Translations under genes and position numbers: made by a program
Assembly: GCA_947448135.1 (NCBI GenBank)
Contig: CANFLZ010000005.1
Span: 1 to 64,000, forward strand
Source: Flavobacteriales bacterium
GTDB lineage: Bacteria; Bacteroidota; Bacteroidia; Flavobacteriales_D; Sanyastnellaceae
Length of the DNA stretch: 64,000 nucleotides
Direction of reading: 5' to 3'
Shown: positions 1-64,000 of the stretch, one piece after another
How positions within the stretch are numbered: position 1 is the first letter of the stretch
How the letters are laid out: each line of letters starts with the position of its first letter
Notes under the pieces: model-generated
Told to the model about the DNA's origin: nothing
Databases searched by the model: none
Seen by the model: the letters and a program-made list of their open reading frames with translations, nothing else

Positions 1-1245
1 ACGCTCCGCGCTGGCTTGTCTGCAGCGTTTGGGGATAACGAAATTCGCTTGTACCAAGTCAACAACGGTTGCTTCCAATTGATCCAAACCGAACATGAGG
101 TGTATACCACAACCACCCAAGGAACAGGAAACCAAGTATTGATTTCAGACGAATTGATTCCGGGTCAAACCTACTACGTCGCTGTCCACAATATCAGTGG
201 TGCAATGAATACTAGCGCCAAGATATGCTTCAACCATTTTGTAGAGTCGACCTGCGACCATTACTACAGCAACTACACCGGCATTTATCCGAATGTATGT
301 TCGAGCTTCAAAGCGCAATACAAAGGGAATGCATCGAACTATATTTTCAATATCTTGAGCGCAACCCAGAACAACCAGAACATGAACATTACTCCTTGGA
401 GCTATGCGACAGGATCAGCGTTGTCGGTTGTCTCCCGCATCGGAAGCATTTTCCCGGTGAACATGTCCAGCACAGCGCGAACATACACGTTGAATGTCCC
501 TGTTGTTTACAGCATCCCAGATGCAGCGGGCAACTACACCAGTATCACCGCCAATGGAACCAGTACCTGTACAGTAACAATGAGTCCAGAAACGACCATT
601 GCACTGCGCTCGTTGGATCGTTGTCCCAACATTAAAACAACTTCATCGTCGGTCTCTATCGACCGCACGATTTGTGGTGCCCTTCGCTATGAGTGGGAAT
701 TCACCCAACAATTGCCTACAGTACAACCGGCAGTGACCGTCTTGGGTGGTTTGAATAGCTCAGTCCTTTTCTTGAACAACGTTCCCGGCATGGGCTTGAG
801 CAAGACCTACAATGTCCGCGTTCGTCCCGTTCACGCCAATGGTGAAGTGGGCAGCTGGGGTAGTGTGCAGTGTTTGAAGACCGGTTCTTCGGGGATGGTG
901 CTAGACCACCCCGGTTCTGCTGGGGCAGTGCAATGGGCGAATAGCGGTACAGAGCAATGGGCGAGCGGTACAGAGCAATGGGCGAATAATTATTCGCCCG
1001 AACTAGAGGTACGTTTTACCCTGTACCCCAACCCAACCAACAACGGACGTTTCACCCTAACCGCCAGCAACACCTCCGACGAGGAAGTGAAGAACATCAC
1101 GATGACCGACATCACGGGTAAGATTGTCTACAAAACGCAAGTTGTCCTAAACGGCAACGCAGTAGAAATCGAGTTCGGTAACTTGGCCAGTGGGGTGTAT
1201 GTGGTGATGGTGGGTGAGGAGAGATTGAGATTGGTGGTTCAGTAG
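1..1245 (+). CDS. T9SS type A sorting-domain protein, 5' partial
   Basis: The reading frame is open to the left edge, so the N-terminus lies outside the window; the TTG at 16 is internal. About 330 residues of Ser/Thr/Asn-rich, beta-strand-like sequence with scattered Cys pairs are followed by a Gln/Trp-rich linker and a C-terminal domain of about 78 residues. That domain starts at the YPNP motif and ends in the GVYVVMV-type strand typical of the Por secretion sorting signal. It should therefore be exported by the Sec system and then by the type IX system, and be cell-surface or secreted. Binding partner or enzyme activity cannot be read from this fragment. Codons ending in C are more frequent than in neighbouring genes. 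The linker carries tandem repeats and a palindrome (see the repeat at 925-1012). Confidence 0.85.
   Translation, partial: TLRAGLSAAFGDNEIRLYQVNNGCFQLIQTEHEVYTTTTQGTGNQVLISDELIPGQTYYVAVHNISGAMNTSAKICFNHFVESTCDHYYSNYTGIYPNVCSSFKAQYKGNASNYIFNILSATQNNQNMNITPWSYATGSALSVVSRIGSIFPVNMSSTARTYTLNVPVVYSIPDAAGNYTSITANGTSTCTVTMSPETTIALRSLDRCPNIKTTSSSVSIDRTICGALRYEWEFTQQLPTVQPAVTVLGGLNSSVLFLNNVPGMGLSKTYNVRVRPVHANGEVGSWGSVQCLKTGSSGMVLDHPGSAGAVQWANSGTEQWASGTEQWANNYSPELEVRFTLYPNPTNNGRFTLTASNTSDEEVKNITMTDITGKIVYKTQVVLNGNAVEIEFGNLASGVYVVMVGEERLRLVVQ
925..1012. repeat. REP-like palindrome with short tandem repeats inside a coding region
   Basis: The decamer caatgggcga occurs three times, at 931-940, 955-964 and 976-985. 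The third copy runs into a perfect 20-base palindrome at 980-999 (half-site gggcgaataa). The stretch 972-1007 lies between two ggtac direct repeats at 967-971 and 1008-1012. The reading frame stays open through the array, giving a repeated EQWA-type peptide in the linker before the sorting domain. From memory, similar palindromes recur across Bacteroidota genomes as REP elements mobilised by RAYT-type transposases; only one locus is visible here. Confidence 0.6.
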
Positions 1246-1356
1246 ACGGTAATGGCTATTGGGTTTTGGGTGATGGGTTTCATATCCCCCAAAAAAATAC
1301 CCACCTAGCCTTCATTCTCATTCTCTTTCTGTTTCTCGCTCTGAAATGACCACCCC

Positions 1357-1422
1357 GTCCCGACAGCGCTGCCGCTCGTCGGGACACCCCTCCTTTCTCT
1401 CACTTCGTTCGAGCAGGAGGGG
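1357..1422. repeat. Two tandem perfect hairpins in the intergenic region
   Basis: The first hairpin pairs gtcccgac at 1357-1364 with gtcgggac at 1378-1385. The second pairs cccctcct at 1387-1394 with aggagggg at 1415-1422. Both stems are 8 bp and GC-rich in an otherwise AT-rich spacer. Neither is followed by a T-run, so they look more like a REP/BIME-type intergenic repeat or an mRNA 3'-end stabiliser than a classic intrinsic terminator. They separate the T9SS gene from aspS. Confidence 0.6.
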
Positions 1423-1460
1423 AGATTTCCGATCCACCGATTTACTGATTCACCTTTCCT

Positions 1461-1468
1461 TATCTTTG
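1461..1468 (+). promoter_or_regulatory. Predicted promoter (-7 box) of aspS
   Basis: TATCTTTG matches the Bacteroidota sigma-A -7 consensus TAnnTTTG and ends 17 bases before the aspS ATG. No clear TTG -33 box is visible at the usual distance. Confidence 0.55.
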
Positions 1469-1485
1469 TTGCTCAAATTTATTTT

Positions 1486-3231
1486 ATGCATCGTACACAC
1501 ACTTGCGGAGAGCTTCGCGCTGAACACATTGGACAAACGGTAACATTGAGCGGCTGGGTGCAGCGCAGCCGTGATTTGGGAGGAATGACTTTCGTCGACC
1601 TTCGAGATCGTTATGGCATTACGCAGTTGGCGTTCAACATGGAAACACACGAGGCGCTTTGTTTAGAAGCCCGCAAGTGGGGTCGCGAATTTGTTGTGAA
1701 GGCCACCGGCACAGTAATCGAGCGCCACAGCAAGAATGGACAGATGCCGACAGGTGATATCGAGATTCAAGTGACTTCTTTTGAATTGTTGAACGCCTCT
1801 AAAACACCTCCTTTCACCATTGAAGATGATAGTGATGGAGGGGATGATTTGCGCATGCAATGGAGATTCTTGGACCTTCGTAGAAATCCTTTGAAAAACA
1901 ACTTGATGCTCCGCCACCGCATGGGTATCGTGGCTAGAAATTTTCTGGATCAACAAGGATTCTTGGAAATAGAAACGCCCTATCTCATCAAATCAACACC
2001 GGAAGGTGCACGTGATTTTGTGGTGCCGAGCCGCATGAATCCTGGTCAGTTTTATGCATTGCCCCAATCTCCGCAAACTTTCAAACAGCTTTTGATGGTG
2101 AGTGGTTATGATCGCTATTATCAAATCGTGCGTTGCTTCCGTGACGAAGATTTGCGCGCAGATCGCCAACCTGAATTCACACAAATCGATTGTGAGATGG
2201 CGTTTGTAGAGCAACAAGACATTTTAAACATGTTCGAAGGGTTGGTCAAAACCTTGTTCCGCGATGTCAAGGGAATTGAACTAGAAAATGTGCCGCACAT
2301 GACCTACGCTGATGCCATGAAATATTATGGCTCTGATAAACCGGATGTGCGTTTCGATATGAAATTCAACGACCTTTCTTCGTTGATGCAAAACAAAGGC
2401 TTTCAAGTTTTTGATGCTGCGCAAAGTGTTTTGGGAATTGTGGCCAAAGGTGCTGGAAATTACACCCGCAAACAATTGGATGAGCTAACCGAATGGGTGA
2501 AACGTCCGCAAATCGGCGCCAAAGGATTGGTGTATTGCTTGTGTCAACCAGAAGGGGCTTTCAAATCTTCCGTAGATAAATTTTACAACCAAGACCAATG
2601 GAAGGAAATCGCTGCTCAAATGGGTGCAGAAGAAGGTGATTTGATCTTGATTCTTTCCGGCGATACAAATAGTACTAGAAAACAACTTGGCGAATTGCGT
2701 TTGCACATGGGAAATCAATTGGGATTGAGAAACCCCAATGTTTTCAAACCATTGTGGGTAGTAGACTTCCCATTGGTGGAATGGAATGAAGAAGCGCAAC
2801 GTTGGTTCGCCATGCACCATCCATTTACATCACCCAAACCCGAGCACATGGGCTTATTGGAAACCAATCCGGGGGATGTCAACGCAAATGCATACGATTT
2901 CGTTATCAATGGTGTCGAAGTAGGTGGTGGCTCGATTCGTATTCATGATAGAAACGTCCAAGCGCGCATGTTTGATTTGTTGGGATTCACACCAGAAGAA
3001 GCACAAGCGCAGTTCGGATTTTTGTTGAATGCGTTTGAATACGGAGCACCTCCGCATGGTGGAATTGCATTTGGTTTTGATCGTCTTTGTTCTTTGTTTG
3101 GTGGTTCGGATAGCATTCGTGATTTCATTGCATTCCCCAAGAATAACAGTGGTAGAGATGTCATGATTGACGCTCCTTCTACTATTGATCAAAAGCAATT
3201 GGACGAGTTGTCCATTGCGGTCAAAGGATAA
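1486..3231 (+). CDS. aspS: Aspartate--tRNA ligase
   Basis: Charges tRNA-Asp with aspartate in the cytosol using ATP. The 581-residue length is that of the bacterial-type enzyme. It has an N-terminal OB-fold anticodon-binding domain ([19 protein letters not shown]), class II motif 2 ([18 protein letters not shown]), a GAD insertion domain and motif 3 near the C-terminus (GIAFGFDRL). The ATG follows a TATCTTTG promoter box by 17 bases. plsC starts one base after its stop, so aspS, plsC and gatC probably share a transcript. Whether the enzyme is discriminating or also charges tRNA-Asn cannot be decided here; the presence of gatC makes an amidotransferase route possible. Confidence 0.97.
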
Positions 3232-3232
3232 G

Positions 3233-3973
3233 ATGAAAAAAGCATTGGCTCCGATATATTTTGTGTACAAACTGTGGATTGGAGCAATGTTTTGGTTGAG
3301 CCTGATCATCCTGTTTCCGTTTTTCTGGATTTTACTTTCCAACCCCACCACATTGAAAGGGGCAATGATGCTCAAGCGATTTTGGTCGTGGTGGTTGCGA
3401 TTTGTGCTCATTTGCCCTGTTGTATCAAAGGGCAAAAGTAATTTTCCGCAAGCACCGTATATCGCCGTGAGCAATCACATGAGTTATCTCGATACAGTTT
3501 TTATGTACGCGGTTATTCCGGATTATTTTTTGTTTATCGGAAAGGCAGAATTACTCAAATGGCCTTTTTTCTCTTTGTTCTTTAAAAAACAAGACATTCC
3601 CGTTCACAGAGGCAATCCAAGAGAGGCGCATCAATCTTTGCAAGCGGCAAGCAAAGCCTTAAAAAGAGGTGAGTGCATCGCCATGTACCCAGAAGGTACC
3701 ATTCCCGACGACGCACCCAAAATGAAACACTTTAAAAATGGCGCTTTCAAGTTGGCCGTAGAAAATCAAGTACCCATTGTCCCCATTACGTGGCACGCCA
3801 ATTACAAGGTGATGCTCGATCCCAGTAAGTTTTGGGAGTTTTCGCTTCCACAAATTATCCGTGTAACCATTCACCCTCCTATATTTACATCCGGAATGAG
3901 TGATCATGATGTTGTAAGTTTGCGCGAGCAAGTGTGGAAAACCATTCATCAAGCCATTGAAAATGAAGATTGA
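3233..3973 (+). CDS. plsC: 1-acyl-sn-glycerol-3-phosphate acyltransferase (PlsC family)
   Basis: Acylates lysophosphatidic acid to phosphatidic acid at the inner membrane, an early phospholipid step. The 246-residue protein has hydrophobic N-terminal segments (about residues 8-45), the catalytic HX4D box at H82-D87 (NHMSYLD) and the substrate-binding YPEGT motif at 152-156. The ATG at 3233 was chosen because it directly follows the aspS stop; a longer in-frame extension into aspS has no support. The 3' end overlaps gatC by 11 bases, which suggests translational coupling. The acyl acceptor could be another lysolipid, since the family is broad. Confidence 0.9.
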   Translation: MKKALAPIYFVYKLWIGAMFWLSLIILFPFFWILLSNPTTLKGAMMLKRFWSWWLRFVLICPVVSKGKSNFPQAPYIAVSNHMSYLDTVFMYAVIPDYFLFIGKAELLKWPFFSLFFKKQDIPVHRGNPREAHQSLQAASKALKRGECIAMYPEGTIPDDAPKMKHFKNGAFKLAVENQVPIVPITWHANYKVMLDPSKFWEFSLPQIIRVTIHPPIFTSGMSDHDVVSLREQVWKTIHQAIENED

Positions 3974-4259
3974 TAACGAAACAGTTGAAAGATTGGCAGA
4001 TCTGGCCAAGTTAGAGTTCTCCGAAGAGGCCAAAACAGAGATGGTCAAGGATTTGTCCAACATGTTGGACTTCATCGATCAATTGAAGGTCATTGACGTA
4101 GAAGGTGTAGAGCCTTTGATCTTTGTTAATGAAACAGTCAACAACGTGCTCAGAAATGATGAAGTGAAACAGGAAATTACACAAGCAGAGGCATTGAAAA
4201 ATGCACCGCAAAAAGACATGTATTATTTCCGCGTACCCAAAGTCATGAACCAATCGTGA
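3963..4259 (+). CDS. gatC: Asp/Glu-tRNA amidotransferase subunit C
   Basis: Small 98-residue subunit of the GatCAB complex, which converts Glu-tRNA-Gln (and/or Asp-tRNA-Asn) to the cognate amidated form. The sequence shows the family pattern: an N-terminal ETVERLADLAKLEFSEEA helix, a DFIDQLK segment, VEPL in the middle and a C-terminal YFRVPKVM motif. The ATG at 3963 is preferred over a TTG two codons upstream. It overlaps the end of plsC. gatA and gatB are not in the window. Its position two genes after aspS fits a tRNA-aminoacylation theme. Confidence 0.93.
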   Translation: MKIDNETVERLADLAKLEFSEEAKTEMVKDLSNMLDFIDQLKVIDVEGVEPLIFVNETVNNVLRNDEVKQEITQAEALKNAPQKDMYYFRVPKVMNQS

Positions 4260-4315
4260 CCAAAGCCGCACTTGTTGAACAATAGATTACCGAACTTTAC
4301 AGTAAAATTAAAAAT

Positions 4316-4729
4316 ATGTATCCTCCAGAATTAGTTGCACCGATGCGTGCTGAATTGGATCAAGTGGGTTTCAAACAAACACCTACCGTTGAAGAAGTTG
4401 ATGCCGCAGTCAATACACCCGGAACCGTTTTGATGGTTTTAAATTCTGTTTGCGGTTGTGCCGCAGGCAGCATGCGACCTGGTGTGCGCAAGTCATTGGA
4501 AAACGCAGAGAAGAAGCCCATGACATTGGTTTCTTCATTTGCAGGTGTCGACAGAGACGCGGTCGTGAGAGCAAGACAATACATGTTGCCTTATCCTCCT
4601 TCTTCTCCTTGCATCGCTTTGTTCAAAGACGGCAAATTGATGCACATGGTCGAGCGTCATCACATCGAAGGACGCACTGCAGATATGATTGCGGAGCATC
4701 TAAAAATGGTCTACGCAGAATTCTGTTAA
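4316..4729 (+). CDS. BrxA/BrxB-type bacilliredoxin
   Basis: Thioredoxin-fold protein of 137 residues, family DUF1094. Relatives in Firmicutes remove bacillithiol from protein thiols (de-bacillithiolation). The active-site CGC motif is visible in SVCGCAAG (about residues 44-51). The start MYPPELVAPMRAEL is typical of the family. It lies 56 bases after gatC and is closed by a clear terminator at 4751-4774. Bacillithiol biosynthesis genes are not in the window, so the thiol substrate is inferred from the family only. Confidence 0.88.
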   Translation: MYPPELVAPMRAELDQVGFKQTPTVEEVDAAVNTPGTVLMVLNSVCGCAAGSMRPGVRKSLENAEKKPMTLVSSFAGVDRDAVVRARQYMLPYPPSSPCIALFKDGKLMHMVERHHIEGRTADMIAEHLKMVYAEFC

Positions 4730-4750
4730 TCAGAGATTTAAATCCAAGTG

Positions 4751-4774
4751 AATCGGCCTCGTGCCGATTTTTTT
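4751..4774 (+). terminator. Intrinsic terminator after the bacilliredoxin gene
   Basis: Stem aatcggc (4751-4757) pairs with gccgatt (4763-4769) across a 5-base loop and is followed by a T-run ending at 4774. The T-run overlaps the -33 box of the next promoter. Confidence 0.85.
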
Positions 4775-4805
4775 GTGGATAAACTGTTAATAAGCCCTAT
4801 CTTTG
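4772..4805 (+). promoter_or_regulatory. Predicted promoter of the helicase-desaturase unit
   Basis: TTTG at 4772-4775, then 22 bases, then TATCTTTG at 4798-4805, matching the Bacteroidota -33/-7 pattern. The predicted start leaves a 5' leader of about 105 bases before the helicase ATG, much longer than at other promoters in this window. Confidence 0.65.
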
Positions 4806-4840
4806 CCAAGAATTAATTGTACGGCTACGATTTCTTTTTT

Positions 4841-4906
4841 TTGTTTTCCGAGTAAATGATACTGGATAGAATCAGAGAGAAGTTGTTATAACTCGGACAA
4901 AAACAA
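4841..4906 (+). promoter_or_regulatory. Structured 5' leader of the DEAD-box helicase mRNA
   Basis: ccgagt at 4848-4853 pairs perfectly with actcgg at 4891-4896, and flanking ttgtttt (4841-4847) can pair with acaaaaacaa (4897-4906) with a small bulge. The closed structure ends about 10 bases before the ATG at 4916. The dyad is seen directly; a role as a temperature-responsive or autoregulatory leader is inferred from the long leaders known for cold-shock helicase genes in other bacteria. Confidence 0.45.
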
Positions 4907-4915
4907 AAATTTATT

Positions 4916-6343
4916 ATGAAATCATTTGAAGAATTAGGACTGGATAGTTCCATCCTAAAGGCATTGAAAGATGCGGGATATGAAAATCCCACCCCAGTAC
5001 AAGAAGGAACAATCGAATGGGCCATTCAGGGCCATGATGTTTTGGGCTGTGCTCAAACAGGAACAGGTAAAACAGCTGCTTTTACACTACCTATTTTACA
5101 ACGTTTGGTAGATAGAAATGACAAAGGAATCAAAGCTTTGGTTTTGGCTCCAACGCGTGAATTGGCCATGCAGATTGCAAATTCATTGCGTGACTATTCG
5201 AAGTACATGCGTGTTCGTCACACTGTTATTTATGGTGGTGTGTCTTCTTACGAGCAAATCAGAAATTTGCGCCGTGGAGTTGATGTATTGATTGCAACAC
5301 CAGGCCGTCTTTTGGACTTACACAATCAAGGTCACGTATTCCTAGGCAAAGTGGAAACTTTGGTTTTGGATGAGGCAGATCGTATGTTGGACATGGGATT
5401 CATCCATGACATCAAAATGATCGAATCACTTTGTGCAGAAGACAAGCAGACATTATTTTTCTCAGCGACAATGCCACCAGATGTGCGCAAATTGGCAATG
5501 GGAATTTTAAAAGATCCCAAGCAATTGGATATCGCACCTGCTGAGCAAAAAGTAGATCGTATCGAGCAAGAGATGTACATCGTACGTCGTGATCGCAAAC
5601 GTGCCATGTTGAACCACTGGTTAGAAAATAACCCAGAGGGTCAAGTATTGATTTTCACCAAAACCAAGCGTGGCGCGGATCGTGTGGAAGAAGACTTGCA
5701 AGAACAAGGATATCGTGCGGTAGCCATTCACGGTGACAAGAGCCAAGGTGCTCGTACCCGTGCATTGGGCGATTTTAAAAAGAACAAAGCAAGAATTTTG
5801 GTAGCAACGGATGTGGCATCTCGCGGAATTGACGTAGATCAGCTTCCTTTCGTTATCAATGTGGATATGCCAGAAAACGCTGAAACCTACGTCCACCGTA
5901 TCGGACGTACCGGTAGAGCGGGTGCATCAGGCAAAGCAATATCATTTTGTTGTGAGGATGATCGTGATATCTTGCACGAAATTGAAAAGCATTTAAATTT
6001 AGAAATTACTAAAACAACTGACCATCCTTTCGTACTTTTAGACAATCAATTGGGTGAGCTTTTGGAGAAACCAACACGTGGTGGAAGCAGAAGTGGTGGC
6101 CCAAGTAGAGGTTACAAAGGTCGCGGTGGAAGATCAGGCGGTTTTAGTGGCGGAAACAGACGCGGTGGCGCTCCAAGATCAGACAGAAGTGAAGGAAGTC
6201 GCGGCGGAAGTAGCGAGAGAAAATTTGATAGAGACTCTTCTGGAGGATCTGGATTCAAAGGAAAAAGTGGTAAGTCTTCTGCACCAAGCGCAGGAGGGGT
6301 AAAAAAGAAATTTTTTAGCGGAGTAGCGAAGAAAAAGAACTAA
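4916..6343 (+). CDS. DEAD-box ATP-dependent RNA helicase (RhlE/CsdA-like)
   Basis: Unwinds RNA duplexes using ATP; relatives act in ribosome assembly and mRNA turnover, often in the cold. The 475-residue protein shows a Q motif near residue 20, Walker A AQTGTGKT at 46-53, PTRELA, TPGR, the DEAD box at 152-155, SAT, and HRIGRTGRAG in the second RecA domain. The C-terminal tail of about 75 residues is rich in Arg-Gly and Ser-Gly (RGG-like), then basic, and probably binds RNA without specificity. It has a long structured leader and is followed after five bases by a fatty-acid desaturase, so the two are probably cotranscribed. The exact subfamily cannot be fixed without a tree. Confidence 0.93.
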   Translation: MKSFEELGLDSSILKALKDAGYENPTPVQEGTIEWAIQGHDVLGCAQTGTGKTAAFTLPILQRLVDRNDKGIKALVLAPTRELAMQIANSLRDYSKYMRVRHTVIYGGVSSYEQIRNLRRGVDVLIATPGRLLDLHNQGHVFLGKVETLVLDEADRMLDMGFIHDIKMIESLCAEDKQTLFFSATMPPDVRKLAMGILKDPKQLDIAPAEQKVDRIEQEMYIVRRDRKRAMLNHWLENNPEGQVLIFTKTKRGADRVEEDLQEQGYRAVAIHGDKSQGARTRALGDFKKNKARILVATDVASRGIDVDQLPFVINVDMPENAETYVHRIGRTGRAGASGKAISFCCEDDRDILHEIEKHLNLEITKTTDHPFVLLDNQLGELLEKPTRGGSRSGGPSRGYKGRGGRSGGFSGGNRRGGAPRSDRSEGSRGGSSERKFDRDSSGGSGFKGKSGKSSAPSAGGVKKKFFSGVAKKKN

Positions 6344-6348
6344 AAGAA

Positions 6349-7413
6349 ATGAGTTATTTTAATTACAATAAAGTACAACATCCATTTTTTGACACCTTGC
6401 AAAATAGAGTATATGACTATTTTGAAAAAAACAAAATAGACATGTCCGGCGGTTCCAAATTATGGATCAAAGCAGTGTTCTACATAGTAGCTGCTATGGT
6501 GAACTATTGGTTGATGATTTGGGTCGTTCCTGCAGGTTGGTGGAGTGTTTTACTTTGTGTAATAATGGGAATGCTTCTCGCAGGTATTGGTTTCAATGTG
6601 ATGCATGATGGCGCTCATGGTGCTTTCTCAAAATATCCTTGGATCAACAATGTCATGGGTTTCAGTCTAAACTTCATGGGGGGTGATGTCAATCTATGGA
6701 AAATCAAACACAATTTGGTTCACCACAGTTTTACCAACGTTGAAGGTTTGGATGATGATATTGATATTGAACCATACATCAGAACAAACCCATACCAAGA
6801 AAAGAAAAAGATGCACCGCTTTCAGCACATCTATGTCACGTTCTTATACGGCTTGACTTATTTGAACTGGATCTGGTGGGCTGACTTTGAAAAGTATTTT
6901 GGTCAACATGTTGCTGGAGTTAAGTTTAGAAAAATGAAACTAAGCGCTCACTTTTCCTTTTGGATTGGAAAAGTTGGTTTCTTGATTATTTCTTTGATAA
7001 TTCCAATTGCAGTGGTTGGATTGGGAAAAGCATTGGTTGGCTTTTTTATCACAGCCATTTCATGCGGCATATTACTGTCATTGGTGTTTCAAGTAGCTCA
7101 TGTGGTGGAACAAACATCATTCATGGATTCAAAAGATAAGGAAACGGAGGATGAATGGGCTGTAACCCAACTAAAAGGCACAGCCAATTTTGCAACAAAA
7201 AGCAAAATTGTACTTTTCTTTACAGGAGGTCTGAATCACCAAATTGAGCACCATTTGTTCCCAAGAATTTCTCACGTTCATTATCCAAAAATCAGCTTGA
7301 TTGTCAAGGATACTTGTAAAGAGTTTGGCGTACAATACCATGAATACAAAACATTCATTGGAGCAATTGCCTCACACTATGCGCACCTTCGCAATATGGG
7401 GTTGTCTGCATAA
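6349..7413 (+). CDS. Membrane fatty-acid desaturase (acyl-CoA/acyl-lipid type)
   Basis: Di-iron membrane enzyme that introduces a double bond into fatty acyl chains. All three histidine boxes are present in the 354-residue protein: HDGAH at 86-90, HNLVHH at 121-126 and QIEHH at 298-302. Hydrophobic segments lie between them. Gln in place of the first His of the third box is typical of the front-end (delta-5/delta-6) and linoleoyl-CoA-like family, but there is no fused N-terminal cytochrome b5 domain. The ATG lies five bases after the helicase stop. A hairpin terminator closes the unit at 7430-7457. The regiochemistry cannot be told from sequence. Confidence 0.9.
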   Translation: MSYFNYNKVQHPFFDTLQNRVYDYFEKNKIDMSGGSKLWIKAVFYIVAAMVNYWLMIWVVPAGWWSVLLCVIMGMLLAGIGFNVMHDGAHGAFSKYPWINNVMGFSLNFMGGDVNLWKIKHNLVHHSFTNVEGLDDDIDIEPYIRTNPYQEKKKMHRFQHIYVTFLYGLTYLNWIWWADFEKYFGQHVAGVKFRKMKLSAHFSFWIGKVGFLIISLIIPIAVVGLGKALVGFFITAISCGILLSLVFQVAHVVEQTSFMDSKDKETEDEWAVTQLKGTANFATKSKIVLFFTGGLNHQIEHHLFPRISHVHYPKISLIVKDTCKEFGVQYHEYKTFIGAIASHYAHLRNMGLSA

Positions 7414-7429
7414 GTCAATCAAAATCATT

Positions 7430-7457
7430 AAAAAAGCCCGCATTTGCGGGCTTTTTT
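7430..7457. terminator. Bidirectional terminator between the desaturase and hpd
   Basis: A-run, stem agcccgc (7435-7441), 4-base loop, stem gcgggct, T-run to 7457. The symmetric A/T flanks let it serve both converging transcripts. Confidence 0.9.
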
Positions 7458-7476
7458 GTTTCTATGTGGCAATAGA

Positions 7477-8616
7477 TTACAACGTACCGCGTCTCTCTTG
7501 CTCACGCTCAATCGATTCAAATAGCGCTTTAAAATTACCCTTTCCGAAACTCTTGGCTCCTTTTCTTTGAATGATTTCAAAGAACATGGTAGGACGATCC
7601 AAAACAGGTTTGGTGAATAATTGCAACAAGTAACCTTCGTCGTCCCGGTCAATCAATATACCCAATTCTTTTAGTGGAGCAAGATCTTCATCAATATGAC
7701 CTACTCTGTCTAGGACATCATCGTAGTAGGAAGAGGGGACATGCAAAAACTCTACACCACCGGCTTTTAATCGCTTAACTGTTTCAATGATATTGTCTGT
7801 TGCAACCGCAATGTGCTGCACACCTGCACCATTGTAAAAATCAATGTACTCTTCGATCTGACTCTTCTTGCGACCTTCAGCAGGTTCGTTGATAGGGAAT
7901 TTGATACGTCCATTACCATTGGCCATAACCTTGCTCATTAGGGCAGTGTATTCCGTGCTAATGTCCTTGTCATCAAAGCTAACCAGTTGGGTAAAGCCCA
8001 TTACTTTCGCATAAAAATTGACCCAAGTATCCATCTCATTCCATCCCACATTGCCTACCATATGATCGATGAACAAAAGGCCAGCTCCTGTAGTTTCAAA
8101 ATCCGGCTTCCATGGCTGGAATCCAGGTAAGAAAACACCACTGTAATTTTTCCTTTCTATGAAATAATGCAATGTTTCGCCGTAGGTATGAATGGCAGAA
8201 ATAATCACTTCACCATCGTTGTCTTTCATTACTACTGGCGCAATGTTGCTTTTAGCTCCTCGTTGTGTAGTTTGTTCCCAGCTGTAGGTTGCGTCATCTA
8301 CCCAAAGGGCAACAACCTTTACACCGTCGCCGTGTGCATTGATATGGGCATTAATAGGACCATCTTGAACCAACGGTGAGGTAAGAACCAAACGGATTTT
8401 ATCTTGTTCTAAAACATAAGAAACTTTGTCTTTAAGACCAGTTTCCAAACCTGCATATGCCAAGGGCTTAAATCCCCATGCACTCATGTAATAATGCGCG
8501 GCTTGCTTAGCATTCCCGACGTACAATTCGACATAGTCGGTGCCGTTTATCGGAAGAAAATCTTGCGCATCGGCAAAAACTTTCTCTAGTTTTTGAGAGG
8601 TGTTGTCTGTACTCAT
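7477..8616 (-). CDS. hpd: 4-hydroxyphenylpyruvate dioxygenase
   Basis: Converts 4-hydroxyphenylpyruvate, made from tyrosine, to homogentisate. It is a two-domain vicinal-oxygen-chelate enzyme of 379 residues. The Fe(II) ligands of the C-terminal domain are visible as H185 (LFIDHMVGNV), H268 (GVQHIAVAT) and E347 (FFEIIQRKG). The C-terminal GKGNFKALFESIEREQ helix that closes the active site is intact. It follows hmgA by four bases on the same strand, so its product feeds directly into the enzyme encoded by its operon partner. No own promoter is visible. Confidence 0.97.
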   Translation of the reverse strand: MSTDNTSQKLEKVFADAQDFLPINGTDYVELYVGNAKQAAHYYMSAWGFKPLAYAGLETGLKDKVSYVLEQDKIRLVLTSPLVQDGPINAHINAHGDGVKVVALWVDDATYSWEQTTQRGAKSNIAPVVMKDNDGEVIISAIHTYGETLHYFIERKNYSGVFLPGFQPWKPDFETTGAGLLFIDHMVGNVGWNEMDTWVNFYAKVMGFTQLVSFDDKDISTEYTALMSKVMANGNGRIKFPINEPAEGRKKSQIEEYIDFYNGAGVQHIAVATDNIIETVKRLKAGGVEFLHVPSSYYDDVLDRVGHIDEDLAPLKELGILIDRDDEGYLLQLFTKPVLDRPTMFFEIIQRKGAKSFGKGNFKALFESIEREQERRGTL

Positions 8617-8620
8617 AATA

Positions 8621-9781
8621 TTATTTTTCTAACCAAGATTGAACATAGTTTTCTAATTGCATATCCACAGCGCTTTGCGTCAACTTCAAGGGCTTGAAGG
8701 TGTCTATCATGACAGCCAATTCAAGTGTTTCTTTTTGACCAATGCTTCTCTCATATGCTCCTGGATGCGGCCCATGTGGTATACCACCGGGATGCAATGA
8801 TATAAAGCCTTTCTCAACATGATTTCTGCTCATGAAATCCCCGTCAACGTAATACAGCACTTCATCAGAATCGATATTGCTGTGGTTGTATGGGGCAGGG
8901 ATAGATTTCGGATGGTAATCGTACAAACGAGGGCAGAAAGAGCAGATGACAAAATTATGCGCCTCAAATGTTTGATGAACGGGTGGTGGTTGATGCACAC
9001 GACCGGTGATGGGTTCAAAATCATGAATAGAAAAGGCATACGGATAATTGTAGCCGTCCCAACCAATCACATCAAAAGGATGGCTGGCATAAACAACATC
9101 ATGCAATACACCTTGCTTTTTTATCTTGATCGTAAATGAACCCAATTCATCATGGGTTTCCAACTCTGTAGGACGTCTAAAGTCGCGCTCACAATAGGGA
9201 GAGTGTTCCAATAGTTGCCCGAACTCATTGCGGTATCTATGGGGCGTAACTACGGGAGAAAAACTATCAATAATGAGCAATCGGTTATCGGAAGTTTCAA
9301 ATGAAATTTGGTATATCATACCACGTGGAATGACCAAGTAATCGCCGTAACCAAATCGGATATTTCCCAACATGGTTCTCAAGGTGCCAGTTCCTTGGTG
9401 TACAAAAATTACCTCATCCGCATCCGCATTTTTGTAGAAATATTCGCTCATACTGTTTTGAGGTGCGGCAACACTGATATGAAGATCATTGTTGAAAAGA
9501 ACAACATTTCTACTCTCTAAAAAATCTGCCTTGGGTGCGGAATGAAAACCCTTGAGCATATACGGAGAAATATTCTTCTCAATGGCAGCCTTCGGTGAAA
9601 CGTCTTGGGGAGTTCCTATTGAGGATATCATGGTAGGTCGATGCACATGATAGAGCAAAGAGGCGGTTCCACTGAATCCTTCCGTACCAAAAAGTTGTTC
9701 GTAGTAAATACCGCCGTTGGGTTTTTCAAAAACCGTGTGTCTTTTGTGCGGAATGCTACCGAGTTGATGATAAATAGGCAT
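8621..9781 (-). CDS. hmgA: Homogentisate 1,2-dioxygenase
   Basis: Opens the ring of homogentisate to maleylacetoacetate, the step after hpd. The 386-residue cupin-fold protein contains the family's C-terminal iron-binding region, PYNHSNIDSDEVLYYVDG followed by HPGGIPHGPHPG. It is the first gene of a two-gene minus-strand operon with hpd and has its own promoter at 9795-9822. Maleylacetoacetate isomerase and fumarylacetoacetase are not in the window. At 386 residues it is shorter than the roughly 430-440 of proteobacterial and animal enzymes, which I recall as common in Bacteroidota. Confidence 0.94.
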   Translation of the reverse strand: MPIYHQLGSIPHKRHTVFEKPNGGIYYEQLFGTEGFSGTASLLYHVHRPTMISSIGTPQDVSPKAAIEKNISPYMLKGFHSAPKADFLESRNVVLFNNDLHISVAAPQNSMSEYFYKNADADEVIFVHQGTGTLRTMLGNIRFGYGDYLVIPRGMIYQISFETSDNRLLIIDSFSPVVTPHRYRNEFGQLLEHSPYCERDFRRPTELETHDELGSFTIKIKKQGVLHDVVYASHPFDVIGWDGYNYPYAFSIHDFEPITGRVHQPPPVHQTFEAHNFVICSFCPRLYDYHPKSIPAPYNHSNIDSDEVLYYVDGDFMSRNHVEKGFISLHPGGIPHGPHPGAYERSIGQKETLELAVMIDTFKPLKLTQSAVDMQLENYVQSWLEK

Positions 9782-9794
9782 AACAATTTTTTTT

Positions 9795-9822
9795 CAAATG
9801 TAATGGGATGGTGTGTTGTCAA
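9795..9822 (-). promoter_or_regulatory. Predicted promoter of hmgA-hpd
   Basis: Read on the minus strand: TTG at 9822-9820, 17 bases, then TACATTTG at 9802-9795, ending 13 bases before the hmgA ATG. Confidence 0.65.
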
Positions 9823-9834
9823 TAATGACTCTCG

Positions 9835-10266
9835 TCAATCCTTTAAATCAATGCGTGGAGGCTCTACCATATCGTCTACGATAAATGCAGAAGGGATTTC
9901 TCTACGCACTTCTTTCAATGCTTCTCGCGCTTCAGATTTTGACAAATAATTGCCTAATCTTAAAACATGATCGGGAATATTTTGAGACAGATAAACCAGA
10001 CTTCCCGGGTGTGCCGCGATGAAGTCTTGTCTGAATTTTTTCGCTTCGTCCAAAGGGCCGATGAAAATTTGGATACGATAGCCCGATTGCGTGGTAAGTT
10101 TTCTGTTTTTGTAGTCGATTTGCTGCACTTTTTCAGAAACCACCCAACGCACGCCACCTTTTGAAGGATTGGGATAAGTAGGTTCAACTTTTTCAGAGGG
10201 AGGAGTTTGTCCAAACCCTTGAAAAGCCAAAAAAGTGAAACAAGTCAAGAATCCAATTTTTAACAT
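9835..10266 (-). CDS. Secreted SPOR-domain protein
   Basis: Small protein of 143 residues with an N-terminal signal peptide (MLKIGFLTCFTFLAFQGFGQ) and a C-terminal region resembling a SPOR repeat: GYRIQIFIGPLDEAKKFRQDF, then VYLSQNIPDHVLRLGNYLSKSEAREAL. SPOR domains bind glycan strands of peptidoglycan lacking stem peptides, so a periplasmic wall-associated role is likely. It is monocistronic, with a promoter box five bases before its ATG, and lies between hmgA and the divergent respiratory operon. No enzymatic motif is visible. Confidence 0.8.
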   Translation of the reverse strand: MLKIGFLTCFTFLAFQGFGQTPPSEKVEPTYPNPSKGGVRWVVSEKVQQIDYKNRKLTTQSGYRIQIFIGPLDEAKKFRQDFIAAHPGSLVYLSQNIPDHVLRLGNYLSKSEAREALKEVRREIPSAFIVDDMVEPPRIDLKD

Positions 10267-10271
10267 ACTGA

Positions 10272-10279
10272 CAAAAGTA
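10272..10279 (-). promoter_or_regulatory. Predicted promoter (-7 box) of the SPOR gene
   Basis: TACTTTTG on the minus strand ends five bases before the ATG at 10266, so the transcript should be leaderless or nearly so. No clear -33 box. Confidence 0.5.
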
Positions 10280-10372
10280 TGTTTTTTTCACCTAGCATGG
10301 TTGAAATGACCCTTGAAATTTGCCAATACGCACGAAATCAATGGAATGTGTTCAGAGTGTTTAACATTTTTT

Positions 10373-10391
10373 ATTTAGAATCATTTTAAAT
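10373..10391. promoter_or_regulatory. 19-base inverted repeat upstream of the respiratory operon (operator candidate)
   Basis: ATTTAGAAT and ATTTTAAAT flank a central C at 10382 and match as an inverted repeat at eight of nine positions. It is about 45 bases upstream of the actA -7 box. The 9-1-9 AT-rich architecture resembles Fur-family boxes. The symmetry is seen; the regulator is a guess. Confidence 0.35.
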
Positions 10392-10436
10392 TAGCAATTC
10401 CAGCTTCATGACAGTTCTGTGATAATCTTCTGTGGT

Positions 10437-10444
10437 TATTTTTG
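10437..10444 (+). promoter_or_regulatory. Predicted promoter (-7 box) of the act-cox operon
   Basis: TATTTTTG fits TAnnTTTG and lies 39 bases before the chosen actA ATG at 10484. No TTG is seen at the usual -33 distance, which may mean an activator is required. Confidence 0.5.
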
Positions 10445-10483
10445 CCCTTGATTCCAAATTGGAAAAATTGTAAAAACCGAGCA

Positions 10484-11884
10484 ATGACGGGCTTTTCGAA
10501 AAGAATTTTTAGATTATTGGCAGGCGCTGTCCTGTTGGTAAGTATGAGCGCTCAGCAAGCTAGCGCCTCTATTCACGAAGGTGGCGATGCCGCCAGTGGT
10601 GAAAAACTATTTAAAGCAAACTGTGCTTCTTGTCACAAAATTACCGAAGAGGTATTGGCGGCACCTGGCTTAAAAGGCATTGACCAGCGTTGGGCTGGCA
10701 AGGATGCTCTTTTGGTCAAGTGGATCCAAGGGCCTCAAGCGGCTGCTGCGACAGGCGATCCTTACGTGAAAGGGTTGGTGGATAAGTATGTGTCTCAATT
10801 TGGCTGGATGGCTGCACAAGCAGTTAACGAGGCTGAAATCAAAGACATCATGGCTTATGTCAAATCAGGTGGAAGTCAAGGCGGAGCAGGAGATGCAGCT
10901 GCTGCGAATGCATTGAACGAAAAATGTCCAAAAATCGAAGACAAAATCATCGAGGAGTTTTCTGACGAAAACGATTCTAGCTCTTTGATTTGGATGATCA
11001 TCGTTGGTGTGATTTTGGCAATTATTGGTGCTTCTGCAGCGAACATTGCAAAATCGTTGAAGCAAGCGGTTCACGAACGTGATGGTTTGGCTCCAGTAGA
11101 AGACAAAACATACTGGCAATCTGCAAAAGCATGGATGTGGAAACATCGCGGTTATGTGGGTGTAGCAGGTGTTATCTTGGTAATGTACTTGGTTGTTATC
11201 GGATACGGAAAATTGAATCGCATTGGTGTTAACCAAGGTTATATGCCTGACCAACCTATTTGGTTCTCTCACAACATTCACGCATGTCAAAATGAAATTG
11301 ACTGTCAATATTGTCACTCTTCAGCGGCTAAGTCTAAGCATGCTGGTATTCCTTCTGTAAACGTTTGTATGAACTGTCACAAAGGGATTAAAAAAGGTAC
11401 CATTTCTGGAGAAAAGGAAATTGCTAAAATTTATGCAGCAATAGGGTTTGATCCAGCTACTGGTCAATACAAAGAGAACTATCAGCAACAACCTATACAA
11501 TGGAACAAGGTTCACAATTTGCCTGACCACGTAAACTTCAACCATAGCTTGCACGTAACAGGTGCCAAGTTGGATTGTAAGCAGTGTCACGGTCCAGTTC
11601 AAACTTATTCTGTAGGTCGCTTGGCACCAATCGAGGAAATCAACGCGCAAGAAGATGTGACTGGTTTGATCAAATTGAGCAAGCCAACATTGACAATGGG
11701 ATGGTGTATTGAGTGTCACAACAAAGCGCAAATTGATTTGGCTAGCTCTGATTATTATGTTGAAATGCACAAGCGTTTTGAGTCTTCAGCAGTTGGAAAG
11801 CGCACATTGAAAGATATCATGGAAGATGGTGAAGTAACCGTTAAAGAAATGGGCGGTTGGGAATGTGGTAAATGTCACTATTAA
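10484..11884 (+). CDS. actA: Alternative complex III subunit A, multiheme cytochrome c
   Basis: Electron-transfer subunit of the menaquinol:acceptor oxidoreductase (alternative complex III). Six CXXCH heme-binding motifs are visible in 466 residues, with first Cys at 47, 274, 295, 365, 408 and 461. The first sits in an N-terminal class I-like cytochrome domain; the other five form the C-terminal pentaheme region. An N-terminal signal sequence (to about residue 28) and a central transmembrane helix (about 167-190) plus another near 230-245 are present. The ATG at 10484 gives a proper signal peptide; an upstream TTG would lie inside the promoter box. First gene of the respiratory operon. Confidence 0.93.
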   Translation: MTGFSKRIFRLLAGAVLLVSMSAQQASASIHEGGDAASGEKLFKANCASCHKITEEVLAAPGLKGIDQRWAGKDALLVKWIQGPQAAAATGDPYVKGLVDKYVSQFGWMAAQAVNEAEIKDIMAYVKSGGSQGGAGDAAAANALNEKCPKIEDKIIEEFSDENDSSSLIWMIIVGVILAIIGASAANIAKSLKQAVHERDGLAPVEDKTYWQSAKAWMWKHRGYVGVAGVILVMYLVVIGYGKLNRIGVNQGYMPDQPIWFSHNIHACQNEIDCQYCHSSAAKSKHAGIPSVNVCMNCHKGIKKGTISGEKEIAKIYAAIGFDPATGQYKENYQQQPIQWNKVHNLPDHVNFNHSLHVTGAKLDCKQCHGPVQTYSVGRLAPIEEINAQEDVTGLIKLSKPTLTMGWCIECHNKAQIDLASSDYYVEMHKRFESSAVGKRTLKDIMEDGEVTVKEMGGWECGKCHY

Positions 11885-11902
11885 TCTAAAGGAATTACGA
11901 GC

Positions 11903-14900
11903 ATGAGTAACAATAATAAAAAATATTGGACCAGTTTGGAAGAATTCAACAATCGTGAATCCTTTCAAGAAGCGGTGTCTCAAGAATTTGCACCCAGCAC
12001 AAATGGATTGAGTGCATTTGCGGATGAGAATTTATCAAAAGCCAACACGGGGCGTCGTGACTTTTTAAAGTTCATGGGATTCAGCGTTGCAGCTGCAACT
12101 TTAGCAGCTTGTGAAACACCTGTAGTGAAGAGCATTCCTTATGTTGTCAAGCCAGAGGATATCACCCCTGGTGTTGCCAATTACTATGCAACCACTTATT
12201 ATGATGGAGTAGACTACGCCAATTTATTGGTAAAGACCCGTGAAGGTCGTCCTATTTTCATCAAGGGTAACAAATCTCATGGATTAGGACATGGTGCTGT
12301 GAATGCGCGTGTCAATGGTTCTGTTCTTGAAATTTATGACGAGGAACGTCTGAAAGGCGCTCGTAAAAATGGTACGGAAATCTCTTGGGAGTCTTTGGAC
12401 AAAGAAATGATGGCGGTGATTGGCGCGGCTAAAAACGTTCGTATCATTTCCAATACCATCATCAGTACGACTACTAAAAATGCAATTGCAGCTTTTTCAA
12501 ACGCAAATGCAGGAAAAGTGAAGCATGTTCAATATGATGTTGTTTCTTACAACGGATTGACTACAGCGCACAATGAAGCTTTTGGAAAAGCAGTTGTTCC
12601 ACAATACCATTTTGACAAAGCCAAGGTAATTGTCAGTGTAGGTGCTGATTTCTTAGGTTCTTGGTTAACATCGAACATTTTTGCTACCGATTACGCCGCG
12701 GGTAGAAGACCTGAAGCGGGTAGCATGAGCAAGCACTATCAATTTGAATCCAACATGTCTTTGACTGGATCAAATGCGGATGTGCGCGTTCCCGTTAAAC
12801 CATCTCAAGAAGGAAAGGTTATCGCTGCATTGTATGATGCGTTGAACGGAAAGACAACAGCTGTAGAAGGTGTTGATGCTGCCGTTATGTCAAAATTGGC
12901 AAAAGAACTAAAGGCATCAGCTGGTGCTTCTTTGGTAGTTGCTGGTAGCAATGATGCAAACGTTCAGCGTGTGGTTGTAGCGATCAACAAGATGTTGAGC
13001 AACTACGGCGCTACAATCAATATGAATGAGCATTTGAATTTGTTTGCAGGAAACGATGCAGAAGTTGCTGGATTGGTTGCTGAAATGAATTCAGGAATTG
13101 TTGATGTGTTGATTGTTCACGGATGCAATCCTTGCTACAACTTGGCTCATTTGAATTTCGAAGGAGCTTTGTCAAAAGTTAAAACATCTGTTTCTACTGC
13201 CTTATTCGCAGATGAAACAGCTTCAAAATGTACATACCAAGCGCCAGACCATCACCAATTGGAATCTTGGGATGATTTGAGTGCAGTTGCGGGTAGAATT
13301 GATTTGGTTCAACCTACCATTAACCCGATGTACAATACGCGCCCAGCTGGACAAAACTATTTGTCTTGGTCGGGTAACGCAATGAGTTATTATGATTATT
13401 TGCGTTTGACTTTCAATGCGGCTTACACGCCTGCAATGATGGATTCAGACAACAATTGGTACAATGCAGTGCACAACGGAACTTTTGTTTCCAATGCTAC
13501 TGCAGTTGAGGCACCTCAAGCGGATGCTCCAGTTCATACAGTTGTTGCCGCTGCTGCTGTTGCTGCTGTTGCTCCATCTACAATGGATGTGAGTGCTGCG
13601 ATGTCAGCAATTCAAGCCGTAAAAGGTGGTGCATGGGAAATGTCTTTGTACACACCTGTTAACATGGGATTGGGTAACCATGCCAATAATCCAGTATTGC
13701 AAGAAACGCCAGATCCAATTACCAAAGTAACCTGGGACAACTATGTTGCTATGGCGCCTGCAGACATGAAAGAACAAGGGTTTAACTTGTTCATCGGTGA
13801 GCAAGAGGATTCTAACTTGGTGAAAGTGAAAGCCAATGGAATGGAGATTATCCTTCCAGCAGTGGCAACTCCAGGTCAGAAGCGTGGTACTGTAAGTATT
13901 GCGTTGGGATATGGTCGTGGAAATAACAATGAAGCTATCGGGAAAGCCGCCTATCAAGTTGATGGAGATGGAGAGTATTTGATGGAAAATGATAAGCGCA
14001 CACCAATCGGTAAAAATGCCTTCACTTTGGTGAACAAAGGTATTTTTGCTGCTTATGATGTGACAATTGAGTCAATGAACGAAACCTATCCAATGGCTTC
14101 AACTCAGTTGCACAGCACGGTGATGGGACGTGAGTCAGTTGTAAAAGAAACCACTTTGGCGGCTTATTTGAAAGAGAAGTCTGCTGAAAAAGGAAAGGCT
14201 ACTTGGAACATAGCTCCGACTATACCAGTTCATGCTGATGTAAATGGCGATGGTTCGATCAATGCTCATGACAGAGTACCCGTTCGTGAAATGGACTTGT
14301 GGGCTGATCATCCAGTAGAAAACGTTGGACATCGTTGGGGAATGACCATCGATTTGTCAAGTTGTATCGGTTGTGGTGCTTGTATCACAGCATGTCATAC
14401 AGAAAACAACGTTCCAGTTGTAGGTAAAACAGAAGTGAAGCGTCACCGCGATATGCATTGGATGCGTATCGATCGTTACTTCTCTTCGGATTTTACAACA
14501 TTGGAAGAAACAAAAGAAAACAAAGGTTTGGGAACAATTGCTGCCTATGGCGACATGGAAATCCCAACCGAGAATCCGCAAACTGTTCACATGCCTATGA
14601 TGTGTCAGCACTGTAACCACGCTCCTTGTGAGACGGTTTGTCCAGTGGCTGCAACAACACATAGCAATGAAGGTTTGAACAACATGGCTTACAACCGTTG
14701 CATTGGAACACGTTATTGCGCAAATAACTGTCCTTACAAAGTGCGTCGTTTCAACTGGTTCAATTACGTTACAAATGATCGTTTCTCGAAGTTCAATCCT
14801 TCGCAAGACGAGACAATGCGTATGGTATTGAATCCAGATGTTACAGTTCGTACACGTGGTGTAATGGAAAAATGTAGCATGTGTCAACAACGTATCCAAG

Positions 14901-15136
14901 CTGGTAAAATTGATGCGAAAAAACGCGGAGAAGTTGTAGCAGATGGAGCAATTGTAACAGCTTGTGCAGAAGCTTGTCCTACACACGCTATCGTGTTTGG
15001 TGACTTGAATGATACCAACAGTGAGAACACAGGACGTTCTAAGAACAACCGTTCCTACCACGCGTTGGAAGAAGTTGGCATTCAACCCAACATCTACTAC
15101 ATGACAAAAGTTAGAAATATTGAAACCGAAGCATAA
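11903..15136 (+). CDS. actB: Alternative complex III subunit B, molybdopterin-oxidoreductase-like/Fe-S fusion
   Basis: Large 1077-residue peripheral subunit. Near residues 50-70 there is a twin-arginine-like signal (GRRDFLKFMGFSVAAATLAAC). A long molybdopterin-oxidoreductase-like region follows, without visible cofactor-binding signatures, as in known ActB. The C-terminal ferredoxin-like domain has Cys clusters starting at residue 821 (CIGCGACITACH), 901 (CQHCNHAPCETVCP, with CIGTRYCANNCP after it) and 991 (CSMCQQRI, with CAEACP), enough for several Fe-S clusters. Two oddities: an Ala/Val-rich linker near residues 545-560, and an EF-hand-like loop at D779-D790 just before the Fe-S domain. Starts 18 bases after actA. 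Confidence 0.94.
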   Translation: MSNNNKKYWTSLEEFNNRESFQEAVSQEFAPSTNGLSAFADENLSKANTGRRDFLKFMGFSVAAATLAACETPVVKSIPYVVKPEDITPGVANYYATTYYDGVDYANLLVKTREGRPIFIKGNKSHGLGHGAVNARVNGSVLEIYDEERLKGARKNGTEISWESLDKEMMAVIGAAKNVRIISNTIISTTTKNAIAAFSNANAGKVKHVQYDVVSYNGLTTAHNEAFGKAVVPQYHFDKAKVIVSVGADFLGSWLTSNIFATDYAAGRRPEAGSMSKHYQFESNMSLTGSNADVRVPVKPSQEGKVIAALYDALNGKTTAVEGVDAAVMSKLAKELKASAGASLVVAGSNDANVQRVVVAINKMLSNYGATINMNEHLNLFAGNDAEVAGLVAEMNSGIVDVLIVHGCNPCYNLAHLNFEGALSKVKTSVSTALFADETASKCTYQAPDHHQLESWDDLSAVAGRIDLVQPTINPMYNTRPAGQNYLSWSGNAMSYYDYLRLTFNAAYTPAMMDSDNNWYNAVHNGTFVSNATAVEAPQADAPVHTVVAAAAVAAVAPSTMDVSAAMSAIQAVKGGAWEMSLYTPVNMGLGNHANNPVLQETPDPITKVTWDNYVAMAPADMKEQGFNLFIGEQEDSNLVKVKANGMEIILPAVATPGQKRGTVSIALGYGRGNNNEAIGKAAYQVDGDGEYLMENDKRTPIGKNAFTLVNKGIFAAYDVTIESMNETYPMASTQLHSTVMGRESVVKETTLAAYLKEKSAEKGKATWNIAPTIPVHADVNGDGSINAHDRVPVREMDLWADHPVENVGHRWGMTIDLSSCIGCGACITACHTENNVPVVGKTEVKRHRDMHWMRIDRYFSSDFTTLEETKENKGLGTIAAYGDMEIPTENPQTVHMPMMCQHCNHAPCETVCPVAATTHSNEGLNNMAYNRCIGTRYCANNCPYKVRRFNWFNYVTNDRFSKFNPSQDETMRMVLNPDVTVRTRGVMEKCSMCQQRIQAGKIDAKKRGEVVADGAIVTACAEACPTHAIVFGDLNDTNSENTGRSKNNRSYHALEEVGIQPNIYYMTKVRNIETEA

Positions 15137-15145
15137 ACCAATACT

Positions 15146-16525
15146 ATGTTAAAAGAAGCTTCTATCCGTCAACCACTGATTTTAGGTCACAAGACCTATC
15201 ATGACATCACCAATGATATCGTTGGTCCTATCGAAGGTCCTGCACCTCGTCAGTGGAAAATAGCATTATCAATAGCAGCCGTTATCGCGTTATACGGAAT
15301 AGGATGTATTTCCTATTTGGTAGCAACGGGTATCGGAGCCTGGGGTCTGAACAAGACCGTAGGTTGGGCTTGGGACATCACCAATTTCGTTTGGTGGGTT
15401 GGTATCGGTCACGCTGGTACTTTGATCTCTGCGGTGTTGTTGTTGTTTCGTCAACGTTGGAGAATGGCGATTAACCGTTCTGCAGAAGCGATGACAATCT
15501 TTGCGGTAATGATGGCAGCGGTATTCCCAGTATTTCACATGGGACGTGTATGGCAAGCCTATTGGACTTTGCCATTGCCCAACCAATTTGGATCGCTTTG
15601 GCCAAACTTCAACTCAGCGTTGATGTGGGACGTATTTGCGATTTCTACGTACTTCTCTGTTTCTTTGGTGTTCTGGTACATCGGTTTGATTCCCGATTTC
15701 GCAACCATTCGCGATAGAATGGTGAAACCTGGAATGAAGCGTTTCTATAGCATTTTAAGTTTCGGATGGTCAGGTCGCGCTAAAAACTGGACCCGTTTTG
15801 AAGAGGTATCTTTGGTTTTAGCGGGTATCGCTACGCCGCTTGTATTCTCTGTTCACTCGATTGTATCGATGGACTTTGCTACTTCTGTCGTACCAGGATG
15901 GCACACCACCATCTTCCCTCCATATTTCGTATCGGGAGCGATCTTCTCAGGTTTCGCAATGGTATTGACTTTATTGTTGATCATGCGCAAAACCATGCGT
16001 TTGGAAGCTTATATCCACGTAAGACACGTTGAGTACATGAACATCGTTATCATTGTAACAGGATCTATCGTGGGTGTTGCTTACTTGACTGAGTTGTTCA
16101 TTTCATGGTACAGTGGTGTGGAGTATGAAGCATATGCATTCATCAACCGTTTCTCTGGTCCATACAGTTGGTCATATTGGATGATGATGACTTGTAACGT
16201 AATCAGCCCTCAGTTGTTCTGGTTCAAGAAGATTCGTACCAACTTGGCTGCAACTTTTGTTTTATCCATTGTGGTAAATATCGGAATGTGGTTTGAGCGT
16301 TTCGTGATCATTGTAACGTCTATCCACCGTGATTACGTTCCTGGTGCTTGGGGTGAGTTCCATCCTTCAGGAATTGATGTTGGAATGTTTGTAGGAACAA
16401 TTGGAATCTTCTTCACCTTGTTCTTGTTGTTTGCTCGTTACTTCCCTGTATTGGCTTTGAATGAATTGAAGACAATCTTGAAGATGAGTGGTGAGAGTTA
16501 TAAAAAAGAAGCAGAAAAACACTAA
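15146..16525 (+). CDS. actC: Alternative complex III subunit C, NrfD-like quinol-binding membrane protein
   Basis: Integral membrane subunit of 459 residues with about ten hydrophobic helices; NrfD/PsrC family. In alternative complex III this subunit holds a menaquinol site near the ActB Fe-S domain. Characteristic segments include WWVGIGHAGTLISAVLLL, the VFPVFHMGRVWQAYW stretch and HSIVSMDFATSVVPGWHTTIFPPYFV. It is nine bases after actB and 18 bases before actD, with no promoter in between. It is a distant paralogue of actF in the same operon. Confidence 0.95.
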   Translation: MLKEASIRQPLILGHKTYHDITNDIVGPIEGPAPRQWKIALSIAAVIALYGIGCISYLVATGIGAWGLNKTVGWAWDITNFVWWVGIGHAGTLISAVLLLFRQRWRMAINRSAEAMTIFAVMMAAVFPVFHMGRVWQAYWTLPLPNQFGSLWPNFNSALMWDVFAISTYFSVSLVFWYIGLIPDFATIRDRMVKPGMKRFYSILSFGWSGRAKNWTRFEEVSLVLAGIATPLVFSVHSIVSMDFATSVVPGWHTTIFPPYFVSGAIFSGFAMVLTLLLIMRKTMRLEAYIHVRHVEYMNIVIIVTGSIVGVAYLTELFISWYSGVEYEAYAFINRFSGPYSWSYWMMMTCNVISPQLFWFKKIRTNLAATFVLSIVVNIGMWFERFVIIVTSIHRDYVPGAWGEFHPSGIDVGMFVGTIGIFFTLFLLFARYFPVLALNELKTILKMSGESYKKEAEKH

Positions 16526-16543
16526 TTGGCATAAATAGCAATC

Positions 16544-17077
16544 ATGGCAAATAAAGTATTTCACGTAATGTACGACGACGACCAAAAGTTAATGGACGCG
16601 GCTCGTGCATTGGTATCTAAGGGAATTCGTGTAAAGGATGTATTTTCCCCATTCCCTGTTCATGGTTTGGATCCAGTCATTGGCGTTAAGCGCACAAGAT
16701 TGGCCATTGCATCATTTATGTATGCAACTACTGGAACATTGTTGGCAATTTTTGGAACATGGTATTTCATGATTCACGATTGGCCAATGAATATCGGTGG
16801 TAAACCAAGTTTTTCTTGGATTGAGAATGCCCCTGCATTCGTTCCTGTAATGTTTGAGTTCTCTGTATTTTGTGGAGCCCACGGTATGGCTTTGACTTAC
16901 TTCTTGCGCAATGGAACATTGCCAGGAATGCCAGCAAGCAATCCCGATCCTCGCACGACAGATGACAAATTCGTTATGGAAATTGTTACTGAACAAAATG
17001 GTGGTATGTCTGCTGCAGAGATCGAGAATTTGATCAAAGGAACAGATGTGTATGAATTAAGCATTAAGGAATATTGA
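16544..17077 (+). CDS. actD: Alternative complex III subunit D
   Basis: Small membrane subunit (DUF3341), 177 residues. A soluble N-terminal alpha/beta part (about residues 1-50, FHVMYDDDQKLMDAARALVSKGIRVKDVFSPFPVHGLD) precedes two transmembrane helices (about 58-80 and 100-125) and a cytoplasmic tail ending in an acidic helical region. It structurally supports the complex without cofactors. The stop overlaps the region just before actE. Confidence 0.94.
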   Translation: MANKVFHVMYDDDQKLMDAARALVSKGIRVKDVFSPFPVHGLDPVIGVKRTRLAIASFMYATTGTLLAIFGTWYFMIHDWPMNIGGKPSFSWIENAPAFVPVMFEFSVFCGAHGMALTYFLRNGTLPGMPASNPDPRTTDDKFVMEIVTEQNGGMSAAEIENLIKGTDVYELSIKEY

Positions 17078-17079
17078 TT

Positions 17080-17814
17080 ATGAATCGCCCATTGATAAAA
17101 ATAACTGGTGTATTGTCCTTGGTATTGGCCATTACATCATGTCGAGTAGATCCAAATTCTGCGGGATATGAATACATGCCAGACATGTATCGCTCTCCAG
17201 CTTTGGAAGCCTATGTGGATTATGGTTCCAACAAACACATGGATTGGACCTTATCTCAAAAGGCTGATGCAGGTGTAACGATGAAATTATCTCGCAAACC
17301 AGCTCCTGGAACGGTTCCCTTCATGGAAACTGAAATGAAGCGTGCTGAAAAGTTGACTACAGCTGGTGCTGGTTTCATGATTTATCCTTACACGTTAAAA
17401 AACACACCGGAAGATTATGAACGTGCTGCAATAGAAGTGAAGTCACCTCTTCTAAGTAATCAGACCAACATAGAAAAAGGTGCTGCATTATATCAAAAAA
17501 TGTGTGCGCACTGTCATGGTAAAGAAGGTAAAGGTGATGGAGCAATTTCTGCTAGCGGAAAGATTGTAGCTCCTGATTATCCTGGTAAATTGAAAGATTT
17601 GTCTGAAGGGAAAATGTATCACTCCATTACTTACGGTAAAGGTTTGATGGGTTCTCACGCCTCTCAATTGACGAAGCTTGAGCGTTGGCAGGTGATTGAG
17701 TATGTGAAATGTCTACAGAAAGGTGTTTCTGCTCCAACGTTTGACAAAAATGGAATGGTCGTTTTGGCTGCTGCTACTGAAGCTCCTGCTGAAGAAACTA
17801 CCGCAAAACCTTAA
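17080..17814 (+). CDS. actE: Alternative complex III subunit E, monoheme cytochrome c lipoprotein
   Basis: Periplasmic electron-transfer subunit of 244 residues. The signal peptide ends in a lipobox (LAITSC), so it should be anchored by lipid at Cys23. A single heme motif CAHCH starts at C142, followed by GKEGKGDG, a class I cytochrome pattern, with a Met ligand probably in the GLMGSHASQL segment. In the known supercomplex this subunit hands electrons towards the oxidase. The ATG at 17080 is chosen over a TTG two codons upstream that overlaps the actD stop. Confidence 0.93.
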   Translation: MNRPLIKITGVLSLVLAITSCRVDPNSAGYEYMPDMYRSPALEAYVDYGSNKHMDWTLSQKADAGVTMKLSRKPAPGTVPFMETEMKRAEKLTTAGAGFMIYPYTLKNTPEDYERAAIEVKSPLLSNQTNIEKGAALYQKMCAHCHGKEGKGDGAISASGKIVAPDYPGKLKDLSEGKMYHSITYGKGLMGSHASQLTKLERWQVIEYVKCLQKGVSAPTFDKNGMVVLAAATEAPAEETTAKP

Positions 17815-17826
17815 TCTCCGATTATT

Positions 17827-19038
17827 ATGACACACGATAAATTACAATTTGAAGTTCCAAGTGGAGTAAAAAAGTGGTCCTCTATCTTCATGGGGATTGG
17901 TCTAATCGCTTTGATTGGCGGTTATATGGTAGACCATACTGAGCACCATCAGTACTGGTGGGCCAATATCTTGATCAATGGATTTTTCTACTTTGCAGTT
18001 GCTTTGGGAGCAATGTTCTTTTATGCATTGCAGTATGCGACAGAAGCTGCTTGGTCTGCTATGATCAAGCGTGTATTCGAAGCAATGTTCCAATATATTC
18101 CTGTAGGAATTGGAATCTTACTTTTGGTTTTGTTGGCAGGACAATTCCATATTCATCACTTGTATCATTGGATGGATCCCAATGTACATGATATCAACCA
18201 CGCCGACTATGATGCAGTAATTGCTGAAAAGAAACCTTATTTGTCTGCTTGGTTCTTTTGGTTAAGAATGGCTATTTATGCTTTGACTTTTGTTTATTTC
18301 TCACGCAAATTCCGCGAGTGGTCAATTCAAGAAGATGCTGTAGGTGGAACGGAACTTCATTTCTTCCAATATCGCAAAGGAGCTGTATTCTTGGTTTTCT
18401 TTGCTGTATTCTCATCTACAATGTCTTGGGACGTCTTGATGAGTATTGACACGCACTGGTACTCTACCATGTACGGTTGGTATATTTTCTCAGGAATGTG
18501 GGTTTCTACCATGACCTTCGCGACTTTATCCATTGTATGGTTGAAAAAATTAGGTTATTTCCCCAATGTCAACGACTCACATATTCATGACTTGGGTAAA
18601 TGGATGTTTGCTATTTCAATGTTGTGGAGTTACTTGTGGTTTTGTCAATATATGTTGATTTGGTATTCTGATATTCCAGAAGAAGTAACATACTTCAAGG
18701 AGCGTTATGACCATTACATGGGAATGATGTGGACCATTTTCTTTGTGAATTTTGCAGTTCCATTTTACTCTTTAATTGCACGTGATGCAAAGCGCAACAC
18801 CAAGTTCTTGGTTAGAGCTGGAGTAATCATTTTTGTTTCTCACTTCTTTGATTTTTACTTGGCAGTAATTCCAGGTACAACTCATGGACATGAAACATTT
18901 ACTGGCTGGTTTGAAATGGGATTATTCATTGGATTCTTAGGCTTGTTTGTTCGCATGTTTACAACAGCGTTAACGAAAGCGAACTTGATTCCAATCAAGC
19001 ATCCGTTCCTTGATGAAAGTACTCATCACAGTATTTAA
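17827..19038 (+). CDS. actF: Alternative complex III subunit F, NrfD-like membrane protein
   Basis: Second NrfD-like integral membrane subunit, 403 residues, about ten hydrophobic helices. It shares the family pattern with actC: a WWANILINGFFYFAVALGAMFFYALQY helix early, SSTMSWDVLMSIDTHWYSTMYGWYIF in the middle. In the solved complex ActC and ActF face each other, and only ActC clearly binds quinol. The gene is 12 bases after actE and 31 bases before coxB. Confidence 0.95.
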   Translation: MTHDKLQFEVPSGVKKWSSIFMGIGLIALIGGYMVDHTEHHQYWWANILINGFFYFAVALGAMFFYALQYATEAAWSAMIKRVFEAMFQYIPVGIGILLLVLLAGQFHIHHLYHWMDPNVHDINHADYDAVIAEKKPYLSAWFFWLRMAIYALTFVYFSRKFREWSIQEDAVGGTELHFFQYRKGAVFLVFFAVFSSTMSWDVLMSIDTHWYSTMYGWYIFSGMWVSTMTFATLSIVWLKKLGYFPNVNDSHIHDLGKWMFAISMLWSYLWFCQYMLIWYSDIPEEVTYFKERYDHYMGMMWTIFFVNFAVPFYSLIARDAKRNTKFLVRAGVIIFVSHFFDFYLAVIPGTTHGHETFTGWFEMGLFIGFLGLFVRMFTTALTKANLIPIKHPFLDESTHHSI

Positions 19039-19069
19039 TAAAATAGTAAGATAGAAAAAAGAAAATACG

Positions 19070-20296
19070 ATGAACTTATTCATTCTTTTAGTGGTGGTGT
19101 TGGCAATTATTGCAATTGCTCAATTGACCAAAGTGTATGATTTGTCTCGCACGCTGAGAAACTCTCGTGAAGAGGAGATTTCTGCTGCGGACAACAGATT
19201 AAATGCAAACGCATGGCTTGTTTGGATGTTTGTGTTTTTTGGTTCAGTAATCTACTTGTATGCAAAATATGGAGATTATCTTCCAGATTCAGCTTCTGAG
19301 CACGGTGTTGCAGTAGATAAATTAATGAGCTTGAATATTTGGTTGATTACTGTAGTATTCTTTATAGTAAACTACTTGTTATTCACTTTTGCAAGCAAGT
19401 ATCGTTTCAACCCCAATCGCAAAGCAAAATTCTTTGCTCATGACAACCGTCTTGAAATGATTTGGACATTGGTTCCAGGTATTACCATGGCCTTCATCAT
19501 CGTTTATGGATTGATTACCTGGAACAGCATGACTGGCCCAGCATCATCTGAAGCCATGCAAATTGAGTTGTATTCTAAGCAGTTTGACTGGACAGCTCGA
19601 TATCCAGGAGAAAACAAAGTATTTGGTGCTTGTGATTTCAACTTGATAGGAACTTCCAATGCTTTGGGAATGGTAACAGAAGAAGGTGTTGCTGCTAAAA
19701 TTGCAGAAATTGATCACAATATTGAGGCTACAGAAAAGGCAATTGCTGACGGGATTGCAAAGGGAACAATGCCGGATAGTTACAAGGAAAGTTTGGAAGA
19801 TCAATTGTACAAATTGAAGCGTCACAAACAACGTATCATGGATTTGAAAGAAAATGAAATGAACGGAGTAAGTCAATGGAAAGCCGGAAGCGATGATAAA
19901 ATCGTGAAGGGAGAGTTCCATATTCCTGTTGGTCAAGAGATAGAGTTTGTATTCCGATCTCAAGACGTTATACACTCAGCCTATATGCCGCATTTCCGCG
20001 CGCAAATGAATACAGTTCCCGGTATGCCAACGCGCTTTAAAATGAAGCCAACGATCACAACTGCTGAGATGCGTCAAAAATTGGGAAATGACAAGTTCGA
20101 CTATATTTTGTTGTGTAATAAAGTATGTGGAGCGGCTCACTTCAACATGAAAATGACTGTGATTGTTGATTCTCCAGAGGATTACAAAGCTTGGTTGGCA
20201 GAGCAAAAGACTTTCGGTGGTGAGCCAGCGAAAAAGCAAGAAGAAACGAAAACAGAAGGTTCAGATACTACAATGGTAGTAGCATCAATTAAATAA
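19070..20296 (+). CDS. coxB: Cytochrome c oxidase subunit II
   Basis: Carries the binuclear CuA centre that receives electrons for the oxidase. In 408 residues there are an N-terminal hydrophobic segment, two further transmembrane helices (about 45-65 and 92-112) and a periplasmic cupredoxin domain with CuA ligands C349, C353, H357 and M360 (CNKVCGAAHFNM), plus the upstream His in QDVIHSAYMPHF. The usual Glu between the Cys residues is Lys here. A charged helical insert of about 60 residues (about 200-260) splits the cupredoxin domain. No C-terminal heme domain is fused, so cytochrome c must come from ActA/ActE or elsewhere. Confidence 0.95.
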   Translation: MNLFILLVVVLAIIAIAQLTKVYDLSRTLRNSREEEISAADNRLNANAWLVWMFVFFGSVIYLYAKYGDYLPDSASEHGVAVDKLMSLNIWLITVVFFIVNYLLFTFASKYRFNPNRKAKFFAHDNRLEMIWTLVPGITMAFIIVYGLITWNSMTGPASSEAMQIELYSKQFDWTARYPGENKVFGACDFNLIGTSNALGMVTEEGVAAKIAEIDHNIEATEKAIADGIAKGTMPDSYKESLEDQLYKLKRHKQRIMDLKENEMNGVSQWKAGSDDKIVKGEFHIPVGQEIEFVFRSQDVIHSAYMPHFRAQMNTVPGMPTRFKMKPTITTAEMRQKLGNDKFDYILLCNKVCGAAHFNMKMTVIVDSPEDYKAWLAEQKTFGGEPAKKQEETKTEGSDTTMVVASIK

Positions 20297-20316
20297 GAAA
20301 TTTTAGCAAAGAAGAC

Positions 20317-22086
20317 ATGGGAGCACATACTCACGATCACGGTCACCACGAAGAAAGCTTCATTTCGAAGTATATTTTTTCACATGACCACAAGATGATT
20401 TCCAAGCAGTTTTTGGTCACTGCTATTTTCATGGGAGTCGTTGCTGTAATGTTGTCAATTTTTTTCCGCCTTCAATTGGGATGGCCGGGTGAAAAGTTTG
20501 CCATTTTAAATGCGTTTCTTGGTGACAAGTGGGCACCAGATGGAATTTTAGATAAGAATGCTTATTTGGCGATGGTAACCATTCATGGTACTATAATGGT
20601 TTTCTTTGTATTGACAGGTGGATTATCAGGAACATTTGCCAATCTTTTGATTCCATTGCAAATTGGTGCGCGTGATATGGCTTCAGGTTTTATGAACATG
20701 TTGTCATATTGGTTTTTCCTTGTTTCTAGCCTTATTATGTTGTCGTCTCTTTTTGTTGAAGGTGGTGCAGCGTCAGGTGGTTGGACAATTTATCCTCCTT
20801 TGTCAGCTTTGCCTCAAGCGATGCCAGGTTCAGGTACAGGAATGACACTTTGGTTGATTTCCATGGTATTGTTCGTTGCTTCTTCTTTGTTGGGAGGCTT
20901 GAACTATATCGTTACGATTGTGAACTTGCGCACTAAGGGAATGAAGATGACCCGTTTGCCTTTGACTATTTGGGCATTGTTGGTTACTGCCATCTTGGGT
21001 GTATTGTCTTTCCCTGTTTTGGTATCATGCGTGGTGCTTTTGATCATGGACCGTACCATGGGAACAGCGTTTTATTTGTCAGACATCTTCATTCAAGGTG
21101 AGGCCTTGGATGTAACAGGTGGTTCTCCAGTGTTGTTCCAACATTTGTTCTGGTTTTTGGGTCACCCTGAGGTATACATCGTATTGTTGCCAGCTTTGGG
21201 TATTTCTTCTGAAATCATTGCTACCAATTCTCGCAAGCCCATCTTTGGTTATAAAGCCATGATTGGTTCAATCTTGGCAATTGGTTTCTTGTCCTTCATT
21301 GTATGGGGTCACCATATGTATGTAACGGGTATGAATCCTTTCATTGGATCTGTATTCGTTTTCACTACTTTGTTGATTGCTATTCCATCTGCTGTGAAAG
21401 CGTTTAACTACATTACAACTTTGTGGCAGGGTAATATCAAATTCACACCAGCCATGATGTTCTCTGTAGGTTTGGTAAGTACATTCGTTACTGGAGGTTT
21501 GACAGGAATTATCTTGGCTGATTCAGCATTGGATGTGAATGTGCATGATACGTACTTCGTGGTAGCTCACTTTCATATTGTAATGGGTATGTCTGCCATT
21601 TTCGGTATGTTTGGTGGGGTATATCACTGGTTCCCCAAGATGTACGGTAGAATGATGAATTCTAAATTGGGATATGCTCATTTCTGGCTAACCATGGTGT
21701 GTGGTTTCGGTGTGTTCTTCCCAATGCACTTCGTAGGTATAGCTGGAGCCCCACGTCGTTATTACGATTACTCTGAATTCGAGTATTTGGATAAGGTAAT
21801 GGACTTGAATCCAGTAATTTCTATGTTCGCTATCGTAGGTGGTGCAGCGCAATTGTTGTTCATCTTCAATTTCTTCCATAGTATTTGGTACGGCCAAAAG
21901 TCAACTCAAAATCCTTGGAAATCGAACACTTTGGAATGGACTACTCCAGTTCAGCATGTTCACGGAAACTGGCCAGGTGCTTTGCCTGAGGTTCATCGTT
22001 GGGCTTATGATTACTCAAATCCAGAGCACGAAGAGGATTTCGTTCCTCAAATTGTTCCATTGAAGCAAGGTGAGCACGCCCATTAA
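20317..22086 (+). CDS. coxA: Cytochrome c oxidase subunit I
   Basis: Catalytic subunit that reduces oxygen to water and pumps protons. The 589-residue protein has about 12 transmembrane helices, with the CuB/heme-copper signature GHPEVYIVLLPALG (His-Tyr crosslink), the HH pair in WGHHMYVTGM and the heme ligands in DTYFVVAHFHIVMG. This is an A-type heme-copper oxidase. It is the last gene of the operon and is closed by a strong terminator 20 bases after the stop. Subunits III and IV and the heme/copper assembly genes are not in the window. Confidence 0.97.
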   Translation: MGAHTHDHGHHEESFISKYIFSHDHKMISKQFLVTAIFMGVVAVMLSIFFRLQLGWPGEKFAILNAFLGDKWAPDGILDKNAYLAMVTIHGTIMVFFVLTGGLSGTFANLLIPLQIGARDMASGFMNMLSYWFFLVSSLIMLSSLFVEGGAASGGWTIYPPLSALPQAMPGSGTGMTLWLISMVLFVASSLLGGLNYIVTIVNLRTKGMKMTRLPLTIWALLVTAILGVLSFPVLVSCVVLLIMDRTMGTAFYLSDIFIQGEALDVTGGSPVLFQHLFWFLGHPEVYIVLLPALGISSEIIATNSRKPIFGYKAMIGSILAIGFLSFIVWGHHMYVTGMNPFIGSVFVFTTLLIAIPSAVKAFNYITTLWQGNIKFTPAMMFSVGLVSTFVTGGLTGIILADSALDVNVHDTYFVVAHFHIVMGMSAIFGMFGGVYHWFPKMYGRMMNSKLGYAHFWLTMVCGFGVFFPMHFVGIAGAPRRYYDYSEFEYLDKVMDLNPVISMFAIVGGAAQLLFIFNFFHSIWYGQKSTQNPWKSNTLEWTTPVQHVHGNWPGALPEVHRWAYDYSNPEHEEDFVPQIVPLKQGEHAH

Positions 22087-22105
22087 TCAAAAAATAGTAT
22101 TTTTT

Positions 22106-22137
22106 AAAATCCGCACCCATTGGGTGCGGATTTTTTG
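22106..22137 (+). terminator. Intrinsic terminator of the act-cox operon
   Basis: A near-perfect dyad pairs aaaatccgcaccca (22106-22119) with tgggtgcggatttt (22121-22134), followed by further T residues. The right arm is read as codons of the next open frame. Confidence 0.88.
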
Positions 22138-22765
22138 TTTTTGTCTATTGGTTTATGTGACGACGACTGTTGATGCGCAGACCATTCAATTAAAAGAAAC
22201 GCTGGGTCAGTTGCTAAAGAAAAAACCTGCGCCTTCATTTAAATGGGATACGCAAAATTCCTTTATAACGGGTCGAAGCGTCAAAGTGCAATCATTAAAG
22301 GGCGGAGTTTCTTTTGGGGAGCACCTTACATTGGGTCTAGGTTATCATTGGCTGCAGTCGGATATCAAGCAAAATGTGAGTGGTTATTCAGAATCTTTAC
22401 TGCTCAAAATGCGATATGGATCGTTATTTGGAGAATTTGTTTTTTATGACAAAGGAAATTGGCTAGGAGTTTTACCGGTGCAATTGGGTTATGGAAAATC
22501 TTTTTTATCGGCCAAGGATGAACAAGGCAATGCAATTAAATTGTACCATGCAACTGTAATTTTGTACGAGCCTACTATTAGTATTGAATACAAATTTTCT
22601 CCATGGATTGGCGTAGGTGCGGGTTATGGGTATCGAATCATGCTCAAGAATAATCCGGATTTGACCCAAAATTTTTATGCTCCATTGTATGTTTTTCGTG
22701 TAAGAATTTTATTTGAGGAATTATATTCCAAATACGGGCATTTGTTGGAGGATGAAATAAACTAA
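22124..22765 (+). CDS. Predicted outer-membrane beta-barrel protein, unknown function
   Basis: No ATG is available. The GTG at 22124 (213 residues) gives a good signal peptide, MRIFCFCLLVYVTTTVDA followed by Q. A GTG at 22070 inside coxA would force translation through the terminator hairpin. The mature protein is rich in alternating aromatic and glycine strands (GEHLTLGLGYHWL, WIGVGAGYGYRIM), as in small outer-membrane barrels. I do not recognise a named family. It precedes ruvB, whose promoter box overlaps this gene's stop. No own promoter is obvious, so expression may rely on read-through of the coxA terminator. Confidence 0.6.
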   Translation: MRIFCFCLLVYVTTTVDAQTIQLKETLGQLLKKKPAPSFKWDTQNSFITGRSVKVQSLKGGVSFGEHLTLGLGYHWLQSDIKQNVSGYSESLLLKMRYGSLFGEFVFYDKGNWLGVLPVQLGYGKSFLSAKDEQGNAIKLYHATVILYEPTISIEYKFSPWIGVGAGYGYRIMLKNNPDLTQNFYAPLYVFRVRILFEELYSKYGHLLEDEIN

Positions 22766-22770
22766 CTTTG
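22741..22770 (+). promoter_or_regulatory. Predicted promoter of ruvB
   Basis: TTTG at 22741-22744, 18 bases, then TAACTTTG at 22763-22770. The -7 box includes the stop codon of the preceding gene and ends four bases before the ruvB ATG, so a leaderless mRNA is predicted. Confidence 0.65.
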
Positions 22771-22774
22771 TTTT

Positions 22775-23794
22775 ATGTCAGAATTTGATATCCGAAATGA
22801 AGCGGAGCAATATGGTGAGCGTGACTTTGAGAGAGCATTGCGTCCCAAGAATTTTGATGATTTTACAGGGCAGAAACAAGTTCTTGAAAATCTTCAAATT
22901 TTTGTTTCTGCCGCAAAATTGAGATCGGAGAGCCTTGACCATGTTCTGTTACATGGACCTCCTGGCTTGGGTAAAACTACCTTGGCCAATATTATCGCCA
23001 ATGAAATGGGTGTTGGTATTAAAACCACTTCTGGTCCGGTATTGGACAAGCCAGCTGATCTGGCGGGTTTGCTTACGAACTTAGAGGAAAATGATATATT
23101 GTTTATCGATGAAATCCACCGATTGAGCCCTGTTGTCGAAGAATATTTGTATTCGGCAATGGAGGATTTTAAAATTGATCTGGTGATTGATACAGGGCCC
23201 AATGCACGATCGGTTCAAATTGCATTGAACCCATTCACTTTGGTTGGAGCTACCACTCGGTCGGGATTATTGACCGCTCCTTTACGAGCTAGGTTTGGGA
23301 TCAATTCACGATTGGCTTATTACGATTCTAAAATACTGACGGATATAGTCGCCAGAAGCGCAGGGATATTGCAAGTGCCTATTCAAGATGAGGCTGCGTT
23401 TGAGATGGCAAGAAGAAGTAGAGGAACACCAAGGATAGCCAATGCATTGCTGCGACGTGTGAGAGATTTTGCGCAAATCAAAGGTGATGGAACAATTACC
23501 ATTGAAATAACCCGAAGTGCATTGAACGCACTCAATGTGGATACGCTGGGCTTGGATGAAATGGACAATAAAATTCTGCTCACATTATTGGACAAATTCA
23601 ATGGAGGCCCTGTTGGATTATCCACCATTGCAACCGCAGTGGGAGAAGATTCAGGCACAATTGAAGAGGTATATGAACCGTTTTTAATCCAAGAAGGTTT
23701 CTTGATCAGAACACCGCGTGGCCGACAGATAACGGATAAAACCTACCAACATTTGGGCAAGGGGCGTGGCTCTGTACCCGGTAAGTTATTCTAA
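22775..23794 (+). CDS. ruvB: Holliday junction branch migration helicase RuvB
   Basis: AAA+ ATPase that drives branch migration with RuvA during recombination repair. The 339-residue length is usual. It shows [11 protein letters not shown] near the N-terminus, Walker A GPPGLGKT, Walker [11 protein letters not shown], the sensor region [20 protein letters not shown] and the C-terminal winged-helix segment [12 protein letters not shown]. queG begins one base after its stop, so the two are likely cotranscribed. ruvA and ruvC are not nearby. Confidence 0.98.
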
Positions 23795-23795
23795 C

Positions 23796-24719
23796 ATGAA
23801 TTGGGTGAGTCATACCAAGGCACAACAGATTAAACGTTGGGCCAAAGATTTGGGATTTCTGGATTGTGGAATCAGCAAGGCCGATTTTTTAGAGTCGGAG
23901 TCGGGACACTTGGAGAATTGGTTAAATCAAGGCTTTCACGGTAAAATGTCCTATATGGAAAACCATTTTGACAAACGACTTGATCCTCGAATACTAGTTC
24001 CAGGAGCTAAGAGCGTAGTTTCTCTTTTGTACAATTATTTTCCAGAGAAAGTGCAGCCCAATGAACTGCCAAGAATTTCAAAGTATGCATACGGAGAGGA
24101 TTATCACATTGTCGTAAAAGATAAATTAAATTTACTTTGGAGTAAATTGAAAGAAGAGTGGGGCGACATTGAAGGTAGAAGTTTTGTCGATAGTGCACCT
24201 GTTTTGGAAAAGGCCTGGGCAAAGAAAGCAGGACTTGGATGGCAGGGTAAAAACGGAAATATTATTCAAAAGAAGACGGGGTCGTTTTTCTTTCTTGCAG
24301 AGATGATCATCGATGTGGAATTGACAGAAGATTTTCCAACTTCGGATCATTGCGGTAATTGTAACAAATGCATTGAAGCCTGTCCAACCGATGCGATAGT
24401 TGCTCCAGCTGTGGTAGATGGAAGTAGGTGCATTTCATATTTTACGATTGAATTGAAGGAAGCGATTTCTGCGGATTTGAAAGGTCAGTGGAATGATTGG
24501 GTGTTTGGTTGTGATATATGTCAAGATGTTTGTCCTTGGAATCGATTTTCAAAACCACATCAAGATCCTAGATTATCCTATCGTTCAGAACGTTTAGACC
24601 GCACTTGGCAGCAATGGAGGGATACGACAGAGGAGGAATTTAAAAAACTAACCAAAGGGTCTGCTTTGGAACGCCCAAAGTGGAGTGGATTCATGAAAAA
24701 TCTCAGTCATTTTGATTGA
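23796..24719 (+). CDS. queG: Epoxyqueuosine reductase
   Basis: Catalyses the last step of queuosine tRNA modification, reducing epoxyqueuosine with cobalamin and two [4Fe-4S] clusters. Cluster motifs are visible in the C-terminal half as [12 protein letters not shown] and [10 protein letters not shown]. The N-terminal cobalamin-binding part contains the family segments GFHGKMSYM and [11 protein letters not shown]. The ATG at 23796 (307 residues) is chosen because it directly follows the ruvB stop; an upstream TTG start would overlap ruvB. No C-terminal HEAT extension is present. Confidence 0.95.
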
Positions 24720-24800
24720 ATACAAAAGAAACATTGTTTTTTTACTGAAACTATTTTACATTTATAGCGTTAAACCCTGAAATCAGGTAACACTCAAGAT

Positions 24801-25703
24801 ATGAAGAAACAAATTGTCGGTTGGTTGATGGTGGGAGCATTGGGCTTTTCTGCTGTTCAATTCACCTCTTGCTCAGGTTGTCAGCAAGCCAAGTCGGATC
24901 AGCCTGTTATGGATTCAAAAAAGGATTCAATGGATCAAGCTCGAATAGAGCAACTCAAGAAAATATTCTTCAATATCCCTTCTCCAGTAGAGATGGCTTC
25001 TTTGATCAAAGATCAAGGGTATTCATACGACAAGAAAATGTTGAATTCAGTGGATAACGTAGGTAAATATTTGGGAGAGGTTAAGCAAGCCGTCAATTTG
25101 GGAATCTATGGTGCTGATTTGAGTTACGCTTCAATCTTTGATCAAAAGCAAGAGAGTATGACTTTCTTTGCGGCTGCTAAAAAATTGGCAACTGCAATGG
25201 CAATTGAAGGGGGTATCAATGATTCCACTGTTACAAAATTGGCAGAATACCAAGACAATCGCGATAGCATTTTGAAGATTGTCACAGGTGCTTATGCTGA
25301 TTTGAATGGTTACTTAAAAGAAAATAACCGTATTGAGGTATCTGCTTTGGTAATATCTGGAGGATGGTTGGAAGCCTTGCATTTGTGTTTGCAGTATGCA
25401 GAGAAGCCCAAGTCTGAGTTGATTCGTCAAAGAATCGGGGAGCAAAAAATGGTATTGGAGAGTTTGTTGAAATACTATGAAAGTTTCGATAACAAGCCAT
25501 CTTTAGCTGAAATGAAAGCTGATTTGATGGAGATTCAAAAAGAATTGAATAAAGTTGAAATTACCTCTGAAAAAACCAAAGTTGCTAAGGCTACTGATGG
25601 AGTAATGACAATTGGTAACAATTCAAGGACCACCGTTAAGGACGAAACTTTAAAGTCTCTTAGCGCATTGGTGAAAAAGATCAGATCTAAGTACACCGCC
25701 TAA
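24801..25703 (+). CDS. Predicted lipoprotein of unknown function
   Basis: 300 residues, with a lipoprotein signal peptide ending in the lipobox FTSC at Cys24. The mature part is almost entirely helical, with charged segments and no Cys, and a predicted coiled coil near residues 215-260. I do not recognise a named domain. An imperfect promoter (TTG at 24734, 20 bases, TACATTTA at 24757-24764) precedes it by 36 bases. A second secreted protein follows after 11 bases, so the two probably form an operon with a shared envelope role. Confidence 0.7.
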   Translation: MKKQIVGWLMVGALGFSAVQFTSCSGCQQAKSDQPVMDSKKDSMDQARIEQLKKIFFNIPSPVEMASLIKDQGYSYDKKMLNSVDNVGKYLGEVKQAVNLGIYGADLSYASIFDQKQESMTFFAAAKKLATAMAIEGGINDSTVTKLAEYQDNRDSILKIVTGAYADLNGYLKENNRIEVSALVISGGWLEALHLCLQYAEKPKSELIRQRIGEQKMVLESLLKYYESFDNKPSLAEMKADLMEIQKELNKVEITSEKTKVAKATDGVMTIGNNSRTTVKDETLKSLSALVKKIRSKYTA

Positions 25704-25714
25704 TTTAGAATGAA

Positions 25715-26140
25715 ATGAAAAAATTATTTGCTTCACTTTTTGTAATGTTTGTGTTGGCCGCAGGTGCCAATGCGCAATGTAGAGCTTTCACGAAAAACCG
25801 AGTTTTGCCCAACCTTACTGGATTTATTCAAAATGAAAATTACAACGCCGCACTTTTTATGGAAGGTGATGAGGCCGAGTTGTTGATGACGTTCTACGGT
25901 GGCAAAGACTATCGTTTGGTAGTAATGGCTCACCCTGTTTTACCAGAAGTTGAATTTGAGGTTTTGGATACCAATGATGAGTTGTTGTATTCTAATAAAA
26001 CAGCAGCCAACAAAAACACATTTGATTTTAGAATGACAAGCACGCAACAATTAAAAGTTCGTGTGAAAGTTCCAGATTCAAAAGGAACGATGGTGAGACA
26101 AGGTTGTGTCACGGTAGTGGCAGGCCACAAGCAATCTTAG
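25715..26140 (+). CDS. Small secreted protein of unknown function
   Basis: 141 residues with a clear signal peptide (MKKLFASLFVMFVLAAGANA, then Q). The mature part of about 120 residues has alternating beta-strand pattern (AELLMTFYGGKDYRLVVMAHP, QLKVRVKVP) and two Cys (near residues 22 and 131) that could form a disulfide closing a compact beta-sandwich. No family recognised. It is 11 bases downstream of the lipoprotein gene and followed by a terminator, so it ends that unit. Confidence 0.7.
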   Translation: MKKLFASLFVMFVLAAGANAQCRAFTKNRVLPNLTGFIQNENYNAALFMEGDEAELLMTFYGGKDYRLVVMAHPVLPEVEFEVLDTNDELLYSNKTAANKNTFDFRMTSTQQLKVRVKVPDSKGTMVRQGCVTVVAGHKQS

Positions 26141-26157
26141 AAAAGTATTTGATAGGA

Positions 26158-26182
26158 AGAGGGGCTTAGGCCCCTCTTTTTT
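26158..26182. terminator. Bidirectional terminator between the secreted-protein gene and birA
   Basis: agagggg (26158-26164) pairs with cccctct (26171-26177), with an extra C-G pair closing a 4-base loop; a T-run follows. It serves the plus-strand unit and sits at the 3' end of the converging birA. Confidence 0.8.
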
Positions 26183-26942
26183 ATATCCAGCTGATTTCTC
26201 CAGATTGGAAAAGTCGGTTCTCACCATTGACAGCAAGGACTAAGCGACCTGCTCCATCTACTCTCACAACCATTCCATTTATTTCTTCGTGGTTGACCAA
26301 GAATTTCCGACTTTCATTTTTACCCAAAAGAAACTGATGGTAGTTTTGATCAATCTCAAGTAACAAGCCATTTTTCCATTGCTCGAATCTTAAATGAATA
26401 CATTGGTTTAATTCCAAGATTGCTTGATCAATTGACAATGTCATTTCATTATTTTGCAACAATACAGAAGTTGCATTGGAAGGCAAATTACTTTCTTGTA
26501 AAATATTGATTCCAATTCCGGCGATCAGTGTTGCGGATTTGTTGGGATGCCATTGTATCTCGATCAATATCCCTGCAATTTTTTGGCCTTCAACATAGAT
26601 GTCATTCGGCCATTTGATGCATACTTCTCCTTTTGAAATCCAATCGCTGATCGCATCGTGCATGGCCAAGGCAAGCGCCTTGTTAAGGATGATTACATCC
26701 TCGAATTGAGGAGCGCTTAAGTGCAAAATCCAAGAGGCGGTCAAGTTTTTCCCGGCTTCGGATTTCCAGGTATTAGAGCGTTGACCTCTGCCATTGGTTT
26801 GCAACAATGCCGAAATGACAGTTCCATGGGCAACATCCTCTGTCAACAGCAGTTTGGCGGCATAGTTGTTTGTTGAATCTACCTCGGACAGTGAAATACG
26901 GTTAATTTCCATTGAATCACGAAGATAATCGGGTTTTTTCAT
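26181..26942 (-). CDS. birA: Biotin--[acetyl-CoA-carboxylase] ligase
   Basis: Attaches biotin to carrier proteins through biotinyl-AMP. Family signatures are visible: LSEVDSTNNYAA near the start, NGRGQRSNTW for biotinyl-AMP binding and KWPNDIYVEGQKIAGILIE with the catalytic Lys. No N-terminal helix-turn-helix is present, so it is a catalytic-only ligase and not the E. coli-type repressor. ATG codons at 26966, 26942 and 26912 are all in frame. 26942 (253 residues) is a compromise; 26912 gives the most family-like N-terminus. Confidence 0.93.
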   Translation of the reverse strand: MKKPDYLRDSMEINRISLSEVDSTNNYAAKLLLTEDVAHGTVISALLQTNGRGQRSNTWKSEAGKNLTASWILHLSAPQFEDVIILNKALALAMHDAISDWISKGEVCIKWPNDIYVEGQKIAGILIEIQWHPNKSATLIAGIGINILQESNLPSNATSVLLQNNEMTLSIDQAILELNQCIHLRFEQWKNGLLLEIDQNYHQFLLGKNESRKFLVNHEEINGMVVRVDGAGRLVLAVNGENRLFQSGEISWI

Positions 26943-26955
26943 CGTTCCTAAGTTG

Positions 26956-26963
26956 TACATTTG
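26956..26963 (+). promoter_or_regulatory. Predicted promoter (-7 box) of rsfS-ftsH-cdsA-psd
   Basis: TACATTTG fits TAnnTTTG and ends 15 bases before the rsfS ATG. No convincing -33 TTG. It lies between divergent birA and rsfS. Confidence 0.5.
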
Positions 26964-26978
26964 CACTAATTATTGAAA

Positions 26979-27350
26979 ATGGCTAAGAAAGTAAAAAAAG
27001 CAGGCGACGAAGAATTGTTGGAAATCGTTGTACAAGGAATGCAAGAGTTGAAAGCGACCAACATCGTTGTGATGGATTTAAGAGAACTTGAATCAGCGAT
27101 GACAGATTATTTTGTTATCGCATCAGGAAACAGCAGTACACATGTTGAAGCAATCGCTAATTCTGTCGAGAGATTCACTGAAGAGAATTTGGATGAGTCT
27201 CCAAGAAGGGTAGAAGGAAAGCGCAATGCAAAGTGGGTTTTGATGGATTATTTCACAGTGATCGTTCATGTATTTGACGAAGAAACACGTGAGTTTTATT
27301 CTTTGGAACAACTTTGGGGAGATGCTAAGTTTAAGTATATCGAAGATTAA
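26979..27350 (+). CDS. rsfS: Ribosome silencing factor RsfS
   Basis: Binds ribosomal protein uL14 and blocks subunit joining when nutrients are scarce. 123 residues, with the family signatures DLRELESAMTDYFVIASGNSSTHVEAIA and WVLMDYFTVIVHVFDEETREFYSLEQLW. The ATG at 26979 is preferred to a TTG two codons upstream. First gene of a run with ftsH, 11 bases downstream, then cdsA and psd. Confidence 0.95.
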   Translation: MAKKVKKAGDEELLEIVVQGMQELKATNIVVMDLRELESAMTDYFVIASGNSSTHVEAIANSVERFTEENLDESPRRVEGKRNAKWVLMDYFTVIVHVFDEETREFYSLEQLWGDAKFKYIED

Positions 27351-27361
27351 TATTGTCATAA

Positions 27362-29389
27362 ATGTCAAAAGAAGGAAATAAACAGGGCAGGCCTAAAATG
27401 CCTGAGTCACCGAAAAACATAAATTTCTATTGGGTATACGGTGTTATAGCCGTCATCTTAATTGGAATGATGTTTTTCAATGGATCGAGTGAAGGAAAGG
27501 AAACAGACTTCGCGAGATTCAAGCAATTTTCTGCCAAGCACTTGGTAGAGAAAGTAGAATACGATGGAAGCACCGCATTGGTTTATTTGAATCAAGCGGG
27601 AAAAGACTCATTGAAAAATGAAATTGGAACGGGCTCTGGTGTCAAAGGATTTACCAGAAGTGCTGAATATTGGTTCAACATTCCTCCAGGAGAAGAGTTT
27701 GTAAAGGAGATTCAACAATCAGGAGAGCAGCACGGTTTTATGGTGCGTTATCAGCCCCCTAACGAGACCGCTCAAGGATTGGTTTGGTGGATTGTGATGT
27801 TGGGGGTCATGATTCTGGGTTGGGTATTTATTATGCGTCGTATGGGCGGTGGTGCTGGCGGCGGCGGCGGTCAGATTTTTAATATTGGAAAATCAAAGGC
27901 AACATTATTTGAAAAAGGAAAAGGAACACAAGTAACTTTTAATGATGTAGCTGGTTTGGAAGGTGCGAAAGAGGAAGTGCAAGAAATTGTCGACTTTTTA
28001 AAGCATCCAAAGAAGTATACGGACTTAGGCGCTAAAATTCCAAAAGGAGCATTGTTGGTAGGCCCTCCAGGAACAGGAAAAACCTTATTGGCAAAAGCTG
28101 TAGCGGGAGAGGCACAGGTACCGTTCTTTAGTTTGTCAGGATCAGATTTCGTGGAGATGTTTGTCGGAGTGGGTGCAAGTCGTGTTAGAGACTTATTTCG
28201 TCAAGCAAAAGAAAAAGCGCCGGCCATTATTTTCATTGATGAAATTGACGCCATTGGTCGTGCAAGAAGCAAGAATGTCAATTTCGGAAGCAATGATGAA
28301 AGAGAGAACACACTCAATCAATTGCTTACTGAGATGGACGGATTTGGAACTAATTCAGGGGTTATCATTTTAGCAGCAACCAACAGAGCGGATATTTTGG
28401 ACAAGGCCTTGTTGCGCGCTGGTCGTTTTGACCGTCAGATTTATGTGGACATGCCCGATATCAAAGAGCGTATCCAAATTTTCAATGTGCATTTGGAGAA
28501 GGTGAAGAAGGATGATACAGTAGACGTTGACTTATTGGCTCGTCAAACCCCTGGTTTCAGTGGTGCGGATATCGCCAATGTTTGTAACGAAGCAGCATTG
28601 ATTGCAGCAAGAAGAGGTCATGCAACCGTTGGAAAACAAGACTTTTTGGATGCCGTAGATCGTATCATTGGTGGATTGGAAAAGAAGAACAAGATTATTA
28701 CGGTTGATGAAAAACGCACCATTGCTTATCATGAAAGTGGACATGCTATTGTGAGTTGGTTGTTGCGATATGCTTCGCCTTTGGTGAAAGTAACCATTGT
28801 CCCAAGAGGTCGCTCTTTGGGTGCGGCTTGGTATCTTCCCGAAGAAAGACAAATCACCACTACAGAGCAAATCTTGGATGATATGTGTGCGGCCTTGGGT
28901 GGACGTGCAGCAGAAGAAGTGGCATTTGGAAAAATATCAACGGGCGCATTGTCCGATTTAGAAAAGGTTACCAAACAGGCTTATGCCATGGTGACGATAT
29001 ATGGTTTAAATGAGAAAATTGGAAACCGCAGTTATTACGATAGCTCTGGTGAATCTCAATTTCAGAAACCATATTCAGATGAGACTGCTAGAATCATTGA
29101 TGAGGAGACCAGTAAGATTATTGAAGGAGCATACGCAAAGGCCAAGGAATTGTTGTCATCACATAGGGATCAGTTGGACAATCTTGCTGCCAAATTATTG
29201 GAGAAGGAAGTGATTTTCAAGGATGATCTTGAAGAAGTTTTGGGCCTTCGACCATGGGGAGAAGAACCAAAAGTTGAGAAGGCAATTGAAGAGCAGTCGG
29301 AAGTTTTACCAGAGTCAACAGAAGAAAAGCCTAAAGAAGACACAAATCAAGAGGCTGCATCAACTGAAAACGGAGAAACGAATGAGTAA
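27362..29389 (+). CDS. ftsH: ATP-dependent zinc metalloprotease FtsH
   Basis: Membrane-anchored AAA+ protease that removes misassembled membrane proteins and short-lived regulators. 675 residues: two transmembrane helices (about 20-37 and 139-157) around a periplasmic domain, Walker A GPPGTGKT at 234-241, Walker [12 protein letters not shown], the second region of homology with two Arg fingers, and the zinc site HESGH at 457-461. A Gly-rich linker follows the second helix. The C-terminal tail of about 45 residues is acidic and low-complexity. Its end overlaps the cdsA start by eight bases. Confidence 0.98.
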
Positions 29390-30209
29390 CTTAGCGTTAC
29401 GTTCAATAACAGGATTGGTTTTTGCCAGCGCCATGATCGGTGCATTCTGGTGGGGACCCACTGCAACTGCGGTTTTGTTTTTGCTGTGGACATTTGTAGG
29501 GTCACATGAATTTTATCAATTGACAGGGGCTTCATCTCATCGTGCTTGGGGTGGAATCATTTTGGGAGTTGCGTTTTACATCTATTTCTTTTTAATTGGT
29601 TCTGATGTATTGACATTTCAGCACTTGGTATTTTTACTGCCAGTAGTTGTGATTTTATTGTCGTTGGAATTAGTGGTGTTAAGGCCACATTTTGCTTTGG
29701 ATTTTGCGCGCGTTTTAATGGGTTGGGTTTATGTGGCGCTTCCCATGTCTTTGATTAGTTCATATGCATTTATTCCTGGCGAATATTCCTTTTGGCTCCC
29801 CATTTCTTTCTTTGCGATGCTATGGGTAAACGATAGCGGAGCTTATGCTGTAGGACGAGCAATTGGAAGAACGAAACTTTTCGAAAAGGTTTCTCCCAAA
29901 AAAACTTGGGAAGGTTTTATAGGGGGATTGGTCGCAACTGTTGCATGTGGTTTTGTTTTTGCTCAATTGGAAATTGTTTCGGCTGATTTGGTTTTAATGA
30001 CAACGAACCATTGGATTGTTTTGGCCATCATCATTTCAGTTTTTGGAACGATAGGAGATTTGGTGGAATCACATTTGAAAAGAACTGCAAATGTCAAAGA
30101 TTCGGGTGTGTTAATACCCGGACATGGTGGCGTTTTAGATCGTTTTGATGGATATCTATTGGCAATGCCAATGGCTTACACTTATGTTTATTTAATTTAT
30201 CATTTATGA
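29382..30209 (+). CDS. cdsA: Phosphatidate cytidylyltransferase
   Basis: Makes CDP-diacylglycerol from phosphatidic acid and CTP. 275 residues, about seven to eight transmembrane helices. The CDS signature is intact near the C-terminus: SHLKRTANVKDSG then LIPGHGGVLDRFDG. The ATG at 29382 overlaps the ftsH stop; a longer frame inside ftsH is a shadow. psd starts four bases before its stop (ATGA overlap), linking this enzyme with the last step of phosphatidylethanolamine synthesis. pssA, the middle step, is encoded at 51624-52307. Confidence 0.96.
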   Translation: MSNLALRSITGLVFASAMIGAFWWGPTATAVLFLLWTFVGSHEFYQLTGASSHRAWGGIILGVAFYIYFFLIGSDVLTFQHLVFLLPVVVILLSLELVVLRPHFALDFARVLMGWVYVALPMSLISSYAFIPGEYSFWLPISFFAMLWVNDSGAYAVGRAIGRTKLFEKVSPKKTWEGFIGGLVATVACGFVFAQLEIVSADLVLMTTNHWIVLAIIISVFGTIGDLVESHLKRTANVKDSGVLIPGHGGVLDRFDGYLLAMPMAYTYVYLIYHL

Positions 30210-30862
30210 CCATACACAAAGAAGGAAGATCTTGGGTATTGATCTCATCAATCCTTTTTGGGTTGAGCATTTATTATTTTAAAGTTTCATCAGCAGAATG
30301 GTTTTGGTTGAAATTATTGTTGGTAGCTACAGTTGGATTTTTTTGGTTGGCATTTGTGCAATTTTTCAGATTGCCCAAACGCACAAATTCTTCTCAAGCG
30401 CATCAATTGGTAGCGCCATGTGACGGGAAAGTGGTGGTGATTGAAGAGGTAGAAGAGCCAGAGTATTTTAAAGACAAACGTATACAAGTATCGATTTTTA
30501 TGTCCCCAATAAATGTCCATGCCAATTGGACCCCTTGCGAAGGAACGGTCAAGTATGTGAAGTACCATCCTGGAAAGTTCTTGGTTGCTTGGCATCCAAA
30601 AAGTTCTACAGAGAATGAGCGAACTACTGTAGTTGTTCAATCCAATAATGGAAAGGAAGTTTTGTTTAGACAAATAGCAGGAGCATTGGCAAGAAGAATT
30701 TGTTATTACGTACAACCTAATCAATCCATCGCAAAGGGTAGCGAATTTGGTTTTATCAAGTTCGGAAGTAGGGTGGATTTATATTTCCCAATTGGTACAG
30801 AGATTCTTTGTAAGATTGGTGATGTCACAACTGGAAACGAGACGGTTATCGCTCAGTGGTAA
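30206..30862 (+). CDS. psd: Phosphatidylserine decarboxylase (short form)
   Basis: Converts phosphatidylserine to phosphatidylethanolamine. 218 residues: two N-terminal hydrophobic helices (about 10-50), then the catalytic domain. The proenzyme self-cleavage site lies in FGSRVDL, with Ser188 becoming the pyruvoyl group. The short length and GS cleavage site fit the family of small decarboxylases (as in Bacteroidota and archaetidylserine decarboxylases) and not the roughly 320-residue E. coli type with LGST. It is followed by a bidirectional terminator. Confidence 0.94.
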   Translation: MTIHKEGRSWVLISSILFGLSIYYFKVSSAEWFWLKLLLVATVGFFWLAFVQFFRLPKRTNSSQAHQLVAPCDGKVVVIEEVEEPEYFKDKRIQVSIFMSPINVHANWTPCEGTVKYVKYHPGKFLVAWHPKSSTENERTTVVVQSNNGKEVLFRQIAGALARRICYYVQPNQSIAKGSEFGFIKFGSRVDLYFPIGTEILCKIGDVTTGNETVIAQW

Positions 30863-30880
30863 AAAGGTGCGTTGAAAAAA

Positions 30881-30905
30881 AAAGAGGCCAACGGCCTCTT
30901 TTTTT
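30881..30905. terminator. Bidirectional terminator between psd and the universal stress gene
   Basis: aaagaggcc (30881-30889) pairs with ggcctcttt (30893-30901) across a 3-base loop. A-run upstream and T-run downstream suit both converging transcripts. Confidence 0.9.
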
Positions 30906-30924
30906 ATGATCTAAAAATTCGATA

Positions 30925-31752
30925 TTATTTAATGAACTCAGCATCTTTGATGGTAGTACTCACTGCATTTACACAAAGAACAGGAATTTGAGCGTCGTTG
31001 TTAATGACTTGCTGCTCCTCGGACGAACTAAACATTCCCATGAATCCACTGTCATGCGAATTAACAATGCAAATTAAATCTGCCTCAATTGCAGCCGCAT
31101 ACTTCACCATTGAACGAATAAATCCATCACTCTTAGAATCGGTTACTTCAACCTCATAAGCGATACCACGGCCTTCCAAATATTCTGCAGCGTACTTGAT
31201 ATTTCTTTCCAATTGATTTCTCAAAAACTCATCAGTTTCATTAGGAGAAACTAAGAAAACTTTGGAATTGAAATATTTGGCCATGTTGCCAACAGAAGTC
31301 AATTTCTGCTTCGTCTCTTTATGCAAATCCATAGGAACAACCAACTTGTGATAGCCATGTGGGCGAATCGTTCTTTCTTGGGTTACGATGAAAGGAACCA
31401 AAGATTCAGTCACGATTTTCAATGCACGACTTCCTGTTAGGAATTGCATTCCTCTGATGCCATGGGTTCCCATGATGATGAGATCTGCTTCCATCTCTGA
31501 AGAAACTTTGTCGATGTCTTCAAAAATATTACCAATACGAACAATCGTTTCGATGGTATCATTTTTCTCAGTGCGAACCCACTCTTTCAATGCTTGCATT
31601 TTTTGTTTGGCTTCTGCTACTTGAAATTTATTATCGATGATATGAGTTGCGTACACTGTAGCTTTGATTGTTTTTCCCATCACCAAGGCATGCTCCAAGG
31701 CTACCTCACTAACTCGGGTAAAATCGTAGGGAATTATTATTTTCTTTTCCAT
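30925..31752 (-). CDS. Universal stress protein, tandem UspA domains
   Basis: 275 residues made of two UspA-like domains. The first (about 1-140) contains MEKKIIIPYDFTRVSEVALEHAL and the IIMGTHGIRGMQFLTGSRALKIV nucleotide-loop region (G-x2-G-x9-G-S/T type). The second (about 150-275) has HKLVVPMDL and a degenerate loop. Such proteins bind ATP or act as stress-response regulators; a precise function is unknown. The ATG at 31752 is chosen over an upstream ATG because it matches family starts and has a promoter box 14 bases upstream. Confidence 0.9.
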   Translation of the reverse strand: MEKKIIIPYDFTRVSEVALEHALVMGKTIKATVYATHIIDNKFQVAEAKQKMQALKEWVRTEKNDTIETIVRIGNIFEDIDKVSSEMEADLIIMGTHGIRGMQFLTGSRALKIVTESLVPFIVTQERTIRPHGYHKLVVPMDLHKETKQKLTSVGNMAKYFNSKVFLVSPNETDEFLRNQLERNIKYAAEYLEGRGIAYEVEVTDSKSDGFIRSMVKYAAAIEADLICIVNSHDSGFMGMFSSSEEQQVINNDAQIPVLCVNAVSTTIKDAEFIK

Positions 31753-31766
31753 GATCAAAATTTTAT

Positions 31767-31774
31767 CAAAAATA
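31767..31774 (-). promoter_or_regulatory. Predicted promoter (-7 box) of the universal stress gene
   Basis: TATTTTTG on the minus strand ends 14 bases before the ATG at 31752. No clear -33 box. Confidence 0.5.
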
Positions 31775-31789
31775 CGTTGAAATGTCGGA

Positions 31790-32575
31790 TTAATTGTGAG
31801 GTTTGTCAATATTCAGAAAAGAAGTGATGCTATTTAAAAAAGCTTGTGGAGCTTCAGCATGCACCCAATGACCAGCATTATCGATCACCTCGAATTGGAC
31901 TTGGGGAAAGAGAATCTGGATTTCTGAATAATCGCTAGGAAGGACATAACTACTTTTTCCGCCTGTTAAAAAGAGTGTTCTTCCTTCGAATGGAAGGAAA
32001 TGAGTGATTGATTTCAGAATGTTCTCAATGTTCTTTTCCAGAACCGGCACATTGAATCGCCATGCCAATTTACCCTCTTCAATCCAATATAAACTTTTTA
32101 ATAGAAACTGTTGGGTGGATAGATCGGGAATAAAAGGTTGAATCCGATTCTCGGCTTCTTTTCTGCTTGCGCAGTGTTCAACATCAACTGCGTGCAGTCC
32201 TTGGAAAATAATATCGTGGTGTCTAGGGTATGCTTTGATTCCCATATCGATGACCATGAGCGACAGAATTCTTTCAGGATATTGCAAAGCAAAATTCATC
32301 GCTGTTTTCCCGCCCATGGAATGACCCATCAAATGAATTTGCGACAATTTGAGATGTTCCAAAGTTTCATAGAAATCGTCAGTCATTGCTTCATAATCCA
32401 TGCGCTCAGCATGCTCACTATGGCCATGATTTCTTTGATCAATCAAAAAGACTTGAAACCATTGTGAAAGAAATTTGGCGTGTGTTTGCCAATTGTCTCC
32501 AGAACCAAATAGGCCATGTAATATGACCAATTTAGGCTGTTCACTCTCCCCTAAAACGCGGTGAAATAAAATCAT
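31790..32575 (-). CDS. Alpha/beta-hydrolase (YbfF-like esterase)
   Basis: 261 residues with an alpha/beta-hydrolase fold. The oxyanion-loop HG is in [11 protein letters not shown], the nucleophile elbow is [10 protein letters not shown] (Ser) and the catalytic His is in [12 protein letters not shown]. The order and short lid match the YbfF/acyl-CoA esterase group. The natural substrate is unknown. Its ATG overlaps the pdxJ stop (ATGA), so it is the second gene of a two-gene minus-strand operon. Confidence 0.88.
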
Positions 32576-33291
32576 ATTTTTTGCAATTGCATTAAATACA
32601 TTTTTACGGTATTGTCGAGCCCAAAGTATAGGGCATCGGAGATTAGTGCGTGCCCAATCGAAACCTCTTGTAGTCCAGGTAGCTGGTCTGCAAAATATTT
32701 TAGATTAGCAAGATTTAAATCATGACCTGCATTGATACCCAAGCCCAAATCAACGGCTTGCTGAGCGCAGCTCAAATAGGCCTGAATCGCTTTTTCTTTA
32801 TCAGAGGAAAAGGTTTGCGCGTAATACTCGGTATAGAATTCGATTCGATCTGTGCCTATTTCCGCAGCCTTTGCAATACGGTCGGGAATCGGATCAATAA
32901 ATATGCTTGTACGAATGTTGTTTTTCTTGAAGATAGCAATGGCTTCTGTCAAGAAATCAAAATGATGGACGGTATCCCAACCAGCATTTGAGGTGATGGC
33001 ATCGGGAGCATCAGGAACCAAGGTCACTTGGTGCGGTTGAACTTCCAATACCAAATCAATGAAATCACGAGTAGGATTGCCCTCTACATTGAGTTCTGTT
33101 GAAACAATTTTTTTTAAATCTCGAACGTCTTGGTAGCGGACATGTCTCTCGTCAGGCCTTGGGTGTACCGTTATTCCTTGAGCTCCGAAAGACTCGATGT
33201 CTGTGGCCGCTTTCAATAAATCAGGAATATTACCACCTCTGGCATTTCTGATCGTGGCAATTTTGTTGATGTTTACACTTAACTTGACCAT
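32572..33291 (-). CDS. pdxJ: Pyridoxine 5'-phosphate synthase
   Basis: Condenses 1-deoxyxylulose 5-phosphate with 3-amino-2-oxopropyl phosphate to give pyridoxine phosphate, in the DXP-dependent vitamin B6 pathway. 239 residues, a TIM barrel. Signatures: [21 protein letters not shown] at the start, [20 protein letters not shown] and a C-terminal phosphate-binding [11 protein letters not shown]. First gene of the pair with the esterase. A weak GATTTTTG box upstream of the ATG might be its promoter. Confidence 0.96.
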
Positions 33292-33384
33292 AATTGCGCA
33301 AAAATCGATGATAATTGTAATGAATGAGAATTGTTTCTAAAAAATTATTTGTGCAATGATTCTTTCTTTTCTTTGTAGCACATT

Positions 33385-34041
33385 ATGAAAACAGCGCAAC
33401 AATTATTAGATCAACAAATTCCGGTGTTAAGCGAGGATTTTGATTTGACCGATGCCTTGCGTTGTATGGACGAATTGCGGGTAAATGAATTGCCAGTAGT
33501 GGTGTCCGGAAAGTACAAGGGAATGGTGTCCGAAAATCAGATTTTGGATATAGAACATCAGGAACATTTTATTATGCCTGCCTTGTTTGAAAAGAGTATT
33601 CAGCCCGAGGATCATTTTTTTGCAATGATTCATTTTTTTGCGCAAAATCAAATGAGTGTAGCTCCTGTTGTATCCAAAAACAACGAATATTTGGGTTGTG
33701 TGACCAGAGAGGATTTGGTAGAGGTGATTCAAGATTATACCACAGCTCAACAAGACGGGGGTGTGGTGATTTTAGAAATGAATCCAAGGGATTACACCCT
33801 GCAACAAATTTCTAGAATTGTCGAGGAGAACGATGCGAAAATCGTCGCTTTATTTGCTTATCCCAACGAGCGAGGAATGACGGAAGTAATGTTTAAGATG
33901 GACATTAAAAATGTCAATCCGATTATTCGTAGTTTGGAAAGATTTGAATACCGTGTAAGGGGCTCATTCCAACACGCAGATTCAAATGTTGATTTAATGG
34001 ATCGTTACGATACGCTTATGCGTTTTTTAGACGAAGACTGA
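33385..34041 (+). CDS. CBS-domain protein with C-terminal ACT-like region
   Basis: 218 residues. The first 130 hold two CBS motifs (LTDALRCMDELRVNELPVV and FAQNQMSVAPVVSKNNEYLGCVTREDLVEVI). The remainder (VVILEMNPRDYTLQQISRIVEENDAKIVALFAY) looks like an ACT regulatory fold. CBS pairs bind adenosyl nucleotides, so a ligand-sensing role is likely; the target is unknown. It is one base upstream of nadK, a placement that invites the idea that it senses adenine nucleotides for NAD(P) metabolism, but this is only context. Confidence 0.85.
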   Translation: MKTAQQLLDQQIPVLSEDFDLTDALRCMDELRVNELPVVVSGKYKGMVSENQILDIEHQEHFIMPALFEKSIQPEDHFFAMIHFFAQNQMSVAPVVSKNNEYLGCVTREDLVEVIQDYTTAQQDGGVVILEMNPRDYTLQQISRIVEENDAKIVALFAYPNERGMTEVMFKMDIKNVNPIIRSLERFEYRVRGSFQHADSNVDLMDRYDTLMRFLDED

Positions 34042-34042
34042 A

Positions 34043-34915
34043 ATGAAGATTTTTCTATATACCCGAAAAATAGAAGCTGAATATCGTGAAGCAGTGATTG
34101 GATTCATCGATTTCCTGGTCAGGCAAGGGTGTTCTATTTTTATCCACGAAACGCTGAATGGAATCATAGCTGATTCTCCTTGGAGAGAGCAATTGACCGT
34201 TATCGAATCTGCACAAAATTTAGACGGTATGGATTTGGCTGTCGCCATTGGAGGAGATGGAACGGTGCTTGAATTGGCGCGATACAGTGGTCATTGGAGA
34301 ATTCCGATCGTTGGCGTTAATACGGGAAGATTAGGATTCTTATCCTTGATTAAAATGAATGCAGTCAAGGAGAATTTTGCGCAGATATTGAACCAAGAAT
34401 TTGATATAGAACACCGATCATTTATAGAGGTTATGGTCAATGACGAGGAAGTGTCTTCCTTGCCACGGGCTTTGAATGAAGTGGCTATATTGGGTCATCC
34501 GCACAACACCATGATTTCAGTGCACGCTTATGTCAATGATACTTTTTTGGCTACCTATTGGGCGGATGGTTTGATGTTGGCATCACCTACAGGATCAACG
34601 GCTTACTCACTAAGCTGCGGTGGTCCAATATTATCGCCAGAGGTAAATGGTTTTTTGATCACTCCCATCGCTCCGCACAATTTAAATGTTCGCCCTTTGA
34701 TTATTCCCATGTCGCAGAAGGTTACTTTTATTCCAGAGAGCAGAGAGGGGAAGTTCATGATGAGTATTGATGGACAAAGTCATTATATCTCCAACGGCAC
34801 AAAAATTACCATGCAACGTTCAGGTGTTGAACTTCGTTTGGTCCGATTGAAGGAAGAACATTTCTTTGATACGATTCGCAACAAAATGGGTTGGGGTTTT
34901 GATCAACGCAATTAA
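34043..34915 (+). CDS. nadK: NAD kinase
   Basis: Phosphorylates NAD to NADP using ATP or polyphosphate. 290 residues with the GGDGT catalytic motif (VAIGGDGTVLELARY, near residue 70) and the second conserved region TYWADGLMLASPTGSTAYSLSCGGPIL. The ATG immediately follows the stop of the CBS gene. It is cotranscribed with the CBS gene and possibly with the barrel gene that starts one base after its stop. Confidence 0.97.
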   Translation: MKIFLYTRKIEAEYREAVIGFIDFLVRQGCSIFIHETLNGIIADSPWREQLTVIESAQNLDGMDLAVAIGGDGTVLELARYSGHWRIPIVGVNTGRLGFLSLIKMNAVKENFAQILNQEFDIEHRSFIEVMVNDEEVSSLPRALNEVAILGHPHNTMISVHAYVNDTFLATYWADGLMLASPTGSTAYSLSCGGPILSPEVNGFLITPIAPHNLNVRPLIIPMSQKVTFIPESREGKFMMSIDGQSHYISNGTKITMQRSGVELRLVRLKEEHFFDTIRNKMGWGFDQRN

Positions 34916-34916
34916 A

Positions 34917-35777
34917 ATGGGACAAGTTCGTTGGATAAATATGGGATTCAGATGCGTGATTTGTCTGTGCTTGCTTTGCTCTTCTTTTTCCTCAAAAGCA
35001 CAGTTGAGCAAAAAAAATATGAGCCATGAATTTAGCATGATGGGAGGAGGTGGATTTTACATTGGCGAATTAAATCCACACTACAAAAACATGTGGAAGA
35101 ACTCTTCCATCAGCGGCGGACTTAGTTATCGAAGAAATTTTACGAGACAGCTGGGACTGAAGCTGGGAGCGATATATGGAAATGTTGAGTATTGGGATAA
35201 GAATAGCTCTGATGTATGGCAACAAAATCGAAACTTGAATTTTAGAAATCGTTTTTATGAGTTTAGTGCAATCGGAGAAATTAATTATTTTGATTATCAA
35301 CTCAACAGTAAAGATTGGATTACCCCCTATTTATTTGGTGGAATTGCATACTATATGATGAATCCAGAGGGTTTTGCTGAAGGGAGTTGGATAGCTCTGC
35401 AAGCGATGGCTACCGAAGGTCAGGGAACAAATACTGGAAATCAATACAAGTTAAATTCGATTTCGATGCCTTTTGGAGCTGGGATAAAAATGAATATCTA
35501 TAGTGTTTTTGGAATTTCTATTGAGTGGGGAATTCGAAAAACATGGACGGATTATTTTGATGATGTAAGTACGGTTTATACCAATCCCAAAACACAATTG
35601 CACCAGCAAGGCCAGCTCAGTGTGACATTGGCTGATCAAAGCTTGACCAGTGAAAGAGGGTCAGGCTCCAACGAAGGGATGCAGCGAGGAGATCCCTCTA
35701 ATCACGATTGTTATGGATTCTTAATGGCCTCATTGAATATTCGCTTGGATAAACCTGCAACGAATTGCTACAAATAA
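34917..35777 (+). CDS. Outer-membrane beta-barrel protein (DUF6089-like)
   Basis: About 286 residues. A signal peptide ending in SSKAQ is best formed from an ATG at 34941 (MGFRCVICLCLLCSSF); the ATG at 34917 directly after nadK is also possible. The mature part begins HEFSMMGGGGFYIGELNP and continues with alternating aromatic strands and repeated Gly, typical of Bacteroidota porin-like DUF6089 proteins. It sits upstream of uppS-bamA-skp, an order I recall as common in Flavobacteriales, which hints at an outer-membrane biogenesis role. The exact function is unknown. Confidence 0.8.
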   Translation: MGQVRWINMGFRCVICLCLLCSSFSSKAQLSKKNMSHEFSMMGGGGFYIGELNPHYKNMWKNSSISGGLSYRRNFTRQLGLKLGAIYGNVEYWDKNSSDVWQQNRNLNFRNRFYEFSAIGEINYFDYQLNSKDWITPYLFGGIAYYMMNPEGFAEGSWIALQAMATEGQGTNTGNQYKLNSISMPFGAGIKMNIYSVFGISIEWGIRKTWTDYFDDVSTVYTNPKTQLHQQGQLSVTLADQSLTSERGSGSNEGMQRGDPSNHDCYGFLMASLNIRLDKPATNCYK

Positions 35778-35797
35778 GCCAATCGTACTTATTTTTG
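35765..35797 (+). promoter_or_regulatory. Predicted promoter of uppS-bamA
   Basis: TTG at 35765-35767, 22 bases, TATTTTTG at 35790-35797, ending 21 bases before the TTG start of uppS. The -33 box lies in the last codons of the preceding gene. Confidence 0.55.
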
Positions 35798-35818
35798 TAG
35801 TTCTCATTTAACAGAACC

Positions 35819-36556
35819 TTGAGTTTAATAAGTCAAATACGGAAGGATCGCTTACCGCGACATGTTGCTATCATTATGGATGGCAATGGTCGTTGGGCCA
35901 AGAAGCAGGGAAAAGAAAGAGTATTCGGACATTTTCAAGGTGTTGATTCTGTTAGGAAAACTGTCAAAGCAGCCTTGCAATCGGGAGTTGAGTACATTAC
36001 GCTTTATGCATTTTCAACAGAGAATTGGAATAGACCACAAGAGGAAGTCAATGCGTTGATGGAATTATTGGTCAATACGATTTTGAACGAGGTTCCATCG
36101 ATGAATGACCAAGGAATTCGTTTGCGATTCATAGGGGATAGAAATTCTTTACCAGGAAAATGCAAGGAAACGATCATTGCAGCGGAAGGACTAACCGAGA
36201 ATAACTCCAAATTGACATTAATTTTAGCACTAAGCTACAGTGCTCGTTGGGAGATATTAAACGCAGTTAAAAAGATAGTTGACTCTGGAGTTGAAAGTGA
36301 GCGTATAACGGAGGAATTGTTTTCATCAGCTTTAGAGACCAAAGATTTTCCTGATCCAGAACTTTTGATTCGAACAAGCGGTGAATTAAGGATTAGCAAT
36401 TTTTTGCTTTGGCAAATAGCCTACGCGGAGTTATTTTTCACCGATAAATTTTGGCCTGAGTTTGATGAGGAGTTGTTTTATGAAGCAATTTTGTCTTTTC
36501 AGTCAAGAGAAAGAAGATTTGGAAAAACCTCAGAACAAATGACACATTCAGCATGA
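35819..36556 (+). CDS. uppS: Isoprenyl transferase (undecaprenyl diphosphate synthase)
   Basis: Makes the C55 lipid carrier for peptidoglycan and surface glycans from farnesyl and isopentenyl diphosphates. 245 residues with VAIIMDGNGRWAKKQ (catalytic Asp), YAFSTENWNRP, RTSGELRISNFLLWQIAYAELFF and the C-terminal RERRFG. No ATG is available between the upstream in-frame stop and the catalytic motif, so TTG at 35819 is the start; it gives the usual N-terminal length. Its stop overlaps the bamA ATG by four bases. Confidence 0.96.
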   Translation: MSLISQIRKDRLPRHVAIIMDGNGRWAKKQGKERVFGHFQGVDSVRKTVKAALQSGVEYITLYAFSTENWNRPQEEVNALMELLVNTILNEVPSMNDQGIRLRFIGDRNSLPGKCKETIIAAEGLTENNSKLTLILALSYSARWEILNAVKKIVDSGVESERITEELFSSALETKDFPDPELLIRTSGELRISNFLLWQIAYAELFFTDKFWPEFDEELFYEAILSFQSRERRFGKTSEQMTHSA

Positions 36557-39093
36557 AGCCCATTCGATACGTTGCCTTTCTCATTCTGATTGGTTCATTA
36601 TTATCTCAAAATATTTTTTCTCAAAAAGTCATCGGCGGAGGGATTTCTTATGCCACTCCACTCAAATACAAATTGGCGGGGGTTACAATCTTAGGAACAG
36701 AGTTCACTGACGCTCAAGCCATCAAACTATTCAGTGGATTGGAAGAGGGCAAAGAGATAATGGTTCCTGGAGATGACATCACAGAAGCGGTTAGAAAATT
36801 GTGGAAGCAGAAATTATTCAAAGATGTTCAAGTTCAAGTAGCGGAGATCAGAGGAAGTGAAATTTATTTGGTGATTGTTGTCAAGGAAATGGAGCGACTT
36901 GGGACTTTTCGTTTTGAGGGAGTAAAGAAATCTGAAGCCGACAACATTCGTGAAAAATTGGATCTTCGTTCTGGTCGCATTTGTGATGAGAATTTAAAAA
37001 TGACAGCTAAGAACCAGATTTTGGATTTTTATGTCGAAAAAGGCTTTTTCAACACCAAGGTCAACATCAAAGAAAACCCCGATCCTATTGTCAAAAATGG
37101 TGTCCAGTTGATCTTTAATATCAATAAGGGAAAGCGTGTAAAGATTGAGAAAATTGACTTTGTCGGAAACAATATGTTGACCGATAAAAAATTGACGCGC
37201 GCATTGAAAAACACCAAACAACAGGCGTGGTGGAGGTTTTACAAAGCGTCGAAGTATATCGAGAAAGATTTTCAAGAGGACAAGGCTACTATTGTTGCTA
37301 AGTACAACAAAGAAGGATTTAGAAATGCAAAGATTGTTTCCGATAGTTTGTATCCAATTTCCGCCAATCGAATGGGTCTTTTGATTAAAATTGAAGAAGA
37401 TCGAAAATTTTATTTTGGAGATGTAACTTTTGTGGGAAATACAAAGTACAGCCGAAGTGCTTTGGACAGTGTATTAAATATTAAAAGAGGCGATTTGTAT
37501 AACCTGGAGTTGTTGAACAACCGCTTAAATTTTAATCCCAATGGCCGAGATTTAAGTTCGCTGTACACCGATGATGGTTATCTGAACTTTTACGCGTATC
37601 CCATTGAGAACTTGGTTGCAGAAGATACAATCAACGTTGAGATTCGGATGGGTGAGGGCAAGCAATTTAGAAATGGCGATATCAAGGTTTCGGGGAACTC
37701 AAAAACCAATGATCACGTAATCTATCGGGAGTTAAGAACTCGTCCTGGTGATTTGTTCAATCGTTCTGATTTGATGCGTTCTCAGCGGGAATTAAACGCT
37801 TTGGGATTTTTCAATCCAGAGGGTTTTGATATTAGAACTAATCCCAACCCCGATAAAGGAACTGTGGATTTAGAGTATGTTGTTGAAGAAAAACCAAGTG
37901 ATCAAATCCAGTTAAGTGGAGGTTGGGGCGGTGGCCGTGTTGTTGGAACATTGGGTCTGTCTTTCAATAATTTCTCATTGAGAAATATTCTAAAAAAGGA
38001 AGCTTGGAGTCCGCTTCCCTCGGGAGATGGACAGCGTTTATCGATTAACGCTATGTCCAATGGGGTATATTATCAGTCGTACAATCTTTCATTTGTTGAG
38101 CCTTGGTTGGGAGGTAAAAAACCAAATTCACTCAGTGTTTCTGTATATCATTCAGTCACCAGTAATGGGCAAAAGAAATACATCGGTGATGTATTGAATC
38201 CCAATCGCACATCAATGGAAATTACAGGAGCTTCTTTGAGCTTTGGCCAGCGTTGGCAAAGACCAGATGACTGGTTTATGTTTTATTCAGGGATAACGTA
38301 CCAGCATTTTAACTTAAATCATTACGGATCATTCTTTGCCTTTAATGAGGGATATGCGAATAACTTGAACGGTAGTATCAACATCGAACGGAACTCCGTT
38401 TCCGATCCAATCTATCCAACTTGGGGTTCACGTATCACTTTCTCTTCAAAATTCACCATGCCTTATCATTGGTGGGGAGAGCATGTTCAAGGAAAGTCGT
38501 ATGATTATGCGGCGATGACTGATCAAGATCGTTACAAGTGGGTAGAATATTACAAGTTGAAATTCACGGCGCATTGGTATACCGCATTGAACAAACACAA
38601 AACAAATAAATTTGTTTTAAATACCAATGTGGGTTTTGGCTTCTTAGGGACTTACAACAAAAAATTAGGACAATCTCCATTTGAACGATATTACCTAGGT
38701 GGAGTTTATTTAAGTGGATTCCAATTGGATGGTCGTGAAATCGTGAACTTGCGCGGTTATGATGATTTGTCGTTGACAACTCCTTCTGATCGTGTTGGCG
38801 CTCCTGTCATCACAAAGTATAGCTTTGAGTTGAGATACCCCTTGACCACCAATCCAAGTGCAACCATTTATGCGCTTACGTTCTTCGAAGGAGGTCGCAC
38901 ATGGGCTGATTTCTCCAATTATGACCCATTCAATCTCTACAAATCTACAGGAGCAGGTTTGCGCATCTTCTTACCCATGTTTGGTCTATTGGGATTTGAT
39001 TACGGATGGCGATTAGATACCTTGCAAAAGGCCCCCAATATGGCAAAAGGACAATTCCACTTTTCTATTGGCGCGAATCTTGGGGAATTGTAA
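36553..39093 (+). CDS. bamA: Outer membrane protein assembly factor BamA
   Basis: Omp85 protein that inserts beta-barrels into the outer membrane. 846 residues: signal peptide (about 1-24), POTRA repeats to about residue 450 (segments such as VTILGTEFTDAQAIKLFSG, IDFVGNNMLTDKKLTRAL, VTFVGNTKYSRSALDSVL, IKVSGNSKTNDHVIYRELRTRPGD), then a 16-strand barrel ending with FHFSIGANLGEL. The barrel includes the YYLGGVYLSGFQLDGREIVNLRGYDD region around the conserved lid-lock motif. Followed by two Skp-like chaperone genes, the usual Bacteroidota order. Confidence 0.96.
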   Translation: MKPIRYVAFLILIGSLLSQNIFSQKVIGGGISYATPLKYKLAGVTILGTEFTDAQAIKLFSGLEEGKEIMVPGDDITEAVRKLWKQKLFKDVQVQVAEIRGSEIYLVIVVKEMERLGTFRFEGVKKSEADNIREKLDLRSGRICDENLKMTAKNQILDFYVEKGFFNTKVNIKENPDPIVKNGVQLIFNINKGKRVKIEKIDFVGNNMLTDKKLTRALKNTKQQAWWRFYKASKYIEKDFQEDKATIVAKYNKEGFRNAKIVSDSLYPISANRMGLLIKIEEDRKFYFGDVTFVGNTKYSRSALDSVLNIKRGDLYNLELLNNRLNFNPNGRDLSSLYTDDGYLNFYAYPIENLVAEDTINVEIRMGEGKQFRNGDIKVSGNSKTNDHVIYRELRTRPGDLFNRSDLMRSQRELNALGFFNPEGFDIRTNPNPDKGTVDLEYVVEEKPSDQIQLSGGWGGGRVVGTLGLSFNNFSLRNILKKEAWSPLPSGDGQRLSINAMSNGVYYQSYNLSFVEPWLGGKKPNSLSVSVYHSVTSNGQKKYIGDVLNPNRTSMEITGASLSFGQRWQRPDDWFMFYSGITYQHFNLNHYGSFFAFNEGYANNLNGSINIERNSVSDPIYPTWGSRITFSSKFTMPYHWWGEHVQGKSYDYAAMTDQDRYKWVEYYKLKFTAHWYTALNKHKTNKFVLNTNVGFGFLGTYNKKLGQSPFERYYLGGVYLSGFQLDGREIVNLRGYDDLSLTTPSDRVGAPVITKYSFELRYPLTTNPSATIYALTFFEGGRTWADFSNYDPFNLYKSTGAGLRIFLPMFGLLGFDYGWRLDTLQKAPNMAKGQFHFSIGANLGEL

Positions 39094-39128
39094 AGCAATA
39101 TTTGTATCTTGGCACTCGTTAGAAAACA

Positions 39129-39761
39129 ATGAAAAAAGCGATAGTATTACTCACATTATTATTTCCACTTTGGCTCAATGCGCAAAAGTTTGGATATGTT
39201 GATTCAAAATATATTTTGGGACACATTCAGGCTTATCAAGACGCTCAAGCTGATTTGGATAAAATGAGCATAGATTGGCAAAAAGAGATTGAGCAGAAAT
39301 ACGAAGGAATTGAGAAGATGGAAAAAGCTTATCAGGCAGAGAAGATTTTGTTGACGGATGAAATGAAGAAGAAGAGAGAGTCTGAAATTGAAGAGAAGAG
39401 AAAGGAAGCTAGAGAATTACAGAAGAAACGATTTGGAGTTGAAGGAGATTTGTTTAAGAAGCGTGATGAATTGATTAAGCCCATTCAGGATGATATTTAT
39501 ACCGCCATTCAAGATGTTGCTTCGCAAGGCGGATTGATGGTTGTGTTTGATAAGGCAAATGAATCCAACATTTTGTATTCAAATCCCAAGCATGATATCA
39601 GTGACAAGGTTTTGAAGAAAATGGGATTAAAACCAGGTGATACGACGGATGGTGCAGAAGAGGAAGAGAAAACAGACGAAGCGCCCAAAGGAAATGCGAA
39701 AGGTGGGGTTGGTGGAAAAAGTGATACCAAGTCACCAACAGGAGCTAAAAAGAGACCATAA
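39129..39761 (+). CDS. OmpH/Skp-family periplasmic chaperone, first copy
   Basis: 210 residues with a signal peptide (MKKAIVLLTLLFPLWLNAQ), the Skp signature FGYVDSKYILGHIQ and a long charged coiled-coil (about residues 45-120, rich in Lys/Glu) that should form the tentacles of a trimer. These hold unfolded outer-membrane proteins on their way to BamA. The C-terminal tail of about 40 residues is low-complexity and Gly/Lys-rich, unlike the second copy. It lies 35 bases after bamA. Confidence 0.92.
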   Translation: MKKAIVLLTLLFPLWLNAQKFGYVDSKYILGHIQAYQDAQADLDKMSIDWQKEIEQKYEGIEKMEKAYQAEKILLTDEMKKKRESEIEEKRKEARELQKKRFGVEGDLFKKRDELIKPIQDDIYTAIQDVASQGGLMVVFDKANESNILYSNPKHDISDKVLKKMGLKPGDTTDGAEEEEKTDEAPKGNAKGGVGGKSDTKSPTGAKKRP

Positions 39762-39778
39762 AGTTTAAATTATACAAG

Positions 39779-40324
39779 ATGAAAAAAGTAAGTTTATTTT
39801 TAATGTTAGTATGCTTGTCAGTTGTTGCAAGTGCTCAGAAGATCGGTCATACTGACGGACAAGTGTTGCTATTCTCTATGCCGGAGATTACCAAAGTCAA
39901 TGCGGATTTGGAAAAAATCTCCAGTGATTTTACCAATACCATGAATGAAATGCAAAAAGATTATCAAACCAAGTTGCAGGAATTTGAATCCAATAAAACA
40001 ACCTGGCCAGAAGCAATCCTTCAAAGCAAGTACAAGGCGATAGTTGATTTGGAAAAGAACATGGGAGATTTTGAGCAAACGGCCAACCAAGAATTGGAAA
40101 AAAGTCGCAACGAAATGATTCAACCTTTGGTGGATCGTATCGGAGTTGCAATCGAGCAAGTGGCTAAAGAAGAGGGTTATTCATATATCATTGACGCAAG
40201 TTCAGGCGTATTGTTGTACAGAGGTGGTGATGATGTGACAGACAAAATCAAAACCAAATTGGGGATACCTTTGACTCCAGCTGCACCAGCCGCCCCAACC
40301 ACTAATCCAGCTCCAAAGAAATAG
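39779..40324 (+). CDS. OmpH/Skp-family periplasmic chaperone, second copy
   Basis: 181 residues with a signal peptide (MKKVSLFLMLVCLSVVASAQ), the IGHTDGQVLLFSMPEI motif, a shorter coiled-coil (about 35-110) and a Pro/Ala-rich tail. It is a paralogue of the gene 17 bases upstream, with low similarity in the helical part and better similarity at both ends of the Skp fold. Two skp-like genes between bamA and murI are common in Bacteroidota; division of labour between them is unknown. Confidence 0.92.
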   Translation: MKKVSLFLMLVCLSVVASAQKIGHTDGQVLLFSMPEITKVNADLEKISSDFTNTMNEMQKDYQTKLQEFESNKTTWPEAILQSKYKAIVDLEKNMGDFEQTANQELEKSRNEMIQPLVDRIGVAIEQVAKEEGYSYIIDASSGVLLYRGGDDVTDKIKTKLGIPLTPAAPAAPTTNPAPKK

Positions 40325-40328
40325 TCCA

Positions 40329-41138
40329 TTGGCTTCTTCCCAACCTATAGGAATCTTTGATTCAGGTATTGGCGGGATGACTGTAGCCAACGCCATTCGT
40401 AAAGCGCTCCCTAACGAGCGCTTTATCTATTTTGGGGATACTGCTCATTTGCCTTACGGCGATAAATCCCCAGAGAGTATTCGGCATTATGCTGCCAGGA
40501 TTACGCAATACCTGATCGAGAAAAAGTGCAAGGCTATCGTAATTGCCTGCAATACCGCAAGTGCACATGCCTATAAAACGGTGTGTGATATCGCAGGTCC
40601 CCACATTCCAGTTATCAATGTAATTGATCCGGTGGCAACGTATGTGAGCGAAAAATTTGATAAGAAGAGAATTGGCGTTATTGGCACAAAAGGCACAATA
40701 GCTTCACGAGTTTATGTCAATAGAATCGAAAAATTGAATAAATCGCTCAAGGTCATTTCAAACGCAACCCCTTTGTTGGCATCGATGATTGAAGAAGGAT
40801 TTTACAACAACAAAATTTCTCAGACTATTATCAATAGTTATTTGTCCAAGCCTAATTTTAAAGACATTCATGCTTTGATTTTGGCTTGTACCCATTATCC
40901 ATTGATTCGCAAAGAAGTTGATTTGTATTACAAAAAGAAAATTGAAATCATTGACAATGGCGAGGTGGCAGCCTTGGCTTTGAAAGAGGAGTTGTCTAAA
41001 AGAAAACTGGAAGCTACAAAGCCTTCCAAACTGAAAGATTTGTTTGTGATTTCCGATTATACAGAAGCCTTTGAAATGTCCACCAAGATCTTTTTTGGTG
41101 AAAAGGTGGCTTTGAAAACCGCTCGAATTTGGGAGTGA
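40329..41138 (+). CDS. murI: Glutamate racemase
   Basis: Supplies D-glutamate for peptidoglycan. 269 residues, with the catalytic Asp in IGIFDSGIGGMTV and the two catalytic Cys in VIACNTASA and LACTHYPL. There is no ATG before the catalytic Asp in this frame, so the TTG at 40329, four bases after the skp stop, is the start. It is the last gene of the envelope block. Its terminator lies inside the converging gene at 41171-41199. Confidence 0.96.
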   Translation: MASSQPIGIFDSGIGGMTVANAIRKALPNERFIYFGDTAHLPYGDKSPESIRHYAARITQYLIEKKCKAIVIACNTASAHAYKTVCDIAGPHIPVINVIDPVATYVSEKFDKKRIGVIGTKGTIASRVYVNRIEKLNKSLKVISNATPLLASMIEEGFYNNKISQTIINSYLSKPNFKDIHALILACTHYPLIRKEVDLYYKKKIEIIDNGEVAALALKEELSKRKLEATKPSKLKDLFVISDYTEAFEMSTKIFFGEKVALKTARIWE

Positions 41139-41140
41139 TA

Positions 41141-42352
41141 TTATCCTTTTGCGTAATCAGATAAATATTCAAATGGCGGAGTTAATTCGCCATTTTTTGT
41201 TTCAGTAGCCCCTACAATCATGGGATGGTTTTCTATCAATAAATTAGGAATGACACTTTGGATCAGTTCATTTCCAAAATCTTCAGAAGCATCGCGGGGC
41301 AATTCACAAGGTAAATTATCGATGGTCATCATCATGATTGCCTTGGGATTAGACCAATCACATACTTCTCCTGTTTCTTTGTTGTATCCAAAAAATGGTT
41401 CTTGAATCGTAGAAGCTTTTACGGTTGCGGCAATTGGTCCATTAATATCGCAGCTGATATCAGCAATCACTTGACAGCGATGATTGGATGTATTCAAATC
41501 AGCTTGGCTCAGTAAAACAGGATTACCACTCTTCCACAAATGACATGCAAAATAAATGTCTGCATGGGCTACATAACGGTTGAGACAACTTCTGTAGGTT
41601 TCAGGATGAGAATAAAATTCTTTTTTATCAAATCCACCGTCACTAATTCTCTCGTAATAATCGGCAGTATCGAGATGTACATAAATAGATTCATGTCCAT
41701 TGTATTTTAGAAACTCATCGGGAGTAACTCTTTTCATTCCGAAGAATTGAATCATTTCTTCAGCTCCATGTCCGACACGTCCCCATCCGGTAACTACGGC
41801 TTTGATGGGTTGGGCTAATGTAACTTTACTTCCGAAGTCCTCCATTTCCTTGCGATCATGACAAGACATGGGAGACGGCAATTCAAACCATTTTTTTTTG
41901 TAACCCAATGCACGAATACCTTCAAAAACGCCCACAATACCTGCATATCTTCCGAAGCCGATAACGCGCTTTCCAGTTTCATCTTTCAAAACTTCATAAT
42001 CAATCAAAGTAATTTTCTTCTCGAGAATCGCTTTGAGCAGTTTTGCGTTGTAGGGTTGTTTTTTAAAAGTATGAGAAAAGAAAAGGTAGGATTTGTTGGG
42101 AATCAATTGATCAACTGGCACTTCTTTCACGCCAATCATGACATCTGCAGACGAAATATCTTCTTGAACAGTAATTCCGATCGCAGTATATTCTTCGTCT
42201 TTAAATCGTCGGATAGGACTGGATTGAACGATGATATTTATTTCCGGAAGATTTTTTTGCAACAACACACATTGTGCTGGAGTGAGTGCAACTCGGAAAT
42301 CAGGCGGAGTTTTTCCCTCACGGATAACCGCGATCGTTAAAGATTTTTGCAT
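41141..42352 (-). CDS. Saccharopine dehydrogenase (lysine-forming)/alanine dehydrogenase-family oxidoreductase
   Basis: 403 residues from the ATG at 42352, which gives the family-like start TIAVIREGKTPPDFRVALTP; an ATG four codons upstream is possible. N-terminal catalytic domain, then a Rossmann NAD site in VTGWGRVGHGAEEM. It resembles LYS1-type saccharopine dehydrogenases more than classical alanine dehydrogenases (LSQADLNTSNHRCQVIADISCDINGPIAATVKAST). Role in lysine breakdown or synthesis is uncertain. It lies 58 bases downstream of paaA on the same strand and converges with murI, two bases apart. Confidence 0.8.
   Translation of the reverse strand: MQKSLTIAVIREGKTPPDFRVALTPAQCVLLQKNLPEINIIVQSSPIRRFKDEEYTAIGITVQEDISSADVMIGVKEVPVDQLIPNKSYLFFSHTFKKQPYNAKLLKAILEKKITLIDYEVLKDETGKRVIGFGRYAGIVGVFEGIRALGYKKKWFELPSPMSCHDRKEMEDFGSKVTLAQPIKAVVTGWGRVGHGAEEMIQFFGMKRVTPDEFLKYNGHESIYVHLDTADYYERISDGGFDKKEFYSHPETYRSCLNRYVAHADIYFACHLWKSGNPVLLSQADLNTSNHRCQVIADISCDINGPIAATVKASTIQEPFFGYNKETGEVCDWSNPKAIMMMTIDNLPCELPRDASEDFGNELIQSVIPNLLIENHPMIVGATETKNGELTPPFEYLSDYAKG
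41171..41199 (+). terminator. Terminator of murI inside the converging gene
   Basis: aaatggcg (41171-41178) pairs with cgccattt (41188-41195), followed by a T-run. It is 32 bases after the murI stop and lies within the last 20 codons of the minus-strand dehydrogenase gene. Confidence 0.75.
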
Positions 42353-42410
42353 AAGCGCTTTCATTGAGCGGGACAAAAATAGGTTGTCCCACTCAAATCA
42401 GGTGAATCAA

Positions 42411-43346
42411 TTAAGCTGCAGCAGTATTTTTATTGGCTTTTTTGTTGGCATAAGCAACAGCAGCTTCACGAACCCAAGCGCCATTTTCGTATGCATTGAC
42501 TCGTGTTTCAATTCTTTGCTTGTTGCAAGGGCCATTTCCTTTTACCACTTCATTGAACTCTGTCCAATCAATTTCTCCAAAATCGTAATGACCTCTTTCT
42601 TCATTCCATTTTAAATCTGGATCAGGAAGTGTAAGTCCCAAGTATTCTGTTTGAGGCACGGACATGTCGACAAAACGCTGACGCAATTCATCATTGCTTT
42701 GGCGTTTGATTTTCCAAATCATGTTTTGGGAGCTATGCGCAGAATCCCTGTCAGAAGGACCAAACATCATCAAACTTGGCCACCACCAACGATTTAAAGC
42801 ATCTTGCGCCATTTGCTTTTGCGCAGGAGTTCCCTTAGACAATGAAATCATGATTTCGTACCCTTGTCGTTGATGAAAAGATTCTTCTTTGCAAATACGA
42901 ATCATGGCGCGGCTGTATGGCCCATAACTCGTGCGTTGCAATGCTACTTGATTGACAATTGCAGCTCCATCAACCAACCAACCAATTGCACCAATATCAG
43001 CCCAACTTAAAGTGGGATAGTTGAATATGGAAGAATATTTTGCTTTTCCAGAATGTAACTCTTCTATGAGCGTATCTCTTTCAATTCCGAGTGTTTCAGC
43101 AGCACTGTATAAATACAATCCGTGACCAGCTTCATCTTGAACTTTCGCCAATAAAATAGCCTTGCGTCTCAAAGATGGAGCACGTGATATCCAATTTCCT
43201 TCAGGCAACATACCGACAATCTCGCTGTGGGCGTGCTGCGCAATTTGTCTAATCAAGGTCTTACGATACCCATCTGGCATCCAATCTTTGGCTTCAATTT
43301 TATTTTCTGCATCAACAAATGCTTGGAATTTTTCTTCGACGCTCAT
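42411..43346 (-). CDS. paaA: 1,2-phenylacetyl-CoA epoxidase catalytic subunit PaaA
   Basis: Di-iron monooxygenase subunit that epoxidises the ring of phenylacetyl-CoA. 311 residues, four-helix-bundle ferritin-like fold, with iron-ligand motifs [13 protein letters not shown] (ExxH) and [15 protein letters not shown] (ExxH), and the typical [15 protein letters not shown] segment. The ATG at 43346 matches family starts; an ATG six codons upstream is less likely. The structural partner PaaC and PaaB/PaaD are not in the window. paaE, its reductase, diverges 98 bases away. Confidence 0.95.
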
Positions 43347-43444
43347 GGTAGAAATTTTTAGCAATGTTAAGAAAGGAAACTTTAATCAAAACATGAAATA
43401 ACAGAAATCATATCAGAAAATGAGAATGAATGTATTTTCGCGAC

Positions 43445-44518
43445 ATGGCAAGACCCGTATTTCATTCTTTACCTGTTGTAGAGATTAAAAAAGAAACCAA
43501 TGATTGCGTTTCTGTAGCGTTTTCAATTCCAGCAGAGTTGAAGGAGGCTTATCAATACCAACCTGGTCAGTATTTGACATTGCGCGCGACCATTGATGGA
43601 CAAGATATCCGAAGGTCGTATTCGTTGTGCAGTGCTCCAGCTGAAGAGTTGTGCAGAGTGGCCATTAAAAAAGTGGATGGTGGCGTGTTTAGTACCTGGG
43701 CCAACGAGGCTCTAACGGTTGGTACCCCATTACAGGTAATGACGCCTATGGGAAGTTTTTGTCCAACGGTAGATGCTTCCAATAAGAAACACTATTTATT
43801 GGTTGGCGCTGGCAGCGGGGTGACGCCATTGATTTCTATTGCCAAGACAGTGTTGGCTGATGAGCCCAATAGTGAGGTTACCATGATTTTAGGGAATCGC
43901 CATTTTCAAAGCATCATTTTCAGAGATGAATTAGAAGACTTGAAGGATATCTATTTGGGACGATTCCGAATTTTCCATGTTTTGAGCGGTGAGCCCAATG
44001 AAATTTCATTGTTGCATGGAAGAATTGATGCCGATAAATTAAAAGGATTCATGGAAACTTTTTTAGCACACTCTCCATTGGATTCCGTGTTTTTGTGCGG
44101 CCCTCAGGTGATGACAGAATCAGCGCGAGATTATTTTTATTCTATCGGAATGAGTGAAGAACAAGTTCACTTGGAATTGTTTGGTACTGCATTGCCTCAA
44201 GGGGCACCAAGAAAGAAAGAGGTTGTATTGGATGCCAATGATTTGTGCGAGGTTTCGGTCATTTATGACGGACAACAAACGGATTTCAAAATGTCTAAAG
44301 GAGCCATGGTTTTGGATGAAGCTCAAAAGGCAGGTTTGGATATTCCTTACAGCTGCAAAGGCGGTATGTGTTGCACATGCAGGGCTAAAGTGGTAGAAGG
44401 GAATGCCGAAATGGTTGTGAATTACGCTTTGGAGCCAGGAGAAGTGGATGCAGGTTATGTCTTAACTTGTCAAGCACATCCGGTGAGTAGCAAATTGATC
44501 GTTGACTTTGATCAATAA
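43445..44518 (+). CDS. paaE: 1,2-phenylacetyl-CoA epoxidase reductase PaaE
   Basis: Passes electrons from NADPH through FAD and a [2Fe-2S] cluster to PaaA. 357 residues: FAD domain with RRSYSLCSAP (RxYS), NAD(P) domain with LLVGAGSGVTPLISI and VFLCGPQVM, and a C-terminal plant-type ferredoxin domain with CKGGMCCTC and a final Cys in LTCQAH. The ATG at 43445 follows an imperfect -7 box (TATTTTCG at 43433-43440) by four bases. A related phenol hydroxylase-type reductase is possible, but divergence from paaA supports PaaE. Confidence 0.92.
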   Translation: MARPVFHSLPVVEIKKETNDCVSVAFSIPAELKEAYQYQPGQYLTLRATIDGQDIRRSYSLCSAPAEELCRVAIKKVDGGVFSTWANEALTVGTPLQVMTPMGSFCPTVDASNKKHYLLVGAGSGVTPLISIAKTVLADEPNSEVTMILGNRHFQSIIFRDELEDLKDIYLGRFRIFHVLSGEPNEISLLHGRIDADKLKGFMETFLAHSPLDSVFLCGPQVMTESARDYFYSIGMSEEQVHLELFGTALPQGAPRKKEVVLDANDLCEVSVIYDGQQTDFKMSKGAMVLDEAQKAGLDIPYSCKGGMCCTCRAKVVEGNAEMVVNYALEPGEVDAGYVLTCQAHPVSSKLIVDFDQ

Positions 44519-44545
44519 ATAACGAGATCAAAGGCGCTCTGTGTT

Positions 44546-44553
44546 TATTTTTG
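44546..44553 (+). promoter_or_regulatory. Predicted promoter (-7 box) of valS
   Basis: TATTTTTG ends four bases before the valS ATG, predicting a leaderless mRNA. No -33 TTG at the usual distance. Confidence 0.55.
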
Positions 44554-44557
44554 TAAC

Positions 44558-47173
44558 ATGGAGATTCCGAGTAAATACGAGCCACAATTGGCAGAGTCCA
44601 AGTGGTACGCCTATTGGTTAGAAAAAGGTTTTTTTAATAGTACGCCTGATAGCAGGCCAGCATACACCATTGTTATCCCCCCCCCTAATGTCACCGGAGT
44701 GTTGCACATGGGACATATGTTGAACAACACTATTCAAGATGTTTTGATTCGTCGTGCTCGGATGCGCGGCTTTAATGCATGTTGGGTTCCTGGAACCGAC
44801 CATGCCTCGATTGCAACCGAAGCCAAAGTGGTGCAAAAGTTAAGAGCGGAGGGAATTAAAAAATCGGATTTATCTCGTGAAGCATTTTTAGATCATGCGT
44901 GGGAATGGACCCATAAGCATGGAGGTATCATTCTAGAGCAACTCAAAAAATTGGGTGCAAGCTGTGATTGGAATCGAACGCGTTTCACCATGGATGAAAA
45001 ATATTACGAAGCTGTTATCGATACGTTTATTGACCTTTACAACAAAGGAAAAATTTATCGAGGCGAGCGTATGATCAATTGGGATCCAGCAGCCAAAACA
45101 GCGCTTTCAGATGAAGAGGTGATTTACAAGGAAGTGAATTCTCATTTGTATCACTTGAAGTATCAGGTAGCGGGATCGGATGAATTTATAGTCGTAGCAA
45201 CTACGCGTCCAGAGACAATCCTGGGCGACACTGCTGTTTGCGTTAATCCAAAAGATGAACGGTACAAACATCTGCAAGGAAAACAAGTCATTGTTCCGTT
45301 GGTGAATCGCGCCGTCAACATCATTGCTGATGATTACGTGGATATGGAATTTGGTACGGGCTGTTTGAAAGTAACACCGGCTCATGATATGAATGATTTT
45401 ATGTTGGGTCAAAAGTTCAACTTAGAAATCATCAATATGATGAATGACGATGGAACAATTTCAGAGGCTGGAGGAATGTTTGTTGGTCAAGATCGATTTG
45501 CAGTTAGAAAGCAAATTGCATTGGATTTAGAAGCCGCTGGTTTGTTGATCAAACAAGAGCAGTATGTCAACAAAGTCGGTTATTCAGAGCGTACAGATGT
45601 TGTTATTGAGCCAAGATTGTCTTTGCAGTGGTTTGTAGACATGAAAGATTTGAGCAAACCTGCTTTGGAAAATGTCATGAATGATAACATCAAGTTTTTT
45701 CCTCCTAAGTTTAAAAATGCATACAGACATTGGATGGAAAACATCAAAGATTGGTGTATTTCGAGACAACTCTGGTGGGGACATCAAATCCCCGCTTATT
45801 ACACCCAAGATGGACGTTGGGTAGTTGCAAAATCCTTGGAAGAGGCCCAGGTAAAAGTCAAAGCGATGTACCCCGAGTATGATGGAACTTTGACACAAGA
45901 TCCAGACGTGTTGGATACTTGGTTTAGCTCTTGGTTGTGGCCAATAGCAGTGTTCGACGGATTTTATAGTGAGGATGAGGTATCTTATTATTACCCAACC
46001 TCTGATTTGGTAACAGCACCGGAAATCATGTTTTTTTGGGTGGCCAGAATGATCATTGCCGGTTACGAATACCGTGATGAATTGCCATTTAAAAATGTTT
46101 ACTACACAGGAATTGTGCGCGATAAGCAAGGCAGGAAGATGAGTAAGTCTTTGGGCAATTCACCAGATCCGTTGGTATTGATTGATCAATTTGGTGCGGA
46201 TGGTGTACGTGTTGGAATGTTGTTGTCTTCCCCTGCAGGAAATGACTTACTTTTTGATGAGTCCCTTTGTGAACAAGGAAGAAATTTTGCGAATAAAATT
46301 TGGAATGCCTTTCGTTTGGTCAAAGGGTGGGAAGAGAATGTTTCGGAAATGAACCAACGCCCCGCTGCAAAAGTGGCTGTTAATTGGATGAATGCCCAGC
46401 TCAATGCGACCATTGAAAAATTGAATGATGACTACGAAAAATTCAGAATCAATGAGGCTTTGATGACCACCTACAAGTTGATTTGGGATGATTTCTGTGC
46501 TTGGTATTTAGAGATGGTAAAACCTCCATATGGCGAGAAAATGGATGCTATGACATATGCCGCCACTTTGGACATTTTTGAAAAACTACTCACTGTTTTG
46601 CATCCTTTCATGCCATTCCTTTCAGAAGAAATTTGGCATTTGTTGCGAGAAAGAGAAGAAGGAGCAAGCTTGTGTTTGGCACAGTGGCCAGAGAAACAAG
46701 TTGTCGAGGAAAAGTGGACCAATGGTTTCGAAGAGTTTTCTCAGGTGGTGATCGGCATTAGAAATGTTCGCAAGGAAAATCAAATTGCCAATAAAGAGAA
46801 ATTGACATTGAAAATGTTACGTTCACAAGGCGAGGCCGGCGCATTTCATCCAGCTGTCGAACATTTGGGAAATATCGAAGTTACCGAATGGGTGGATGAA
46901 AAGCCTGAGCAGTGTTATTCATTCATCGTTTCTGGTAGAGAATATTTTGTGCCATTTACAGCACAATTTGACGCTGAAGCAGAGATTAAAAAACTTGCAG
47001 AGGAGTTGGCGTATACACAAGGGTTTCTGGCCAGCGTTGAGAAAAAATTGAGCAATGAGAACTTTGTTTCTAAAGCGCCAGTGGCTGTTTTAGATGGCGA
47101 GCGAAAAAAGCAAAGTGATGCGATGAATAAGATTGAAATGTTAAAACAACAAATTGCGGCGCTAAGCAAGTAA
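44558..47173 (+). CDS. valS: Valine--tRNA ligase
   Basis: Charges tRNA-Val and edits misactivated threonine. 871 residues, class I synthetase: HMGH motif in [15 protein letters not shown] near residue 50, the CP1 editing domain with [20 protein letters not shown] in [14 protein letters not shown], an anticodon-binding helical domain and a C-terminal coiled-coil arm of about 60 residues. The start [20 protein letters not shown] is typical. It stands alone, transcribed from its own promoter. Confidence 0.98.
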
Positions 47174-47217
47174 ATTCAGTAGAATTACCGAATCTAAATT
47201 GAATCAAACAAATTTCT

Positions 47218-47247
47218 TTTGACAAGCGGACGAACCGCTTATATTTG
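47218..47247 (+). promoter_or_regulatory. Predicted promoter of the M43 protease, with an inverted repeat in the spacer
   Basis: TTTG at 47218-47221, 18 bases, TATATTTG at 47240-47247: a full match to the Bacteroidota consensus. Between the boxes aagcgg (47224-47229) and ccgctt (47235-47240) form a perfect 6-bp inverted repeat overlapping the first base of the -7 box, a possible operator. Confidence 0.75.
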
Positions 47248-47266
47248 CGAATACGAGGAAAAAATT

Positions 47267-50002
47267 ATGAAAAAGATATATTCTTTAGTCGCTGCGATTG
47301 TGTTAGGCTCTGCGCTAACAGCTACTGCGCAGCATGTGCATGACTTTAATTGCGGACATGCTAAGGCCCACGCAAAAATTTTGCAAGAGCATCCTGAAAT
47401 TCAGCAAATGCAAGATTTGCAAGATGCTTACATCGCTGATTACTTGCGAAACAATCCTGGAGTGAATCGTGATGATTCATCAATGATTTACACCATTCCA
47501 GTGGTTTTTCACATTATTCACAATTATGGAATTGAGAATATTCCTAATGCAAACATCTACAATGAAATCTTCATTTTGAATCGCGATTACGCCAAGCAAA
47601 ATGCCGATACTGCGGATGTAATTCCAGCTTTTAGAAGTTCAATCGCTAAGTGTGGATTCCAATTCAAATTGGCTACGATTGACCCATTGGGAAATTGTAC
47701 AAATGGAATTGACCGTATTGCTTCTCCTTTGACCACCATCGGTTCAGATATTTCTAAGTTAAATCCATGGCCACGTCACAAGTACATGAATGTATGGGTG
47801 GTGAATAGCATGGAAAATGGCGTTGCGGGATATGCCTATTATCCGTCAGCTACAGCAGATGCGGGATCTAGTTGGAAAGATGGAATTATCATTTTATACA
47901 ACTATATCGGAGCGCTTAACCCAGGCAATGAGAATCAAAGCCGTGCATTGACCCATGAAATTGGACACTGGTTGGACTTGTCTCACACTTGGGGAAATAC
48001 CAACGATCCAGAAGTAGCTTGTGGAGATGACAACGTAATGGATACGCCTCCAACAGCGGGTCACTTGGACTGCTTGAATAAATACGATTTCAATTGTGAT
48101 TCTAAAGATTTGCCATTGGCAACGAATCCATTGCAGACTGTTTATCAATTCAATTCGGTAGATGTAAATACAGGAACAGTTGATTCTGTTGGCACTCCTT
48201 ACACGGATGATGCTGGTGTGATTTTCAGTGATTTCTCTGCAGTAGGCGTTTCTGCAAACAGTGCAGTAGCCGATCAGTTCGCATTCTCTGAATGGGGAAC
48301 AGGTGCAGCTGATGGCGCTTCTACTTATGGATCATTAACTGGTTCATTTAATGCATCTAAGTATTATGAGTTCACCTTGAGCAATGATGTTACACAAGCT
48401 TTGACACTTACAGGTTTGACTTTTGAAATTCAGCGAAGTGCAGATGGACCAAGAACTTTCGCGGTTCGTTCAAGTTCAGACAATTTCGCTACGAACTTAT
48501 CAGCGGTGGTTACTCCAGCAAATGGTAACTTGAATGTGCAAGCAGGAAATGTGTTTTTCATCTCTTCAGATGTGAATACAGGATTGACAGGATCTAAAAT
48601 TAATTTGTCTGGAGTCAACTATACCAATATCAGTGGTGGGAACATCACATTCAGAATTTATGCATGGAATGCGGAGGATGCTGCAGGAAGCTTTGGAGTG
48701 GACAATGTAAATGCAGCGGGTAAATATGGAACTATCGAGAATGTGCAGAATTATATGGAGTATTCTTACTGTTCGAACATGTTCACATGGGGACAAAAAG
48801 ATCGCATGATTGGTGCATTGAATACCCCAATTTCATCTCGTAACAATTTGTGGACTCCTGAGAATTTGGCTGCAACGGGTACAGATGGTATTCATGATTT
48901 GTTGTGTGCACCACAAGCGGATTTCTACCCTGCAAAGAAAATGGTTTGCCAAGGTAATTCAGTTCAATTCTTTGATTACTCTTCTGACGCTGAGGCTGAT
49001 TCATGGGAATGGAGTTTCCAAGATGCATCTCCTTCAACAAGCACATCTGAAAATCCAACGGTAACCTTCAATTCAGGTGGTTGGAAGACGGTTACTTTAA
49101 CCGTTACTAATGCACAAGGAAGCACAACCATCACTGATGCTTATGCTATCTATGTTACTCAATCTTGGCCTGAGATTCCAAGCATCTTGTCTGAGAATTG
49201 TAACAACAACCCATTCCAATACGGTTATTTCTTCTCGAACAACATGTCAGAAAACGAATCGAATTTTGACTATGCTCCAAATGCTGGAATTGGTTCTGCT
49301 AACGGATCGATCGTTTTGGACAACGCTTCTATTCAAGTTCCTCCGAGTGGAATGGTAGGATTTGATGTTGATGAGTTGATTACCCCTTCTATGGATTTGA
49401 ATTTGTTGAGCAATGGCCAATTGAGCTTTGATTATGCTTATTCAACTGGTGCTTTGACTGAGACTGATATTACAGAGAGTTTAGAGGTTTGGTCGAGCCG
49501 TGATTGCGGAGAAACTTGGCAGTTGCGCACCACCATCAGCGGTATTGATATGGTAACAGCTGGTGCATTTGCCGCTCCATTTGTTCCAAACACAGCTTCT
49601 CATTGGGTACATAAGAATGTTACTATCCCTTCAACATACGAAACGGATAATGTTCGTTTTAAATTCATTTTTAAATCTTCAGCATTTTCAAATAATTTTT
49701 ATTTGGACAACATCAATGTTAACGGAACAGTAAGTGTGAATGAATATGCGAAGCAACATGCTATTGTTGTTTATCCGAATCCAGCTGGAGAAGTATTGAA
49801 CGTGCAATTACCTTCTAATGGTTTGGTGTACAATACCGCTCAAGTATTAGATTTATCTGGACGTGCGGTGATGACACAAAGTATCAATGGAATGAAGAAC
49901 CTTCAATTGAATACAGCTACACTTCCAGCAGGAATGTATGTTATTCAAGTTCGCGGTGAAGGCGGAGTATTGAATCAAGAGTTTTTGAAAGGAGTGGAAT
50001 AA
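47267..50002 (+). CDS. Secreted M43-family zinc metalloprotease with PKD and T9SS sorting domains
   Basis: 911 residues. Signal peptide MKKIYSLVAAIVLGSALTATAQ, a short pro-region, then a pappalysin-like M43 catalytic domain. The zinc motif is HEIGHWLDLSH at 230-240 (Asp where many family members have Gly), and the Met-turn is NYMEYSYC with M497. About 190 residues of beta-rich sequence (about 291-480) are inserted between them. A PKD domain follows (about 545-630), then a beta-sandwich region (about 660-830) and a C-terminal sorting domain beginning VVYPNPAGE. Exported via Sec and T9SS, it should cleave proteins outside the cell. The ATG at 47267 gives the signal peptide; an upstream in-frame start does not. 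Confidence 0.92.
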   Translation: MKKIYSLVAAIVLGSALTATAQHVHDFNCGHAKAHAKILQEHPEIQQMQDLQDAYIADYLRNNPGVNRDDSSMIYTIPVVFHIIHNYGIENIPNANIYNEIFILNRDYAKQNADTADVIPAFRSSIAKCGFQFKLATIDPLGNCTNGIDRIASPLTTIGSDISKLNPWPRHKYMNVWVVNSMENGVAGYAYYPSATADAGSSWKDGIIILYNYIGALNPGNENQSRALTHEIGHWLDLSHTWGNTNDPEVACGDDNVMDTPPTAGHLDCLNKYDFNCDSKDLPLATNPLQTVYQFNSVDVNTGTVDSVGTPYTDDAGVIFSDFSAVGVSANSAVADQFAFSEWGTGAADGASTYGSLTGSFNASKYYEFTLSNDVTQALTLTGLTFEIQRSADGPRTFAVRSSSDNFATNLSAVVTPANGNLNVQAGNVFFISSDVNTGLTGSKINLSGVNYTNISGGNITFRIYAWNAEDAAGSFGVDNVNAAGKYGTIENVQNYMEYSYCSNMFTWGQKDRMIGALNTPISSRNNLWTPENLAATGTDGIHDLLCAPQADFYPAKKMVCQGNSVQFFDYSSDAEADSWEWSFQDASPSTSTSENPTVTFNSGGWKTVTLTVTNAQGSTTITDAYAIYVTQSWPEIPSILSENCNNNPFQYGYFFSNNMSENESNFDYAPNAGIGSANGSIVLDNASIQVPPSGMVGFDVDELITPSMDLNLLSNGQLSFDYAYSTGALTETDITESLEVWSSRDCGETWQLRTTISGIDMVTAGAFAAPFVPNTASHWVHKNVTIPSTYETDNVRFKFIFKSSAFSNNFYLDNINVNGTVSVNEYAKQHAIVVYPNPAGEVLNVQLPSNGLVYNTAQVLDLSGRAVMTQSINGMKNLQLNTATLPAGMYVIQVRGEGGVLNQEFLKGVE

Positions 50003-50020
50003 CGCCTTTCAGTCAAAAAT

Positions 50021-50049
50021 AAAAGGGTCGCAATTGCGACCCTTTTTTT
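50021..50049. terminator. Bidirectional terminator between the M43 gene and hemL
   Basis: aaaagggtcgca and tgcgacccttttt form a near-perfect dyad, with an A-run before and a T-run after, serving both converging units. Confidence 0.9.
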
Positions 50050-50071
50050 ATGGAATGTGATTTATCAAAGT

Positions 50072-51376
50072 CTATACATTCTTTGCAAAAACAATGTCCA
50101 AAGCCACTTTGAATGCAGCTATTGTACGATCCAAATCTTCTTTAGAGTGTGCATCTGAAATAAAACCTACTTCATATCCGCTAGGACCCAAATAGATTCC
50201 TTCTTCTATTAATGCGGCATGCAAAGGAGCGAAATGCTTGACCTCTTCTGCGTTGATCTCACGCATAGAACGCACGCTTTCAGCAAAACCAAAAGACAAC
50301 CAAAAGATCGATCCCACAGAAAAAATATGAAAGCCGTAAGATTTGGATAGGGCATAGTCATTAATGGCCTGAACCATGTAATCTGTTTTGGCTTTTAGAT
50401 TTTCGTAAAAACCAGGTTTTAGACATTCCTTCAATTGAGCGATACCAGCGGCCATGGCTACTGGATTACCTGAAAGCGTTCCAGCTTGATAAACAGGGCC
50501 TTCAGGAGAAACTTTTGACATGATTTCCGCACGCGCTGCATAAGCCCCTACAGGCATTCCACCGCCTATAATTTTACCAAATGCCATAACATCAGGTTGA
50601 ATGCCGTAATAGCCAGCAGCTCCTTCAAATCCGACACGGAATCCTGAAATCACTTCATCAAAAAGCAAAACGATACCCTCTTCTGTGCAAATGGTTCTTA
50701 GATCTTTCAAAAATTGAACATCTTGAATCAATAGCCCATTATTGGCAGGGATAGGTTCAATTGCGATAACAGCGATTTGATTTTTATAAGTTTGAACAGC
50801 TTGTTTGACAGCTTCAATATCATTCAAAGGAAGAACAATCGTTTCTTTTGCATAAGCTTCTGGTATACCTGCTGAATCGGAAGTCCCCAATGTGGCCAAT
50901 CCGCTTCCCGCTTTAACCAAGAGGCTATCGACATGACCGTGATAGCATCCTTCAAACTTGATGATTTTATCCCGTCCTGTGTATCCCCGAGCCAAACGAA
51001 TCGCACTCATCGCGGCTTCTGTTCCAGAACTCACAAATCTGATTTTCTCAATAAATCTGTGGTTTTCTAAAATCAAAGTAGCCAATTCATTTTCTAGAAG
51101 AGTAGGTGCGCCAAAGCTGCTCCCATTGGCTACTGCTTCTGTAACAGCTGCGACAACACGGGAAGGGGCGTGACCTAAAATAAGTGGTCCCCATGAACAG
51201 CAGTAATCGATGTACTCATTTCCATCAATATCCCAAACATGAGACCCCGCGCCTTTTTGAAAAAATATAGGGCTACCACCAACAGATTTGAACGCTCGTA
51301 CGGGAGAATTTACTCCACCGGGAAACAGGCTTTTGGCAATACCAAAGGCCGCTTCAGATTTTACTCTTGATCTCAT
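50072..51376 (-). CDS. hemL: Glutamate-1-semialdehyde 2,1-aminomutase
   Basis: PLP enzyme that makes 5-aminolevulinate, the heme precursor, in the C5 pathway. 434 residues, with FPGGVNSPVRAFKSVGG at the start, GTEAAMSAIRLAR, the PLP-binding DEVISGFRVG and the Schiff-base Lys in VMAFGKIIGGGMPVGAYA. Last gene of the rimP operon; its ATG overlaps the purS stop (ATGA). Heme supply fits the heme-rich respiratory chain encoded at 10484-22086. Confidence 0.97.
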   Translation of the reverse strand: MRSRVKSEAAFGIAKSLFPGGVNSPVRAFKSVGGSPIFFQKGAGSHVWDIDGNEYIDYCCSWGPLILGHAPSRVVAAVTEAVANGSSFGAPTLLENELATLILENHRFIEKIRFVSSGTEAAMSAIRLARGYTGRDKIIKFEGCYHGHVDSLLVKAGSGLATLGTSDSAGIPEAYAKETIVLPLNDIEAVKQAVQTYKNQIAVIAIEPIPANNGLLIQDVQFLKDLRTICTEEGIVLLFDEVISGFRVGFEGAAGYYGIQPDVMAFGKIIGGGMPVGAYAARAEIMSKVSPEGPVYQAGTLSGNPVAMAAGIAQLKECLKPGFYENLKAKTDYMVQAINDYALSKSYGFHIFSVGSIFWLSFGFAESVRSMREINAEEVKHFAPLHAALIEEGIYLGPSGYEVGFISDAHSKEDLDRTIAAFKVALDIVFAKNV

Positions 51377-51627
51377 GCTACTTGCTCAACGCTGAAACGA
51401 TATTGCTCCATAATGGCATTACAAAGCAATTTTTGACACGCTTGATCGACCATTTCTTTGGCTGCTAACTCACTTTCGGCATCCAACCACACAGTCATGT
51501 GTTTGCCGATTCTTACATTCGAAATTGCAGACAATCCTAAGTTACTCATCGAAGAAGTAACTGCTTTTCCTTGAGGATCCAATAATGCGTCTAAAGGCAT
51601 TACATCAATTTCTGCTTTGAATTTCAT
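51373..51627 (-). CDS. purS: Phosphoribosylformylglycinamidine synthase subunit PurS
   Basis: 84 residues. Small bridging subunit of the PurSLQ complex, which makes FGAM in purine synthesis. The family pattern is visible: LLDPQGKAVTSSMSNLGL, then SNVRIGKHMTVWLDAE and a C-terminal EMVDQACQKLLCNAIMEQYRF. It overlaps both neighbours by four bases (pssA upstream, hemL downstream). purL and purQ are not in the window. The call rests on sequence pattern, since the location in a translation-factor operon is unexpected. Confidence 0.85.
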   Translation of the reverse strand: MKFKAEIDVMPLDALLDPQGKAVTSSMSNLGLSAISNVRIGKHMTVWLDAESELAAKEMVDQACQKLLCNAIMEQYRFSVEQVA

Positions 51628-52307
51628 GACGATATTTTTTTATAGTAAGACAATGACAAAATCAAGTAAAGGCCCATAACCCCCAGGATGCCAAGGAAAA
51701 AAGAGTCCATGACAAAATAGGTAGCGCCTAAAATAATAAATGACGAAATCAGTAAAATCCAAATAATTTCTTGTCCTTTCCAACCCAGACCTTTGAATTT
51801 AAGGCTGAGCAATGGAGTGGTGGAGATCATAAGGAGGGTTGTGACGATTGATGCACCAATTATAAGTAGTGGATTGAATGCACTGAATGAATCCATTTGG
51901 TACCCGAAAATCCCCATCCAAATCATCGCATTAGAAGGAACAGGTAATCCTTTGAAGTGACCACTTGTGTTGATTGGATCTAAATTAAACCGCGCCAACC
52001 GATACGCCGCTCCAGCGGCAATCATGAAAGGAATATATTGAATCCAACTGTTATGCGGTAGCATGGCGTGGGCCCAAAGACTGGGAACAACGCCAAACGA
52101 AACAACATCGGCTAAGGAATCCAATTGACCTCCCAATGGAGATGAGACTTTCAGTAATCGCGCTGCAAATCCATCAAAAAAATCTAGAATAGCCGCGGCA
52201 ATAACGCAATAAATACTGGCGATAGGATTGTTATTCACCAAGAGAATAGCGCAGCAACCCAAAACGAGGTTGCCCAATGTTATTCCGTTGGGTATCCAAG
52301 CAATCAT
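51624..52307 (-). CDS. pssA: CDP-diacylglycerol--serine O-phosphatidyltransferase
   Basis: Makes phosphatidylserine, the substrate of psd at 30206-30862. 227 residues, about seven hydrophobic helices. The CDP-alcohol phosphatidyltransferase signature is complete: DGFAARLLKVSSPLGGQLD followed by SLAD (DGxxAR-x8-GxxxDxxxD). It overlaps infB by one base (TAATG) and purS by four. Type II pssA, as in Bacillus and Bacteroidota, not the E. coli phospholipase-D-like form. Confidence 0.95.
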   Translation of the reverse strand: MIAWIPNGITLGNLVLGCCAILLVNNNPIASIYCVIAAAILDFFDGFAARLLKVSSPLGGQLDSLADVVSFGVVPSLWAHAMLPHNSWIQYIPFMIAAGAAYRLARFNLDPINTSGHFKGLPVPSNAMIWMGIFGYQMDSFSAFNPLLIIGASIVTTLLMISTTPLLSLKFKGLGWKGQEIIWILLISSFIILGATYFVMDSFFLGILGVMGLYLILSLSYYKKISS

Positions 52308-55105
52308 TAAAGTGTCTGTTTAACTTCTACTTCTTCAAATGCTTCAACAATATCTCCGGTGCGGATGTCATTGAATTTATCAATATTTAAACCACACTCA
52401 TAACCTTTCGTTACATCCTTCACATCATCTTTGAAACGCTTCAATGAACCTAGATTTCCAGTATACATGACGATGCCATCGCGAATGATTCGAACCTTGT
52501 TGTTTCGGTTGATTTTTCCATCTTGAACGAAACATCCAGCGATAGTTCCCACTTTGGAAATTTTGAATGTGTCGCGGATCTCTGCTGTACCCACCACCTT
52601 CTCTTCAATTTTAGTGGACAACATTCCTTCCATGGCTTCTTTGATTTCTTCGATAGCCTTGTAGATGATGCTGTATTGGCGAATTTGAATTTCTTCTGCT
52701 TCCGCCAATCTTCTTGCACTGGTACTTGGACGAACCTGGAATCCAACAATGATAGCATCTGAAGCCGAAGCCAACAATACATCACTTTCAGAAATTTGTC
52801 CAACTCCCTTGTGTACAATGCTCACTTGAACTTTGTCTGTAGACAATTTTTGCAAGCTATCTACCAAAGCTTCTACAGATCCATCCACGTCACCTTTAAC
52901 AATCAAATTCAATTCTTTAAAGTCTCCTAGAGCGATACGACGACCAATTTCTTCGATGGTCAAGTGCTTTTTCGTTCTTACACTTTGTTCACGTTGTAAT
53001 TGTTGACGTTTTGTAGCGATTTCGCGTGCTTCTCGTTCATCTTCGAATACGTAGAATTTATCTCCAGCATTGGGTGCTCCCTCAAATCCTAAGATCGATA
53101 CAGGAGTTGCAGGACCCGCTTCTTCTATTTTTTGTCCGCGTTCGTTGAACATCGCACGAACACGACCGCTCCATTGACCGGCAAGAATAGGATCTCCAAT
53201 TCTCATGGTTCCTGAAGATACCAAACATGTGGTAACATATCCACGTCCTTTATCCAAGGAAGCTTCGATAATTGTACCGTTGGCACGCTTGTTTGGATTG
53301 GCTTTTAAGTCTAACATCTCTGCTTCTAAAACAACTTTTTCTAAAAGCTTATCGATGTTCAATCCTTGTTTGGCAGCGATTTCTTGGGATTGGAATTTAC
53401 CACCCCATTCTTCTACCAAAATATTCATAGCAGACAACTGCTCGCGGATACGATCCGGATTGGCGTCTGGTTTATCCATTTTATTGTAAGCAAAAATCAT
53501 GGGCACTCCTGCTGCTTGAGCATGCGAAATGGCTTCTTTCGTTTGCGGCATAACGTTGTCGTCAGCAGCAATCACGATAATCGCCAAATCTGTTACTTGA
53601 GCACCACGAGCACGCATGGCTGTAAAGGCCTCGTGACCCGGAGTATCAATGAAAGTAATTTGCTTTCCTGTAGGAAGTTTTACACTGTACGCACCCATGT
53701 GCTGAGTGATTCCTCCCGCTTCACCAGCCAATACGTTGGCTTTGCGAATAAAGTCAAGCAATGAAGTTTTACCATGGTCAACGTGACCCATTACGGTTAC
53801 AACCGGTGGGCGTGTCACCATTGAATCTTCATTATCTGCTTCTTCAAAAGTTGTCTCGGATACTTCTGCGCTAACGAATTGAATTTCGAAACCAAATTCC
53901 TCTGCAATAATCTGGATGGTTTCAGCATCCAAGCGTTGGTTGATAGAAGCAAAAATTCCCAACTGCATACATGCAGCGATAATCTCTGTTGGTTGACGAT
54001 TCATCATTGTTGCCAACTCAGAAACCGTAACGAATTCCGTTAACTTTAAAATTGCATTTTCTTCAGCTTCGCGAATACGTTTTTCTTCAAACTTTCTGGC
54101 TTGTTGATCACGCTTATCACGTCTGTTCTTAGAAGCCTTTGACTTTCCTTGTCCACCAAGGCGCGCCAAAGTTTCTTTGATTTTATTCTGAATATCTTGC
54201 TCGCTCAATTCAGCTTTTGGCGCTGCGGGATTAGGTTGTCCGGGTCTATTTGGACCACCACGATGCTGATTTCGTTTGTCAATTTCTTGTTGACGATTGA
54301 TGTCAACTTTCGCAACACGTTTGCGTTTGCGTTTTTCTTTGTTGTCATCGGCCTTCTGCTCAGGTTTCTTCTTTTCTTGCTCTACTGGTAGAACAATTTT
54401 ACCCATCACTTTTGGACCAGCCAATCGCTCAACATTGACACGAATCAATTCTTTTTCTTCTGGAACCACTACTACAGGAGCAGCAGCTTCCACCGGAGCT
54501 ACCGGAACCTCTTCTGCAACCGGAGTAGCGGCGGCTGGTGCCGGCGCTGCGGGTTCAGCAGGTTTTGCTTCCGCTTTTTTGGCTTTTGGAGCGGGTTCTG
54601 GGGCTACTTCTTTTTTCTTTTTGCCTCGACCACTTTGAATGGTAGAAAGATCGATTTTACCAACGATTTTCACTTCGTTTGGCGCATCAGATTTCTCCTC
54701 AACCGCGGGAATTTCTGCAGATGCTTCTGACTCGGTGTTGTTTTCAATTACAACATCATCCAAAACACTTTTGGAAGTTTCAGGTCTTTTGCGCTTGAAT
54801 TGTGACAAATCGATTTCCTGAGTCTCTTCCTCTGTACCGTCTGCTTTTTTCTTTGAATCCTGAATGGTTACAGTTTCTCTCGATTCTTTGTACTTGGTAG
54901 CAACGGCCTTGGTTTTTTCCTTGGCTTGTTGGTCACCAGCAAACTCAGCAAGAAGGATATCGTACACTTCGCCTTCGATTTTAGCCATAGGGTTGTTTTC
55001 AATAGTAACCCCTTTTTTGGATAAAAATTCGACGATGGTATCCTTACTCACATTCAATTGAGTAGCGGCTTTTCCTAGACGTTGCGGTCCCTTTGTTTCT
55101 GACAT
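52307..55105 (-). CDS. infB: Translation initiation factor IF-2
   Basis: GTPase that places initiator tRNA on the ribosome. 932 residues. N-terminal IF2_N-like segment ([24 protein letters not shown]), then a long Ala/Pro/Glu/Lys-rich linker (about 60-330), then the G domain with [16 protein letters not shown] and NKMDK, and domains II to IV to the C-terminus. Translation is probably coupled to pssA (one-base overlap). It lies 61 bases downstream of nusA in the conserved rimP-nusA-infB order. Confidence 0.98.
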
Positions 55106-55166
55106 TTGATTTTTTTACTTTTTAAAAACTTTTCTTTCCCCTCATCCCTATTGTAGCGACAGAGTT

Positions 55167-56402
55167 TTATTCAAACTCAGAGCGCAAAATTTGTAATACC
55201 TCGTCGATGGTTTCTTCTTCCAAATCGGTACGACGAACCAATTCTTCTTTTGACAAGTCAAGCACTGCACGAGCGGTATCGCATCCTACAGCTTTCAACT
55301 CATCGATGATCCAGCTGTCGATTTCGTCTGAGAATTCTTCCAAATCCACATCATCCAAATCAGTTTCTGTCTCACGGTATACATCGATTTCAAATCCGCA
55401 CAAACGACCCGCTAAACGGATGTTGTGTCCACCTTTACCAATGGCCAATGATACTTGATCAGGTTTCAAGAAAACATCTGCTTTTTTGTTCTCTTTATCC
55501 AATGTAATGGAGCTCACTTTGGCTGGCGCCAAAGCTCTTGAAATCAACAATTGCTCATTAGTAGTGTATTGAATAACGTCAATATTTTCATTGCGCAATT
55601 CACGAACGATACCATGAATACGAGAACCTTTCATTCCGACACAAGCACCTACTGGATCGATACGATCATCATAACTTTCAACAGCTACTTTAGCGCGCTC
55701 TCCTGGTTCACGAACGATATTTTTAATGGTGATCAAACCATCAAAAACCTCTGGAACTTCTTGTTCAAATAATTTCTCTAAGAATTCTGGAGCTGTACGA
55801 GATAAAATGATTTGAGGAGTATTACCCTTCATTTCAACTTTAGAAACTACTGCACGTAAAGTGTCTCCTTTTTTATAGAAATCCGCAGGAATTTGTTGCT
55901 CCTTTGGTAAAATCAATTCGTTGTTCTCATCGTCCAACACCAAGATTTCTTTTTTCCAAACTTGATAAACCTCACCGGAAATAATTTCTCCAACACGCTC
56001 ACGGTATTTTTGATAGATGTGGTCTTTCTCCATCTCAATAATGCGAGACGTCAAATTTTGACGCATCGCCAATACATTGCGACGTCCGAAATCTTCGATT
56101 CGAATTTCTTCGATTAGTTCTTCACCCACCTCTAAGTCAGGCACTACTTGGCGAGCCATGCTCACCTCGATTTGCGCTACTTCATCATCTAACTCACCAT
56201 CTTGAACAACTTCACGGGTTCTCCAAATTTCCAAGTCACCGCGTTCTGCGTTGATGATGATATCAAAACCATCTTCAGCACCCCATCTTTTTAAGATCAT
56301 GTTGCGGAAAACATCGGCTAAAATGTTAGTGACCGTTTCGCGGTCGATATTCTTGAATTCCTTGAATTCACTGAAAGATTCTAAAAGGTTTACGCCTTTC
56401 AT
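55167..56402 (-). CDS. nusA: Transcription termination/antitermination factor NusA
   Basis: Binds RNA polymerase and RNA hairpins, tuning pausing and termination. 411 residues: N-terminal polymerase-binding domain, S1 domain (near 130-200), KH1 and KH2 with GMKGSRIHGI and GKGGHNIRLAGRLCGF, then a short C-terminal helical region (RTDLEEETIDEVLQIL). It is 12 bases after rimP. An attenuator-like leader ahead of rimP may be its own regulatory target. Confidence 0.97.
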   Translation of the reverse strand: MKGVNLLESFSEFKEFKNIDRETVTNILADVFRNMILKRWGAEDGFDIIINAERGDLEIWRTREVVQDGELDDEVAQIEVSMARQVVPDLEVGEELIEEIRIEDFGRRNVLAMRQNLTSRIIEMEKDHIYQKYRERVGEIISGEVYQVWKKEILVLDDENNELILPKEQQIPADFYKKGDTLRAVVSKVEMKGNTPQIILSRTAPEFLEKLFEQEVPEVFDGLITIKNIVREPGERAKVAVESYDDRIDPVGACVGMKGSRIHGIVRELRNENIDVIQYTTNEQLLISRALAPAKVSSITLDKENKKADVFLKPDQVSLAIGKGGHNIRLAGRLCGFEIDVYRETETDLDDVDLEEFSDEIDSWIIDELKAVGCDTARAVLDLSKEELVRRTDLEEETIDEVLQILRSEFE

Positions 56403-56414
56403 AGGACTTAATTT

Positions 56415-56882
56415 TTATTTGAAGCTAATCGTTATTTTGGTTTCTTTGATCTGATCGTAGCTGAGTTGCACTTGCTTCTCAACCCACTGTTTGGTTTTTT
56501 TACCGGGTACCAACTCTTTTTCCCGAAAATCCACTTGTATAAATTCTGCGTTGGCCAATGTCATGGTGCCTTCTATTTTGGCTCCGTCTATTGTTTTAAC
56601 CGCCACGTTTCTGCCGATATTTTTAAAATATTGTCGCTGCACCAATAAGGGTTTGCCTACTCCTGGCGAAGAAACTTCTAATGAAAAATCTTCCACTTCA
56701 CGGTCCAATGAACCTTCAACGGCACGACTTACTTTCTTGCAATCATCGATTGTCAATCCGCTATCTCTATCCACCAAAACTTCAATGGCATTGCCTGGAT
56801 TTACTTGAATATCGACAACAAATAAATCGGAATCCACTAGAAGGGGAGCGATAAATGCGGCTACTGTGTCTTTTGTAATCAT
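56415..56882 (-). CDS. rimP: Ribosome maturation factor RimP
   Basis: Needed for 30S subunit assembly. 155 residues from the ATG at 56882: N-terminal alpha/beta domain (LFVVDIQVNPGNAIEVLVDRDSGLTIDDCKKVSRAVEGSLDREVEDFSLEVSSPG) and a C-terminal SH3-like barrel. The ATG at 56915 would read through the leader hairpin and adds residues with no family match, so the shorter start is chosen. First gene of the operon that runs to hemL. Confidence 0.94.
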   Translation of the reverse strand: MITKDTVAAFIAPLLVDSDLFVVDIQVNPGNAIEVLVDRDSGLTIDDCKKVSRAVEGSLDREVEDFSLEVSSPGVGKPLLVQRQYFKNIGRNVAVKTIDGAKIEGTMTLANAEFIQVDFREKELVPGKKTKQWVEKQVQLSYDQIKETKITISFK

Positions 56883-56898
56883 ATGGTATTCTGCAAAA

Positions 56899-56932
56899 GA
56901 AAGAGGGGCTTCCACCCCTCTATTACTCTCTC
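56899..56932 (-). promoter_or_regulatory. Attenuator-like leader of the rimP-nusA-infB operon
   Basis: On the minus strand, agagggg (56921-56915) and cccctct (56908-56902) form a 7-bp hairpin with a 6-base loop, followed by TTTCTTTT, an intrinsic-terminator shape. It lies between the promoter at 56943 and the rimP ATG. An alternative pairing, gagagag (56932-56926) with ctctttc (56905-56899), allows seven pairs including one G-U and excludes the terminator. The geometry is seen; regulation by NusA is inferred. Confidence 0.5.
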
Positions 56933-56942
56933 AAATGCTTGG

Positions 56943-56973
56943 CAAAGATAGACTAAGTATTTGTATTGTCAAA
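56943..56973 (-). promoter_or_regulatory. Predicted promoter of the rimP-hemL operon
   Basis: On the minus strand: TTTG at 56973-56970, 19 bases, TATCTTTG at 56950-56943, a full consensus match. Leaves a leader of about 55 bases containing the attenuator-like hairpin. Confidence 0.75.
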
Positions 56974-57003
56974 AGAAAAATATATTTCTGGGTAGTGGTT
57001 GCT

Positions 57004-57011
57004 TATTTTTG
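57004..57011 (+). promoter_or_regulatory. Predicted promoter (-7 box) of the MopE-like gene
   Basis: TATTTTTG ends five bases before the ATG at 57017, predicting a leaderless mRNA. No clear -33 box. Confidence 0.5.
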
Positions 57012-57016
57012 TTGGT

Positions 57017-57949
57017 ATGAGAGGAAGAATAATTACCATCATCTTTTGTTGTTTGTGCTACGTCATGAATAGCCAAACCTGCACCTTTTATTTGGATTCA
57101 GATATGGATGGCTTTGGTGATGACAATAATTTCACGGTTGGTCCATGTAACACGCCACCTCCAGGCACTACGACAATTGGAGGAGATTGCGATGATACCA
57201 ACGCAGCTGTCAATCCCAGTGCTGTTGAAATTTGCAATTACATTGATGACAATTGCAACGGTGGTGAAATAGATGAATTTGTGCAATTGAATTTTTATCA
57301 GGATTTGGATTTGGATGGATTTGGAGATGCCAATGTTTTGATATTGGAATGTGCAGAGCAGCCGGGCTACGTGGCCAACATGGATGATTGTGATGATAAT
57401 TTGGTGACCTATCTGGATGCAGATGCGGATGGATGGGGTTCTACTACATTAGACCCATGCGGTGTTGGGAATAATTTGGATTGCAATGATTTGACGAATA
57501 GTGTGCAAGAGTCCACTTTGTATTTTGAAGATGCAGATGGCGATGGTTACGGTAATCCGGACATGTCCATTTATTTATGTGAGTCCCAAAATGGATTTAT
57601 TCCAGACGGAACGGATTGTGATGATGCGGATGCAACGATTTATCCAAATGCCTCCGATATTCCAGGAAATGGAATTGACGAGAATTGTGATGGTGCTGAT
57701 GGGGTAGGCGTTTCGGAATGGTCTTCAGAAAGAATTGAAATATGGCCAAATCCTGCGCAGCGCATTATTCATGTTGAGATTCCACAATCAGGAAATTTGG
57801 TCGTGACAAATTTGCAAGGGCAATGGGTCATGGAGTCAAAGTTGTTTGCGGGTGTTAACCCAATCGAATTGGAACTGCCTTCTGGAATTTATTGGATGAT
57901 TGTCAAAATGACAAATGATCAAATAGCCAAAAAAGTAATTGTAGAGTAA
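57017..57949 (+). CDS. Secreted MopE-like putative metal-binding-motif protein with T9SS sorting domain
   Basis: 310 residues, with a signal peptide ending NSQ. Four Asp-rich loops of the type DxDxDGxG (DSDMDGFGD, DLDLDGFGD, DADADGWGS, DADGDGYGN) alternate with Cys-containing motifs GGDCDDTN and GTDCDDAD, followed by YIDDNCNG and GIDENCDG. This is the MopE/thrombospondin-type-3-like pattern expected to bind calcium and perhaps copper. A C-terminal sorting domain begins IWPNPAQR. The ATG at 57017 gives the shorter, better signal peptide. It converges with gldD with no gap between the stop codons. Confidence 0.87.
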   Translation: MRGRIITIIFCCLCYVMNSQTCTFYLDSDMDGFGDDNNFTVGPCNTPPPGTTTIGGDCDDTNAAVNPSAVEICNYIDDNCNGGEIDEFVQLNFYQDLDLDGFGDANVLILECAEQPGYVANMDDCDDNLVTYLDADADGWGSTTLDPCGVGNNLDCNDLTNSVQESTLYFEDADGDGYGNPDMSIYLCESQNGFIPDGTDCDDADATIYPNASDIPGNGIDENCDGADGVGVSEWSSERIEIWPNPAQRIIHVEIPQSGNLVVTNLQGQWVMESKLFAGVNPIELELPSGIYWMIVKMTNDQIAKKVIVE

Positions 57950-58543
57950 TTAACGCCAAGTTATTTTGTCAGTCAAATACTGAAGGTCTCTTTCTATGTA
58001 TTGAAATACAGGTGCAATAGAATCAGGATTGGGTGCTGTTTCAAAATACAACGCACAACGTAAAAATCGCGAGGTACTATCGGTCAGAAAAATTTGAAGC
58101 GGCGATGCCGCGTCCCCTTCGATTCTGTAGCGAATACCAAATACTTTTCTAGAAGGATCTTCAATTAAAGTTCGGTCAATTGCACTGGCTTTCATTTCGT
58201 GTTTTGAAGCAAAAGTGTAGGCGTCAGCGACCAATTGATCGATGTTGTTTCGAACGGCTAAAAAAGTACAATGAACGCGCGCTTTGAGACGAGGATAAAA
58301 AATATTGAATCGGCAGGAATCCGCTTTTTGAACCTTGTCTAATAATTCGACTTTTGCAAAAGCAGAAACGGGTAAATTAAAAGGTGCGAGCGGAGAAAAA
58401 TCTCGATATTCATGTTTGGGTAAATCAATTCTAAAGTATCCTTTTGGTCTTGGAAAAACAGCCTCTGGCTCGCGCAATAAAAACCAATACGTTCCGATAG
58501 AACCGATCAAAATAATGAGGGTGAAAATAAAGAACTTCTTCAT
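57950..58543 (-). CDS. gldD: Gliding motility protein GldD
   Basis: 197 residues, a periplasmic component needed for gliding and T9SS function in Flavobacterium. The core starts PRPKGYFRIDLPKHEYRDF and continues through CRFNIFYPRLKARVHCTF, LVADAYTFASKHEMKASA and RSFGIRYRIEGDAASPLQIFLTDS-like sequence to the C-terminal FQYIERDLQYLTDKI. Most relatives I recall are lipoproteins; here the N-terminus (MKKFFIFTLIILIGSIGTYWFLL) has no lipobox Cys and reads as an uncleaved anchor. It overlaps gldE by four bases. Confidence 0.9.
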   Translation of the reverse strand: MKKFFIFTLIILIGSIGTYWFLLREPEAVFPRPKGYFRIDLPKHEYRDFSPLAPFNLPVSAFAKVELLDKVQKADSCRFNIFYPRLKARVHCTFLAVRNNIDQLVADAYTFASKHEMKASAIDRTLIEDPSRKVFGIRYRIEGDAASPLQIFLTDSTSRFLRCALYFETAPNPDSIAPVFQYIERDLQYLTDKITWR

Positions 58544-59862
58544 GATTGTTTGTGAACTTTGATTCGATCTAACTTTCTGTGGGTACCCGATTCAATGGTG
58601 AATTGGTATTGATGAAATTGGTGTTTCTCACCTTTTTGAGGAACGCGACCGAGAATTTCCATGATAAACCCAGCCAAAGTAGAGCTATCGCCTTTGTGCG
58701 ATTCAAATAGGGGTTCATCAGCGCGAAAAACCCGATAGAAATCGACCAAAGAAATTTTCCCTTCGAATAAATAGGTATTGTCATCGATCACTGAATATTT
58801 CAAATCATCGACATCAAATTCATCCTGGATATCTCCTACGATTTCTTCAATAACATCTTCGAGAGTAACGATTCCAGAAAGTCCGCCATATTCATCCACC
58901 ACCAAAGCAAGATGCTTTCGATCATGTCTAAATTCCATCAGGAGGTCATCAATTTTTTTGGTTTCTGGTACAAACATTCCGGATTTGATGATTGATTTCC
59001 AATCGAAATTTTCATCATTCAAGTGGGGTAATAAATCTTTGACGTGCAGAATACCAGTGATGTTGTCAATTTGCTCATCAAAAACAGGCCATCGCGAGTA
59101 GCCTTTTTCTTTTATTTCAGCAATTATTTGCGGCATCCCAACTTTACAAGAGAGCATCGCCAAGTCAGTTCTTGGAGTCATTATTTGGCTCACATTTTTT
59201 TCACCAAAGGTGACGATCCCTTCGAGTATTCTGCGCTCTTCGACGGAGCGCATTTCATTTTGGGTGAGAGCGAGCGCATGCCCCAATTGATCCACACTGA
59301 TGGTCTCGATTTTATTCTTGATCTTCTTGTCGATGAAATTTCCGGCACTGATCAGCACCCAACTCAAAGGACGAACAAAAATTTGAATGACACTCAAAGG
59401 GCCTGACATAATACCAGCAACTTTTAAATTGTTGGATGTTGCGTAAATTTTGGGGATTACCTCACCAAACATGACGATAATAAATGTGACCAGAACGACA
59501 TGGATAATCAGCGCAGTGAGAGGACTATAATCCTCCGGAGGAAACCAAGTTTCCATGAGAGCGGTGGACAATATGACAATCGCGATATTGACCGCATTGT
59601 TCACGATTAAAATAGTCGCTAGAATTTGTCTGGTTGCCGATTCTTTGTTGGGTGAAGAAGTGAGGACTTTTATTTTATGCAAGGTGCCGTTTTCGGCGTC
59701 TTCAATTTTTTTTCTTTGTTCAGGGGTAAAAGAAAACAAGGCCACTTCACTGCTGGAAACTGCAGCGCTGGCGACCAAAAGCAACAATACCCCCAAAGTA
59801 TAGAGGGTAATGTTGATTTGTAAAGTAATTAAACCAATATTCAGCAGGATACTGTCACTCAT
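58540..59862 (-). CDS. gldE: Gliding motility protein GldE (CNNM/HlyC-CorC family)
   Basis: 440 residues. N-terminal transmembrane CNNM domain (about 1-180, with SSSEVALFSFTPEQRKKIE), then a CBS pair (about 215-340, with VSQIMTPRTDLAML and DEYGGLSGIVTLEDVIEEIVGDI) and a C-terminal CorC/HlyC domain. GldE and GldD are encoded together in gliding Bacteroidota, and the pair is needed for stable GldB in Flavobacterium johnsoniae. The gene lies three bases after ssb. Confidence 0.93.
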   Translation of the reverse strand: MSDSILLNIGLITLQINITLYTLGVLLLLVASAAVSSSEVALFSFTPEQRKKIEDAENGTLHKIKVLTSSPNKESATRQILATILIVNNAVNIAIVILSTALMETWFPPEDYSPLTALIIHVVLVTFIIVMFGEVIPKIYATSNNLKVAGIMSGPLSVIQIFVRPLSWVLISAGNFIDKKIKNKIETISVDQLGHALALTQNEMRSVEERRILEGIVTFGEKNVSQIMTPRTDLAMLSCKVGMPQIIAEIKEKGYSRWPVFDEQIDNITGILHVKDLLPHLNDENFDWKSIIKSGMFVPETKKIDDLLMEFRHDRKHLALVVDEYGGLSGIVTLEDVIEEIVGDIQDEFDVDDLKYSVIDDNTYLFEGKISLVDFYRVFRADEPLFESHKGDSSTLAGFIMEILGRVPQKGEKHQFHQYQFTIESGTHRKLDRIKVHKQS

Positions 59863-59865
59863 GAT

Positions 59866-60288
59866 TTAAAATGGGATATCTCCTTCTTTTTCGGCATTGG
59901 TGGTAGCAATTGGTTCATTGAGCGCCATAGGCTGCGCATTGGCTTCCGGTGTTTTAGCAGACAACATCGTAAATTCATCAGCATGAATTTCCGTGATGTA
60001 CTTGGTTTCACCATTCACCTGGTAATTGCGGTTTCTGATTTTCCCTTCAACGTATATCTTCATCCCTTTTTTTAAGAATTGCTCTCCCAACTCAGCCAAA
60101 GCTGTTTTGCGAAAAACAATGTTGTGCCAATCGGTTTGCGATACGCGTTCACCCGTTTTTGGATCTTTCCAAGATTCTGTGGTGGCCAATGGAAAATTGA
60201 GAACCTTGCCTCCGTTTTCAAAGGTTTTTAGTTCTGGATCTTTGCCGATGTTACCGACCAAGATTACTTTGTTTACTGTTCCTGACAT
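59866..60288 (-). CDS. ssb: Single-stranded DNA-binding protein
   Basis: 140 residues: OB-fold (NKVILVGNIGKDPELKTFENGGKVLNFPLATTESW ... WHNIVFRKTALAELGEQFLKKGMKIYVEGKIRNRNYQ), a short flexible tail and the acidic tip DIPF that recruits repair proteins. First gene of an operon with gldE and gldD, with its own promoter. The coupling of a replication protein to motility genes is a known Bacteroidota arrangement. Confidence 0.96.
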   Translation of the reverse strand: MSGTVNKVILVGNIGKDPELKTFENGGKVLNFPLATTESWKDPKTGERVSQTDWHNIVFRKTALAELGEQFLKKGMKIYVEGKIRNRNYQVNGETKYITEIHADEFTMLSAKTPEANAQPMALNEPIATTNAEKEGDIPF

Positions 60289-60313
60289 AATTTATTTTTT
60301 TAGGATTATGCCG

Positions 60314-60344
60314 CAAACCTACATGTCTGATGCAGGGGATACAA
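60314..60344 (-). promoter_or_regulatory. Predicted promoter of ssb-gldE-gldD
   Basis: On the minus strand: TTG at 60344-60342, 20 bases, TAGGTTTG at 60321-60314, ending 25 bases before the ssb ATG. Confidence 0.65.
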
Positions 60345-60360
60345 GCATCCTATAAGGTGC

Positions 60361-61431
60361 TTATAAAAGTCCTTTATGCTTGTAGAAATCAGAAAAAACT
60401 TTAGGAAAACCAAGGTTTTTCATGGCTTCTACTCCAATCCACTTTTCAAATTTATACGTATTTCGAGGCATATCTTCTAATAAAATCGAAAAGATATGCA
60501 CTTGTAATTTGCGATGAGTAAGCAAATGAGAAGTAGTCCAAGTGTGTTTGATGACAATGTCTTTTGCATTCAAGTCAAACTGTTGAAGTAGATTTTCCAA
60601 AGCAATATCTACCGAAGTATCATCGGTGAAAAGGAGAGGGAGTGCGTACAAACCGCCCCAAATCTCGTTGTCTTGTCTCTTAGAAACAGCCCAATTGCCT
60701 TGATTATCTTGGATAAAAAGGGCAGTTACCAATTGATGTTTTACTTTGGTTTTCTTGGCCTTGATAGGTAATTCGTTGGTGAGTGAATTTTGAAAAGCAA
60801 CACATTCTTCAGACAAAGGACAGTGGTGGCATTGTGGATCTTTGGGAGTGCAAATAATAGCGCCAAGCTCCATGCTCGCCTGATTAAAACTGTGCGCTGA
60901 GGCGTCTTGAATCCAATCATCTAAAAGCAATTGAATGGTTTTTTTGGTTTTTGGATCGTCAATCGGCGCATGTGATCCCAGAAAGCGGCTTGTCCATCGC
61001 AGTACATTGCCATCTATGGATGCTTTTGGAAACTCGAAGGCAAAAGAAGCAATGGCGGCTGCGGTGTAATCCCCCACTCCGGGAAGTGACTTGAGCTCAT
61101 CGAAGGTTTTGGGAAATTCACCATTCCACTGGTCGCAAATTATTTTTGCTGCTTTGTGCAAATTTTTTGCTCGTGAGTAATAGCCCAAGCCTTGCCACAA
61201 TCGAAAAACCTGATCTTCGGACGCATGAGCCAAAGAAGAAACATTGGGGAAGGTTTCTAAAAACTTTAAAAAGTAGCCAAGCCCTTGCTGAACGCGGGTT
61301 TGCTGTAAAATAATTTCAGATAGCCAAATGGCGTATGGGTCACGCGTCGCGCGCCACGGCAAATCCCTACCTTCCCTAAGATACCAGGGGATGACATTGC
61401 GCACAAATAGTGGGGTCGGTTTTTTTTTCAT
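60361..61431 (-). CDS. mutY: A/G-specific adenine glycosylase
   Basis: Removes adenine mispaired with 8-oxoguanine. 356 residues: catalytic Glu39 in WLSEIILQQTRV, helix-hairpin-helix LPGVGDYTAAAI, catalytic Asp in SIDGNVLRW, the [4Fe-4S] motif CTPKDPQCHHCPLSEEC and a C-terminal NUDIX-like recognition domain. Divergent from the HU gene; a weak CAAATTTG box upstream could be its promoter. Confidence 0.97.
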   Translation of the reverse strand: MKKKPTPLFVRNVIPWYLREGRDLPWRATRDPYAIWLSEIILQQTRVQQGLGYFLKFLETFPNVSSLAHASEDQVFRLWQGLGYYSRAKNLHKAAKIICDQWNGEFPKTFDELKSLPGVGDYTAAAIASFAFEFPKASIDGNVLRWTSRFLGSHAPIDDPKTKKTIQLLLDDWIQDASAHSFNQASMELGAIICTPKDPQCHHCPLSEECVAFQNSLTNELPIKAKKTKVKHQLVTALFIQDNQGNWAVSKRQDNEIWGGLYALPLLFTDDTSVDIALENLLQQFDLNAKDIVIKHTWTTSHLLTHRKLQVHIFSILLEDMPRNTYKFEKWIGVEAMKNLGFPKVFSDFYKHKGLL

Positions 61432-61472
61432 GCTTTTCGCAAATTTGAGATAATTTATTGTTCAACACGTTG

Positions 61473-61480
61473 TATATTTG
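61473..61480 (+). promoter_or_regulatory. Predicted promoter (-7 box) of the HU gene
   Basis: TATATTTG, 43 bases before the ATG at 61524. A TTTG at 61444-61447 is 25 bases upstream of the box, slightly far for a -33 element. Confidence 0.55.
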
Positions 61481-61523
61481 CAACCCCGAAAAAAATTGAT
61501 ATTCACCTTTTTAGAGAGTAAAG

Positions 61524-61823
61524 ATGACGAAAGCTGATATAGTGACTGAGATTTCTAACAAAACAGGTATTGACAAGAATGATGTTTTGGCGATAGTGGA
61601 AGGCTTTATGACCACATTGAAGAACTCAATGGAGAAAGGTGAAAACGTTTATTTACGCGGGTTTGGTAGTTTTGTAGTGAAGAAAAGAGCTGAGAAATTG
61701 GGACGTAACATTTTGGCAAAAACCACAGTGACAATTCCAGCTCATTATATCCCTTCATTCAAGCCTGCGAAGGAGTTTGTGGATGCTGTGAAGGAGAGAG
61801 TTAAAGTAGTTGGAAATGAGTAA
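61524..61823 (+). CDS. HU-family DNA-binding protein
   Basis: 99 residues, histone-like DNA-bending protein. Family segments: MTKADIVTEISNKTGIDKNDVLAIVEGFM, VYLRGFGSFVVKKRAEKLGRNI, then the DNA-binding arm and IPSFKPAKEFVDAVKERV. It could be the IHF-like branch, since both share this pattern. Its stop overlaps the TPR gene start by eight bases, so the two are cotranscribed. Confidence 0.94.
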   Translation: MTKADIVTEISNKTGIDKNDVLAIVEGFMTTLKNSMEKGENVYLRGFGSFVVKKRAEKLGRNILAKTTVTIPAHYIPSFKPAKEFVDAVKERVKVVGNE

Positions 61824-62394
61824 ACTAAACCAAAAACCGATTTTATTTGTAGGAATCGGATTGGTTCTAGTCGTTCTTTTTTTATTGATACCCCGTAAAC
61901 CATGGTCTTCTGATGAGCCTGTGAAACAAGAAGCTTCTGCGGAAGAATCCAAGTTGCAGCAAGCCATTGAGTTGGTAAATGGTTCCAATCCCATGCAAGG
62001 TATTATGATGTTGCGTGAGATTGTAGCCAAGGATTCGAACAATGTCGAGGCGCAATATTGGTTGGGAGTTTTTGCAGTGCAATCTGGGCAATATGAAAAA
62101 GCAATTCCCAGATTTAAGAAAGTGATAGGATTAGACCCTAACTATCTTTCAGCATACATGGACTTGGGTGCGGTGTATAAAGAAATGGGACAGGTGGAAG
62201 CGGCTTTGGCTTTATTTGAGCAAGCAGCGGCCATTGATAGTACCAATAATTACGCATTATTTTTCTCTGGTCAAGCAGCGGAAATGATGAATGATGAGAA
62301 GAAAGCGGTGAGATATTATGAGCAGTTGCTGCGCCATACAGAGGATACAGCAATTGTGAAACGTGTGAAAGCGATAATTTTGAAATTGAGTTAA
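61816..62394 (+). CDS. Membrane-anchored TPR protein
   Basis: 192 residues. One N-terminal transmembrane helix (about 9-27, ILFVGIGLVLVVLFLLI), a short acidic linker and tetratricopeptide repeats from about residue 45 (VEAQYWLGVFAVQSGQYEKAIPRFKKVIGLDP, then LSAYMDLGAVYKEMGQVEAALALFEQAAAID, then a third). Probably faces the periplasm and binds partner proteins. The ATG at 61816 overlaps the HU stop. The partner is unknown; the HU-TPR-rng order is, from memory, frequent in Bacteroidota. Confidence 0.85.
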   Translation: MSKLNQKPILFVGIGLVLVVLFLLIPRKPWSSDEPVKQEASAEESKLQQAIELVNGSNPMQGIMMLREIVAKDSNNVEAQYWLGVFAVQSGQYEKAIPRFKKVIGLDPNYLSAYMDLGAVYKEMGQVEAALALFEQAAAIDSTNNYALFFSGQAAEMMNDEKKAVRYYEQLLRHTEDTAIVKRVKAIILKLS

Positions 62395-62425
62395 ATTAAA
62401 TACGAACCTTTTAAATTTTACGAAT

Positions 62426-62521
62426 ATGCCTTGCGGTAAAAAAAGAAAACGTCATAAAATGGCGACACACAAGCGTAAAAAGCGTTTGAGAAAAAATCGT
62501 CACAAAAAGAAAGTTCGCTAG
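62426..62521 (+). CDS. AURKAIP1/COX24-domain (mS38/bS22-like) small ribosomal protein
   Basis: 31 codons. The product begins MPCGKKRKRHKMATHKRKKR and more than half of its residues are Lys, Arg or His. This is the pattern of the bacterial relatives of mitochondrial mS38, which bind 16S rRNA as a basic helix. It begins 31 bases after the TPR stop and lies 80 bases before rng. Easily missed because of its size. Confidence 0.85.
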   Translation: MPCGKKRKRHKMATHKRKKRLRKNRHKKKVR

Positions 62522-62558
62522 TTTTTAGTTGGCCTAGGCTAACATAGAATTTGTGTTT

Positions 62559-62585
62559 ACAGAGTGGGAGCATATCCCGCTCTGT
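62559..62585 (+). promoter_or_regulatory. Hairpin in the leader of the RNase G gene
   Basis: acagagtggga (62559-62569) pairs with tcccgctctgt (62575-62585) over eleven positions with one G-U pair and a 5-base loop. No T-run follows directly, so it is not a plain terminator. It ends 16 bases before the GTG start of rng. Leader hairpins mediate feedback control of RNase E in Escherichia coli; a parallel here is only inferred. Confidence 0.45.
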
Positions 62586-62601
62586 ATTAGCTTGTTTTAT
62601 T

Positions 62602-64000
62602 GTGAATGTAGAATTAATCATTAATCAAACTTCGAAAGGGGTTCATCTTGCCGTGCTACATGATCGGCAATTGGTGGAGCTTTATCACGAAGATGCTACT
62701 CAGAACTATGCAGTAGGTGATGTTTATTTGGGGAAAGTGCGCAAGCTTGTTCCTCATTTGAATGCAGCCTTTGTAGAGGTGGGTCATGAACGTGATGCCT
62801 TTCTGCATTATCTAGATTTGGGTCCTCATTTTGGCACGACATTGAATTTTGTTCGTGGTATTATGACGGGGACTTCGAAATCTGCGCATTTGTCTACGGT
62901 AAAAATGTTACCGGAAATTCCGAAGGATGGTGTTATAAAAGACCAAATCGGTCAATCCAACCCTATTTTGGTTCAAGTTGCCAAAGAGCCAATTTCCAAT
63001 AAAGGACCTCGCGTTACTTGTGAAATAACGTTGGCAGGTAGATACTTGGTATTGGTTCCATTTTCAAACAAAGTTTCCCTGTCCAGTAGAATTGAGGACG
63101 AAGAAGAAAGAACGCGTCTAAGGAAGTTGATTCAAAATATTCGCCCAGCCAATTTTGGTGTAATCATTCGCACGCAAGCTGTGAATACAACGGTTGCAGA
63201 GTTGGATCAAGATTTATCTGATTTGGTAAAACGTTGGGAATTGCTGGTTAAAACATTGCCGCAAGCCAAAGCACCACAAAAGATTTTGAGTGAATTGGAC
63301 AAAACGTCTGCTGTTTTAAGGGATATTCTAAGCGATCGTTTCTCCGCTATTCATGTGAATCATCCAGAGCTGACAAAAACAGTCAAGAAATTCTTGCACA
63401 ATAGCGCTCCTGAATTAGAAGAAATTGTAAAAGAACACAAAGTTGATGATTTGTTTGATGCGTTTAATATTCATCGTCAAGTCAAGTCTTCTTTTGCCAA
63501 ACAAGTCAACTTAAAAAGTGGTGCTTATTTGATTGTGGAGCATACTGAGGCCATGCACGTGATCGATGTCAATAGCGGTAATCGCAAACAAGCCTCTGTG
63601 AAGGATCAGGAAGAGAATGCGCTTCAAACCAATTTGGAATGCGCCAAGGAAATTGCTCGATTGCTCAGATTGCGCGATATGGGTGGAATTATTTGTGTTG
63701 ATTTTATCGACATGCAAAATAAGGACAACCAGAAGAAGCTTCATGATGCGTTGAGAGACGCCATGAAAGATGATAAGGCCAAACACAATGTGTTAGCGCC
63801 AAGTCGTTTTGGTGTGGTCGAAATCACACGCGAACGCGTTAAGCCGGTTACCCAAGTAAAGACGACAGAACAATGTCCGAGCTGTCACGGAAAGGGCGTA
63901 GTTGAAGCATCTGTTCTTTATTCTGACCAATTGGAAAATGAGGTGAGGATGATAGCCGATGAAATGAAGGTTAAGTCTTTCATTATGCAAGTTCATCCAA
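62602..64000 (+). CDS. rng: Ribonuclease G/E family endoribonuclease, 3' partial
   Basis: Cleaves 5'-monophosphorylated single-stranded RNA in mRNA decay and rRNA processing. The frame starts at a GTG (VNVELIINQTSKGVHLAVL) and stays open to the right edge, so at least 466 residues are encoded. S1 domain with VGDVYLGKVRKLVPHLNAAFVEVG, then the catalytic DNase I-like region with AMHVIDVNSGNR and GGIICVDFIDM (metal-binding Asp residues), and the zinc-link Cys pair CPSC near residue 424. No ATG is available in frame near the start. The missing part is the C-terminal small domain. Confidence 0.95.
   Translation, partial: MNVELIINQTSKGVHLAVLHDRQLVELYHEDATQNYAVGDVYLGKVRKLVPHLNAAFVEVGHERDAFLHYLDLGPHFGTTLNFVRGIMTGTSKSAHLSTVKMLPEIPKDGVIKDQIGQSNPILVQVAKEPISNKGPRVTCEITLAGRYLVLVPFSNKVSLSSRIEDEEERTRLRKLIQNIRPANFGVIIRTQAVNTTVAELDQDLSDLVKRWELLVKTLPQAKAPQKILSELDKTSAVLRDILSDRFSAIHVNHPELTKTVKKFLHNSAPELEEIVKEHKVDDLFDAFNIHRQVKSSFAKQVNLKSGAYLIVEHTEAMHVIDVNSGNRKQASVKDQEENALQTNLECAKEIARLLRLRDMGGIICVDFIDMQNKDNQKKLHDALRDAMKDDKAKHNVLAPSRFGVVEITRERVKPVTQVKTTEQCPSCHGKGVVEASVLYSDQLENEVRMIADEMKVKSFIMQVHP

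Follow-up and report, generated by a model that had tools for sequence, protein, structure and literature searches.

A general rimP-leader has been described as a bare terminator without a visible antiterminator, with NusA as the likely effector (Naville and Gautheret 2010, PMC2965389). Its hairpin has a G-rich 5′ arm and a C-rich 3′ arm (GGGc...gCCC), is followed by a T stretch and lies 4–130 nt ahead of the gene start. Among the terminators of 302 genomes, the GGGc...gCCC signature was reported to be specific to rimP (PMC2965389). In Bacillus subtilis, NusA autoregulates its own production by stimulating termination in the nusA leader (Mondal et al. 2016, as covered in the review PMC12288461). 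RNA-seq of the genes gbs0413-0418 of Streptococcus agalactiae located termination 31 nt past the rimP start, and NusA feedback was proposed (PMC4448216). Flavobacterium psychrophilum is reported to transcribe a structured element 5′ of rimP that also occurs in other Flavobacteriaceae genera (PMC9723704).

The element analysed here is the 5′ UTR of rimP, the first gene of rimP-nusA-infB, in a stretch of 64,000 nt from a Flavobacteriales bacterium (contig CANFLZ010000005.1, positions 1 to 64,000; hereafter the window). We identify it as the rimP-leader of Naville and Gautheret (2010) in its Bacteroidota version, a phylum-wide addition to an already known type. With the general rimP-leader it shares the position ahead of rimP-nusA-infB, the short hairpin with a G-rich 5′ and a C-rich 3′ arm, the U stretch and the lack of an antiterminator or larger element. 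The distance from the stem end to the rimP ATG is 19 nt in the window, which is inside the range of 4–130 nt. Stem and tail in the window (AGAGGGGUGGAAGCCCCUCU-UUCUUUU) have the hairpin and T-stretch feature of the rimP-leader, whereas the base beside GGGG is a U paired to G instead of the c of the GGGc...gCCC signature. The first-pass annotation had expected a different RNA in a distant phylum; this expectation did not hold, since the general kind had already been described for many bacteria (PMC2965389). The main text of that study names Firmicutes and Gammaproteobacteria, but not Bacteroidota.

The B. subtilis nusA leader is likewise a terminator ahead of the nusA operon, and NusA-stimulated termination there leads to negative autoregulation. 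Its length of about 180 nt compares to about 56 nt in the window, and its regulation is experimentally supported, whereas ours is deduced from sequence. The S. agalactiae leader also has its terminator very near the start and a proposed NusA feedback, but belongs to a Firmicute and has another promoter. The F. psychrophilum element agrees with ours in phylum, gene and the occurrence of a 5′ element without an Rfam hit; its structure and mechanism are absent from the main text of PMC9723704.

When the window leader was compared with the Rfam families, including the Gammaproteobacterial rimP leader (RF01770), no match at the gathering cut-off was found. RF01770 itself was not detected in the window leader even with the threshold relaxed to E ≤ 10, and searches of 16 relatives at E ≤ 1 were likewise negative. 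Weak matches such as ctRNA_p42d (20 bits, cut-off 50) were judged to be chance. RF01770 shares the rimP gene with our element and includes the rimP terminator, but is a form with tandem terminators and a clear antiterminator (PMC2965389).

Locus layout and promoter

The locus is oriented on the minus strand in the order promoter, hairpin with U tract and rimP-nusA-infB. Pfam domains confirmed rimP and nusA as the first downstream genes: rimP (ribosome maturation factor, 56415–56882, with the ATG at 56882; RimP_N, 1.4e-14) is followed by nusA (55167–56402; NusA_N, 1.3e-24, and NusA-like KH, 1e-26) and then by infB, encoding IF-2 (52307–55105; IF-2, 6e-42), all on the minus strand. An in-frame GTG at position 56915, within the hairpin, would add 11 residues to rimP (56415–56915); the ATG at 56882 is the better match to relatives. 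A search for a leader peptide found no ATG in the leader 5′ of the hairpin, and the GTG in the hairpin merely extends rimP.

A promoter on the minus strand ahead of the leader had been annotated and was confirmed; it is of the Bacteroidota type, TTGACA-16-TATCTTTG. The upstream element (TTTG / TTGACA) is located at 56967–56973, with TTGACA itself at 56972–56967, 16 nt ahead of the −7 box TATCTTTG (56943–56950). TAnnTTTG is the flavobacterial sigma-A box and was mapped to −12 to −5 in F. psychrophilum (PMC9723704). Because TATCTTTG fits this Bacteroidota consensus, the transcription start is predicted at about 56938; the predicted start and the hairpin are separated by about 17–20 nt.

The stem resembles ordinary terminators of the lineage, as would be seen if it were the 3′ terminator of an upstream gene that stands ahead of rimP by chance. 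However, the neighbour upstream of the leader (57002–57949) runs in the opposite direction, so the hairpin is not the end of that gene, and in 87 of 89 genomes a promoter box stands between the hairpin and whatever lies upstream. We regard this explanation as having practically no probability. The divergent gene 57002–57949 codes for MopE-like metal-binding repeats and a secretion-system C-terminal sorting domain, and a gldD-like gene (57950–58543) adjoins it.

Terminator hairpin and its conservation in Bacteroidota

Sequence, fold and covariation support the terminator hairpin AGAGGGGU-GGAA-GCCCCUCU (56902–56921, minus strand). Its stem consists of 8 bp, namely seven A-U or G-C pairs and a closing U·G pair, with a GGAA loop. 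The following U tract UUCUUUUG (56894–56901, minus strand) is interrupted in the window (UUUCUUUUG) and is the predicted release point of an RNA of about 45–50 nt; hairpin and U tract together span 56921–56895. A 7-bp GC-rich hairpin with a U-rich tail had been noted at this site; hairpin and tail proved real, while the stem is one pair longer. The terminator of the window leader was calculated at −14.3 kcal/mol. The fold of the leader has a z-score of −3.4, with an equally good fold in 1 of 200 shuffles.

Searches for rimP recovered the gene from 58 of 60 relatives and, over the phylum, from 155 of 158 genomes; nusA lies directly downstream of it in all 58 loci checked. The DNA upstream of rimP was analysed at 124 loci, 93 from Bacteroidia and 31 from other classes of the phylum. 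A strict gapless scan detected hairpin and U tract in 109 of these regions (89 of 93 Bacteroidia and 20 from other classes), compared to 60 of 620 shuffled ones. Four Bacteroidia loci have imperfect stems only; once such stems are allowed, hairpin and U tract are found ahead of rimP in 93 of 93 Bacteroidia. In the other classes, the hairpin is present ahead of rimP in nearly all of the 31 loci, and those missed by the strict scan likewise have imperfect stems, with one exception. This locus is doubtful, with a fold that was found unconvincing, though inspection by eye suggests a hairpin TGGGCGATAGTGCCCTTTTTTT.

The combination of promoter and subsequent hairpin is characteristic of the rimP leader in Bacteroidia. 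It was found at rimP in 87 of 93 Bacteroidia genomes with the strict scan, but only at 1 of 30 control ssb genes of related genomes; among the 57 ORFs of at least 120 aa in the window, the single case is rimP itself. Of the 89 strict Bacteroidia leaders, 87 have an exact TAnnTTTG box no more than 75 nt before the hairpin, compared to 4.6% in shuffles, and the predicted start of the leaders with this box is 5–28 nt from the stem. Outside Bacteroidia, the box was found in just 2 of 20 strict cases, and no start is therefore predicted there.

Covariation was measured with 28 leaders aligned without gaps; this alignment took the place of MAFFT alignments that were misaligned through loop length or inverted stems. 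Standard pairing was observed in 97.3% of pair cells compared to 84.7% in shuffles, a percentage that leans towards structure as the alignment was picked for equal spacing. Changes on both sides occur at seven of the eight stem pairs. The number of cells changed on both sides (34, compared to 8.3 in shuffles) and the covariation score (0.553, compared to 0.275) were each reached in 0 of 500 shuffles, and none of the slid versions of the stem approaches this covariation. The covariation of the terminator stem that had been looked for in relatives was thus found and is strong.

The most common stem, GAGGGG/CCCCUC, occurs in 59 of 89 Bacteroidia, and GGG/CCC arms occur in 82 of 89. Quite different stems occupy the equivalent place outside Bacteroidia (GUGGGG/CCCCAC, GUCCCGC/GCGGGAC and UAGCCCG/CGGGCUA). 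Conservation does not extend to the loop sequences. T was found at 78–91% in tail positions 1–5 over 89 Bacteroidia leaders. The rimP leader hairpin is not a product of chance. A terminator in the rimP leader is strongly supported, and the promoter-proximal terminator annotated ahead of the NusA-encoding operon turned out to be conserved and covarying.

The position in the 5′ UTR, in some genomes as close as 1 nt to the start codon, would also fit an element of mRNA stability or translation instead of a terminator. The spacing of promoter and hairpin, however, is tight, while the start codon lies anywhere from 1 to 112 nt past the hairpin, a variability that argues against a role in translation. 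In addition, the U tract is conserved, and a like stem with U tract follows the end of genes elsewhere in the window (26159–26179). A stability or translation element is thus very improbable.

The latter hairpin, GAGGGGCUUAGGCCCCUCUUUUUU, has a stem almost identical to that of the rimP leader and is followed by a U tract. It sits between the stops of the convergent genes 25715–26140 (plus strand) and 26181–26966 (minus strand) and is an ordinary bidirectional 3′ terminator. The G-5′/C-3′ stem style of the Bacteroidota leader is common to ordinary 3′ terminators of the lineage, which sets this leader apart from the general rimP-leader: the own genome contains 25 matches versus 6 of inverse polarity, with strand-paired matches counted twice, the 6 corresponding to three sites on both strands. 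These stems are strongly polar (GGGG 5′ arm, CCCC 3′ arm), and the inverse occurs 0 times in six congeners. Matches to GAGGGG/CCCCTC that are preceded by TTTG are mostly at rimP, but without the promoter part the stem is also present at other sites, e.g. 26159–26179, and exclusivity of the stem to rimP was rejected. The rimP-only signature fails in this lineage, which limits its use here and not the membership of the element in the rimP-leader type. Since ordinary terminators share the rimP stem, the sequence does not point to a dedicated NusA site.

Antiterminator and sensor

The first-pass annotation had proposed a competing pairing of GAGAGAG (56926–56932, minus strand) with CUCUUUC (56905–56899) as antiterminator. 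This is the arrangement of a classic two-state attenuator, switched by a ligand or protein. The seven pairs exist as letters, and the window leader taken alone pairs better in this way than 97% of its shuffles (p = 0.03). The helix is nevertheless 8.4 kcal/mol weaker than the terminator (−5.9 kcal/mol alone), and the upper terminator hairpin would still be able to form beside it. The best fold has the GA-rich stretch GAGAGAG paired to the U tract instead, as an extension of the terminator stem; the terminator also forms first during synthesis.

Comparison of related leaders gave no support for the antiterminator either. Within the genus (6 genomes), the outer pair is broken in four and a middle pair in three; covariation of the pairing among the six matched that of shuffles, and some slid versions exceeded it. 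When the 5′ segment was tested for pairing to the 3′ arm and U tract, p ≤ 0.05 was reached in 5 of 86 Bacteroidia leaders (median p = 0.54), as expected by chance. Breakage within the genus, energies and chance-level pairing in the 86 leaders argue against a conserved, mutually exclusive antiterminator. The two-state attenuator is largely refuted, and we consider it highly unlikely.

A conserved sensor hairpin upstream of the terminator was not found in the 86 leaders (p ≤ 0.05 in 4). The 5′ segment ahead of the hairpin measures 8–28 nt in these leaders and, judged by its size, would therefore be too short for an aptamer, a T-box or a leader peptide. At seven loci, an A/U-rich inverted repeat, e.g. 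AUUAUUUA...UAAAUAAU, abuts the rimP terminator stem on its 5′ side. It is weak (p = 0.02–0.11 compared to shuffles), confined to one genus of a single family and possibly due to common descent only.

Proposed control by NusA

A covarying terminator, the lack of an antiterminator and the lack of room for a sensor make factor-controlled termination the simplest mechanism, with NusA as the first candidate. Read from the sequence, the promoter, the covarying hairpin, the U tract, the order of these parts, the absence of a conserved antiterminator or sensor and the position of nusA directly downstream point to a bare intrinsic terminator of the rimP-leader type that probably controls rimP-nusA-infB through NusA feedback. 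We assign this reading a probability of roughly 70%. By analogy with B. subtilis, NusA would be the effector of leader termination; stopping and readthrough of RNA polymerase at the leader, and their dependence on NusA, are predicted for Bacteroidota.

RNA polymerase would stop at the U tract of the leader in a fraction of rounds and release an RNA of the predicted size. NusA bound to the polymerase would stabilise hairpin and pause and thereby raise the terminated fraction. With scarce NusA, more polymerases would read through and the operon would be made, whereas plentiful NusA would favour termination and lower the operon. NusA would thereby be under negative feedback, together with RimP and IF-2, and the switch would be the elongation complex instead of an alternative RNA fold. 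Of the autoregulation previously suggested for this leader, the promoter-proximal terminator with NusA feedback stands as the natural reading, while the refolding antiterminator was dropped.

A bare leader terminator could also respond to a factor other than NusA, such as NusG, RimP, IF-2, the general elongation rate or temperature. These candidates all act on or come from the rimP operon or the elongation complex; RimP was named as possible by Naville and Gautheret (PMC2965389), and cold shock raises expression of the infB operon in Escherichia coli (PMC6511841). Autoregulation by leader termination, however, is reported for NusA in B. subtilis and proposed in S. agalactiae, and no protein-binding motif was seen in the leader beyond the terminator. 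We consider control by another factor unlikely.

The finding extends a known and widespread attenuator to Bacteroidota, where the leader shows phylum-wide conservation and covariation, and the evidence argues against RNA refolding as the switch. The result mostly confirms what the work of 2010 and 2016 would predict. NusA feedback can now be tested directly in tractable Bacteroidota of gut and marine origin, and the rimP leader is a natural candidate for NusA-activity reporters in this phylum. Quite tentatively, a sensor-less terminator at most about 50 nt from the start may govern rimP-nusA-infB across the whole phylum and perhaps in much of bacteria, with the elongation complex reading the occupancy of NusA (or NusG) at the first terminator; the effector in Bacteroidota may differ from the Firmicute case.

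Three loci of the phylum outside Bacteroidia feature two tandem terminator-like hairpins upstream of rimP. In two of them, the first hairpin is of the G-5′/C-3′ and the second of the C-5′/G-3′ type, whose order is reversed in the tandem rimP leader of Gammaproteobacteria.
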